From assembly GCA_947179485.1 (NCBI GenBank), contig OX359250.1, positions 40,048,600 to 40,112,599 on the forward strand: 64,000 nt of DNA, written 5' to 3'. Positions 1 to 64,000 of the stretch are shown one piece after another. Below the pieces are notes generated by a model. The model saw nothing but the letters and a program-made list of their open reading frames with translations, had not been told where the DNA came from and did no database searches. The first letter of the stretch is position 1, and each line of letters opens with the position of its first letter. The translations under genes were made by a program, and so were the position numbers. The stretch is from Allacma fusca (lineage: Eukaryota; Arthropoda; Collembola; Symphypleona; Sminthuridae).

Positions 1-2925
1 CTTTAAGGGAATTTTTCCCTCGGTGGTCATATTCACATCCACTATTCTGTTCTGATTATAGCCTATGTCAAATCTCTTCTTACTGTACAAATAGTATTCC
101 CCTTTAGCATCGTCTGCTTCACCCACAACGCCTATCAAGAAAAATGGTTTTAACCATTTGATTAAATTGATAAATAACAAAATTAACTCTATACTCACAC
201 TGAAACTCAAAACTCACCCCAAATTGGTAGGTCATCTATAAACATCTGATACCAGTACCGGTTTTTAACAGCATAAATAAAAGCCTTCAGTTTTTCTTCG
301 GTAAGCTCGATTTCACAGAACACCGTTCCCGGAGTATCGACTGTTAAGTTTTATCACAATGAAATGCACAATTTGAGATAATCCATGTACCACAAATTAT
401 TTTCATAAAATACAACATATTGAATAATACCTTTGTAGTCAATACTGAGGCCAGAATATTCCAGTTCGAAACCTTGTAATGCTTCCCCAAGAGTCTCATG
501 GTAATGTCCTATGTACTCTTTGGATCCCCTACAGAACTGAAGCGAGAAATAACTGTACGTCTCTTGCCGATTATGGTAAGGTCCCACCGTATTCATCCAT
601 AAAACTACTTCTTCGTTATCATGGTACTGAAATATCAAATAACCCTTAATTTTTGCACATATAATAAAAACCCGACTGAGAATTGCACATCCGGCACTTC
701 ACAACACACCAATATTTTTCTTGATTTCCTACAACAACCAATAACAAATAGAGATGTGCCAGACAGATAGTACTAAAATTCATTCTAAGGCAGCACGGGG
801 ATCCCACAATTACGGCTAGCATACAAACAATCATTAATAATCAGCGATTCGACAAATGACTTTTGTCTACAATCATGAGAAACACGATATAATCCTCCAT
901 CTGCTGTAGGGTGTAGGCTGTACAGAACAGAATCATAGTAAGCTATGAGGATTAATTTTATGCCACGTCGCTTCTATTTAGCAAATACCTCGCCCAGCTA
1001 CACGTTACACTATAATTATTATAAGACCCCTGACTAGTGAATGAATGCAACGTTTGAATTTTGGAAGACAAGAGCAAACTGTACTTGCGGTGTCGCGGTT
1101 TCCAAAGACCCTCGATTTGATTTTACTGACACCTGCTCATACGCATCTACATGTAGCATTAATGACAACATTTTTCAGCCTAGAGTAAATTGCTAGTATG
1201 AGCGCAATAACCGTAACGCTTTACAACTTCCGGAAGCACAACTTTCAGTGAATATGAATTGCTCATCTGTCCAAGCACTGTACCAAAGAATAGTTACTCG
1301 ACATGCTTTTAAATAATCATGGGTTCACTGTTGACTCGAACAGTAAATCAAAGTGCCCTAGAATCGAGGCCAATTCACGTTGGAAGCCGGGTTTCTGGAA
1401 GTCCAAACAATAAGCGCACATATGCAATGTGGAAGGAATCATCACAAGGAATTTCTTCATCCATGACTAAAATTTGATCACAAAGTTTATAACATTTGAA
1501 GCAGAAACGCATGCAAGAATATGCTCAACAAAGGAGCACTGAAAGCTTGTCAAGTTCCAAGACATTACATAAAACAATCCTATCAAAACCCTGTCATTAA
1601 GTGTGCACAAGTGTCCAATGTGTACCAAGAAACAATTCCGAAACACTTGACTGCTTTCAAATTACCAGCATTTTTTGAAGTAAAAACAAGGATGCACAAG
1701 AGCTAGAAACATTACACCAGCATATAAATTACATGAACATCCCATTGCTGAAGTAGTCTGTGCGTGAAGATGGGACAATGACACAAAACTACTGTTTAAA
1801 GTGTAAATTTAATTCCACAAAGGGTTAAGCCAGAAATGATAGAATCCCTCAACTAATACCATGAAATACATAAACTTATCATCGCTAATTTCAATCGCAG
1901 CAATAAACGTATTGTTAAACTTTACGACATACACTAGTCAATGGTTGAGCAGTATGAAAATAAGGTTACAGATTACACTATACTAAAAACCTGCAAACAA
2001 ACTTCTGGATCTGTGAACAAACAAAGGCTTGACAGGATACATCCACAAGGATGGCTTCACAAATATCACCCATGATTCAATCAACTACATATCAGCACGA
2101 TTTTGGCAAAGCCCTGTATCGTGAAACCATAAAGTACCACGCTCAAATAAAATCAATTGTAGTCAAACTGGGTAACAAAACTATGCTGAGTTACACGCTG
2201 TCACTGTCATCTCAGCAATAACTTTACATGGATACACACGAGCTAACGCCCATGGCCAATGAAACATACATTCTTGATGACAGCCTTACAAGCCCATTTG
2301 CCGGTCTTACCGCCGCCGGAAGCCTCTGACCCCGGCCTTTCCAAGAACATCCATACTTAGGAATCTCAACTCCTACTAAATATAATTTACAACATAAAGG
2401 TAAATATGTGACACTTAAAATTTCAATTATTCCCAACTTTCCATATCCCCAAGTACTTTCCCTCGACCTCAGGGCCGACAAAGATAAAAATACAAGTATG
2501 CCCCCTCCTCCCCCCCCCCCATGTACTTACATAAATGCACATTAAACACATAATTCAACAATTACTCAAGCCTGAAACATACATAAATGCCATACATCAA
2601 TGGCTTAATGACGACTGTAATTATATGCCTCTATCTGTAAATGTACACCCGGGCCCTCATCGGATATATAACAATAAAGCTATTACACTTTATTACATTT
2701 AAAATGATCCCACAAATGTTTCAATGTTTGAACATCAAATCAGCTGGAGGAATTATTGAAATTCTCATGAACTTTCCAAAGAGGAAAGAGGCTCCAAGTC
2801 ACGCCAATATATGCATAGGGAACAATCCATACTTAAGGTCTGAAATACAATGAAGAATATCAACCCATTTGAGCTATTGATACGCCGACTTATTTCAATT
2901 TCTGACATCACAAATAATATTAGCC

Positions 2926-2974
<49 letters not shown>

Positions 2975-3183
2975 ACACTCTCCATACACACAACTCATCA
3001 AGACAAACAAAAAAAAATCTGACATGTCACAGACGTTGATTGAAATGTGGGATCCCCCAGAAATGCATACGAAGAAAAATGGGCTCACAAAAAACAACTT
3101 ACTATATGGTTATGTTCATCCCCTTGGAGAAATCCAACTTGGGCAACGACGATAAGAAAAACAATAGTCCGAATTTGGCTCAT
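1..3183 (-). CDS. TM9SF3: TM9SF3-type transmembrane 9 superfamily protein (nonaspanin), 5' part, runs off window start
   Basis: Four coding exons on the minus strand, 3103-3183, 431-626, 218-340 and <1-131, join in phase with GT-AG introns: donors GTAAGTTG, GTATTATT and GTGAGTTT; acceptors ATTTCAG, TTAACAG and TTGATAG. Exon 1 encodes a 27-residue start with a hydrophobic signal peptide ([15 protein letters not shown]..., then DEHNHI). Exon 2 opens [19 protein letters not shown] and contains YFSLQFC and [12 protein letters not shown]. Exon 3 has [17 protein letters not shown]. Exon 4 has GEYYLY and NRIVDVN. These are hallmark luminal-domain motifs of TM9SF3-type nonaspanins, nine-pass membrane proteins of the Golgi/endosome involved in trafficking. 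Only about the first 175 residues are here; the transmembrane bundle lies beyond position 1. The start at 3183 is supported by the signal peptide and by the DEHxH segment that follows cleavage in the family. The family assignment is strong. The paralogue (3 rather than 1, 2 or 4) is inferred from motif similarity recalled, not from a search. Confidence 0.93.
627..3102 (-). other. Intron 1 of the TM9SF3-type gene
   Basis: The intron has a GTAAGTTG donor right after the signal-peptide exon and an ATTTGATATTTCAG acceptor before YHDNEEV. It is 2,476 bp and phase 0. It contains a pure (AC)n array at 2927-2969 and a C-run near 2509-2520. I see no nested gene. The short open frames inside it have no recognisable domain. 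Confidence 0.85.
2927..2969. repeat. (AC)n microsatellite in TM9SF3 intron 1
   Basis: Uninterrupted AC dinucleotides over 43 bp, followed by a short imperfect ACACAC tail. It lies about 130 bp downstream of the intron's donor. Confidence 0.97.
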
Positions 3184-3470
3184 TTTGGTATCATGTCTAC
3201 GTGGAAAATATATATCCACTATTAAAATATGGAACGGATATGTAATGTCCGCTCCTACCACAGGCTACCAGTGACGATGATGAGACGGGGACTACAAAAA
3301 ATGTAAAACAAAATTCTCGATGGAACGGGGACTGTCTTTGGAGTTTAGTCCGAAATTCTGTTATTTCTAAACAATCCTTCTTTTGAGGTAACTTGGGGAA
3401 TACAACAACTATAGAGAGAGATACAGATGCACAATGAACTCTTAAAATTCTGTAAATAATCTCAACTTAC

Positions 3471-3541
3471 AGTCGACGTCGTCGACGACAGTTCTCCTAC
3501 GAAACGAACACACCAAATACTATAGAGAGTTATACACAACT
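3471..3541 (-). promoter_or_regulatory. Probable non-coding first exon and start site of the TM9SF3-type gene
   Basis: On the minus strand a consensus donor (GACT|GTAAGTTG) ends a possible exon at 3471. A possible acceptor (CCACGTAG|ACATG) lies at 3196, 13 bp before the start codon, so a non-coding leader exon could join the signal-peptide exon. A TCAGTT, which fits the arthropod initiator consensus, places a candidate start near 3541. I see no TATA box or convincing downstream element. The exon contains the 12-bp palindrome GTCGTCGACGAC (3478-3489). The donor is convincing; the transcription start is a guess. Confidence 0.4.
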
Positions 3542-3599
3542 GATATACGGCACCTAACGAGTACACGTCAGCCAGCCTCCTTCCTTCCGTCGCATTGGT

Positions 3600-4870
3600 T
3601 GTGGGATTTTACCAATTTTAAATTCCCAAGGATATCAACCCCGTCGTCTCATTCCTACACTCTGCACATATCCTATCATGCTTGGACAGACAATACAATA
3701 TGCGCTAGTGGAACAAGGGCCAGCCTCCAGCTCACGGTTCCATTCACAGTTCCTCTGAAACGAAACCTCATCCGCACACAAGAACGCTACAAGCTATCTT
3801 TCCATAGTGTGGCCAACCTCTTACAAGGAAATGTCACGGGGTGTCTCAAGGCTGGAACTCATCCTCAGGATTTTTAATTTGCTTCTTCTGCTCCGAACAT
3901 ATCCGATATCATGTCCTGTCTTAAGAGAGAGGTTTTTTGTTTGCTGGAAGAACTTTAGGTACTGTCCTTAAGAAGGGGTGTAGGATTTTTGTAGGAACAT
4001 TGGGAGCAGCGCTCCCAGGGATTTTAGTTTTTCAGGGATTCTTATGAGGGTGAAGGCTTGATTGGAAAAACTGATTGGGATTTTTGAAATCGTTAAACGT
4101 TTTTTGGGGGGAAATGGGGGATTTCCGTCATACTTATCATAGGCAGATTTTCAGAATCAAAATCTTGGGATCTTCTTAGTATCCTCAAAATCAAAATCTC
4201 GGGGATCTTTTGAGGATTCTCAAAGGCTATTAATAAAATTAAAAATCCTATAATATCTTTAATGGTCAAAAATGGATGAAATGGAATTTTACCAGTATTT
4301 GAGGAATTTCCTAAAGGGTTATCAAAATCTTAGGGACCATAAAAGGTAACAAAAGGATTCTATTGGTACGACAACCAAGGATGTTCACAATCAGTAACCT
4401 TTTTTTAAGCCTTCTATTTTTGTAGGGCAAAAGATTTTCTAACTTGTTGAAATATTTCTACAAGGGATGCTACTAAGTCCATAGAAATTGGAAATTTGTG
4501 TTCCATGGCTCAATACAAAAATCCAACCCCTGCCCTTTAGCATTTGATATAAATAATGGGTTAAAAAGCATTGGTTAAAGCGTGGGTTAAAAGCATTTGA
4601 CGCAAAACTTAATAACGGAAACTCCTACCGCTAAAAAGAGCACCCTAATAATTATTGAGTGTCGGCATCCGTGGGGTACTCCCAGCTCATATATTTTAAT
4701 AAGAAGCTAGGAAATCCTCTGAGACAGTTCTTATTAATACTAGATACTCATTTCGGGCTTGACCAAACCAGGTACTTGGTCAGTCTCCCTCCACCCAAAG
4801 TCTTCCAGTTAACCAGCTATAGACCCTAAAGCCTACGAATAGTGACCTACCCATACCCCAGGGTGACTAC
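3600..4870. other. Intergenic stretch upstream of the TM9SF3-type gene, no gene seen
   Basis: About 1.3 kb of AT-rich DNA. It includes a patch near 4140-4330 in which AATC/AAAATCTTGGGATCTT-like words recur imperfectly, suggesting a decayed repeat. A 92-codon plus-strand frame at 3599-3877 has no recognised domain and no supporting splice context. Confidence 0.6.
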
Positions 4871-4872
4871 CC

Positions 4873-5210
4873 CTACAAGGGATGCTAATGATCTGGTCCG
4901 GACCATTTATAATGGTCCGTTATTGGTCTAGTGCGGTCTGATCCAACACTTGGACCAGACCAGATACAATTGGTCCAGCTTCAGGACCAGACCAGACCAA
5001 ACCACAGGACCATGGTCCTAAAAGCATGCCAAATAAAAATGTATGAAGTAACGAAATCCCATGGAACAAATTAAAAAGGTCATTTCTGGTGTTAAAAAAC
5101 GAATTATTACGCTGTAAAAAAGATTGTTTAATTGCTCTCAATGGTATTCTGGACCAGACCAGTTTTACAAAATCTGGATCAGACCAACCATTGGCATCAC
5201 TAGACCCCTA
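4873..5210. mobile_element. GGTCC-rich inverted-repeat element, MITE-like, non-autonomous
   Basis: The segment has imperfect inverted ends: GATGCTAATGATCTGGTCC near 4881 on the plus strand and GATGCCAATGGTTGGTCTG when the region ending near 5199 is read on the minus strand. Internally it has three direct copies of GGACCAGACCAG (4952-4963, 4984-4995, 5151-5162) and perfect palindromes GGTCCGGACC (4895-4904) and AGGACCATGGTCCT (5006-5019). There is no coding capacity. The CAAGGGATGC start resembles hAT-type termini, but I could not fix exact ends or a target duplication, so the superfamily is unknown. Confidence 0.5.
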
Positions 5211-8200
5211 CCAAGGACAATTCCTATTGTTTCAAAAACAATCATAATTATCCTCCCATACATAAAATTCAAGAAACCATTTCCAATTTCACACCCTACA
5301 CCAGGATTTCCCTCTATTAAAAAAACAAACTACTTTCAAACCATCCCAGTTCAAATCCATTAAAATCCGATCCCAAAACTCTCAAAATTTATCTAACCCT
5401 ATACTTCCAGGGACAAAGAAATGCCCTCAAAAAAACGTAGCCGCAGTGGCCACAGCCGAGTAGTGATTGAGTCCTCAATGTATACATACCCAACATGCTG
5501 TGAGGCAAAACCGTCTATTGAATTTTTTGGGGCGATAGCAAGGAAGGAAGGTGTGGTTTCGGGGTTTGTATACTTATATAAGTACACATAAGACCATGCA
5601 GCAGATGAGGGTTTAGACTTAGGATTTTTCACAGAGAGGCTCTTATGGCTCTGACGTCAGTCTGAAGGATTCCCAGTCAAAGTACATAAAGAAATAGTCC
5701 CTAGATGACAGCTCTTGTGTCAAAATGAAAAAGCTTGATGGGATTGTTGCTCCTTCCTTGTGAACACACACAAGCCCACATATACTTTAAATCCCCAAAT
5801 CATACACAAGCTATATATGTGTAGTCATATATATATATATGTATAAAGGGGGCTATTATTACATAGGTTTTAGCAGCCCCTGTGTGAGTTATATATGCCG
5901 GGGGAAAAAAATCATATGATGAGAGCCCAACAATGAAGACCCAAAGGTAATTGTTATGTCCCGAAAGGGAAATGAGGACGAACGGGGAAAGGGAATAACA
6001 ATTCGGATGAAAAAAAAAAAAAATTCAGGATAAAAATTAAGCATTGAAACATTGCGCATTTCCAAAAGGAAAGCACGTCACAGTCAAGTCATGCTCAGTG
6101 TTAGAATAGAGTTCGAACGAGCAGTACCCCAAAGTCTCGACATCTTGAATGTGTTCATATACTGAGCTGGAGGAAGAAAAAAACATAGAGTGAAAAGTAA
6201 ATTTTTGACTCAACCCACCGGAAAAGCAAAAGTGCAATAGACCTTCTGGTCGTAGGTCAAGGAATTAAGCCTTCAATGTAGTTGGGTCATTCAGGGTCTG
6301 GCTTCCTGTGAGATATGTGAATACCAAACTGGGAACCCCAAATGTGTCTGTGAGTTTACCGTGTGATTGATTATTTTATCATCGTCTTCTTCGACGTCTC
6401 TCCACAAAAAAAAAAAAAAAACAACAACCAAGTCCACCCAAATCCTGTCCGGAAAAGTGGGGAAACCAAAAAAAAAATATTAAATTGTATATTTCAGAGA
6501 TAGGGAAGACTTGAGTGACACTACTGAAACAATGAGTTCAAATAATCAGAAACTGTCGACTACGGAGCGCGTGATCAAAAGTAAGAAGACTATTAATTCA
6601 TTTTTTTTTGGTGTCCTCATAATAATAATAGTAATAATAATAATAGTAATAATAATAATTTTGTTGAGCATCCAAATCTTCCATAATGATAAGGTCATCT
6701 TAATATGCGTTCCCAGTCTCTGTATGACACACAGTTCCTTGTCCAGTACTCTTCAAACCTAGGACTGCAGACATTACCCTGGGCTTGCGAACCTTCTTTT
6801 AGGAGTTCGATAGCATTGGGGCTAACCGGTTGTCAGCGTATCGTCAGTCATCAGTCTGAGTCCTCAGTGAAGATGTTTTTATATAAAAGTTGGGCCTTGA
6901 GAAATTATATTTTTTGGGGGGTCCGGAAGACTTTTTGATTTAATCAAATTCCAGTTGGGAATTTGAAGAGGTAGGAGTCTGTTGAGAGAGTTCACCCTGT
7001 AAATGATAGTTGGTGGTTCCCAGAGGTCTAAACTACGTCGAGATGTAGTTATTGATTTTAAGGGGGGGGGGGAGATCTAGATGTAAGGGATGTTCGGGTC
7101 GTAAGTTTTGTAATAATTTCTGGTTTTGAGGAGAGTGGATTTATAAGTAGATAAGAGTGTATGGGATCCTAACTGATTTTTTAATTTCTCTCAGAAAAAT
7201 AGTAGGGATCTCGAGACAAAAATCAATAGGGAGTCGGGGAGACTGTATTGTAGAGTTGTAGGAGGATGGAAGGCTACAAGGAAGAAACCCAGAGATGAGG
7301 CACTTGGAAAACTTTCGGATTTCTGTTTTAATCCTGGACCCTGTTCCAGAAAAGCGGAGCAAATTGCATTACTACAGTTGACTTCAAAGTTGAGATGAGG
7401 AGCTATCTCTCTGGGAAAAAAAAGGGAAAGAGAGAGACTACGCCTGGATTTGGAGTGATATGCTCTTGTTTTATTCACAATCAAGGTCCTTTGAATTTCT
7501 CCTTTCGGGAGAAACATTAAAGGAAAAAATGAATGAGGGATAAAAGTAATTATTATTCTTGATTCTGGAAGGGATTACCGGAATCAAATCAAGTTTATAT
7601 TTGTCCTGTCGGGGGAGACACAGGGAATGAGCATGTAATATTTTCTATTTTATTAGCGGACTGTGACGATGGGAATTTGAATTGTATATTTGTCACAGAT
7701 ACTCTTTTTATTTTATTTGTGGGCTCAAAAATGAGTTTGTCTGAAGAATTAATTAGTTTTAGAGTGAGTGTTTCGAAACCCAACTTGGGACTTGAAGAAT
7801 TAATCTGACTCGAGGTGTTGAGTAACATAATTTGGAAGGCGTAAAAATGTCAATTTTGTATTTTAAATGCTTGCTTCTTATGTACTATGTATGACTGATT
7901 TGTATGATGGACTATTCTGGTAGGTTCATATGGTTCCGTTCCTTCGATAACATCGGCAGCATCTTGACGACTAGTTGTTGCGAATTGCCTTTCATCTGCG
8001 TGTATCGTGTATATACATGTAGTCCTCTGTATTTCCCAGACATTGCGGTCATTGAGGGTCATTGAATGCATAAGTCGCATGGTGTATTAACTATCCCCTC
8101 GTCATTTTCGCATTACAAATTGAAATCGACAAAATGTGAGGTTCTTGTTGAGCGATTGATTCCTGCCTATATAGGTAGTGTATGCGTCAAGGATTATTTG

Positions 8201-9020
8201 ATTTCTTATTCCCAGTGAGTTTTGAGACGGCTTTGGATTTGAGCAGACATTCTGTTCTGTTATTGTGGGAGCCTCTTTGGTACAGTTGTGGTTGAGGACG
8301 TTATCACTGTTGTAGTAGCGGTTCAACTGACTCCCAGAATGTAAAAATGGTATTGTTTTTCAAGTGCTCTCTCAAGGGGATGCCATTATTGTCGTCCAAG
8401 TTTCTCCGTGTCATCGCACTTGACGAGAATTAGTAACGTCAGCCCGACATGTAATTTCACAGTCTCTGGTATTTTTAAGGGGACAGAAAATAAATTATTC
8501 AAGCGATTCCTATCTCTCCTTCTGTTTATTTTATCTGGTTGGAATTACCTTGATAGTAGTAAATTATCTGTGGGACGAGGCTTGGCATATCCTCGACTCA
8601 TCCCTGTATCAGCATTATATCACTGGGTTGTCTCTCTCGTCTACCTTGGAGAGGTGAGGAATGTTTGAGAACATGTTGCGTTAAAAACCGAAAATTTCCA
8701 CTCTGGTTAATTATTCGTATTGGAAATTATATTAGACGCAGGACAGCGGCTGGGCTTACAATTAAATGTAATTATTACTCACTGCAGCAGACCCATTTAC
8801 TTATGTATGACGGAATGCTGCTCTCTGTCAGATATCCATAGGTTAACCGTCGCAATTATTCAGCTTACCCCATGGATTCGTGTGTATGCTAAAAAAAAAT
8901 TTAAAACTAAACAAGTATCTGGAGGGCATTGGTTAAAATGTGACCCATTTTAAAGGCCTCTCTCTCTCTCGTTATTTATGTATTCCTTTATTCTATAAAA
9001 ATAAGAAATTTTGAACATTG
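5211..9020. other. Intergenic stretch, no gene seen
   Basis: About 3.8 kb without a gene that I can support. It has scattered low-complexity DNA: a TA-rich patch near 5820-5845, A-runs near 6010 and 6405, an (AAT)n-like patch at 6627-6660 and a G-run near 7062-7072. Open frames of 60-108 codons occur on both strands, but none shows a known motif or plausible exon pairing. Confidence 0.6.
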
Positions 9021-9023
9021 TAC

Positions 9024-9092
9024 AGCTCTGTGGTTCAGATCGTAGAGCTCCGCCTTGCTTGAGGTCATGCGGTCATGTACCCAGATTGTAAG
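9024..9092 (+). repeat. Degenerate tRNA-like segment, possibly the head of a tRNA-derived SINE
   Basis: The segment TGGTTCAGATCGTAGAGC resembles a pol III A box (TGGCTCAGTGGGTAGAGC-like). It is followed after about 20 bp by GGTCATGTACCC, a weak B-box-like word. I cannot fold a proper acceptor stem or assign an anticodon, so it is not a functional tRNA. It may be an old SINE head or a coincidence. Confidence 0.25.
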
Positions 9093-11200
9093 GTAGTACT
9101 CAAATATCTGAGATAAAATGTGGGTTTCCTACGACTCCTAATTAATTCTAAAGGGAAATATCACATTGAAAGAATATTGTCCCGACTGGAGGATTGTAAA
9201 TATTTCCTAACGATGACTTCACTTTGACATATTTGTGTGAGTTAGTTTTTTTTTGGAACAAGCTCACTTGGCTAACAGTAATTGTCCTTTGGTTTTGCAA
9301 ATTCTCCCCAGCAGCAGAGAGTCTTGCTCTATCTGCGCACCTGTAACTATAAGCTACAATTGACTTATAAATTTAAAAATGAATTTTTACACAAGTGTCT
9401 ATGTCAGTGGCAGTTCCACCTGGCTTAGTCATACTTTCATCATTTTTTTTTCTTCATACCTCATTTATTTAATAATTCCAGGCTTGATATCTCAGTCAGG
9501 GAAATTCTACAAGTTGCTCGTAGTAAGTTCAATTTGGCTCAAGGCTAATTTTTCAATTCTCTCTATTCTTTCAACATATTTACGTCTCGTCAAGTCTTAT
9601 CGTTGTTGGGAGCTCATTGTGAGCTCGTCACCTGACCCGCCTCTTTGACATTCTTCATAACTGGATTAGTCTACTTTTCCAGCACACTAGGGATAATATT
9701 GAATTTATGCAAATAATTTCGAAAACAAGTTTACACTCAGACACTCCGCTCCTACTCCCTATTGGATGAATCGGTTCTCAAAATTCCTCTCAGCCCAAAT
9801 TATGTATATACTTCCAAACTACGTCTTACTTTTTCTTTTTTTTATCTGAAATCAATTTGTACTCGTACTTACATTGTGTAACAGGAGGATTTCATGAAAA
9901 AAGAATTGTCTCGTACATACATATATTCATTCATATACTTATATGTTTGCAGGGCCTGAAATCCTAGGCTTGGAGTGTTCGGAATATGCATATGTAGATT
10001 TGTTGTTTTTTCTTTCTTCAAAGGACTTTGAAAGTATGAAACCAGAATAAAGTACAAAATCAGAGTAGTCCAAGTTTTCCATATAATTATGAGAATGACT
10101 TGTGCGGCATGAGAGTTGAAAGTTAAAGTTGGAGGATAATAATAGAGTGTATGTATTTTTATGTAAATAAAAATACTTGGAAGTGAAACATTGAGGTGGT
10201 TTAATTACAAGATAATCCCGAAGTCTACTACTTTAGGGTACTACAGTATATATATATATATAAAGCGTGCAGATAATTCAAGGGCAAAGTTATCGTTTTC
10301 ACTGTAAAAAAAAATTTTGCTCCGGTCTATTTAATAACATCTCGTTTGGAAACGATGACTGGTTATTATCAAAATATTTTTGCAAGCTGGAGTGCATAGT
10401 ATACTGTTCCAGACCTGAGGCTTGAACCAATTTGGACTTTCCGTGATGCCTGTATCTGCACATATTTGATTCCTTTCCTTAGACCCCCTTCTCCATGGAC
10501 CATATCTACTACTAATATATAATAAATATATATTGTGCTAATGTCAGTCACTCTCCCCGGCGTGAGGATACATAAATATTACATTATATGACTACTATGT
10601 ATTAGTATTATAGAAAATAGAGCTTGTTCCCTTCTATGGTTTCAATGACATGGGAATTTCAGTTGTGACCGCACTTGAGCATTTACTTGGGAGCAATGTG
10701 GGTTGAAGGGAATGAGGTCATGTAGGAATATTGTTCCGTATAGAAAAAAAAAATGTCTTGAGTCCTGTGGATCTTTTCCTCAACCTCTCCATCCACAGTA
10801 GGGATATTTCCTCTGTATGTATATAATAAAATGTTTACTCTATTACTCTCCATCATATACCTATATTTCCCTCTCGGTCTGTGTGGACTATAGGCCTGGT
10901 GTGAGACTCTCTCTCTCTCTCTCTCTCTACATATCTCTGTACACTTGTTAGGCTACGAACACCAACGTTAATGGTACTTAGGATCTAACCTTTATTTACA
11001 TAAACTTGCGCCCATAGTTTTTTAGTGGTGGGCAATTACATTTTTTCACCATTTCGTCTCTCTCTCTCTCTCTCTCTCTCGGAATATATGGTTCAGTCGT
11101 ACACACTCACTCACCCATACATACACAAGTAGTTACTACTTACTACACATAGTAGTTCTCCATTTCCCTACACACGTATTTCTTTGGTTTCATCGGTGCC

Positions 11201-11221
11201 CCTCTCTCTCTCTTTCTCTCA

Positions 11222-11275
<54 letters not shown>
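11201..11275. repeat. (CT)n microsatellite, interrupted
   Basis: CT dinucleotides with two small interruptions (TTTCTC and ACTCCC) in the first third, then pure CT to the end. Confidence 0.96.
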
Positions 11276-11277
<2 letters not shown>

Positions 11278-12396
11278 ATACATATCTATATATGTTGAGA
11301 CTCTTGAATTCCCCTCATCTGTCACGTCCAAATTGTTACTAGGATATTTACAGAGGAAAAATGATGGCAGGAGGAATATTAGCAATATCATTGAAAGCCC
11401 TGGTCTCTCCTAATGATGGCAGTAATAGGAGTAAATAAAAATGAATAGTTGTTCCAAGCCGGGGTTCCCCATATCAAGTAATTACATATATAAAGAGTCT
11501 GAGGTCATGGAGGTACTTCGTGACTCCTCTAAACTCACCCAAAGGGTAACACTCCAAATTGTTATCCCCCACTCAAACTCCCTCAGGAATTACAAGACTT
11601 TTTTTTTAGTTGTTAGTAAGTATCTACCCCAGAAGTGGTTAGTGATGGTTAGGGGTACCTGACAGAGTTGTAGTTGTTGTAGCAGTAGCTACTAGTGTAC
11701 CCTGGGTTGGAAAACCTATGAGAACAACCTATCTCAATTTTTTTTTTGGCCGGATTGAAAAGTTTTGAAAAGGACTGGAAAGAGCGTTGATTACATTTTA
11801 TGGGTTTCAGTCTGTATGAGAAAATTAACGCTCTTGCCAAAAAAAAAAGATGATTGTAAATGAGCAAAGAATAAAAACGTGCCAGCAGTTAGTAAATATT
11901 CTTAAGGTACTTATATTTTTTTATATAGATTATATATGTAAGTATACGGAGAGCATTATGTGCATATAGTTGAGGATATGTATGCGTATGTGTATGTGTG
12001 TGTGTGTGTTTTTATGAATGTATGACTTTTCGGCGTTATCAACTGACATCCAGTAGCTCACTGGTTGTTACTGGCTACTTGTTAGCTTTTGGATATATTA
12101 CATTTGTTATATGTATGTGTCTACAAGATGATATGGGGAATAATTATGTGTAGGAGAGAGAAGAGTATTCACAGTAGCCAGTCCTTGTACTAGTGGATGG
12201 AGAAGATTTGTTTGTTAGGAACAAAGTGTAATAATTTTTTTTTCTCTTCTTCTTGTTCTTTGTGCGCTACGCAAATTCTCACGTGTGTTCCATCTCAATC
12301 TAAGGACTGATCAGGATGAGCTAAATTTGCATAAAAGTTGGAAACTTTTTTGTTTTTTGGGTCCTGGTTGTGGATGGGCTGAGACAATGAGGGGAA

Positions 12397-12400
<4 letters not shown>

Positions 12401-12436
<36 letters not shown>
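12401..12436. repeat. (CT)n microsatellite
   Basis: A pure CT run of 18 units. Confidence 0.96.
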
Positions 12437-12440
<4 letters not shown>

Positions 12441-12980
12441 GATAATTCCATAAGGAATCTCTGAATCTCTGTATGTGTATATATGATTGTGTAAGCAAGA
12501 TGGAGGGATAACAGTGCCAATGTTGCGTTAAAAATTCCGCCTGTTATCCTAAATAAAATGGAAACGAGCAGTGAGGCTTTAACGGAATGGTTTGAAATAT
12601 CTCTCCTCGGGAACAGTATGTGTTGTAGTTTTGCTTTTGGGAGAATGAGAAATTGAACGTATAAAAATAAATGCCAAACAGGCGTTGTGTACACAAATAA
12701 ACATATATGCTCTCTGCCTGTCTCCCTGTTTTCCCCTAATTTTTTTTTCTCACTCTTTCCTTGTCTTTACGGACTCCCGTCTTTTCTCACATTACCAGAA
12801 GACGCCTGTATAGTCCATGAGGGCCTCCAATAGTTAGTGTGTAGCAGTAGCTTGCAGAGCTATTGTTATCATTTTTTAAACAAAATATACAATTTATTTT
12901 TGTTTTTGAAAAAACAAAAAATTCTGGGCATGTGATCCTTAATGGTCGTTAATCTCCAAGTGATTGTATATAAATTGGGG

Positions 12981-13000
12981 TTTACTTTTTAAAAAGTAAA
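12981..13000. repeat. Perfect 20-bp palindrome at the transposon insertion site
   Basis: TTTACTTTTTAAAAAGTAAA reads the same on both strands. Its right arm contains the first four bases (TAAA) of the TAAATA word that abuts the left end of the transposon. It could form a cruciform in the uninterrupted target. Confidence 0.9.
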
Positions 13001-13002
13001 TA
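12997..13002. repeat. Target-site duplication, left copy (TAAATA)
   Basis: TAAATA immediately precedes the CCCG terminus and is matched exactly by TAAATA at 17800-17805 after the CGGG terminus. A shorter 2-bp TA duplication also fits. A 3-, 4- or 5-bp duplication does not. Confidence 0.75.
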
Positions 13003-13014
13003 CCCGATGGGAAA
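13003..13014 (+). repeat. Terminal inverted repeat, left
   Basis: CCCGATGGGAAA. It is the exact reverse complement of 17788-17799. Beyond 12 bp the two ends diverge. Each end then shows a TGGTCA word followed within 10 bp by GACGTT, at different distances from the terminus. Confidence 0.95.
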
Positions 13015-13028
13015 AAATGGTCACAGAG

Positions 13029-13194
13029 ACGTTGCGCTACCGTCAAATAATTACGTTATAAGGTCACAGCAACGTTATGTTTGGACGTTTGTGGCACGTA
13101 AAAATGTCCGCGGCGGAGACGTCCATACAACGACGCTCAACCTCGTTGAGTGGACGTGAGGTTATAACGGTGGTGTAACGTTAAGTAATTACGT
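13029..13194. promoter_or_regulatory. Subterminal ACGT-core repeat array, left end
   Basis: Nine ACGT cores in 166 bp, starting at 13029, 13053, 13072, 13085, 13096, 13119, 13154, 13178 and 13191, where fewer than one is expected by chance. Contexts are mostly GACGTT, AACGTTA, GGACGT and TTACGT. This is the kind of subterminal cluster a transposon-encoded DNA-binding protein uses to bring the ends together. The role is inferred from CACTA elements in plants, not shown here. Confidence 0.8.
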
Positions 13195-13363
13195 CCTGAA
13201 GACTATATATGGCATTGCTGTTTGATAACTAAATAAGTGCATGCAGAAAATAAACAATTTACATTGCGTTTAAATTTTTTTTAATTGATCAAATCAAAAT
13301 GTCAACGCATTGCACTTTGGTATTAATTTATTAATACAATTAAATTTTTCTTAAAAATTATTA

Positions 13364-13369
13364 TTTATT
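13364..13369 (-). terminator. Poly(A) signal AATAAA for the DUF4806-type transcript
   Basis: AATAAA on the minus strand, 87 bp after the DUF4806 stop codon and within AT-rich DNA. It is the first good signal downstream of the terminal exon. Confidence 0.65.
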
Positions 13370-13455
13370 GAATTTGTGTTCCGCGTTTCAAAAGACCCAG
13401 AGATAGTAATACGTAATATTTACGGGGAAATACAAATACACATGAATAACACATT

Positions 13456-15209
13456 TCAATTCCCTTCGTGCACGTCCAGCATCAAATCTAAATTCTTTTC
13501 CCCACGAATCCTTCCCTTGGCATGTTTAAGCCAATATTTAATTGCCTCTTCGATCTCCTTGTCAGTACCCTTGCCACCACTAGTCTTTCTAACGGAACCT
13601 ATAAACGAATTAAATTTTTTAAGACAAGTAGAAAGGTCTCACTTAACATGTTGTAGTAGTAGGTAGTTGCTAACGAGAATTTATTGTATGGTTCTATTTT
13701 TTGTTGTATTATTGAATACAAATTATATATGCACTTACAGATGACAAGATTAATAATTCTCTTGTAAATGTGAAATGGATATTTTGTTGGGCGGTTTTTA
13801 TATTGAGTACCTTTCCAATTGTACAAACTTGCAAAGCAGTCAGTAAATATACGGGCTAGGATCCTCTCTGTGGCTTCCTTTATCGACGTGCCTCCAACTT
13901 TTGAAAGAATAGCGGACTGAAATAATAAATAAGTATTTACCAAACTTACAATTGAATTAAAAACTCAAAATTATTGTCTATTTTCTAGAACGTGTAAGTG
14001 CGTTGTTTGCATTGTGGGGTTACAAATGAGTTTTAATTGATTACGTTACCACATATTGATTTCCTACAACTAAAACAACACTGGGACCCATTGCGTTTAA
14101 ACTGATTGCAGTTTCAAACTTGTCTGAGTAACTATAGTTATATGTACAGCTACTTACCAAATGTTCCAGCGATCCATCTTGGATTAAGAACAGTTCAAAT
14201 TGTTTTAGCTGATCTTCCGATTCAATCGGCAATTTGGGACAGTCCGTAATTCCTTCAGCAACATCGACTGTTGTTGTGGCTTTGAGACTTCTCACGTCCA
14301 ATGCCAACTGATCAACTTTCGAAATTAATATCCTGACTTTTTTCAGAATTTCCTTTTGAATTTCTGAAAATTCAAATGTTTGTTATTGTACAAGTAACGT
14401 GAAAAATAAGCAACAAATAACCATCCATATCACCAATAAAACATGTAAAAACAAATTAAATCCAACATTTAATACCTAATGTGATATTTTGCATTTCCGC
14501 TGTACCTAATCCACCCTCTGATGATTTTGTCTGACTTTCATTTTGAATATCCCGTACATGTAGAGGTTCCGAATTTATATATTCGAAATGTGGAATCATA
14601 CTAGTAGAAGAAGATGTGGAAGGTACTGCAATGCTTGGAGCAGATGGTAAATTCCCGGTTGCTTTTATATTTTTACGGCATACTTCAGGACTTGATTCGA
14701 TTTCGGAGCTACTTGAGTCTACGGTACTGTTTCCCAGTGTATTCATAGGTTTATTGGTTTCAGCACGTTTGCCCTCATCAACTGAGGATTCGATTTCCGA
14801 CTGACAAATGAATACATCTCGTTTCCTGCGAACCTCCTGAAGGTCATCTGAAGAATATATAATTTTTATTCAATGCAGGGTTGTCTTTTCTTCAACTCAT
14901 TGAATTTAACCCAAAATCGCAATGAAAAATGGAATAAGTATTTACAATATTTAATTTCACTATATTAATTAACTTTATTAGTGAATTTGGAGGTAGTAGG
15001 TACTTACTAGAGACAAACTTTACAATTACGGAATACTTTTTCCATTTAGGTCCTGGCTTAGCAGTATTTTTGAAAGCGGAAAAGTATCGGGTATTTCCTG
15101 GCCAGTCACATTGAGTCTGCTCCGTATTTAGCCAAGAAAAGTGAATAATTTCGCAGGGAGTTGTTCCGTCTTTGGACTTATTTTCCAAAAATTCAACTAA
15201 TGCGAACAT
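13456..15209 (-). CDS. Transposon accessory protein with C-terminal DUF4806-type domain (366 aa, five coding exons, intact)
   Basis: Exons 15008-15209, 14476-14847, 14158-14363, 13739-13916 and 13456-13598 join in frame without a stop. Donors are GTAAGTA, GTATTAA, GTAAGTAG and GTAAGTGC; acceptors all end in CAG or TAG after T-rich tracts. Residues 1-67 form a small N-terminal module (MFALVEFLE, W26, CDWP at 34-37, PGPKWKKY around 52-59). Residues 68-190 are Ser/Glu-rich and probably disordered. Residues 195-215 (ILKKVRILISKVDQLALDV) look helical. Residues 236-345 carry the DUF4806 pattern: LPIESEDQLKQFE, VGGTS at 267-271, NWKG at 293-296, then a basic tail KYWLKHAKGRIRGEKN. The family is of unknown function and often occurs beside transposases. 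By position I infer a role in binding the subterminal repeats. The start at 15209 follows the acceptor directly, with A at -3, and matches the usual family start. Confidence 0.85.
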
Positions 15210-15220
15210 CTGAAAATACA

Positions 15221-17324
15221 TTAAAAACTTGCTTTGTACTCATTTTTAGCATGGCATAGTGGCAATAAAGTTAGTTTTGTGTTGGGCACGGGCATCACTT
15301 TAATAACGTCTGATTGCAGTGGAATATGTTCAATAGCAGAATTAATTTTTTCAATTGTTACAATTCCAAGTTTAGAGGACTCAATCGGGTATGTGAAAAC
15401 GTCGGAGGTTTTACAAATTTTTTGTACAGCAAATATTATCTTTTCTTTCATTTGTAAAATATTTCTTATTTTATATTTTACACCACCACTTTCACAATAA
15501 CAGTTTCGTTTGCTGATTGAAAATACTCCGGCAGAGCAAGAAACGTTTCTGAACTGACGAGCATCTTTATATGCCGGTGAACATGGACCAAGGTTATGCT
15601 CAAACTTAAGCACAGGCTTATCAAACGACGGTTGTTCTTGTGGTATCATTTCCTTTTCTTCGATGCGACGATGCAACTGCTGAATCGGATGGTGGTTTGC
15701 GCGGATAAGTCTTTTGATGTATCCCAAATGTGATTCGAAAGGAAAGGAACTGAAGCTTTCTAGGGGTCCGTGTCTTTTACAATCGTCTGCCAGATGAAAA
15801 ATATTGTGCACATTGAACACCATTTCGTTCTCACCGTATAATTTGCAATAATGTCTGGCCCAACTTTGCAAAATAGTATTTGCAAAATCATACTTGGAGC
15901 TGTCCGAGCCATTCAATATTCGAATTCCGACACTCAGTAGCACGAAATTATCGTAGACAGGTTTTTGTAAAATTCCTTTCAAAATGACGGGACCCGTGTA
16001 CAACAGAAACTGCCGTAGTTCTGAAGCTTTCCATATTCCGACCATTCACCGAATATCTCGTGGAGTTCGCTGGAATTCAGAAGGAACATAAGGAACACAA
16101 TCGGACAGTTTTTTTAGAAATAAGGGCTACTACTGCCGACGGTATTCTTGTTTTAATGGGACCCTTCAGCCATAACTTCAATACTCTCTTCGTTACCCCG
16201 ATGTACACTAAGTGCATTGGGTCTAGTGGTATTTGGGAGATCATGCCTATTCCCAATATCTCCAATGGCGTCTTTTCTGTATCGAATGGATACGAATGAT
16301 GATCCTCGAACTGACGATTGTTGAAATTTTGATCTGTCCGAAGTTCTGAATCAAAATTGGGGAAGGTTATTTTTCCATTCCATTTACCCTTAGTACTGCA
16401 ACGTTCGCAGGCGTGATATCCTGTATGTCCAACAATAGCTTTGATGAATGCCCTAGCAGGGCTATCGGCGATAAAAATACACTTACTTAAATTAATTGAA
16501 AACGAAATCCCTTCAGCAGTAATACCATTTGATACTAAATCTCTTAGGTCTGTAATAAATTTTTGAAGGTAGTCGTAAACACTTTTGGGTTTCGATTTAC
16601 CCACGAACGCTCCAACAATAAACGGCGTCTGATCTTTACACTCTCGCAGTATTGCTAAAATGGGCCAGCAACATTGATTAGAGCTGTTGTATAGAGGAAC
16701 TCCATCAATATGAAATTTTAGAGAAATTAACTGATTTGTTGATGATTGAAGACCCGCTGAAATTCTACGAGAGAGTCCTTTGCCTATTCCACGGTAATAC
16801 ATATTTCCAGATTGAATCCTGTCCATTGAAGTTGATTTCTCAGTTTTTAAAAGAGTTTTTGCTGCTTTTGGAAGCTGGGGAAAATACTCATTTAAAATTG
16901 TAAGCAGTTTTCCCAGAGCCGTGTGCGTTATATTTTCCTTCAGACTCCACTTTTGTAGCTGGGATTTTAATTTTTCTGTGACGGTATGACCATTTACATT
17001 GTCTTCGTCGCAGTTCCCCTCGCTGCAACTACCACTAAAATCTGATTCATTTGGACAATTGACGTCCATGTAGACAAATCTATTTGTTTCGGAGTCTTCG
17101 TCAAGGTCGAGCTCTGAGTATTGTTGTAGCCCTTGATTTTCTTGTAAATCCACTTCCGTCAGATTGCTGGTCCATGGAAGGAGATTTGGTGAAGTAGAAA
17201 TGTTCTCAGTTACTTTTGGGGCACTATACTTATTTTTAGTTTCGTTGAAAGAAGCTAAGAATTTATTAACTTCCTGTTCAGCTCTCCTTCGTAATTGCCT
17301 TACACCCACTCTTTTGCCAGACAT
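15221..17324 (-). pseudogene. CACTA/Tnp2-like DDE transposase, one frameshift and one nonsense codon
   Basis: The first open part (17324-16077, 415 codons) holds the catalytic core: D207 in FHIDGVPLY, D287 in FIADSPAR, the zinc-knuckle-like C306xxC309 in YHACERC, and D368/H371 in LDPMHLVYIGV. The second part (16045-15221, 274 codons) holds KASELRQFLLYTGP, VHNIFHLADD and FPFESHLG, whose glutamate is my candidate third acidic residue. It ends in a C-terminal domain typical of animal members. Start to stop is 2,101 coding bases plus the TAA, that is 3x700+1, consistent with a single extra base. That base lies in the A7 run (T7 at 16109-16115 on the plus strand). Past it, the correct frame meets TGA at 16046-16048. 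The protein would have cut and joined DNA at the element ends. As it stands it is truncated after the second and third motif blocks and should be inactive. Confidence 0.9.
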
Positions 17325-17416
17325 TTTAATTACACTTAAATCACTTTAATTTTGATTATAATTTTCAAACTCAAAACGTACCAGACAATTCTTTCCAATT
17401 AGACGATTTAACTTAC

Positions 17417-17540
17417 CTTAATGTTTTAGCCCAAGGAGCATGAAATGGCGTTGGGTAGAGTGGCTACAATTTGTGGAAATGTTTCTAGCTTAAGTTTAGC
17501 AAGTACTATTACAACGCTCCCATGGTCCTCGTGAAACTCA
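17417..17540 (-). promoter_or_regulatory. Candidate non-coding leader exon and promoter region of the transposon
   Basis: A consensus donor (ATTAAG|GTAAGTTA) ends a candidate exon at 17417, 93 bp upstream of the transposase ATG. The exon has two tiny upstream frames (4 and 7 codons) and no long ORF. The next strong acceptor that would make sense for the accessory protein is at 15210 (TATTTTCAG|ATG). I see no TATA box, and the upstream limit of 17540 is arbitrary. Confidence 0.5.
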
Positions 17541-17588
17541 ATTCTGAATGCGCATGTGTAACATCTTGACCGTGCTCGTCAAAATTTG

Positions 17589-17772
17589 ACGTTGTACGAA
17601 CGTTTGAATTTGGCGTTATTTATGAACGTCTGGCCGACGTTCTTACGATGATTATTAATTGACGTTAAAGATCTGACGTCACTTCGACGGTCAAACATGG
17701 TAAATATTTGACGTTGTAAATTCTATTAACGTCAGCTAACGTCCGATAACGTCACTGACCAATTTCTGACGT
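17589..17772. promoter_or_regulatory. Subterminal ACGT-core repeat array, right end
   Basis: Eleven ACGT cores in 184 bp, starting at 17589, 17600, 17626, 17637, 17662, 17676, 17711, 17729, 17739, 17749 and 17769. Many fit TGACGTTA or its reverse TAACGTCA, and TTGACGTTGTA occurs twice (17587, 17709). Several neighbours are 10-11 bp apart, about one helical turn. The array overlaps the likely promoter side of the element, so the same protein could also affect transcription, as TnpA does in plant Spm. That function is inferred. Confidence 0.82.
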
Positions 17773-17787
17773 TATATTAACGAAGTG

Positions 17788-17799
17788 TTTCCCATCGGG
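17788..17799 (-). repeat. Terminal inverted repeat, right
   Basis: TTTCCCATCGGG. It is the reverse complement of the left terminus. Confidence 0.95.
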
Positions 17800-17805
17800 T
17801 AAATA
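17800..17805. repeat. Target-site duplication, right copy (TAAATA)
   Basis: Matches 12997-13002 exactly. With one copy removed, the empty site reads through the palindrome into ACATTTCATC. Confidence 0.75.
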
Positions 17806-19356
17806 CATTTCATCACTTGTTATTATTATTATTATTATTTTTAAGTATCCTCAACGGAGGGAACTCCTTTCGGGACTCTTCAAACAAATGTCCTCCCTTC
17901 CTTTTAGACTCTCTGTATACATAGATGAGGGGGTCCTGGACGTCTATAAGGAGATTGTCAGAGAGTGTGTTAATTTTTCCTATCCCATTTTTTTTTGTCT
18001 TCTTCCGTGGGTGTCAGTGGCGTTGGAAAGGAAGTAAACTATAGGAAGAGTTGTTTGTATGTAGGCCTGTTCCCTCTCTTGTAGGTTATAGGTTCGGAAT
18101 CTTACTCCATCAAGAGGTTCACATAGGAAAGACAGGCTTTAGGTCCTCCTGTCCTTTAAAAAGCACGATAAGATGCCATTAGTGGTAGTGACTCATACTT
18201 GTACATATAATTGTATGTACGTGGGTTTTTTTGTTTTGTTTGGTATTTTGTATTTAGGGATATGGAGGAGCTACATATATACAGGTGTACTCAGTATACC
18301 TGCCTTTTGAAGTTATGACACGGGAGGGAAAATCAATCCCATTTCCATTAGAATCAATTGTTAAAAATTCAATTGCTTTGTTAAGCAATGCGAGTGACGG
18401 GGGAGTTTCATGTTGGCATAAAATGCTTTTGCATTTTTTAAAAGCTACACACACGTTTGTCCCATGTACTTCAGGACGGCCTCCTCTTCTCCTACCTTTT
18501 TTTTTTTTACACTTTTTGTGCATTAAGGGGCTATGCCTCATAGGCTCATGCCTACTTACTACTACCACTGGATACAGAGTGTAAGTATCTATCTATAGAA
18601 TTGTTATGTGTGCAGTGCACACTCTGTACACAACTCCTTTTTTATTTGTGCTCCTTATAGCCCAAGATCGTGCACTTGCACTGGGAAGAGCTACTACTAC
18701 CACTACCGATCCGTATGTAATTATATATTTACGCGTCTTGTTTTTTTTGTTACACTTGAGGTGCGATGCATATTCAGGAGAGTGTCTTTTATATGAGATT
18801 TTTATATGAGTTCCTATATACATACATATATATATAAGTATATATAATGTAGAGTACTCTCCTACACCTTTCCTAGTTTAGCTCTCTTTTTTTTTTTGAA
18901 ATTCAATAACTTTTGAGTCCCCGTCTGTTTTTCTGCTGTATATAATAATTATAGACGGACAGAGGAGCGGGTGAAATGTTTGTGCTAGTATTTGAGTATC
19001 TATGTGTCCACAACTGGAGGTACATCAGGCTGGTATGAATAGGTACGTCCTGTATAGTAATTCGGAAGGTAGTTGTCCATTGTGGGTCCCTTTCTGATTG
19101 TGGAACTGGAACATGGAGGAGTTACTGTGGATAAAAGGATGTATGTATGTACATATGTGCCCTGCGTCTATTGTATGGGTTTTGTGTAGGGGTTCGGGAA
19201 GGAGAGTGTATCTAAGACATATTATTTATAAGACATGGGAAGAAGACAGATCTGCAAAATAGACTAAATAAAAGGGGGATGAGTTCGGTAAGCCCGTATT
19301 TGTTGCTTTGTGGTCACTAAACCGGTTCGTTTTGGGAAGAGACTCTCTCTCTCTCT

Positions 19357-19412
19357 GTATGTATGTACATATGTATGTATGTATGTATGTATGTAGGTAT
19401 GTATGTATGTGT
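19357..19412. repeat. (TATG)n imperfect array
   Basis: TATG/GTAT tetranucleotides with small variants (TACA, AGGT), ending in a short GT run. Confidence 0.93.
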
Positions 19413-20050
19413 GTGTGCGAGTGTGTTTCTGGACTTTGGCGTGTTTTGCAACTCTTGTGGAGTAAGTATATATGTATATGATATTTACTTACTTATATGC
19501 ACTGGGCTGAGTTTTTCCGAGTCTCTTGTTGTTGGCTCACCGGATCGTTGTGTTAAAAGCATGAAAAGTTTATTTTCTTCTATGCATATTATGCATGGTG
19601 AAGGGAATTTAACTAAAAGTATAATATCTACATATGTACATAATATATTTCACTCTTCTTCTCTCTCTCTCTCTCTCTCCTAGTCAGTGTTGAGGCACCT
19701 CTCTCTCTCTCTCTAGCTCTCTAGCTCTCATACACTTACGCGTACACACTACTTCCTACATATGACACTAGACTATAGCAAGTCTAATAGCGAGGTAAGC
19801 CGCGGCGTAGGTTTGAGTAGCTGTGGAAAGTACAACTAAATAACAAGCTACAAAAGAGACTGTGAGCCCACCTTGATTTGCAAAAATCGATGGAGACCTC
19901 AGAAAGTTCAGTCCAACTGCCATTCTCCTATGAGGTTCTTGGATCTGGCTGTGTAGTTACGTATGTATCCCAAAAAGAAACATGTTATACTTGTTCTCCT
20001 TGTCTCTACACACTCCGTTTTGTTTTTAATATTTTTTTACCCCTCTCTCT

Positions 20051-20051
<1 letters not shown>

Positions 20052-20083
<32 letters not shown>
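20052..20083. repeat. (CA)n microsatellite
   Basis: A pure CA run directly after a short CT run. Confidence 0.95.
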
Positions 20084-20087
<4 letters not shown>

Positions 20088-20362
20088 GGCACACAGACAC
20101 GGAACATGATGTATCTACTTTTATACGAACATACCATTTTCCCTACCACAATTCTTGGTAAGGATAGGTAAAGACAGAGTGAGGACGGATCTATTCTGTA
20201 ATAATTGCATATTTTTTGTGCATGTGAAACTTATGTGTACAGTGTATGATGCTTCCTTATTTTGGGACGGTTTTTTCCCTTCCTTTTGTCCCCTCACTCA
20301 GAAGTACACCGGGAGTATGAGACTTGAAGTGTGTATCATGCTAATATTAAAGTGTTTCCCCT

Positions 20363-20365
<3 letters not shown>

Positions 20366-20398
<33 letters not shown>
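20366..20398. repeat. (CA)n microsatellite
   Basis: A pure AC run ending in ATATGTACAT. Confidence 0.95.
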
Positions 20399-20401
<3 letters not shown>

Positions 20402-20853
20402 GTACATCGAGTCAAGTGGTAACATGTGACATGACTACATACCATGGGGCGAAGGAACAAGTGCTTATGCAACTTTTAGTGTCCACGGTCACATGTGACA
20501 GGTTACAAATAATTATTGTGGGAGCGTGTCTATATGTAGATACTCCTTGTATGTAATTATGGGAATATTATAAAATGTTAAAATTATGTATTTATTCTGG
20601 AAAATAAAATTGAATGGGCTTTGTTGTACCTCGAGTGTCACATAATTAAATACATATGTAATAATTATTATTTTCGACGAGAGGAAAAAAGTGAAGCCAA
20701 TCAAGGAGAAAAGTATGGGATGGTGTGGAAACGGGAATTGGGTTGACTCAGGATGATTATATAAAATATTGTGATTTAATTGTATTAATAAAAAAAAAGG
20801 AGTAAGTATAATAATACACTCCCTCCACCTGGCTGAACTTTTACTGTACCTTG

Positions 20854-20888
20854 TCTCCTCTCCTCTCCTCTCCTCTCGTCTCCTCTCC
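20854..20888. repeat. (TCTCC)n pentanucleotide array
   Basis: About six CTCCT-type units, with one CGT variant. Confidence 0.9.
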
Positions 20889-23800
20889 CGCGATCACATC
20901 TTTTTCACTTTGAGTCGGACATTGAATTCTTAATTAAATCCTGTATTTTATGCAGGGGACGAAATTTAATCCATCTGTGACTGGGGTCCTTGCTGTTGTT
21001 GTTTCTGTTGTTATCATTATTCTGAACTCTGAGTGACTTGGGATGTATGGGTTGGGGAATTATCCTTTCATGAGTGGGCCCTTCCCATATAGCTTGTGTG
21101 TGGAAGTTCTCCTCCTGAATCCTCCTGTGTGTGCTAGTACTTTGTCTTCCCGTCCCTGTCGCTGGTATCATCCCCCTTCTTGGAAAGAGGGAATAGATTT
21201 ATATATGGACGTGTGCATGTAGTTTTGTTGGGGGTAGGTACATACATAGATATGTGTCTATATAGGATAGGCCACGATTGTCAGATTTTGAGAGGGGGAC
21301 CTTGTCTTATGGAGTGTAAAGGAGTTGTGTTGTCGGAGACAATTCCGTAAAATCCCAGTGGTTGTTATGGAAGGAGACAGAGATGAAGGAGGAACATGGA
21401 ATACTATATACTTACTCTGTGGAACATAATTTTAACGAGAATTTTTTTTACATCAGAGCTTTGAAGGAGAGGACTCGTTGGGTTGTAACAAGGTTGGATA
21501 ATAAAGGTAGGGCGAGGATGCTCCTGCCCGAAGGTTCCTTCCCACACTTTGATAGTTCTCCCGTATTCCTCTGGAGAAGAGAAAACTTACAGATATACAG
21601 AAGGAGACAAAAGAGAAAAAAACTAGATAGACTCCCAAAAACTTGCATGCGTGCTAAAGAAGAGAGAATGCATAAAAGACGTCTAGGATGAAAGTATGAA
21701 AGTAAAGAGATGAAAAAGGGAATGCATTAAATTCCCTTTCGTTTCTCTCTCTCTCTCTCTCTCCCCTTCTCCCTGCCTTTCCCTATCTAATGTCGTTCTC
21801 ACATTTACGTCCCTATCTCATTCTCCTATAATTCTTTACACTTTCACTTGTTGTGTGCCTGGATCCCCATACGATCTCCTCGGAGATGTGCGAGATCCTG
21901 GACTTATATAGCATTGGGCTCCTCAAAGTAAGGACTCCATCAAGCTTCCCCTCTCCTAGATATAATTAAATGCTACATACATCTCTATATAATTTGTCTC
22001 CTCTTATTAATCTGGACAGGTTAACATTTATATATAAATGTATGTTTTTATAGTTATATATCTATCTATAGGTAGAACTTACATGCCCTTACACTTTTAA
22101 TTATTTGTTGAATTTAAATTTAAAATCTAGATTTGGTACGAGGATAATTACTACTAGAGACTATTTACTTGACGCTACCCAATGTCCCTCAAGTTGTCGG
22201 TACTCTTCTGGACTCACACTTCTGTGACACAAAAAATAAAATAAATTGGAGTGGGATATTAAGAGCATTTTGAAGTTATTCAGAAAGTCAGGGGGTAATG
22301 TATAAGGAAGGGAAAAAGTAACTTTTTTTTTAACACGTAATATCTTCCGTCACTACCTTCAAATTATCTCCCACTATATGTATATACTTTATGGTCTTGG
22401 AGGAGGAGTAGTGTGAGTCTGAGTAGTACGTGTGTGTCGAATTCATTGTGAGGAGCCTGGATTTGGCGTATAATGAAATCTTCCTTCCTTGTGGTAGACT
22501 TTCAATTTTTCCCAACACCTTCCTTCTGAACACTCCATTTACTCCGGGTACTTTTATGTAATAGATACGTTGGAGATGAGTATAGCGAAGATTTGGACGA
22601 AATATCCATTCTTTTTTTAGGTATCTATCTATATACCGGGAAGTTCCCATACCAGCTCTATACGAATGGCTCATATTGGAAATTACATTTTATTAAGTAA
22701 TAGTAGAAAAGTGTTTGTAATGTGGACATTGTACTATTCCAGTACTCTGTGTAGGGTATAGGGGAATGCAGGAGTAAGGATTTTTTTTCATATGGCACTA
22801 CTACTGCAGGTAACCATAGATAATTATGTATGTAATTGTATCTGTAACGGTATATAACACACATATACCTATAGGTGTACATACATACATACATATGTAG
22901 GTGATACTGAAACTAAACTCTCGACTCAGGGTTTTAATGTGAAAAGTTTTTACAAGTGTTGATTCCCCGTTGTATATACTCAACGTTTTGTATTCCAGGA
23001 GGAAACCCTTAGTTTTATTGAATTGAGCATGGTTGAAATGAAACTAAGCCTTATAGTACGTGCTCACAATTCTTTAATCTTTTTTTTTTTTTGTGGGGAT
23101 ATTATTATATTGGAGGGATATTTAAAATAAATGTTTCTCCAACTATTTTCTCTGTGGATGTATGTATATATGTATGTCTGACTTCTGTGGATGTAATGAA
23201 AGAGCTATTAATTCAATGATGAGTTTGAATTGAGAGAGAGAGAGAGAGAGAGAGAAAAAAAAAATCCCTCACTCTGTTTTTACACCCTTTGGACTACACA
23301 CACATATATCTAGCCTTAAATGGACCTAAATGCTCCTATCCGGTTGTAGATAAGGTGTGAGCCATACTGAGTGAGTGATGATGAATGTACTTTCCTATGT
23401 ATACATAGAATTTTACAGTCCATGTTTAGCTCCTTCCCTTTCCCACCATATTATTAAGGGTTAATTTTATTAGGGACTCTCGGGTATGGGAAAGATCTCA
23501 TTGAGTGGTTGGGAGTCTATTATTATTTAGAGATAGAAGAGGTCCTATTACTTTTTTTTCTACAAGAAGCATAGAATTTTAAAATTTGATTTAAAACTTT
23601 TTTTTTCCTTCAGTAAGCAAATAATTTCAAGGGAAGAAAATGAAAATGACTCTTCCTGGAAGAATTTTCTCTTTCCTTTCATACTTTCCAAAGTTTACGA
23701 AAAAGTGAAATGTATAACCGTATAGGATTTAAGAAGGTAGGACCCTCTGGGGAAATTTTGAATTTCCCATTGTAGCCTTGTTAATCTTCGGAGAAGGAAA

Positions 23801-24031
23801 TGTGAGGAGGTGAAGGTGCTTATGAGGAGGAGGAGTGTTCCCTTAATGTAGGTAGAACTAATAACCATGGATCTAGCTGTAGTGGCATAAGGAATTTTTA
23901 AACGGGTGGTAACGGTGGGCCGGAGTCACCTGTACTCCACTCTATGACACCCCACACATTAGTATGAGGAGGGATTGGTGAGAGATAGATGGATACGGAG
24001 GATGTCGTCATGGATAATTAGATAGTTTGTC

Positions 24032-24055
24032 TGTGTGTGTGTGTGTGTGTGTGTG
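24032..24055. repeat. (GT)n microsatellite
   Basis: A pure GT run of about 12 units. Confidence 0.95.
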
Positions 24056-24324
24056 ATTTTCTTCCTCTTTTTATTAGCTCCTGTCTTGATGTCAGCTGAG
24101 TCAGATTCCCTGGGTCTTTCCGAAGCTCTCTATTCTGACTGGGTTCACTCACTTATGGCTCCCCTCATTACTACTGGGGCTCACATTATTATTACTATGA
24201 GCTCCCGTATGCTTTTATGGGGACCTGATTTTGTCTGGAAGTAACTCTGAGACTCGGGAGATTGAAGGAAGGTATCTCTAGAGGTAATAAGTAGATTAAT
24301 TATGTAGTAGGGAAGGAGTGCATA

Positions 24325-24325
<1 letters not shown>

Positions 24326-24373
<48 letters not shown>

Positions 24374-24374
24374 G
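24326..24374. repeat. (GA)n microsatellite
   Basis: GA units with a single GGGA interruption. Confidence 0.95.
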
Positions 24375-25170
24375 AGCTAAATGGTCCCTTCTATGGAAGT
24401 ATCATCAGTTAATGCTTGTTAACTGCGAGTAGTGTATAGAGTCATGGAGGATATATTTCAGAGGCCATTTCATACCTACCCTGAGGAATATATTATGGGA
24501 AGGCTATTGGGAAGGAAGTCTCTGATATGGACAGTACCTACGGAAAGTTTGGCAGACTGTCTTAAGGCCGGGCTGTCTGTCTCTTCATTGATTAAGTAAA
24601 AGTGGTTAGGATGGATTTGTGTATCTAGATATCTATCTGTCTATCTATCTATCTCTGGATAGATGTATAGAGTTCCATTCTTACTTTGAGGGAAGGACGA
24701 AAAGGTGGGTGATAAAACTGGCGAGGAATTTATTATATATCCCGACTGTTCGGTAGACTCCTCAGTGAGACACTACTCCTATTATAGTATGTAATCTAAG
24801 GCTCTCGGCATCCCAGTTCCAGTCGTTACTCCAGTGTATTATTACAGTTGTGATTCTACTATTAGCTCCATGTGTAGGAATACGGGGGAAGCCCATAGAT
24901 ATAATTATGTATCTATAGATATATCTACTACATAAGTCAGAAGTTACTGGAGGACTCCGAGGATGAAGTGAATATTTTGGCCAGGAAAAAGGGAGGAAAG
25001 TGAAAGAAAGGTCCTGCGGATGTGTAACAAATGGTGGCTACATAATCATACTTGGGGTGATTTCTGAAGCCATCTAGAAGGTTACTCGACAATCCCCAGA
25101 ACTGCTCTATCAAGTAATTTGTGAACCCTTCCGCGTCTTCCTTCCACAATGTGTGTATTTTCACGTCTTC

Positions 25171-25171
<1 letters not shown>

Positions 25172-25226
<55 letters not shown>
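25172..25226. repeat. (CT)n microsatellite
   Basis: A pure CT run followed by TTGGTCTC-type variants. Confidence 0.96.
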
Positions 25227-25229
<3 letters not shown>

Positions 25230-26042
25230 TCTCTCCCTTGGTCTCTTGGTAAAGCCTGGAGATACCAAGCAGCTGCTGGAACGAATACAGTTTTTTTTAG
25301 ATTCAATGCGGAAGATGACGAGGGAGTATGCATGGGATAAAGGGATATCAAATATAACTAGTAGTGTCTATAGCTTGAAGGGTTTAATTGTGTATAGGTA
25401 TCTAATCTATAGGTACGGATAGACACTTTAATGTAAATACATATGTATGTACGTGTGTATGTATGTATATACATGTGTTCAACTCTCTCTCTCTCTCTCT
25501 CTCTCTCTGGCTCTGCTGCCACTCACTCCATAGTTTGCTTTCCAGTAACTTCTCATGTCAACTTACTTTGAGGATAGGGGAACTTTTCACTTTCTGGGCT
25601 CCTGGTTTACATGTGAAAGTCCCATACTGAAGTCATATGAGGTATTTAGTGGTGACGGTCCAACACCCTGGAGAGTTAGTTCTAATTAAATAAATAATTA
25701 CATTTGAATAATTCTTTTGGAAAATACTACCCGCTCCTTCTCCCTTGGTTAGTCTCCTGTATCTTCCTATTTCCTATCCCGCTCTAACTCCCATCCTCTT
25801 CCACTACATACATGCATAAGTACATGGTCGGCCCTAAGGAAGTGACTGAAGCTATTACATACATATGGGGACAGACGTCCGTACATGTAAATACAGATAG
25901 TTCAACTCTATATGGTAAATAGTGAAAGGACTATGTAATCTCACCAGAAGTTACATTAAGAATGTATTATGTGATGTTTTATAATTTATATGCATTGGTC
26001 TGGCATATTGGCATGTACATATAGGACTTGTTCTAATCCGGA

Positions 26043-26073
<31 letters not shown>

Positions 26074-26366
26074 TGGAGGAAAAAAAGAAGATGCATGAGA
26101 GAGGGAAGTGTAACTTCAAATGTCGCAGAGTTTTCCATATGGTTCCTATCTCTATTTCGGAATGTGTAGGGAAGCGACGGATCCTGAAATTGCGGATGAA
26201 ATAAGTAAGGAGACTGTACAGTATGAGTTGGAGGGATAGAGTAAAAACCAATGAATTATTGTTTGACTCATGAGAAATGACATTACTCTCTGGAACCAAC
26301 TGAATTAAGACTTAGGACTCAAAAAGAGACAGGGAGGAGGGAGGGTAATAGGAATTTCTCCAAGTC

Positions 26367-26464
26367 CTTCTTCTTCTTCTTCTTCTTCTTCTTCTTCTTC
26401 TTCTTCTTCGTTTTCTTTTTCTTCATCTTCGTCTTCATCTTCATCTTCGTCGTCTCCGTCTTCT
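26367..26464. repeat. (TTC)n array decaying into TTC/ATC/GTC variants
   Basis: About 14 perfect TTC units, then a degenerate half with TCATC and TCGTC variants. One half is clean and the other eroded. Confidence 0.95.
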
Positions 26465-26910
26465 CCTTTGAGTCTCCCTCCTCATAGCTAGCAGCAGCCT
26501 AATTTTTAATTCAGGAACATTCAAGTTCTCTGTATCTATATTTGACTCTTGTGTAAATCTAACGGCTATGTCTTAATGGTATCCTTCATATAAGTAAAGC
26601 TTCTGTTCTCTCTGTGGATGTGTTTGGGCATTCGGGGGCTTATATCAATTGCCTGATGTAGGATTATTGCTGGGGAACGTTGTAACAACCTTGTACGTAT
26701 GGGGAAGACTTGGGTAGTATCCATTTAAATTAGAAAACTCTACCATGTAGATATTTGGACGGGGGCTGTAAGTAAGGTAGTGTCGTATTTGCAGAAGCTA
26801 CAATTTTGTTTTGTTCCAGGGATATCATTCTCTATTTGTACAATTATTCAAGTAATAAAAGCATGGGGAAATCCTTTGGATGAAGACAGAGTTGTTGGAA
26901 TTAGCTTTCG

Positions 26911-26956
<46 letters not shown>

Positions 26957-27488
26957 AGAAACAGAGATACCTTTTTTTGTAATCTCAGTCTATGTATCTA
27001 CATAACATGGAGATACATATGGGTCTGTGAGAGTCCTATGGGAGTCATTTCATGGGGATTGTGTACCTATACATATAGATATTCCAACTCTGTGTAAACT
27101 AACTAGTTAGGATTTAGATTGAGAAATAAGATGTTAACCCTTTACATTTTTAATCAATGTAAATGTAATTTCTGTTTTTTTTTTCTTTTTCGGTGTACAT
27201 ATGTACATACATAAGTCCACATTGTACTTATTTAGGATCTAGAAATGTATTCTCTCTAGGAATGTTTTTTTTTCTTCTTCTTCTGAACTCAAAGTTTTGT
27301 TTCATACTACGACATGTATTTTGTTAGTTTATAGTCAATTCTTCCCCTGCTCTCTGTCCTGGGCCTTTTGGATGATGAACTTTTTTTTTATTGTGTTTAT
27401 TCTTAATTTTATTTATTTGCGAGACTGAAGTTATGGTCTTGTTTTTGGGCTTTAATTAAGTTTCTGACACCAACAACTTTCCCTGTGT

Positions 27489-27490
<2 letters not shown>

Positions 27491-27534
<44 letters not shown>

Positions 27535-27557
27535 GTCTCTCTGTTGTCTCTCTGTTG
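27491..27557. repeat. (CT)n array ending in three copies of an 11-mer
   Basis: CT dinucleotides pass into TCTCTCTGTTG repeated exactly three times (27525-27557). Confidence 0.95.
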
Positions 27558-29453
27558 TGAGTGTTGCCTCGTGGAAAATTTATCAGAGGGCACAGGGTAC
27601 GAGGGATGTGTAAGGCCTGAGACATTAGTCAAGGCCTGGAGATGATAGTGTGTATAGAGAGGTGTCCTTATTGTTCCCAAGAGTGCTGTAGTTCCCAAAG
27701 TGAGATCTGATGATCTTTCCCTATACACATTCCTCCCTCCCTCCCCCCTCCCCACCTTTCTTCTCTCCTCTCTGGAACTTGTGTGATCCAGTTGGTACAT
27801 ATATATACGGAAGGTCTACATTATCTGTATGTCAATACTCCAATTAGATGTAGATAGGAGTTATATAATTATAAATTAGAGTCAAAGTTACGAAGGTGCT
27901 AGGAGCTGTCTCGAACATTTGTTTTTGTAAAAGAAAAGTCTAATGGAATAATTGGCTCTGGATAGGTTTATTAGCAGGGGATTAATTTTTTAATTTACAA
28001 AAAAAAAACAAAAAAAAAAACAAAACACACTCACATAGGAGTCACTCTGACTTGTGTACAATGAGCCGGCATCATCAGTTGAGATAAAAAAAAATTAGGA
28101 GGATTGGATGAGATTTATCTATTTTAAGCTAAAAAGAGTTTGTATGGAGATTGTCTGCTTTTTCCCCCAATTTGAGAAATAATGAGGAGTCAAATGTAAT
28201 ATGGGACTGCTCTTAACTTCTGATTGGGGAAATTACGGAGGTGAAGAGGTAGCAACCGGCTGGGGCTCTTCCCTTTCGGAAAAAAAGGAAATGACATGAA
28301 AGATGTGGAGACAGTCAGGAAGGAAATGAGGAGAAGTGGGGGGATATTACTTGGGTCCTATATTGAAGCCCCCTTTTTTTAAAGGCCCTCGTCGTTGTGA
28401 CGACGTCGACTCAAGATGGAATTTTAAATAATTATTCACATTTGTATCTTCCTATATAATTACCTATATATATATATATATATGTAGTAGGCAGTATTAT
28501 TAAATAAATCAGAAGGTAATAAAAAAGCAAAAGATCCAATTTCCCTGAGGATGTAATTAATTATTATTAAATACGAAATTTCGGGATCTCATTTCATTCT
28601 TTTTTCCTCTGAGTATGTATTTTTGGATTCTACATACGTCCAGGGTGCTAGGAAACAAAGACCCCCTTATTCATCCTAGCTCTCCTAAGGGTGGGAACGG
28701 TAACAAAATTTCAGTTCCCAATGATGCGAATCTTTTCCTAAAGTTTTTAAAATTTGTTTAATCCCCCTGACTCCAAAGCTCTGGATATAGGGATGACATT
28801 TTGGAGGCTGTAAATTATTTATTTAGTTTCAAATTTTTGTTTTAAAATAATTATAATTATTTGAGTGTTTTTGGCAGGAAATTTTATGAGCTCTCCAGGG
28901 AGCTATTACTCATAGGCCTCTGCCTTGAGAATCTTGGACATGAGATGTCAAAACAAGGGAGCAAGGTTGAGGGAATTCATCTTGAGGAGTAAAGATGCGG
29001 AAAAAGGAGAGACTCTGTGTTTTTTTTTCAGGGACGCTCTGTCGTTCCGACAAATATTTTTGAGGAGGCTGTCTTTGTAGAAAATTTCAAGGGGGATTCA
29101 TTTGAGAGGAATGTCATCTTCCTAAGTTAGAAAATTCTAAAAGAAATAAAAACAATTTACGGTTTAAATCAATTCATAAGCCTTAGTTACACACTCACAA
29201 GTAAAGAGAGTAATAGCATCAAGTTACAAGTTGTACGACTGCTGTTGTGAATCCCTCTCCTACTACATCCTATCCCTCTCCTCTCTGTATGCTGATCAAG
29301 ATTTTCCCTTTCATAAGTAGTGATACTGTTATGGTTGATATTAAATCTACTGCATGGATTTGAGAGCTGACATGAGCTAAAGTTTTCCGGTCTGAAGATA
29401 CGAAGATGAAAGTAAAGAAAGTCGTTGCGTTCCTTTCGGTTTTCCTATTTTGT

Positions 29454-29487
<34 letters not shown>

Positions 29488-30066
29488 TTTCCATCGTACT
29501 GCTTTCAGACAGACTGCTCTCTCACTCTACTTCTTGGTTATGCTTGCCTGTCCTACTATGTACCTACAACATGTACATACATGCGTATGTACGTTTGTGT
29601 GCATGTGTGAAAGGGCGTGTATAGAGGGTACTTTCACTCCGTATGGTTCCCTACCCTCTTTCTCGCTCGTTACTCCTCGTCTTCGTTTATCGGGCTGCGT
29701 CAATGGGTCCTAGTCCCAAGGGATTAGGTATTTTTCCGTGGAGTAAGTCACAGTTTATATGTACAAGTCCTGGAGTGTGTGCAGAAGATGTATTTATGAA
29801 TTTTCTCTCTCTCTCTCTCTCTCACTTTTGCTTTTTTGCCTTTCCTTTTTAACGGACTTGAAGTATTGTGGAAGCGCCATGTATTTACTTGTTTGTCAGT
29901 TTGAGATATGTCCATTCCCACTGTGTGGAAGTGAGTGGTGCTGAAACGGATGTGTAATGTCTGAATGCATATATATCTATAAATACATATAAACATATTA
30001 AACTTGTATGAGGACTAGTAGATAGGCAGATATATGTGTTTAGAGGTATGTGTGCCTTCTTTCGTC

Positions 30067-30067
<1 letters not shown>

Positions 30068-30131
<64 letters not shown>
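30068..30131. repeat. (CT)n microsatellite, 64 bp
   Basis: Uninterrupted CT dinucleotides. Confidence 0.97.
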
Positions 30132-30133
<2 letters not shown>

Positions 30134-30282
30134 TACGCACTGCGGTCCTTTTTTATTTGGGTAATGAAAATGATTCCAGCTTTTTGCTGATGAAGATCCC
30201 ATAGAAGAAGCAGGACTCTCAAATATAGGTTTTCACCATCCCTGTCTCCTCAAATCTAGAATTACTATTATGAACGTTTCAC

Positions 30283-30325
<43 letters not shown>

Positions 30326-30949
30326 GTATCCTCGCTAATCTTATGATTCCAAAGAAGTATGCAGGCAATTTTTTAAGGACGACTCCCTAAGCTCCCTTCT
30401 GTCGACTTGAGGCCTTTCCCCTGGAACTGTATCTACTTTTCTGGAGTTGTTTGAGCTTGGAACTTGTAACCAGTTGTGAGTACACATGTGTGTGTGTGTG
30501 TGTGTGTGTGGAGGGGGGAAATATGTGTTGACAGCCGATTCTTCTCAATTTTTCTGTCTTATAGGGACAAGCTCTCATGCCTATGAGGAACCTGATATCC
30601 TTGTACTAATGTAATGGAGGTACTTTTCGGCTCAATTTTTGTCGGTGTATTTTTTTGGGGGGTGGGGAGGCGTAGGAGGATGGGGAGGGAGGTAGATTTA
30701 GAGAGGATAGGGAGGAGAAAGTATATATGTAAAAAAATATTGATATTGGGTCTGACAAATTTGTCAAGTTCTAGCTCTGAAGGGCATGAGTATGTCTGTG
30801 TCTATACATGTGTTGGGGTTGGGTGGCTCTCAGGCTTTGTTGTTGATGAGGTGGAGACAAATGAAGTCAATTTGTTTGCAATCAAGGTTTGTAAATTAGA
30901 AATTGTATTTGCTCGTAACTCGATTAATTTACATGAAGGTTCCCTCTCG

Positions 30950-30982
<33 letters not shown>

Positions 30983-31167
30983 CTCCCTCTCTCTCCGCCA
31001 AAACTGAAGGGAAGGGAGCGTGAAGACGAGAGAACACGAGTTGGCAAACTTTTTTAGAAGAGGTGGAAAGGATATGTACATAGATAAAATATTTTTAGAA
31101 AAGTCAATCTGCGTACAATAAAATTCCGCTTGGATGTTATACCTACATATCAGTCTGTACATATTTA

Positions 31168-31198
<31 letters not shown>

Positions 31199-31436
31199 AC
31201 AGATAAATGTTTTATGGGCTTTCATTCAACGACAGTGTGGCTCGGTGTATACTTTGATGTACAGATCTCACTTCCCTGTAAGTGACTCCCATGTGAGTGC
31301 AACAAGGGATCAGGCATTTATTTAGGACTTGCTTGGGAATTTGGGAGAATTGCATGGCTCTCCTCTTGTTTTCTACAGACTGTTCACTAGAATAGGTTTG
31401 TCTATGATGCCCGAGCTCTGTTGACAGTTTTTTTTT

Positions 31437-31467
31437 GGAGGGAGGGAGGGAGGGAGGGAGGGGGGGG
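31437..31467. repeat. (GGGA)n array with G-run
   Basis: Five to six GGGA units ending in seven or more G. In principle the plus strand has enough G-tracts for a G-quadruplex. Confidence 0.9.
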
Positions 31468-31724
31468 TTGGAGAAAAAGCACTAATTTTGTTTTGGCAAG
31501 GAGCATCAAAGGACGGGAAGGAATTGTGACTGTTACGTGACACAGAGTGGAGCTCTTCCATAGGAGAGATGAGAGATGAGGAGAAGGATGTGTTTTTGTA
31601 AATATTGGATGGGAATATTGTTGTTTCTATTGTTTCTTGTTATGCTACTCCTGTCTCCTTCCAGACTCCACATCGGGATTGGAGTCAACAGTTGAGTTCC
31701 TTTCTATGCTCCCTGCTCAACACA

Positions 31725-31764
<40 letters not shown>

Positions 31765-32581
31765 AATTAAGGGCTAGGGAAAAAGTTATTTGTTTTCTTT
31801 AGGAAGCTGTAAACATTCACATATGTGTATTTTTTTTATTGTGTGTTCATTTCCTTCTCCACGTAGATCCTCCTCTGCTGATCTCTCGTACTTATTTAAA
31901 TTCATTGCTGTTATATGACGGTGAGATCTCGGGGCACCTATGAGTGAGAGAGGATTGTTGTGGGGGACGATTGTGAAGTTCTTGAAGGCTCTTGTTTGTT
32001 CCTGTAGTCAGAGACCGACGCTTGTTACAAGCGCTTGTTGTCGAGAGATTGGACTTGACTCCCTTTTATGAGCTCTGAGGTGATGGATTCACATTAAATG
32101 GAACGGAGCTACGAGACTTTATTCCTGATCTCAGATTACATCTTGTGGGGAAGGGACGGAGTGTACACATCTCATGCGGGATATGGAGCCAGTGTTTCCT
32201 CACAGCTATATAGTAGATCTACAGATGTAGCTACTAATTCTATATACATACCCCCATGCCTCTTATAATTAATGGAAATGCCTCCGTAAATTCTATGACT
32301 CTTTCTGTCGGGATAAGTAATAATTAATTGTGTTTTAATGGAAGGGCTAATAATTATTTATGAGGGATTTTTTCCTACAAGGTAGTAGTAAATTGTAAGT
32401 CTTAAGTAATAATTAATTTTTGTATATGATCTGTACCAGAAGGGATGGGATGACATTTTTGAAATGACAGTGGAGAAGAAGCTTAGTTGAAGATTTGGAT
32501 TCACATCTGAAAATTCTACGAGATTTTGAAATATGAAAGGGGTTATTAAAATATAGGATTTAAAAAGTATTTGAAAGAGTC

Positions 32582-32585
<4 letters not shown>

Positions 32586-32654
<69 letters not shown>
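32586..32654. repeat. (GA)n microsatellite, 69 bp
   Basis: Uninterrupted GA followed by GTGAG variants. Read on the other strand it gives a false Ser-Leu protein. Confidence 0.97.
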
Positions 32655-32656
<2 letters not shown>

Positions 32657-33279
32657 TGAGGTGAGTGAGTGAGTGAAGGAGACAGCGAGGGGAGAGGGAA
32701 AAAATTCAGAGGGAAAGAGTTCCATTGCTCATGAGGGAGCATACATACATAGAAGTGCAAAGTAGATATTAAATTCCGTGACTTTATACTTAAAGTGTTA
32801 AACTGCATATAGTACAAAGACGTGCTCATTATTTTTTTTTTTTTAAATTGAATTGGATGGGATCCAAATTTATTCAAGACATCCTTCCCGTATGGGCTCC
32901 GTGACTCGGGGTAAACTCCATTGGAACAACATGTTCCGCGATGTCTATTTAATTCATCTATTTGATTAAGGGATGTGAAAGATATTATGGGATGTGTGAA
33001 GGGATTATTATGCTTTGACATCTGGGTCTAATGGAATATTTTCCTACACAGGTATCTACTTGACTTCCAGGCAGAGCTTGTAACTTTTCAGGTCTCATTG
33101 TCAGTCCCTTATATGTGGGAGAGTTATTAGGAAATTTTTCATATATTTAAAAGGCTGTATAGTTTGAGGCTTCCTTTCCTTCACGGTCTTGTCTGTCTTA
33201 TTCCTGTTCGTGGCTCCTCCGCTCTTCTTTCTCTCTCCCCCCCTCTACCCCCTCTCTTTTATGGGAGAAATTATCTGTG

Positions 33280-33284
<5 letters not shown>

Positions 33285-33338
<54 letters not shown>
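33285..33338. repeat. (GA)n microsatellite
   Basis: A GA run followed 20 bp later by GCA and GTA triplets. Confidence 0.96.
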
Positions 33339-33340
<2 letters not shown>

Positions 33341-33607
33341 GGAGGAAGGAGTTGTGTTAGCAGCAGCAGCAGTAGTAGTAGTATCTAGTAGTAGTGTTCT
33401 ATCTCAATCCCTTATCGATCTCAACCTTTTTGAAATGATGAGTAGAGGGAAGTTTTATTGTATAAAGGTTAATAGGCTGAGATATATTTGCTTACTAATA
33501 TTATTATTACTCCAGGGCCCTCTATTAATCCCCTCGTCACTTCTCGACCCGACACTCCCCCTCCGCTCTTAATAGTGCTACTGGAGGAGTCATATTTTTA
33601 TTGTCCG

Positions 33608-33653
33608 TAGTAGTAGAGTAGTAGTAGTGGTAGTAGTAGTAATAGTAGTAGTC
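33608..33653. repeat. (GTA)n imperfect triplet array
   Basis: GTA units with GAG, GTG and AAT variants. A shorter GTA patch lies at 33371-33395. Confidence 0.9.
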
Positions 33654-34165
33654 AGGGAGTGAGGGATGCTCTGGGATATTTTTTGAGGTTAAATGGGCTG
33701 TTCTAGTTGGACTTGATGATCTCTCATGGTGGTAGCTATCTATATTATTATTCAGAGAGGGGTGGGATACTTTGGTGTGTATGGATCTATTTTTTCTTTA
33801 TGTACATACATATCTATACGGCGTTAAAAAAAATAGATCTGGAAGATGTAGGAGAGGAAGGAGGTTGTTGCTTGAAAAAAAAATTTTTTTTTTCCTGTGG
33901 ATGTATGCACTTTTAAAAAGGAGTTGAATTTTTTCCCGTGCGTCCAAGATGGATAGACTCTAGGAGCTCTTCTGGTAGAGCTGGGAAAGTTGAGCTCATC
34001 TGATATCGAAAGTGACAGATAAAGAGGAAAAGTTTATGGTGGAAGGACGAGGGTGTGACATGGGAGGAGGACTACGAAAGACTATTCCTTCCTCCTTGGC
34101 ACTCATATGATCCGGACTGAGATTATGCATCATGATGTTATCAACTGGAACCAACTTTCCACTGC

Positions 34166-34196
<31 letters not shown>

Positions 34197-34846
34197 GGGA
34201 GACAGAGAGAGAGAGAGAGCATGAGAGAGATAGGGAGAGAGAGAGACAGATACTCCGAGGAAGATATGTATTTATATTTATAGATACACATTTGGATAAA
34301 AAATGCGGTTATTCTCAAATGCAGAGCACAATCCAAGTTCGGAGGAACGTGTTCTGCGTTTTGTAGTATCTATCCATATCTGTATCTAGGTATAATTCTC
34401 CCCTGTATGTACGTATGGGTGTATGCTTTTCCTCTTCGTGGTCTCGTGTAATATTGGGGAAGAAGAGGAGAGGAAGAAGAAGAAGAAGAAGGAGCTCCTC
34501 CAGATCTAGATCATTGACGGGGTCGACTACTACTACAACTGCAACTACTTCAACTACTACTGCTACCACTACTACTATTACTACAGTGCTCTGTACATGT
34601 ATACTGTAAGTATATGTGTACTGTATATGTATACTGTATATGTATACCTATGGAATAAAAATTGAGTAAAAGGCCCTGTAATGTCCGTATGCTTTTCAGC
34701 TTGGCTGGACTGTTTGGCCGGAATCAACACGATAAGTGTAGGAACATGGAGTTGTTGGAGGCATTACTGGCCTCTTTTTTTAAAGGTTAATGCTTAATGT
34801 TAAGTGCATGGCTTTCTTCAGTCTGCACTACTGTCTTGAGGCTCTC

Positions 34847-34849
<3 letters not shown>

Positions 34850-34896
<47 letters not shown>
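34850..34896. repeat. (CT)n microsatellite
   Basis: A pure CT run. Confidence 0.96.
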
Positions 34897-34899
<3 letters not shown>

Positions 34900-35753
34900 C
34901 TCCTGGATACACATACTATTCTATTATAGACACTGAGGCATACGAATGAGTTGTAATGTTTCATTCTTGCCCATCCCCAGGGTACGTACCTATAGGGGAA
35001 GATAAATAATACTAGAAATAATAGATTCTAAAAGTGTAGGTACTCAGTGTACAAGTAATTACAAGGATCCACATTGAGAATACTTTGGGGATTTTGAGGA
35101 GAGTGCGATCCTTTTTTATTTCCTACTAAATGGAATATGTGTCCTATTATGTACCTACACGTTTATTACACTGGGCTTGGTCTTGTGTAATTCCCCACCC
35201 CTCCCCCCACCCCCACCAGCCCTCCTTGTGTATGATAGGGCTCAAAATACCTGAAGGTTATTATTGGTCCTTCCTGATTGAGCAGGAGCAGGAAGGCCTG
35301 GCGGTGTGAGGATATGGACTGTTTAGAGGTGTTGTTGGAAAATATTTTGAAAGTTACAATCATCCTAGGATCCCTAGGATTGTATGTATGTATGTGTGTG
35401 CGTATACGTTTATGTTTGTATCCCTACAGATACATAGATACTATGTACTGGATGGAGAGTGTTTCGTTTCGAGGGATGGGAGAATTTCATGAAATTTTTA
35501 TCCTTGTCGTCTTTGATAGCTAACAGATGAGGAGAGGCAGATGAGAGAAAGAGGATTGGAATGGATTATTTGTGTATAGAATGTAAATTTTTTCCGTGTT
35601 GTGAACAGAGTGGAATGCATCCTTTCATGTGTGTGTGTGTGTTATGTGTATTTGTGTGTGTGTGTGTATGTGTATTACACACAGAGATCCGTATGTATGT
35701 AAAAAATATAGTGTAAATTTAAGCAGGGGTTGATGGTACTTTTTGAAAGTGTG

Positions 35754-35754
<1 letters not shown>

Positions 35755-35842
<88 letters not shown>

Positions 35843-35844
35843 TC
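35755..35844. repeat. (CT)n microsatellite, about 90 bp, longest in the window
   Basis: CT dinucleotides, pure until a CCCTCT near the right end. Confidence 0.97.
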
Positions 35845-38025
35845 GCCTGTTATAAGGTACGCGTAAAAACATTTGGGTAGAGATCCTTATTACTATGGGC
35901 ACTCCCGTCCTCTGTAGATATTTATTTTCGAGTGGAGGATAAAAAGACACTGGAAAAATGACTGAGTATAATGTATAAGCCGTATTTAAGACGGATTCGT
36001 AAATAGGAAGCGACGAGAAGGGAGTCGTGAGGAGCTATAGGTAATGTCATGTTGGAGGAGTAGTAGTTGTAGCCCTAGTACAAGTTGAACTAGGCAACCT
36101 GCCAAGACTCATCTGAAGTTGTTGAAGTTGAAGCCTTTGGGCGAAGTGACTGTCAGCCTCATGTGTGTGTGTGTGTATGTATGTGTGTGTAATCACATGT
36201 GATATAGGGAATCAGTGTATAGGGAGAGAGTGGAAGTGTATTAAAGTATCCCTATAATTATTATGTACATATATCAATATATATCCTTACATATATGCTC
36301 CTACGTCCTCTTATTATGCCCTATGTGTAGATATCTACATGGGATACAATTTATACAAACACCTTCGAAAACTTTAAAGTCATATGAAGGAAGACAAGCT
36401 ATCTGCTCTATCCTGGTCTGTCTCTGAAATACCCTCTCTCTATGCTCTATATACTCCAGTGTACTATTATCTATAAACTTGACGCCCTCTGTAAGTAATA
36501 GGCAATTCCTGGCTCGGGAAGTATGCCTTAACTTAAGTAGTAGTGTGAGAGTGTCTTAAAAAATTGCTTCTCCTGAATAATGAGCAAATTATTATTATAA
36601 TTACGGACTGCGGGATTATTTCAAATTTTGATTCTTGTATAATTACTAGTATCCACACTATGTGATGTGTCACAGATGGGAATGACTCTTTGGTCTCTTG
36701 TAATAATTACTGAGGATTGTCAAAATGCTAATGATGTTTTTTAAGATTTTTTTTTGGTATTTATTTGAAATTTAGTTTCTTAGTTTATTTATTTCCCAAT
36801 GAATAAATAATCCCTGCTGTGGGGGAGTACTCAGGGATATTTAACATTCCCATATATGCATATGTGACAATTTGTTTGGGTACATATTACCACATGAACA
36901 GAGTGCGTTACCGTCTATTCCTCATAAATCTTGTTATATCTGGTATCACATACTTATATAAGAGTGTATCTATCTATAGGTGTGGTGTGTTGTTTAATGT
37001 AAATATGCATTTATGTGGGTCCAAATACAAGGATTTTTGGACTGGAATGTGCGGGCGGTAATTGTTTTGAATAAATCCCCTCTTTCATCGGAGTATCTAC
37101 ATATATAGATATGTATGTAAGAGTATAGTAGGAGAGGGATATTGTGTGAAAGGGCAATTCCGTCAGGTCTCTCTCCTGTAGTGTATTGTCTTAGGTTGTA
37201 GGAAAAGTAATTGCGGTTGAGCCGTGGGATTTTTATTGACTCTGTAATTTCTGCTCGGGCTGGTACAGAATATTTTGCAGAATGTCTCTCTTTCTCTCCT
37301 CAGATTTTTTATTTATTTTCTCTGGTTCTCTCCATATATGTATATGTACAGTTACTCTGTATATCTACGTAGATACTTATATACACAGAATAAACAGAAT
37401 TTATATACATTTTTTTTTTAATGTATGCCAAAGATTTTTATTCCCCTTGAATTTTCTATCCCAAGGAATATCATCTCCTCAATGAAATGTTATCTAGAGG
37501 GAAACATTTTTGAGGTTTTTTCAAAGTGAATAATTAAATGTGTGTTGATTTGAATTCAAGTATCTACCGTTTTTATTAATTATTTGTGGACTTGGATATG
37601 GCTGGGGTATTGAAATTATGAGCGGCTTATTTTAATTTTATGTAATAAGTATGTAAAAAAATGGATAAACAATGTAGATCCGATTACATTATTATTCATG
37701 TTAAGTTATATGGTGAGGTAATGACGTGTCTCAATCGAGCGTTGAGAAATCCGTGTGTTCACGGTCATCCTCTGATTTTATGAGGGGTATATATGTAAGT
37801 ACATATATTTATATGTATGGAATTAATTGTATATTTATGTTTTGTTAAAAACTTGAATTGAGGATTGTGGGCTGATTTAGGACTCAGTGTAGAGTTGAGT
37901 GTATGGAGATAGTCAGATTTTGTTGGTTCTTATGGAAGTTATGACGATGATGGTTGGTAGAGACTGGGACAAGAGCTAGAACTCCGGTTCTGTTTTTCTC
38001 CTATTCTTTCGCTTCCTTGAGCTCT

Positions 38026-38064
<39 letters not shown>

Positions 38065-40117
38065 TCTCTCATGCCGAGGTTGTTGCATTGAAAAGTTTAT
38101 TTTTGTCAAAGTTTGCTTCGGTGTAGGAAATAAATCTAGCGTGGACAGATTAAGAAAGGGATAAAAAATCCTCACAATTTCACTTTTTTCCCTCTCGTTC
38201 CTCCTCCCTCCTCTACTGTTCTTTTTTAGGTAGGCTGGGTTCCCCCGTGTCTATGGAGGTCTGGGTGCATTTCTCTCCCTTATAGGTCCTAAAATGATTG
38301 TATATTCAAGAATTTATGGAGGGAAGGTAATAGTAATGAACGGTTCTCAAAAAACACCATATGCGGGGAAATAGTACAGAATTCTATATTCCTGTGTGTG
38401 TGTGTGTGTGTGTGTGTTTTGTGTGTGTGTAAGGTCTCTTAAATGTACGTCCGTACCTCTTCTCTGTATCCATAATATCTGGAAGTAGTGTACATATACA
38501 TAAGGTACTTGTACAAAGAAATGTATCGATTGAGACAATAGTATAGTTTTACTCACTTGGCCGGCCGTGGCTGTTTGTAATAACGTGAGGTATTTTTCTT
38601 TCTCCCGGTCCTTTTCTTTGGGTTGAACTTTATTAGACTTAGAGCTGATTTTTTTTTGTGCCGGGCTGGGGAGTTGGAGTGTGGTGATAAGGAAAATTCA
38701 TACTTTTGTCATGGACTCGTTCATAGTGTATGAGATTATAAATGTATACATTGAAGGAAATTTAAGGGGAAATAAAAAGAATAAATTAATGTTGGGACCG
38801 CAAGTTCAGAGTGAGAGAGGGAGAGAGAGAGAGAGAGAGAGAGAGCTTCATTCTCATTAAGGACTGGGAGAGGGGATCTCAGATTCAATTATTTCTAGAA
38901 CTATGTCTTCTTCTTGGATTTACTGGAATTGTATATAGTTTTTGGTGCGTGTAGCATTTAGAGTTATAGGAGTGCTATTAATATGTATGTTTATGATTCT
39001 GAAAGGGGACTCTCGGAGTGAGTGATTTCACAATAATAAGTCAATTTAATGAGTGGGGCTTCTGAGCTTTGCCCTCATGATGATGAAGGTTCATTGAATG
39101 TAATTAGAAATTTTGGTGGGATTTTAGTGTATTATTATTATTACTTAAATTTTTGTTTTACAAATAAAAAAAATTGTCCTTTTGTGTAATGTGGTTGTGT
39201 AGCCGTGGTTTTTATTAGCCTGTAATAATTATTCCTGGTTTTATGATTTTCTACATAGAAATGATTTTTATGGAGGAAGAAATCTTTGAAAATGGCAAGG
39301 GCTATGGGTACAAGCTCACATGTGGTGGATGCATGTGAAATGTTCATAAATCACTGGTGGCGGAGACCGTTTCATAGCTTCCAGCTTTTTCATAGTTATA
39401 ATAATTATAGATACATATATTTATATATATCTATACATATGTTGGATTGCAATATACTGTACACTTCCTTACATATTATTTTTATGCGTTTTCATTCGTT
39501 CCACCTGACGGGTCTTGGCTGAGCTTCTTCAAAGGGCTGGAGGGGAATCGTTGACTCAAGTGTTTTCTTGGATGGGGGGCTTGGTGATATTATTATTATC
39601 ATCATCATTATTATTATTATTGTATGAGAATTAGTATGGGAGTTAATACTTGGGGATAAGGTCATGAGTGGATGTCCAGTGTGAGATTATCCTTGACTGG
39701 CCTTCGCAAGGGCAGTAAAAAGTACAGAACAGGTTAGGAGAGATAGTAATTAAGTTGACGCCATCTCTTAATTAAATACTCATATAGTGACGTGGATTGT
39801 TTTTTTTGGAGGGATGAGAGGTCGACAGACATGTGTATCTACATATGAGAGTACTACTGTATGTAATGTGTAAATTGGGATCTGTCCCCTCTGTTCCTGG
39901 GATACACTCTTCTGTGGGAGTATTATAACCTTTGGGATTGGAGACTCATCATGTGCATGTACTTCCATCCATATGGGTTGTCATCGCTGCAAGGACAATC
40001 CGAAGTGTTGTGTCTGGAGGAACGTACATGTTATTTACGATTAGTTAAATCGGGTAATTGATTTGCGGGTCGATTTAAAACCACTCACTATAAGTCCCAA
40101 AAGCCCCCTGGGCGTTC

Positions 40118-40133
40118 CTCCTCTCTCTCTCTC

Positions 40134-40184
<51 letters not shown>
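40118..40184. repeat. (CT)n microsatellite
   Basis: CT units with one CACT interruption near the left end. Confidence 0.96.
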
Positions 40185-40187
<3 letters not shown>

Positions 40188-41200
40188 CCTCAGTGTCTCC
40201 ATGTGTACATGTTTACACGATGTTGACTCTTACCATGAAATTTCGGGTAGCTTTTAAACCCTCTTGTCTCTTACTACAAGAGTATCTACTACTACCACTG
40301 CTACTGCTCACTTTGAAATTGTTCAACTAATGCCCGTTGATTTTTGAACTCTCAAGGGCTTGGAGGAGTCAGTCGGAAATCCAAGCCCACTGGAATTGGT
40401 TTTTTTTTAATATTACTAGTAGTAGTCTTCTTTTGAGTCCCTGCAGGAACATAGGAGCAGGAGGTGAAAGTAAACAGAGGTTTAGCCTGTTGCTGTCCCT
40501 GGGCTTCAAAGCAACCCTACACACATTCACATATACACCTGGATCCTGGAGACGATACAATTCACATGTTGCATTTAGTTTCCTCCCCCCCCCCAAAGAA
40601 TTTAATAAATTCTAGAATTTCATATCTACAGGAGCAATTTTTGAGTTGCTACAATTCTAAGGTGAGAGAGAGAGATCTGGCAGTATGACCTGGGAAAAGG
40701 GAAATTGTCATCCATTTATTGAGGTGGGTTTGGGTTTAGGTTTTTTTGTGTGTGTGTGTGACTGTGACTGTGACTGTGTGAGTGGCGGGAATGGCTATAT
40801 TAACCATATGGGTTTCCGCTTCTCCGAACGATTTTTTTTTCCACTGACTTATATTACTTACACCTTGACTTGTATGGGAGTCTTGAGTATTCTTTTCTGG
40901 GAGCGTATTTATGTATGTAATGTACAGGGAGAGGATCCTGGTATCTACACCTACGAAAGGGTGAGCAATTGAGGGGAGAGAAATTTCCCGTATCATAATT
41001 GTGAGGAAGGATCTCATGGGCATGTCATGAACGTATGTACGTACATACGTAATATGTAATATCCTCAGCACTGTCCGGACTCACAGTGTTGGACTTTAAA
41101 TATTTAGTGGATAATATTTCTTATATATTTATATATCTAGTAGAATATTGGCTATATATGACTAAACTTGGACAGAAGGGTCTGTGAGGAATTATTGTGT

Positions 41201-41203
<3 letters not shown>

Positions 41204-41242
<39 letters not shown>
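41204..41242. repeat. (GT)n microsatellite
   Basis: A pure GT run. Confidence 0.96.
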
Positions 41243-41243
<1 letters not shown>

Positions 41244-42944
41244 TGGGGTTCTATTCTAAAAATTAATATAGATATTCCATATGGTTGAAATATAAAGCTT
41301 TATGGTATATATTTGGGAATGGGTCCATTTGAATACTTGGAGGCACGTGTGCTCTCTCGGGATGATGTTAGGCGGGGTGGAGGGATAAACCTTATGTGTG
41401 TATGGACCAGTGGGGGTAGTAATAGTTGTTGGAGTTGAGGGAGTAGTTGTAGTAGTGGCAGTTCGTGCTAAAATCTACTGAAAGTATCTGGAATTTAGGT
41501 TTTAGATGGGGAGGAATAGGCAGGAGGAATTGCTCTTCAGCTCAATAAAAGCTCCTGTTGGATCAAGTGTCTCTGTATAAATAAATTGATGAGGGAAATT
41601 AAATTTTACACATATGAGAGAGCTCCCATGAAATATTTATTGGACTTCTGAATGTCGTTTTGTCATAAGTAGATAGATATATACTTATATATTTGAGGCT
41701 CCTACCTATAGAATCTAGATATATAATTATATGTATAGAGGCTTTTCTAGACATCCCATACCGAGAGTGTCATCTATCCCTGGATCTTATAAAATCCTCC
41801 GATATGAATTTTCCCGGATGAGATGATGACGGGGTATGGAGAGCAAGGAAACATGTGGAGGGGAAGGAACAGCACTGATGCTATTAACGAATCTTCATCT
41901 CGTTCCTCGTCCCCTCCATTATAGTAGTACACATCATGTCTTATATCTACACATAATAATAATTTCTGGGACTTATTCCTTCTACGTGTCTATGTTGGAG
42001 GGAATGTGAATGTAATCCGCTCGTATAAGGTAGTTCGGACATCAGACCCTGTGTGAAATTATTATTTCCCACAGAAATTACAAGAACTTGAACTTGACTC
42101 TCTGTCGTCGCCCTGTAATTATTATTACTATGACGTCTGTAGATAGCTATGACGTGGAATATTTCCTCGGATATACAAATGTCAAATGTATTTCATTATC
42201 TAACATTGTTATTTTTAAACTTCTCGAGAGGGATATATATTGTGGGAAGGCTGACTTATTACATTTGCTTTTAATGCATATGTTGGGAATAGTTCTTATT
42301 TCCCCCCCCCCTCCCAGCACTATCTAGTTTTGTTAGTTCAAAAAAAAGAGATTTATTTTTGCTAGTCCTAATGCTCGCAGGAGTGCTCAGGAAGGGAATT
42401 AATCAATTCTTACATCGGAACTAATTGCGTATGAATTATAGACGTATGGGTGCATGGTCTTACATGGACGTAATTTACAGTCGTCGAGAAATTCCCTGGA
42501 GTTATCTGTATCTATATGTAAGTCTGGGACTCTGGAATAATCCTCTGAATTATAAATGGCTCCTGGGTTGAAGATCATATCCAGTAATAATTAGCTTCTA
42601 ACAAAATTTTTTGACATTTGGAAATATTTGTGGGAAAATGAAGGGACTATAAATAATTTATGAGGGAGAGGCCCCTGTATGGATTTGACATGGGGCTATG
42701 GGCATGTATGCATATACCTATCTATATACTATGGATTAATCAAGTTTTGGGAGTAATTTGGAACATTACTGGAGTAACTGGCATTGTATCATTAATTAGG
42801 CAATCCAGGGATAGGGTAAACTGTGGAAGTGTAGCCCTAGCCTTGTACTTACATGCTGTCTGTAGCGTGAGAAATGTGTTCCAGGTTGTTGGACATGCCA
42901 AGGTCTTGAAACTACTAATAAATATTGTGTGTTCCAGTGGATTT

Positions 42945-42984
42945 CCCTCCTCCTCCTCCTCCTTCTCCTCCTCCTCCTCCTCTC
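42945..42984. repeat. (CCT)n triplet array
   Basis: CTC/CCT triplets with one TTC variant. Confidence 0.93.
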
Positions 42985-44184
42985 TCCATTGATCAGGGAT
43001 TTACTGGAAATACTCGGACAAATATTAAAAATAACTATGTTGGACGTGGCATAGCACCAGCTATAGTTCCATATCTATTGAACATGTGTGGACATAATAT
43101 TTGAAAATGATTTTGAAGGTTTGTGTAACAAAAACCACCGTCCTTGACAGAGGCCTCATTGTATATTTTTCCTTGAGGCGTTTCCGACCAAGATTCTTGA
43201 CCTAGATAATTTCTACTGGATTGTATGTAATAATTATAAGTAATTATGTCTGAATTATAATTATTATATTACACTGGTGATTTAACCTTTGACACGGTAG
43301 GGACTCCAGTAAAAAAAAATCAATTGGATCCTCTCTAGTGTAATTGGAGGGAAGGCTTGTGGTTCATACTTATGACAATTTCTGTGTTTGTTCTTATCAT
43401 CGATCCTATGGTTTTTAAAGCATTAGGTGTAATGTATAGAAATTATAATAATTCATACACTACATTTTAAGAGAATTTAGACTCTTCATGGTTCGTTGGC
43501 TGATTACCTTTTGTGGGGGTGTTGTCTCTGTCGACTAGACAATTAACTCTTCAAGTGTGACTCTGTACGTGATGATAATCTCAGCTCAGGGAGCTGATCA
43601 TCCTCATGTAGATACTACTTATTACTCTATATTATAGGCCAGGGGTATGTTTTCCTGGAATTCCAGGAAATCATAAATCATTGGAGGAAACATTAAAACA
43701 TCAACGGGATGTAGTGCAGACTGACACACTTTAGAGTAAACATTCTATAGATACTTGAAGACATGCTATCGTTCAGATCTGCGTAGTACTGCACAGAGAT
43801 TGGAGATGAGAACATGGGGGGGCTAATAATGCACTTTCTTGAAACTCTTGGATCTTTTGGAAGTTCAAATCCGGTTCAAGTCTCTTTCTTTTGTATGAGT
43901 TGTAATTCTTTATACTTATATAATTAATAATATTACTTTTAAGGGAATTACTTCATTAGGTTCCGTGCACATGTTCAATACATATATATAATTATATGTG
44001 TGTACTGTGTACATAACACATACGCTTACATAGTACTATGTTGGAGTCAGAGCACAGCTGTGAGCATAAAATGATCTGTGTTTTTGTGTATGACCAGACC
44101 TTAGTAAATAATTATGTGGGAAGGTTTCCCTGTTTTCTTCCACGGAGTCACAAATGCCTGAGAGACTTGAAATTAAATAGGAAA

Positions 44185-44220
<36 letters not shown>

Positions 44221-44713
44221 TTTTTGGATTATATGAATGAATCATTACACAGTTGTTACAGTATGTACATACATATCCATGTATGTATATGTATCTCTAC
44301 CTTCTATTTTCTACATTTAATCATATCCCTCCTCCTCTTATCATGGTCGGTGTGTCTTGGAGATTTCCAGTGTTGTAGTCTTCAAACAATAGGAATAATT
44401 TATTCTACTGTCTGTCAGGATTTGATTTAATTTTGAGAATTAAGTTCCTACTGTGTACATATAATATACCTAGACGTATGTACATAGTAGGGGAAACGAT
44501 TTTGAAAGCTCTTGGGTGGAATTAAGCTGGGCGTGATATATATAGATATATCTAATTATACCTATATATATATATATATTGTATATATCTCTTTTGTGGT
44601 TTGGTGAGTTTGCGGTGTGTTTGTTTTTTTCCCCCCACTGGGCTTTATAGTAATACTCTACTGACCAGGGTTTTAAAGGATGGGGTAGGCATGATAAGAT
44701 TACAGACGTACAG

Positions 44714-44750
<37 letters not shown>

Positions 44751-45104
44751 TATATGTTAATAAATGTAAGCCCGAGAGCATGGCGTGAATGACAAAGCTC
44801 CGGCATGACGTGAATGACATTCATGTCCTAATAATGTTGGTTTTTTTTAATCCCTAGTATATGCACTACTGCGCTTGCCTTTTGAAAGACATGTTGTTAC
44901 TCGCGTCAGTGACTGTGACTGGATGTGTATGTCTGGAACATGTAATTTTATACACGTAGGAAGCAGGTGGAAGAGGGACAATGTGACAAAGGAGAAAGGA
45001 GACTGCACAAGAGGAAGAAATTAGAATGAGCAACAATAATTAGATGGAGCAATTCCACCCATAAACCCTTCTCTGTGAGGCGCTTTCCTGTTATAATAAA
45101 ATGC

Positions 45105-45110
<6 letters not shown>

Positions 45111-45151
<41 letters not shown>

Positions 45152-45186
45152 CAGAGAGAGAGAGAGAGTGAGAGAGAAAGAGAAAG
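45111..45186. repeat. (GA)n array, interrupted
   Basis: A pure AG run to about 45148, then CGACAG and GTGAG interruptions and AGAAAG units. Confidence 0.95.
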
Positions 45187-47836
45187 ATAATATAGGAGAC
45201 GTGGGAATACTTAAAAAACTAACAATAAGAGTAACACGTATGCTTTTGCTAGGATTTTCAATTTAGTTGTATCTACGTGTGTACACTGTATCCTCTTGAT
45301 GATCTCAGTACATAACGTTTTTTTTTTATGGGAGAAATTGAATAGGGCACACTGGGTTTTAATGGGGTTTTTAGAACCCATTTAATTTTTGGGAAAGAGG
45401 GAAAGATGGAGACAGAGAGAAACAAGGGAGTGAGGCAGGGTAACAAGAAGTATGTGTGTGTGAGTGAGAGAGAGAGAGAGAGAGAGGATTGAAGATGAGT
45501 TTGCGCACTGGCTTTTCTCCTGACAGGAGGCACGGGGAAACTTTTTCATGGGTCTTCCTACTTATATGCATCTGTATATTGTAGACTTACACATGTAAGG
45601 ATGTTGACTGTATTTAAAGGACCTGTCCTTATTTATAGATATAGGCATTTGTAATAGGGAAGACTTCAAAGGTGTCTGGGATATTTCTATGGGTCTAACT
45701 TCCCTCTCTGTCAGTATATTATTGTATGGAATTATGTATATATAAGTATAATATATGGGCTGGAGGAGGCACACGGACGTATGCACAAAAGGGAAATCTC
45801 CTTTTGATCTTTTGCATCGCTGAGCGTTCTTTCTCTTTCCTCTGTGTGCCGTTGATTAAAAAGGCTTACAGGTTTCCCAAAGTCAAAGTGTTAGATCGTT
45901 CGTAATGTATATAGAACTGTGGGGGTATGTATGTATGTATGTGCGTGTGTGTGTATGTATGTGTATGTGTATGCGTGTGTGTACCATTATTATAAATAGA
46001 GTATCATTTCCCGAGACGTGCTCATCCCCCTCTTATGTATGGCATATCTCTATTTAATACAAGTACTTGAGTTTGATGAGCTGACCGAAATGACTACTTC
46101 CAAAAAAGTACATTCATTCCTGGGATGAACGGCCCGGAAGTACATCTGTAGTACCTTATGTGTGTAGTATAACGGTCTCGGACTCGGAGCTGTAGGGATG
46201 AGTTCCTACTGTACACACATAAAATTACATACATATATATTTCCTCTGTATGTAGTTCTCTCTGTCTGTGTCTGTCTCTGTGAGGAAGGGAGGATCCATC
46301 TATAATTATGTTCTCCAGTTCTCCTATTTAAAAGTGTGCTGATGAAGGGAGGTCCGAGACTCAATGTTCCCAAGTTCCAAGTGAAATGGTCCAAATTAAG
46401 TTTTTTTTCCCAAGGAATGACTCTGTTTTAGCTGATTGTGGCAGGGAGCAAAACTTCTTCCATTGAGACTCCTTCACGCTCTTGACTTTCAATCACACGT
46501 ATAAGTATATATATGAGACTCAAGCAATTCAATATCTACATACATCCACTCCTATAATTCTCATAGGTTTGAGATGGAACACTTAGCAGACTTGTGTAAA
46601 TTTTTCCCGTATCTGTGATAAAAATTTTTTGTTTGTAGTTACGTAGAGAATAGAAGCCCCCGACTGTGTATAGACTCATGGAATATATAGAATAATATAT
46701 AAGTATAAAGAAAATAAACTTTTTGGGCTGGAGATGGTTTCGGAGATATATATAATTATGTATATCTATATGTAAATATATATATAATTATATATATATA
46801 TGGAAAAATTAAGAAGTAAGAATTGGATAAAAGTAAAGGAACAGATTTTTTTTTGGGTCGTATTGCTGCATCATCATTATCATCACCGTCGTCATCATCA
46901 TTATCATCATCGTATATAGAATATAATCTGTGTGTACTCTTTTGTATAAGTAGATATATCTAGGGATGTGTGAGCTTTGCTGTGGAAGAAAAAAGGGAAA
47001 AAGTGGAGGGAAGGATCGAAGTGAATAATTTATTGTCAGTAGCATACTTGTGCTAATTGTCATGATGATTTAGAGTGGATGTTACTCTGGGAGTGTGTGT
47101 CTGTCTGTCTGTCTGTCTCTGTAGTTGGGAAGGATCTTTGGCGTTATTTCTCTGAGATTAGTACGTATTATTAAATGAAGTGGAGTTGTACTAAGTCTAA
47201 CTCCTCCACTCTACGTCCTCTTCCAACCTACTAGACAACTTCCACTCTTGACTTTTTAACATCCAGCATTACAGCATTACACTCCTCTGTATGTATGTAA
47301 TTATGTATGTATACGCGTGATGATTTGTCTGTATCTCTGTAATAATGGGAGCTACAGCTCAATATTTCTCCCTGCTTTTTGACTCCGTCATATTTTCATG
47401 TGTGTTATTTAATTAGGTCCATTGGGGTGAGAACACATACTGTATCTCCCTATTTCGGGGTAGTAGGCATATTTTTCTCGGATTTTTCGGGTTTTAATAA
47501 TGCGAAGCTCCACACGAAATCCATACGGTTGTAAATGAGTTGATGGCAGGAGCATGTATGTATGTATGTATCTCTGGATCTGTACCTTCAGTATGTACGT
47601 CATTTTGTGTAGGAATTGCCCCCTAAATTCTGAGATACATAGTTTATAATTATAATGAATATAGTCAAATTTGTGAGGGGGGAGGGGGAGGGGTGGGATT
47701 TGGGATGCGGAGGAGAGAGAGAGAGGGCTATGTAGGGCTCTCTGTCGTTATGACAACAGATTTTACTGGCAGTTTTGAAATGCAATCCCAGTTTATTGGA
47801 GAATTTCAATTTCCTCCCTTGTAATTACAATTTCCA

Positions 47837-47838
<2 letters not shown>

Positions 47839-47873
<35 letters not shown>

Positions 47874-47883
47874 TGTGTGTGTG
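47839..47883. repeat. (GT)n microsatellite
   Basis: A GT run with one AT interruption. Confidence 0.96.
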
Positions 47884-50800
47884 GAGTAAAGGAATGAATC
47901 CCAAGAGGTAGTTTCTCATTAGCCCTTTTGATCTTCTGTCTTGAGTGGAGTGTCATATCTTCTCTGATGCTTGTTTAATTCCCGGGATACTTCCAAGTGT
48001 TTTAGCAGGACATTAAATTTATTTCCACTGTCATAAAATCCTCGTATGAGGCTTTCGGATATAGCCCGTGGGGGAAAGAGTGTGAGGAGAAAGAGAGAAA
48101 GAGAGTAGAACAAAGTTTTCCCCATGTAATGAGATGAGAATTATTACGTCAGTTTTTGAGGCTCACCAAAGAGTCATTTGAGAGTGGTCGTTTTGAGGGG
48201 GAATTATTAATTCCTGGGTGGCCCCGTTAAATGGGGGATAATTGCGGGAGGGGGAATGGAGGGGGAAGGCTGGGAAGGATCTATGGGTGGAGGGTGATGG
48301 GAATAGTGGGGGGAATTTCCCTCGTAAAATTGTGAAATGGGACGAGAAGTGGTGGTAATAGTGTTTGGAATGGTTATTTAGAATTTATTTTCGGAATTTA
48401 TTGTATGCGGTTTTTTCTCCCAGCCTCTGTGCCTGCATATCCATCTCCAGGCCCTTATCTACAGGGTCATAGGCTCCACTATATATGAGGGGACTCGAAC
48501 TGTAGTCATGACTTGTATGGATATGCATAGGCACACACACACACACACATGTAGATTTTTTTTTGTATATTCCTGTATCTAATGTGTAATATATAGCCGA
48601 GGATTTTTACATGAAATGGTCGTTAAAATGTAAGGTTTGTATCTGTACGGCGATCGTTAGTGTAATGACACTGGAGAACGACCTTACTACAAAAAATAAA
48701 ATAGATTGGAAATGATCCCATATGCTTATATACTTATAGATATACTTATATATGAGCTGGGATCCGAGCTGTTATTACAAGTATTGGGAATTTTCTTTTT
48801 TTCTTCTTCTCGTCCAACCCAGATAGATTTTCATGGGAAGTCAGCGAGACGACGAGTCATTTCAGAGATACTCTCTCCAACATATAATAGGAACCGTACT
48901 TTTTTTTTTTGTACACATCTATAACGAGTAACTGTGGAGTCAGTTTCATTGTGTTCTTCAAAAGATCTGCAGATCTATATGCTCTCAGATTCATAGGACA
49001 TTAAGTCTTCTGTATAGAGTTAATATCCCAAGTTTTTTTTTTTTCAAAAAAAAAACAGGACTTTTCCGGACTATTGATCTTCTGCTTGGATTTTTCATCC
49101 TTGAAATCTCCATAATAGATATTGAATCATCCTCATTTATTTACAAATACATCCGTTTGTTTTCATCTTTCGGTATCCCTTTTTTGATTGCCAACTTCCC
49201 AGAAACAATCCGTTCACTTTCGAGTGGGGGAGAGCTCGGGTTTCTCAGGATCGAGTTTTTAATATTCAATACTGATTTTATAATTTCAAATAAAATATTC
49301 TAATTTTTATATTACTGTAATTTGAAATGGAGATGGTCCCTTTTAATTTGCAGGGTAAGCTTCAAAAATAAGTTGAAATAATTAAGTTTAGGGATTGGTT
49401 AAGTTCTTAGAGAGTTAAAGGAAGAAGATTGTGCTCAGTATGGTGGATTTTGATTGGTGGGACGGGGGCTAGTCTTTTGAACCCCACTACTGTTTTGTTC
49501 CTGTTGTTAGAATAAAGAGAAAATTATTTGATGTGTACTATATCCCGCATCATTCATTCTCTATGATTATTCCCTACTGTGTGTATCTATATCTCCGTGA
49601 GGGAGAAGAATTATGGGTTGTTGGTTTGTTTCGTCCTTTGCCCGAGTAACACTGCTCTAATAATAATTATAGCCTGGCGTCTTCCTAGCATTCCTAACTT
49701 CTACGGACCATTTGGACGGCGAACGTTAGCGATAGTGTGCATGGACCTAATAACTAAAGTTTGCTTTTAGATTCTTTTTTTTTTGAGGGGGGGGGGGGCG
49801 GGGAGGAGTTGACTATGGACGTATCCTCAACTGGTGGGAGAAGATTGTGTGCACATTTGGGGCATACGTATGTATGCATGCATGTGGGCTATAACCACAC
49901 TTTCCCTGTTGCAGAAACTACTCTTTTGTAGATAGACATTGATAGGAGAGAGCTATAGGTAGATATACTTAATATATATGGAGTACACACTGCCTCTGAT
50001 GTAACATCCTTGAATGATTTCCTGGACAATTTTATACCCTGTACGAACATATAGGTATCTATTTATCTAGATGCATATCGCCTCTGGTGCGTTGGAGAGA
50101 GTGTTCCAAATGTATGTAAATTTACTCAGGCCTAGGAAATGACTGTGCATTCGTATGCTAGGGACAGTGGGTGTGTTTGTGTCTGTATATATGTATGTAT
50201 GTGTGTGTGTGTGTGTGTGTGTGTACATGTGTGTGTGTGTATATTTGACTGGCCTCGTTGTGTCATCAATTGTGAAGGGAAAGCATTGTGGACCGGAGGG
50301 AAAGTATTACTGACTTAATGGAGTAGGCTGATAAAATGTGAGCTATGGGGTTCTAAGTCATAGGTATGTAGGCAGAATTGCATGCACTTGTATACATATT
50401 CCTTTCGAAGGATGTATTTTGATGGGGAACTTTTGTACTTATGTGTATGTGTGAATATGAGTGTACATTCTCTGGTTGTGGGCTCGTGTCTTCTTCCCTT
50501 TACCCAGGATTCTCTCTCTCTCTCTCTCTCTCTGCTTTCTCCCGTGACATAGAATGGACTAGTGGTTTTCTCCGTATGGTGGATGTAGTGTCATGATGCC
50601 TTTATGGGGCTCGTCGGGATTCAACTACTCCCTCCCTGTTTTGTTTGGGAATGTTTTGAGGTTCCGGATCTCCTCTGGAAAATTCGGGAAGTCTTTTTTT
50701 CCCGACTTCGTCTCCTGGTCTCGTTTTGAACACCGTCTTTTACTCTCTCACCTTCCAACTACATACCTGTCCCCATTTATATTGTGAGAGATACAATATG

Positions 50801-51288
50801 TGTACATATATATTGGACCATTCCCTTTTATATAAGAACACGTAGAGAGACTGCATTGGAAAAAGGGCTGGAAGGGTTAAAGGGAATGACGGGAGGGAAC
50901 GGTTTAAGATTGTATTTTGAAGATATAGTCAGTCATACACGAGATAATGTAAATCCTTTGCAACTGGGATACAGATATCTACTGTAATTTATTTATACAC
51001 GTATCGTGTTATTGGGAGTATGTACGTATGGATGTAGAATGTACTATCTATGTATAGGTAGATGTACTATCTGCTTATATACATAGATACATAGAATTGT
51101 ACTTGAAAAAAAATAACGTGTGGGATTTAAAGCCATTTCTAAAGCCATCGTTGTAACTTTGGCTTTTAACTTTGTAACTCTGCCCTGGCATGCACTGGCT
51201 GCTCGTCGAAAGTGTGGGTCTGTGTCAAAGGGGGAAAGAGTGGGTCTTTAGTATTATTTGATATTTTTTGTAACCCGATAGAATGAAG

Positions 51289-51291
<3 letters not shown>

Positions 51292-51334
<43 letters not shown>
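51292..51334. repeat. (CT)n microsatellite
   Basis: A pure CT run. Confidence 0.96.
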
Positions 51335-51337
<3 letters not shown>

Positions 51338-52066
51338 GCTAACTTTGCAAGTTGATGTTCGAAGTACTCTTCCCTCTATGTATTTACATGTGTCCCTCTC
51401 CATGGGATGTATCTCTCTGGAGATATCTATTGTGATAGGGTGTAAAGTTATCCGAAAGTGGAGTTTGGGAAGAAATTGACTTACTTTTTTGTCTCCCCCA
51501 GTTGAGGGGAATAGTTCTGTTATTGTATTAGATAGTTGAAGACAATTGTGGAAAGTTAGATTGTGATTCAAATGCTCCTTCATGTTCATATTATTTCCTG
51601 CATTTGATATTCCATTAGAATCTACATATGTACAGGGTAGTTTGGGGAGTGCAGACGAATCCTATTTCTAAATAGGCTCTTCCGTGAGGGAACTTTTCCC
51701 TCCTTTTTTTTTCTAGTAGTTTAGTTTTATATGGATTTGTCGAAAATCACTTAGTGTAAAATTCAATGGGGTATTGTCATTTGTTTTGTTTTAAAGAATT
51801 ATCGACTATTGTTTTTACATTACATTTTTTTTAGAGGGAGAAAAAGGAGGGGGGGGGAGTAGTGTTTGAATGAGAGAGTTGTACAGTTGTATGTATTTAT
51901 GTATGCAAATGACTCCTTGCATTGTGAGGAAATTGATGGATGTGTGCAACAGATGTTTGTGACTCTGCCGAGGCAGATCCCCATAAGATGTGCGTTACTT
52001 TACATACATATGAGAAATTTTCCAGAAGGGAAAGGGAGATGGAGTGTCCTCGTTTTTTCCTTTCTC

Positions 52067-52104
<38 letters not shown>

Positions 52105-53401
52105 CTCTCTCTCTCTCTATCTTTCGCTCCCTCGCTCGCTCACTCACTCAGTAGTTACAAATAGGAAGGGGCGCAGTGTCGCTGATGAATTTGAATCGAT
52201 ATGAATGACTATGATGAGACGATAGAAGGATAGGAAACGGAGGGAAGTAGTAAGTATTCAGAGGATTTGAAGGGAGCCTCCACAAGTTGCTAAACTATAC
52301 ACCTTCTTTGTGTACCTATATACTTATATATAAATATAGATATCTATATGTATGTATGTATGTGTGTGTGAGTCAACATGAAATATAAGTAATTATTATT
52401 AAAGTCGTTTTGCTTATCATTTATTTCACTCTACTACTCTCTTGACAGGTTTGTCAATCCTCCTCCTTCTCCTCCGCTTCCTCCTCTTTTATTGGAGTCC
52501 CCTCTCGTATGACTATATCTCCCATGGTGTAATAAAATAAAATGTTTTTTGACGTGGACTCTATATACTCCGTATACAGGCATAGGTACCTATATAACTA
52601 TACCTACATGTGTATGATTAAGTTCTACATGTACATTAGGAAGTTAATGGAGTATGAGAGAGCCCATTCAAAGACCATTAATTTGGTGTTGCCGTAATAA
52701 TGAAATTTTGTTTTAGTGCTTTCTCTGTTTCTGCCTTAATGATAATTTTTTTCCCAGGGAGTGTATGTGTATTGGTGTGTGTTTGTGTGTGTTTGTGTGT
52801 GTGTGTGTGTGCGAATTTGTTGGTTCATTCCCTGATGATGAAGAAGAAGGAAGGGAAAAAATTCTCATAGAAAAAAAAGGAAAGAAAGATTGGAAGGGAG
52901 GGGGGAAAAAGGGATGGAAAGTGAGAAGAGAAGTATAAAAAAGAGATAAATTCCCTTCATTCACGCTGCATTAAGTTGGACACGGCAGGTGTTTTTCGTT
53001 TTTTATGACCTGTTTCCTTGCCCCTTTCTCCCAAGCTACCTGTCTCACATGCTTTCTCTATTTTATTTCCTCGAGGACTGTATTAGCATTAGGAGAGGAA
53101 GGAGCAAGGATGGAATGAGTGCTTGTGGTGGAGGGATGATGGGTGTATATGGAAATGGAACTGGGAATTATCTGGTTAGGATAAAATGTATTTATTGAGG
53201 ATAATTTTTCCTCCCTCTCCTTGTGAAGAAATACACTGGACTTGGAGGGACATATATGTACATGCATGCTCTGTATCAGGACGGGAGATTGGGGAAGGAA
53301 GAGGAACTCCTAGTCTCTCATCTCCATTGTACTTGATGATACAGTTTTAAGTACAAAGTAGTTTCTCTCTCTCTCTCTCTCTCGCTTGACTTTCCCTCTC
53401 C

Positions 53402-53403
<2 letters not shown>

Positions 53404-53440
<37 letters not shown>
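53404..53440. repeat. (GT)n microsatellite
   Basis: A pure GT run, 20 bp after a CT run at 53364-53383. Confidence 0.95.
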
Positions 53441-53442
<2 letters not shown>

Positions 53443-54071
53443 TGTGTGTGGGATAAAACGCTCCATTAAGTGATTATTTAAAGGAGAAGAACAAAGCTCT
53501 AGTGTGGGAGAGTGAAAGGGGTAGGTAATAGCATCATGTGTGTCTGTGTGTGCCTCTGTATATATGTACGTATGTGCATATACATATGTCTGTAATTATT
53601 ATATACTTATGTATATAGTTATCTACATATGTGATTGTAGGGAAGCTACGGCTAGGGCCCAATATAAAATGACTAATGGTTGGAAGTTTAGCCAGGACTT
53701 CCCTATACATATCTATCTATTTGAATCATGGAGATGAATAATGAGGGATACAAATTTGCTTGTACTCCTGGTGTGTAAGGATTGACATAGAATTGATAAG
53801 CAGTTGGCTTGAGAAGTTGATGGGAAATTTATATATATGAGAGCTGTCAGGGCCCAGACTCCCAGAGATAGGAGAGAGGGGAAGCAATGTTCAGTCCCAT
53901 TCCAGTTCCATGATGGTTTTATCGACTTTAAAGTCCCTATTCCTTTTTACTCTGGCTCGCTTCCTACAGCTCTGGCTCTCTGTAATGCCTCATGTACGAT
54001 TCTACACATGTAGATTGTAACTCAAATTTTAAATATGTAACTCCAACTCCTCTCCTCTCTTGAGTCATCTT

Positions 54072-54073
<2 letters not shown>

Positions 54074-54144
<71 letters not shown>
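54074..54144. repeat. Compound (CT)n(GT)n microsatellite
   Basis: About 28 CT units pass directly into seven GT units. Confidence 0.96.
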
Positions 54145-55766
54145 ATGCGTGTGTGAGTGCTCCTAGGTAAATATTTAAGTTAAGGAGTCAGAGTTAAGTT
54201 ATGTGGGATTATCTCTCACTGACTCGGTTTCACGCTCCTGGTTCGTACTCCTCTTCCCCCTTCCCTTCCCTGTATGTATCTTTTATTATGTATTTATGGA
54301 AAGTGTGGAAATTAAATGAGTCCTACTCTTATAACTCCAATCAGAGGAATGAGTCTGTAATCTCTCTGACTTTAAAGTAAAGTGGATAGGAGGTAGGAAA
54401 CACACATCTCATATTGGCACATACAAACCTTGTGGTAGAAGTCTTGTGCTTCTTGCGTGTGTGTGTATGGGGGGTACAGAGTACGTGTTCCCTGTTACCC
54501 ATACATGTAGTAATTATTTGTTAATGCTGTACCTGTATGTATGTATATTCTATATACAGGGGCTCTGTAAATTCCTAGGATGACTCTAGACTCTATCTGC
54601 ACATTTGTAATAGGTCTGTGCACTCATTGTGAGAGCCGAGTCACTCTTCCAACAAGGTGTCCGTGTATCTGGTAAACATGGGACTGATAATGTATTGATG
54701 AGGTATCTGTGTTGTTGTTGGTGTTGTTGGAGCAGCACTAGCTGGGACTGCTGGAGGATTGTGGTTTGAAGGGAGGGAATTGAAATGAATAGATTTCTTC
54801 CCCCCTCTTTGGTATATATATATATATAAGTAGACTCAGCGTGTGTGTGTGTGTGTGTGTGTATAATTATTTTAGTTTAGCAATTGAGGAGTTAGCTTCG
54901 AGTCGAGAACTAGATTATTGTGGGTAAACATTAGACTTTTGTACACATGAGTTTACCTGCTCACATTTGAAGTAGTTAACTGCATTAGGAAGGACTTGTT
55001 TTGTTGTGGCTCTCTCTCTCACACTACTGCTACTATTCACTGGATTGTATACTACTGATCGGGCCAATTCCCAACAACTATACTACATGGCTGACAGGCA
55101 GACAGGTATGATTTTTTTTCCCCCCCCCCCAGCTTATCATCATCAGGAGTTCCTTATATGTACATACATAAAGACACTACTCACAGGTAGAGTAATGATC
55201 CTTAAACGGGTTCATCCCTGACCTCTTGGTTTCCTGTCGAGTAATAAGCAGGATTGATAGGATCAGAGACCTGATATAAAAAAAAAATGTGTGGAACTTA
55301 TTACTACGACTCCTGTGTTGGTGATGGGAAGTTTTTTTCTTTCTGGGATTATAATAATATTAGCTGGATATAAGCCCTCCGGAATTTTTTACAGCTTGAG
55401 TGGTAGTATCTGTGTATAATTACCCTCAGGGCTATTTGGGAAAATAGAGATAGAATGTGTCCTTATGGGTGGGAGTGGGTGTAATGGTGAGGACTGATGA
55501 TAAAGAAAAATTGTTACTTCTGGTGTGGTGAAAAAATTCCAGTGATAGGCAAGAAGGTCTTCAAAGTTTCTGTTTCTTTACCAGAGAAGGGAGAAAAACA
55601 AACAGAAATGATGTGAAATGTGACTGGAGTAGTATCTTCAAGTGGAATGTTCTAAGGATAGGAATAACCGGAATAAAATTGAGATTCCCATGGAAGGTTA
55701 CGTCCTCCTCCTCCTCCTCCTCCTGACAGACACATTACATTGGGAATTTGTATATGTGTGTGCGAT

Positions 55767-55770
<4 letters not shown>

Positions 55771-55813
<43 letters not shown>

Positions 55814-55819
55814 GAGAAA
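55771..55819. repeat. (GA)n microsatellite
   Basis: A pure AG run ending in TGAGAGAAAG. Confidence 0.96.
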
Positions 55820-56180
55820 GCTTTTAGACAAGTGAAGAGGGAGTAAGTAATGTAATGTGTGCAAGAGAAGGAGTAGTTGTTGTTTGCTGCTGTTTTGACG
55901 ATTCATTGAATGGGAAATGATAGGGTAAATAGAATGTATAGGTATGTATATAATATATCTTTACAGTAGTTTTGGTGAAAAAAAAAAGGAATAGAAAGTA
56001 AAGAGGGTCTGGGATAACTTCGTAGGAGTAAGTGCTTACTCTCTCTCTCTCTCCCTCTTCTGGAAGCCTGTATGAATTTGAGGGAATTTTTACATCATTT
56101 TATTGAAGGACTAGGGGCACCTTTGGTCTCTCACTCTCTCTCCATATGTATATAAATGGGATATTTTATATATATCCTAT

Positions 56181-56187
<7 letters not shown>

Positions 56188-56228
<41 letters not shown>
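56188..56228. repeat. (TA)n microsatellite
   Basis: About 20 uninterrupted TA units. Self-complementary and likely cruciform-prone. Confidence 0.96.
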
Positions 56229-56230
<2 letters not shown>

Positions 56231-58020
56231 ACCGATAACTCAACTAATGTAAGTACAACTTTCCCTCCTGTGTGTGTGTGTTCAAGTGGGTAGAGAAAAG
56301 AGAGGTTGTAAAAGAGATGGTATTTTGCATGGAATAAATATGTACCCCTACAGTTTATGTGTAGCTCCAGTTATGTAACCGTGAGATCGGACGCAGGTGT
56401 TCAATTTATGCATGGCTTTACTCAAACTCTCTTTTCTTATGTGTGTGTTTGTGTGAGTGTGTACTCTTTTTTCCTATCTCTTTATTCCTCCGTTCAAGGA
56501 TTGGATCCTTCCAACTACCCAAATAGAATGGAGTCATCTACTTTTTTTTTTAAACAACCCAGGAGTTGTAGTAGGTTGGTGTAAACCAACCAGTGGGTAC
56601 TTTCTAAAACCTATGTTGTAGAGGCTGAGTGTTAGCTAATAAAAAGGATGGGATAGAGTGAGAGTGAGAGAGAGAGAGAGAGAGAGAAAATGAGATAATA
56701 TATACATATACTTATATATGTAGTCTACGTTCCACTGGGCCATCCTTTTGTTATTATCCCGCTCTTATTATGTGTACACACTTACACTGTCCCTGCCCCT
56801 ATGTAATTATGGGAGCGGAGGTACTCTCTATAATATTGGAAATACTGTAGTAATAATATTTACAAGTTAGTTGGCTCTCCTCGTCCATGGGGACGACTAC
56901 TGTAGAATATGGCTATTGAAATAGGTAGGTTTGATAGGTATTGAAATCTAAGGATAAAATGTACATATAATTATCTATGTGTGACCAAATATCTATAGTC
57001 GTAGGGTAACATGAGTGGAGCCAAGGCAGGAGGAGACTCAACTTTTGAGGTCTCCAGAGTCAAGAGGAAAGGTACGAGTGTCGACTGTATATGTACATAC
57101 TTATTTTTGTAATGTATTCTACTTATACATATCTATATGTATGTATATTGCAACTTTGCAAATCCTGTTTATCGTCGGACTGAAAATGTTACCGATTTGC
57201 TTTTCCACACAGAGGAACCTATGTATGCCTGTACATACATATGTGGGCTCTCTTGCTTGCCAAAGGACTGATAAGTTTACAGTCAATATTTACTCTTCCG
57301 CTGGTTAAAACTAACTAGGAGCATCTATATCTATCTACATATTCTATAGGAGTGTGTGTGTGTGTGTGTGTATGTGCATGATTGTATGAAATTCTGCTCT
57401 CTGCATATATTTACAAAGTACGAAAGGTATAAGTGAAACTTGTATCTCATAGGAGAGTGTAGAGTCCTCTCCCAGAGTTGAGGCTCTATTATAGAGAGAT
57501 GGATGTCTATGTGGGAGATTTCCTAAGTAGCGTAACGTCAGTCCCAAATGAACCGTACGTAATTTTATTGCGACATGACATTCTAGAGATGTAGATACTA
57601 TATATCACCTGGCTTGGGGAAGAGTCCTATGTTGGACAGTGGTTGTTGTGGAGCTGGTTTCACATCAAGGAGTTTTAATGAGTAGATTTTGAATTGAGGA
57701 AATTTTATGTTCTCATATATAGAATATGGAGGGATTGGGAGCAGTGTGGAACTCCCAGGGTTGGGATTTGATAGGGTACATGGTTATTTTCACTGATCAA
57801 TGGTAATTATTATTGCCATAAGAGGAGTAATTATTACCATAGGAGGGGTAATATTATTAATATTGCGCTTGACGGGCAGATGACTGGAAATTTCTGGGTC
57901 TCTCTCTCTCTATTTAAAGAAAAGGGAGCACTTTTGCATTAATGTCAGTCTACACTGTGGAGGAGTGAAACGAGGCTGTGATATCTCTCTCTCTCTCTCT
58001 CTTTCATTTTTTTTTGTTAA

Positions 58021-58052
<32 letters not shown>

Positions 58053-58352
58053 GTCTATATCTCTCCCTCACTATTATATCCCATTGCGTACTCATCTCTG
58101 GAGACTGAAAGATCGATAAACTTTGATTTCCTCTTTGATAAACCTAGGTGGGTAAAAGTGGGTAATCTAATAAAGTGCAAGTTGGAATCCGAATTCTTAA
58201 GAGAATTAACTTGGATCACGCCTAAGGAAATTGCATTTTTTCCCCACTCCGAAATACATCTTTTGGAATTTTATCGTTCGAGGTGGCTCCGTCCTCTGTG
58301 GCATTAGTCTCCGTCCGGATAATTGGAGGGATGAGTTGGAGTTGTCCTCTAT

Positions 58353-58391
<39 letters not shown>

Positions 58392-58710
58392 TATTTTCCA
58401 GAATGTACATAATTCCTGGGAACCCTTTCTCCCAGAGACGTCTCCCGGAATGGGAACTTAAACCAAAGGGATGGATCATTTAAGGAATTTTGAATAGAGG
58501 TGTTAAGATTTTAATTAACACTGGGCTCACATTAAGAGAAGGATGTTTTCTCTCTAGGTCCTTGTAACCATAATTATGTCTAAAGTAAAATGTTAGTTTT
58601 CTATATTGAATTTGAATTGGACTGGACGTACGTATACATTCTGTATCACAGGGTATTTTGGGGTATAAGTATTGGGAGAATTATTGTTCCGCCCGTGTAT
58701 TTGTCTGCAC

Positions 58711-58742
<32 letters not shown>

Positions 58743-61700
58743 ATTATTATTATTGCCAGGAGAGATTGTATTGTACTGGGGGGGGGGAAGGCCTCATGGT
58801 AAAGTTAACCTTAGAAGACCAAAGTTTGAAAAAGATTTGTAATTCTTTTATTCTATTATTCTTTTTATGGCTACTACTAGATTCAGATAGAGGGAAACGG
58901 GGGGGGGAGAGGGGAGGGAATGAGAAAGGCTGTTTTTGACGGGTTCTTTTTTATGTGTATAATTTTTGAAAGTTACCAGGACAAGGTATAAAAGCTCTTA
59001 GGCTGTTTTTATTATTGAAGGGAGAGAGAGAGAGAGAGAGGTAGGAGTTTATAGAGGTATAGAGACGTCCTCCTCAAACACACGGTGTTTTACGGCTTTT
59101 CGGGACACGGGAGCGGAAAGGTTTTTTGGAGCATTGAGGGAAGACGATGAGAATGGAATTTATGGGAGACTACAGATGGAGCTTTGTGACTATTTAAGTA
59201 TGTAGAGAGAGAGAGAGAGGAGGGGAACTGTGTAATTAATTTCCGAGGACTATACTTATATTTTATAGGTAGACTCTACCCATAAATGACTTATAGATCC
59301 GTCTATTGAGGGAAGAACCTATACCTATGTATATATTGGATTTTCAGGTGTAGGGAATTATATATATAAATATATGTAGATATCTAGTGTAGGATTCTTA
59401 GGGATGGAATTTCTATAGAGGTTTCTTGTTTAGCTGGGGAATTCTATCAGTTGGAAGTGTGTCTGGCTGCTCATGTTGTACTTATACATAGAGAGTGCTG
59501 GGTTTGCCTTGTAGGTACATATGGATAATTATTATAGGAGCTATAGGACTAACTAAGCGTAAGGGGGGAGCGTATTAAGGGAGAGACTGGGAAAAGGAGC
59601 AGTGCACCTTGCAGTGCAGATATTTACATGCGCATGTGAATATTTCACGTAATGAGGGTAAAGGATTAAAACGTTGTGGGTCTCTGACTATGGGCATTTA
59701 TAATTAATTGCATGCGCACATGCTCCTCCTGTATGCTCAATTTAGCTATATCCTGGCATCCAGAAAGTTCACGGTTATCTAATAGCCTCTCATGAATGAG
59801 GGGAGATGGAGAAAATCCCAAATTACTTCTTCACAGAAGACCCTCCACATGTGACGAGATGTTTTTTTTTTTTTTTGGTTTTTTTTTGTTTTGTGGCTGG
59901 ATGACTCTATGGATTGTTGTGTGCATGTGAGATATGGCTGTAATTATGGGAAGCATGTTGAAGGAACAATGGGCTCAGTGAAACAATAAAAGAAACAATC
60001 TTAATTATTATTCTCCTTTTTTTTTCCTCCTCATGATCTCCTGTCTCCTCCCCAAGGATAGGATTTTTGTAGTCTCTTATATTCTAAAAGTATCTTGTAA
60101 GTATAGGGGGGTCTGGGCTAGGGATTATATACTCAGGTAAAATTCTACATATACTCCAGTTTGAAATTCATGAGTATTTTTGGCAGAAATAATAATAATA
60201 ATTACTATTATTATAAATTGCTCAAGCTTTTTTTTTTCAGGCTTATCTTTTTCCTTGGTCTGAGAAGAATGTAGAGACTTCCGAAGTCTGTATTTAATTT
60301 CTATAGGATTTGAGGTTTTCTGTGTACTTATATAATTATATAATATATAATTATATATATATGTATCTATACATGATGACATTTTTGCTCCCTCCCTGGA
60401 TTTTCAGCGTACTCCAGTCTGGATTTCCAGGATGGATTCATATCACCCTGAATTTATTAGCTTGTTATTTCCGCTTCATTTACCACAGGATTATATTCCA
60501 TTGGATTATAGAATTTTTTGAAAGGTTTTTTTTTTGTATTATGGATGCTTGTATTTTATTTTTCCTGGAGATTTATGGAACCTAGAAAAAAAAGGCTAAT
60601 GAGTAATGAGTGTTGGATCTAATGGAATTTTTATTTCACGGATGTGAGCATGATGGGTAATTTTGAGGTTACATGAATAGCTACTTATTTCTTATGAGGT
60701 TTTTATTTCCCAGGATTTGAGCACATACGGATGGACATTTGTGGAGTCCGTCCATTATATACTACTGTATTTTGTAGTATTTCGAAAATTTGAAGCTAAA
60801 TTTTGACTGGGATTATTACTGGACCCAAGGAATATTACATAAAATAAGGAGATGGGCTGGCTACGACGTTCTCATAAAATCCAGTCTATGGTCGTTGACT
60901 ATATAGCTTGACCCTGGGAGTAAAAAATATAATGGAATGGGATTCGCATGGCTCGTTCCCAGGATTCTATTGGAACATCAGCCCTCGAGGCTTCCCTGTA
61001 AAATAGCGCACCCTAAGTGGAGTTTTTAATTATGGAGACATAAGTACCTATACATAACTCTGTCTGTAATATATCTCAGTGTGAGGTTTCATTGTGATAA
61101 TTCAACCCTCCTGGGAAAACAACTCTGTGAACTATCTTTTCAATGAGAGCGTACAAGTCAAGTGTTACACAGTCACCTTTGATTTAATTTTTTATTTGTT
61201 TACAATAATAATAATTATTATTTCCATGTGGCACGGACACGGATGGGGGGGGGAGGGCTCATCCTATTGTCTCAACAATTACTCCTGCGTAGACTCTCTA
61301 TTAGCTGTGACTTAGGGATTTGATGCCTCTGTTTAGGAATTGTATGGGAATGTAGTCCGGACGTAGATTCATAATGATATAATTATGTATATATTACTAC
61401 CTATATGGATGGACATATTTTTAACCTGTTGTTGTGAGCAGCTCCGGAGTAATTACCCCTGTGAAGGTATGATGATATGAGGAACTAATTACCTATTATC
61501 TCCTTTATCACCACGAGGGTATCTCAGAAAATAAGCATGTAATTATTAGGTGCATGACTGTAAGGCGACACATGGAGGAGGAGGATGTTGGAGCCGAGAC
61601 CCCGAACTTCACAGAGATTTGTACAGGAGGATCAGAGTCATTTGTACACGTATGTATGTACATACATATATAGCCCCTGACTCTACATATATAACCCTAT

Positions 61701-62162
61701 GGGACATGACAAGGTCTGCCCTGACTGTAGGTGTCTGTATATAAACGGAAATGTGAAAACATGTGGATTTTAGTACTTCTGAGTCTACAGATGTACATAC
61801 ATATAGATACATATGTAATTACATACATGCGTTCCTTAAACTTTTGTCCCCTTTCGTAATTCCATGGACTCCAAGCCGCCGCCTCCTCCTTTCCCTTTCC
61901 CTGGCTCCATTCCCAATGAGAACTTGGTAATTAAGTTTCGGCCAAGGGAACAACAGTATGTATTTATGAAGAAGGCCAACAACATCTGTATCTGAGTTGG
62001 GCATGTATGTACATATGTATTACAGATATTTTACCACTTGACTTTTGTATCCTCTTTTTTTTTTTGGTTGTATTTATAAACTCCTCTGTGTCGTCCTATC
62101 CTCTATTATTCTCTACAAAGTGGCATTGTGAGGCTACAAGTAAACTACAACTTACTTAGTAT

Positions 62163-62164
<2 letters not shown>

Positions 62165-62224
<60 letters not shown>
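62165..62224. repeat. (GT)n microsatellite, 60 bp, longest GT array in the window
   Basis: A pure GT run, followed by GGTGTTGGTG and a second short GT run to about 62254. Confidence 0.97.
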
Positions 62225-62225
<1 letters not shown>

Positions 62226-64000
62226 TGTTGGTGTGTGTTTGTGTGTGTGTGTGTAAAATAATACAGGGAAGTGTATTTTTGGTACGATGTATGTACGATG
62301 CAATTTCGCATCGTCGAAACTCTATGCAATTCTTGACGCTGTCTATACTTATATGTATTTCCCTTTCAGGATATAGTCCATTAGTCTCCCGTGGGCTGGG
62401 GTTTTAAGAAAGAGAGAATGAGCGTGTATTCACTTTTTTATCTTTAAAAAAAAAACAAACTTGTATTGTGAGTATTAACATGGCGTTGTTGGCATCGCAT
62501 GAGGAAATTGCTCTCCTGTCTTCAGAAATGTAATGTTATCAAAGGATTTGACTAAATCCTTCAACCCTATCATGGTCTAGATTCAAAGCATAGAATATAA
62601 TTTTGTAAAGAGTGATTGCCCCTGCTGGAATTATACTATGAGTATATTATAGATACTTATATATCTAAATATATAGATATGTAATTACGTACATGTAGGT
62701 AAAATGTATACATATTTGTATAATAAAAGGAAAGGAAATAATCTCTCTCCCAGAGACACCCATGAAATAGTAACGAGCTACTTTTTACTCCCATTTATAG
62801 ATATAACCATTAGAATTGTATAGAGGTAGGATTCATATAACATAGGATTATAGGGATATAATAATATTAACGATCTATAGATAGGTAGATACATTTGGGT
62901 ATAGTACATATCTATTATCTATAGAAAGGAGTTCCAGTATGTGAAGCTCCTATCCCTTCTCATGTGAAGCATCATATCATAAGTTATTTATATGCCGGTG
63001 GATTTTGGGAGATGAAAGAAAATCTATACTATTCAAGGAAACTTTAGAACTGAAATTTCTCCTCTAGTTGATTATGGGAGGGAGGAAATTAAAGGAAACT
63101 TATTTATTCTTTGTAATGTTTCTCTCTCTCTCTCTCTCTCTCTCATCTCCTTCCTACCGACTCACTCCTCTGCATACTTATTACTTGAGTGAATCGACGC
63201 ATCTATCTCTGGTTTACATAGTGGAGGGGGGGGGAGGAGGAAATCCATCAGTCAAGGAGCTTTTTCGTAATTATTATTTATATAGGGAAATTACGCATTG
63301 TCTATATACCATCATCACCAGGGGAATCAACGATAGTTACAAGAGGTAGATACGGATCTAGTGTGTGAGCAACGTTTCAAGTCTTATTATTTTTAGGTCT
63401 TAAAAGTAACTGCGATTCATATTTTACTGGGAGGAAGATGAGGGAGGAGGAGTAGACTCGAAGGAGGAAGGGAATCTCGATGTCCGAAGGTATAATCTAG
63501 TCTAGGAGTAGATATACGTAGATATGTAATTATATCTATGTGTAGAGCCTCTGGGATCATAGAAGATCGGATGAAAAGGGAAATTGACGGGCATGGGATT
63601 CTTGTCATTGTCATTCCTTGGGTCCGTTTGATCATGAGGAAGTTACGAGATGGAGACTAGAGTCCCGGGTCTCAGAATATATGTATGGACGAGGGAGATT
63701 ATCCTTTGGTGGGGAAATCTCTGTATAGATCCTATCCACTGGGAAGTGTCCATATAAGACAAAATAAAATGAGTGGAAGGGAGGAGGGAGGGAGGGAGGG
63801 ATTCATGTACATACATAGCTATAGCTCATCAAAATTTACTACTTTCCCTCACTAGGGAATAAAAAGTGTGGGCAAATGTGGGACTCGGGAGTGTATCTAG
63901 GATCTTATTATCCTTTCTTTCTGGATTTCCTTAACCCATTGTAAATATTGTACGTAAATAGGTACAATTAATTTCTGACACTATGTGGATAATTATACAT

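Follow-up and report, generated by a model that had tools for sequence, protein, structure and literature searches.

Introduction

Animal transposons with termini beginning in CCC and 2-bp target-site duplications were published in 2006 as 'TRC' elements of Schistosoma, Tribolium and Aedes (DeMarco et al. 2006, PMC1636069), and Hydra is represented by an element whose terminus reads CCCAGCC (PMC4298943). The element described here is therefore of a type already on record, and the CCC ends, which the initial annotation of this DNA had expected to give the family a boundary and a name, are familiar from animal TRC (PMC1636069, PMC4298943). With SmTRC1 and the other animal TRC elements it shares terminal repeats starting with CCC, 2-bp duplications and a tnp2-type transposase, and with SmTRC1, an element type of about 4.5 kb, a second spliced product encoded downstream of the transposase (PMC1636069). 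Unlike those found here, however, the terminal repeats of SmTRC1 are 54 bp long and those of the insect TRC elements read CCCTAGTAGC... and CCCAGTCAAC. The second TRC product is reported not to be detectably conserved, whereas here it is the product of a DUF4806 gene; DUF4806 was not found in the available parts of that account (PMC1636069). Spongebob_HMa / EnSpm-4N1_HM of Hydra, filed as TRC, likewise has a CCC terminus (CCCAGCCAACATTGAC) and 2-bp duplications and measures 5,836 bp, but it ends in a different terminal sequence and is said to have a transposase that has not been resolved (PMC4298943).

Plant En/Spm and Tgmt* elements of the CACTA type resemble the present element in encoding a tnp2 transposase and a second product, which in plants binds DNA, and in their family-specific subterminal repeats; their defective copies moved in trans and their alternative splicing match what is probable here (PMC2613891). 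In TNPA-type systems the family-specific subterminal motifs go together with a partner protein (PMC2613891). The plant elements differ in their CACTA termini and, in Tgmt*, a 3-bp duplication, and their DNA-binding proteins show little similarity from one element to another (PMC2613891). Fungal ESTA, compared by its description only, has a CMCT-group transposase signature and TA duplications as here, but is reported from fungi and carries a TET/JBP gene in the described families (PMC12730594).

Among the papers listed by a literature search, which covers few subscription journals, none linked DUF4806 to CACTA or CMC transposons, and none paired it with EnSpm; the association may already have been published in another place. 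Abundant CMC transposons are described in the Hydra genome paper, as are 69 and 54 DUF4806 genes in two Hydra species, and the part of it that we could consult draws no link between the two (PMC7642931). DUF4806 has also been reported as an enriched domain of unknown function (PMC13270666). Here we describe a two-gene DNA transposon of the Tnp2 type in an animal genome; its copies, termini and gene content uphold that reading of the locus.

Results

The element and its copies

The window, a 64-kb stretch of DNA, contains two exact occurrences of the 12-bp sequence CCCGATGGGAAA, at 13003-13014 on the plus strand and at 17788-17799 on the minus strand. The element that they bound spans 13003-17799 (4,797 bp), and both of its genes lie on the minus strand, running from the right end to the left end. 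The termini, CCC...GGG, are neither the plant-type CACTA terminus nor the 5'-CA..TG-3' ends that are said to hold mostly, not always, for the CMC group. Outside the transposon, the window has no stop-to-stop frame longer than 155 aa. Neither a tRNA nor an Rfam match above the gathering score was found in the window, and long CT and TG microsatellites lie at 35756-35844 and 62165-62254.

The host genome (392.7 Mb, 91 contigs) has the marks of an arthropod: all 150 scored matches (of 236 candidates) to Chitin_bind_4, a cuticle-protein domain typical of that group, lie above its cut-off. It was searched with two probes, the last 380 bases of the element and its first 258. Both retrieved the same four full-length copies, including that of the window; the other three, L013, L014 and L015, are 99.98, 98.8 and 90.7% identical to it (1, 58 and 442 mismatches over the element, gaps omitted). 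Similarity among the copies begins at the left terminal repeat and stops at the right one, extending beyond them only over a shared TA in three of the four copies. The 12-bp inverted ends and the boundaries at 13003 and 17799 are thus confirmed: three more full-length copies with these ends exist, and, save for the shared TA, homology does not run past either position. Internally deleted copies had been predicted as well, but the two end probes gave only the four full-length copies and no shorter member of the family genome-wide.

The exact CCCGATGGGAAA sequence occurs at 66 sites in the genome, whereas its reversed control gives 23. Eighteen of the 66 make up nine pairs that face inward across 4.8-6.8 kb; the excess and the pairs together exceed what chance would give. 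The surroundings were read at 51 of the 66 sites. Four of these (L029, L031, L033 and L034, at position 3001) have identical surroundings and so belong to another repeat rather than to transposon ends; a reverse-transcriptase-like motif was noticed in that repeat by eye.

Related families in the same genome

Two further groups were compared with the window family. The P1 family, with a transposase about 50% identical to that of the window, comprises two copies on contigs C1 and C8 that are 99.6-100% identical in their end pieces, end in CCCGATGAGG and have TA on both sides; like CCCGATGGGAAA, CCCGATGAGG starts with CCC, as do the terminal repeats of animal TRC. The P1-type terminus pattern was found at six sites and its reversed control at three, which is no clear numerical excess. 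Two of the six are P1 ends, three lie elsewhere, and the remaining one, C10:38415183, is where the end of a third two-gene element is expected, 0.8 kb beyond its DUF4806 exon.

Group B (L016-L021) consists of six longer elements with the same 12-bp CCCGATGGGAAA ends. Their transposases are 24-29% identical to the N-terminal piece of the window transposase and 28-35% to the C-terminal piece where this was matched, so that the ends are kept despite distant transposases and differing subterminal motifs. No match to the gene-2 pieces of the window was found in group B, and DUF4806 was absent from four other open frames of these elements. L021 contains, at 4213-4908, a long tandem repeat of CIPPTYHQHT-like units.

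Target-site duplications and unoccupied sites

The sequence TAAATA adjoins both outer edges of the element in the window, where the initial annotation had noted it as matched flanks. Comparison of the flanks points to a target duplication of 2 bp, not of the whole TAAATA. In 10 of 12 elements examined, drawn from the three groups, the flanks agree over 2 bp: TA in seven (window, L013, L014, both P1 copies, L020 and L021) and GT (L015), AA (L016) and AT (L019) in one each. All four copies of the window family thus have the 2-bp duplication of animal TRC. Were the 12 elements of three groups independent, the chance of at least ten such matches would be about 1.5e-10. The two exceptions are L018, which has no flank duplication, and L017, which, unlike the others, has a 3-bp duplication, CGC, backed by an unoccupied site.

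Unoccupied sites were sought with joined flanks, 40 matches being scored out of 790 candidates in one search and 40 out of 464 in another. The joined P1-C8 flanks matched at least 40 places (the best 40 of 790 candidates), at identities of 91-98% through the junction. In alignments of five unoccupied sites, taking out two bases gives the best fit for three of them, P1-C8, L019 and L020, elements of other families for which the unoccupied sites therefore support 2 bp; for L015 two bases are barely preferred (277 versus 275 for none), and for L017 three are preferred. For the window copy, L013 and L014, no unoccupied site was present among the matches listed (the best 40 of 790 and of 464).

A 6-bp TAAATA duplication was rejected, as the flanks of L013, L014 and L015 agree over no more than 2 bp. 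The flank matches, together with the unoccupied sites of relatives, lead us to read TAAATA as a TA duplication within an AT-rich site, in which only the TA at 13001-13002 and 17800-17801, found as TA in two further copies and as GT in the fourth, is the likely duplication.

Structure of the two genes

The transposase gene of the window occupies two open pieces on the minus strand. The N-terminal piece (17345-16077; first ATG of the frame at 17323, as read from the sequence) holds both D residues and the C(2)C motif, and the C-terminal piece (16045-15221) holds H(3)H and the final E. A weak DUF4218 match in the latter (E 0.0014), below the cut-off, was the only Pfam match of the transposase. 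Between the pieces, at 16047-16109, the gene is broken twice: its frame changes near 16109, and a stop codon interrupts it near 16047. Both defects are common to L013 and absent from L014, where the transposase is a single stop-free frame of 706 aa. Because its transposase frame is broken, the window copy is not the complete transposon that it had been called.

Gene 2, also on the minus strand, consists of five exons at 15008-15221, 14476-14847, 14158-14363, 13811-13916 and 13456-13598, the fourth carrying the DUF4806 match and the last the stop codon. Its introns are of the GT-AG type and its joined product is an open frame of 346 aa, which scores 27.4 bits against Pfam DUF4806 (cut-off 25); the best single piece reaches 21.6 bits, below the cut-off. 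The spliced gene of the DUF4806 type that had been proposed at this position is thereby borne out.

The second ATG in the first coding exon of gene 2, which is codon 5 of the frame as read here, has an acceptor-like TTTTCAG in front of it. CAG touches the gene-2 ATG in 8 of 17 sequences compared; in eight others AG lies 2-17 bases upstream, a distance at which AG is common by chance, so that an acceptor is only weakly indicated unless CAG adjoins the ATG; L061 has CAA. Upstream of the transposase ATG, a candidate splice donor, AAGGTAAGT (17411-17419, minus strand), includes a GTAAGT site preserved in L014 and L015. Together, the CAG before the gene-2 ATG and the upstream donor suggest alternative splicing, as in En/Spm and SmTRC1 (PMC1636069), and such splicing, from a leader exon that precedes the transposase, is probably how gene 2 is made.

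The regions next to the ends are rich in the ACGT core. The left subterminal region (13003-13302) contains 9 (shuffled mean 1.06) and the right one (17420-17799) contains 11 (shuffled mean 1.39), numbers reached in none of 2000 shuffles for either region. The P1 ends carry the core too, with 14 in 493 bp and 5 in 184 bp (raw counts). The group B ends have 0-2 ACGT per 400 bp and instead contain TGCAT/ATGCA at 5-9 per 400 bp.

Gene 2 is a conserved partner of the transposase

At least 99 relatives of the transposase exist in the genome (99 scored of 1,151 candidates). The Pfam DUF4806 model found a single exon genome-wide at E up to 0.001, on C8, downstream of a listed transposase; gene-2 pieces of the window itself were therefore used as probes. 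The first-exon piece (14892-15239) gave at least 105 matches (150 scored of 173 candidates) and the DUF4806 piece (13811-13964) at least 48 (150 scored of 217 candidates). A gene-2 first exon lies within 4 kb of 67 of the 99 scored transposase matches, where chance would place about 0.002 per match, and all 67 lie downstream on the same strand, 773-1,912 bp from the transposase. The partner is present at 57 of the best 60 transposase matches and at 10 of the other 39. Conversely, a same-strand transposase lies no more than 5 kb upstream of 39 of the 48 DUF4806-piece matches, a count based on near neighbours (39 of the 99 transposase matches and 4 of the 105 gene-2 matches) that can only be too low, and four of the remaining nine adjoin a gene-2 first exon. 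Gene 2 is thus a conserved partner of the transposase.

Gene 2 might instead have been picked up from the host, or be carried along, without any part in transposition, but in our judgement this is unlikely. DUF4806 is a domain without known function, no gene 2 was detected near 32 of the 99 transposase matches (29 of them among the 39 weakest, where divergence or true absence may be the cause), and none was seen in the six group B elements in spite of their identical ends, all of which such an origin would accommodate. However, the same place and orientation are kept at the 67 loci, 57 of the best 60 matches among them, even though the proteins differ widely, and in the window copy gene 2 has stayed open while gene 1 is broken. 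A TNPA-like, end-binding role for gene 2 fits this pattern and the subterminal motifs.

Affiliation of the transposase

L014, L020 and, across its two pieces, the window protein have D, D, C(2)C, H(3)H and E in succession. This is the arrangement of a CMC-group DDE transposase, in which C(2)C and H(3-4)H stand after the second D and before the last E, and published examples of it come from EnSpm, Mirage, Chapaev and Transib (PMC12730594). L014 and L020 gave no direct match to Transposase_21 (PF02992) at E up to 10, and the window pieces none at E up to 1. Genome-wide, Transposase_21 was matched 28 times, in no case by one of the 99 listed relatives. An intermediate protein of the genome, L076, scores 43.4 bits as Transposase_21 (cut-off 28.6) and is 54% identical to L020, 48% to L021 and 27% to L014 over 124 aa, and through it the group is linked to tnp2. 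Searches of solved structures gave no credible match and NCBIfam none, and structure prediction without an alignment yielded unusable models (mean pLDDT 33.6 and 54.8). Viral contigs, searched with both transposase pieces and with alignment A1, yielded no relatives.

A lineage separate from EnSpm/TRC, whether Mirage, Chapaev or one that duplicates TA like fungal ESTA, would agree with the predominance of TA duplications and with CCC termini in place of the 5'-CA..TG-3' usual for the group (PMC12730594). Yet GT, AA and AT are also used as duplications, CCC ends with 2-bp duplications and tnp2 are the published marks of animal TRC (PMC1636069), and L076 provides the Transposase_21 connection, so we regard such a separate lineage as quite improbable.

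Recent movement of the window element

The window copy and L013 differ at 1 base in 4,797 and share both transposase defects, which indicates that an already broken element was copied recently. A segmental duplication or an assembly error, rather than transposition, could also produce a near-identical pair with the same transposase break on one contig, C9. The flanks already contradict this: the two copies are about 2 Mb apart, in opposite orientation and between unrelated flanks, and on both sides their similarity stops at the TA and the terminal repeats, leaving such an event very little probability. The small size of the window family, only four copies, might suggest host domestication of the locus or repeats that came together by chance. 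The copies already contradict this: exact ends and 2-bp duplications recur at four sites, two copies differ at a single base in 4,797, and the window transposase frame is broken. Such an origin has a negligible chance of being right. The unit at 13003-17799 is a genuine, recently moved transposon, and the shared break makes it likely that the transposase which moved it acted in trans, from another source.

Discussion

We consider it highly probable that the element is a cut-and-paste transposon of the CMC group and of the animal TRC type, and that its two genes act as follows. The DDE transposase of gene 1, judged by its predicted catalytic residues, would cut at CCCGATGGGAAA and insert the element at 2-bp sites, mostly TA. 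The DUF4806 protein of gene 2, presumably expressed by alternative splicing from the leader exon, would most likely recognise the ACGT-rich motifs near the ends and assist in pairing these ends, as TNPA does in En/Spm. The window copy, being defective in gene 1, would depend on transposase supplied from another copy. Some observations speak against this account, namely the lack of a direct Transposase_21 match, the 32 of 99 transposase matches without gene 2, the aberrant duplications of L018 and L017, and the group B ends without ACGT clusters.

For a diverse animal CACTA-like lineage, with at least 99 relatives in one genome, these results provide exact ends, 2-bp duplications and unoccupied sites. 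The less expected aspect is the partnership with DUF4806, which ties an unassigned Pfam domain to transposition. In a broader view, DUF4806 proteins could be the TNPA-like, end-binding partner throughout a large animal CACTA-like lineage, in which family-specific subterminal motifs would evolve together with both proteins, and the DUF4806 gene expansions reported from Hydra and an ambrosia beetle could be largely transposon copies; we hold the chances for and against this view to be evenly balanced. Since gene 2 travels with the transposase in dozens of related elements, such genes may be parts of transposons rather than host genes, and papers that report DUF4806 enrichment (PMC13270666, PMC7642931) may, as far as their available parts show, be counting transposon genes.
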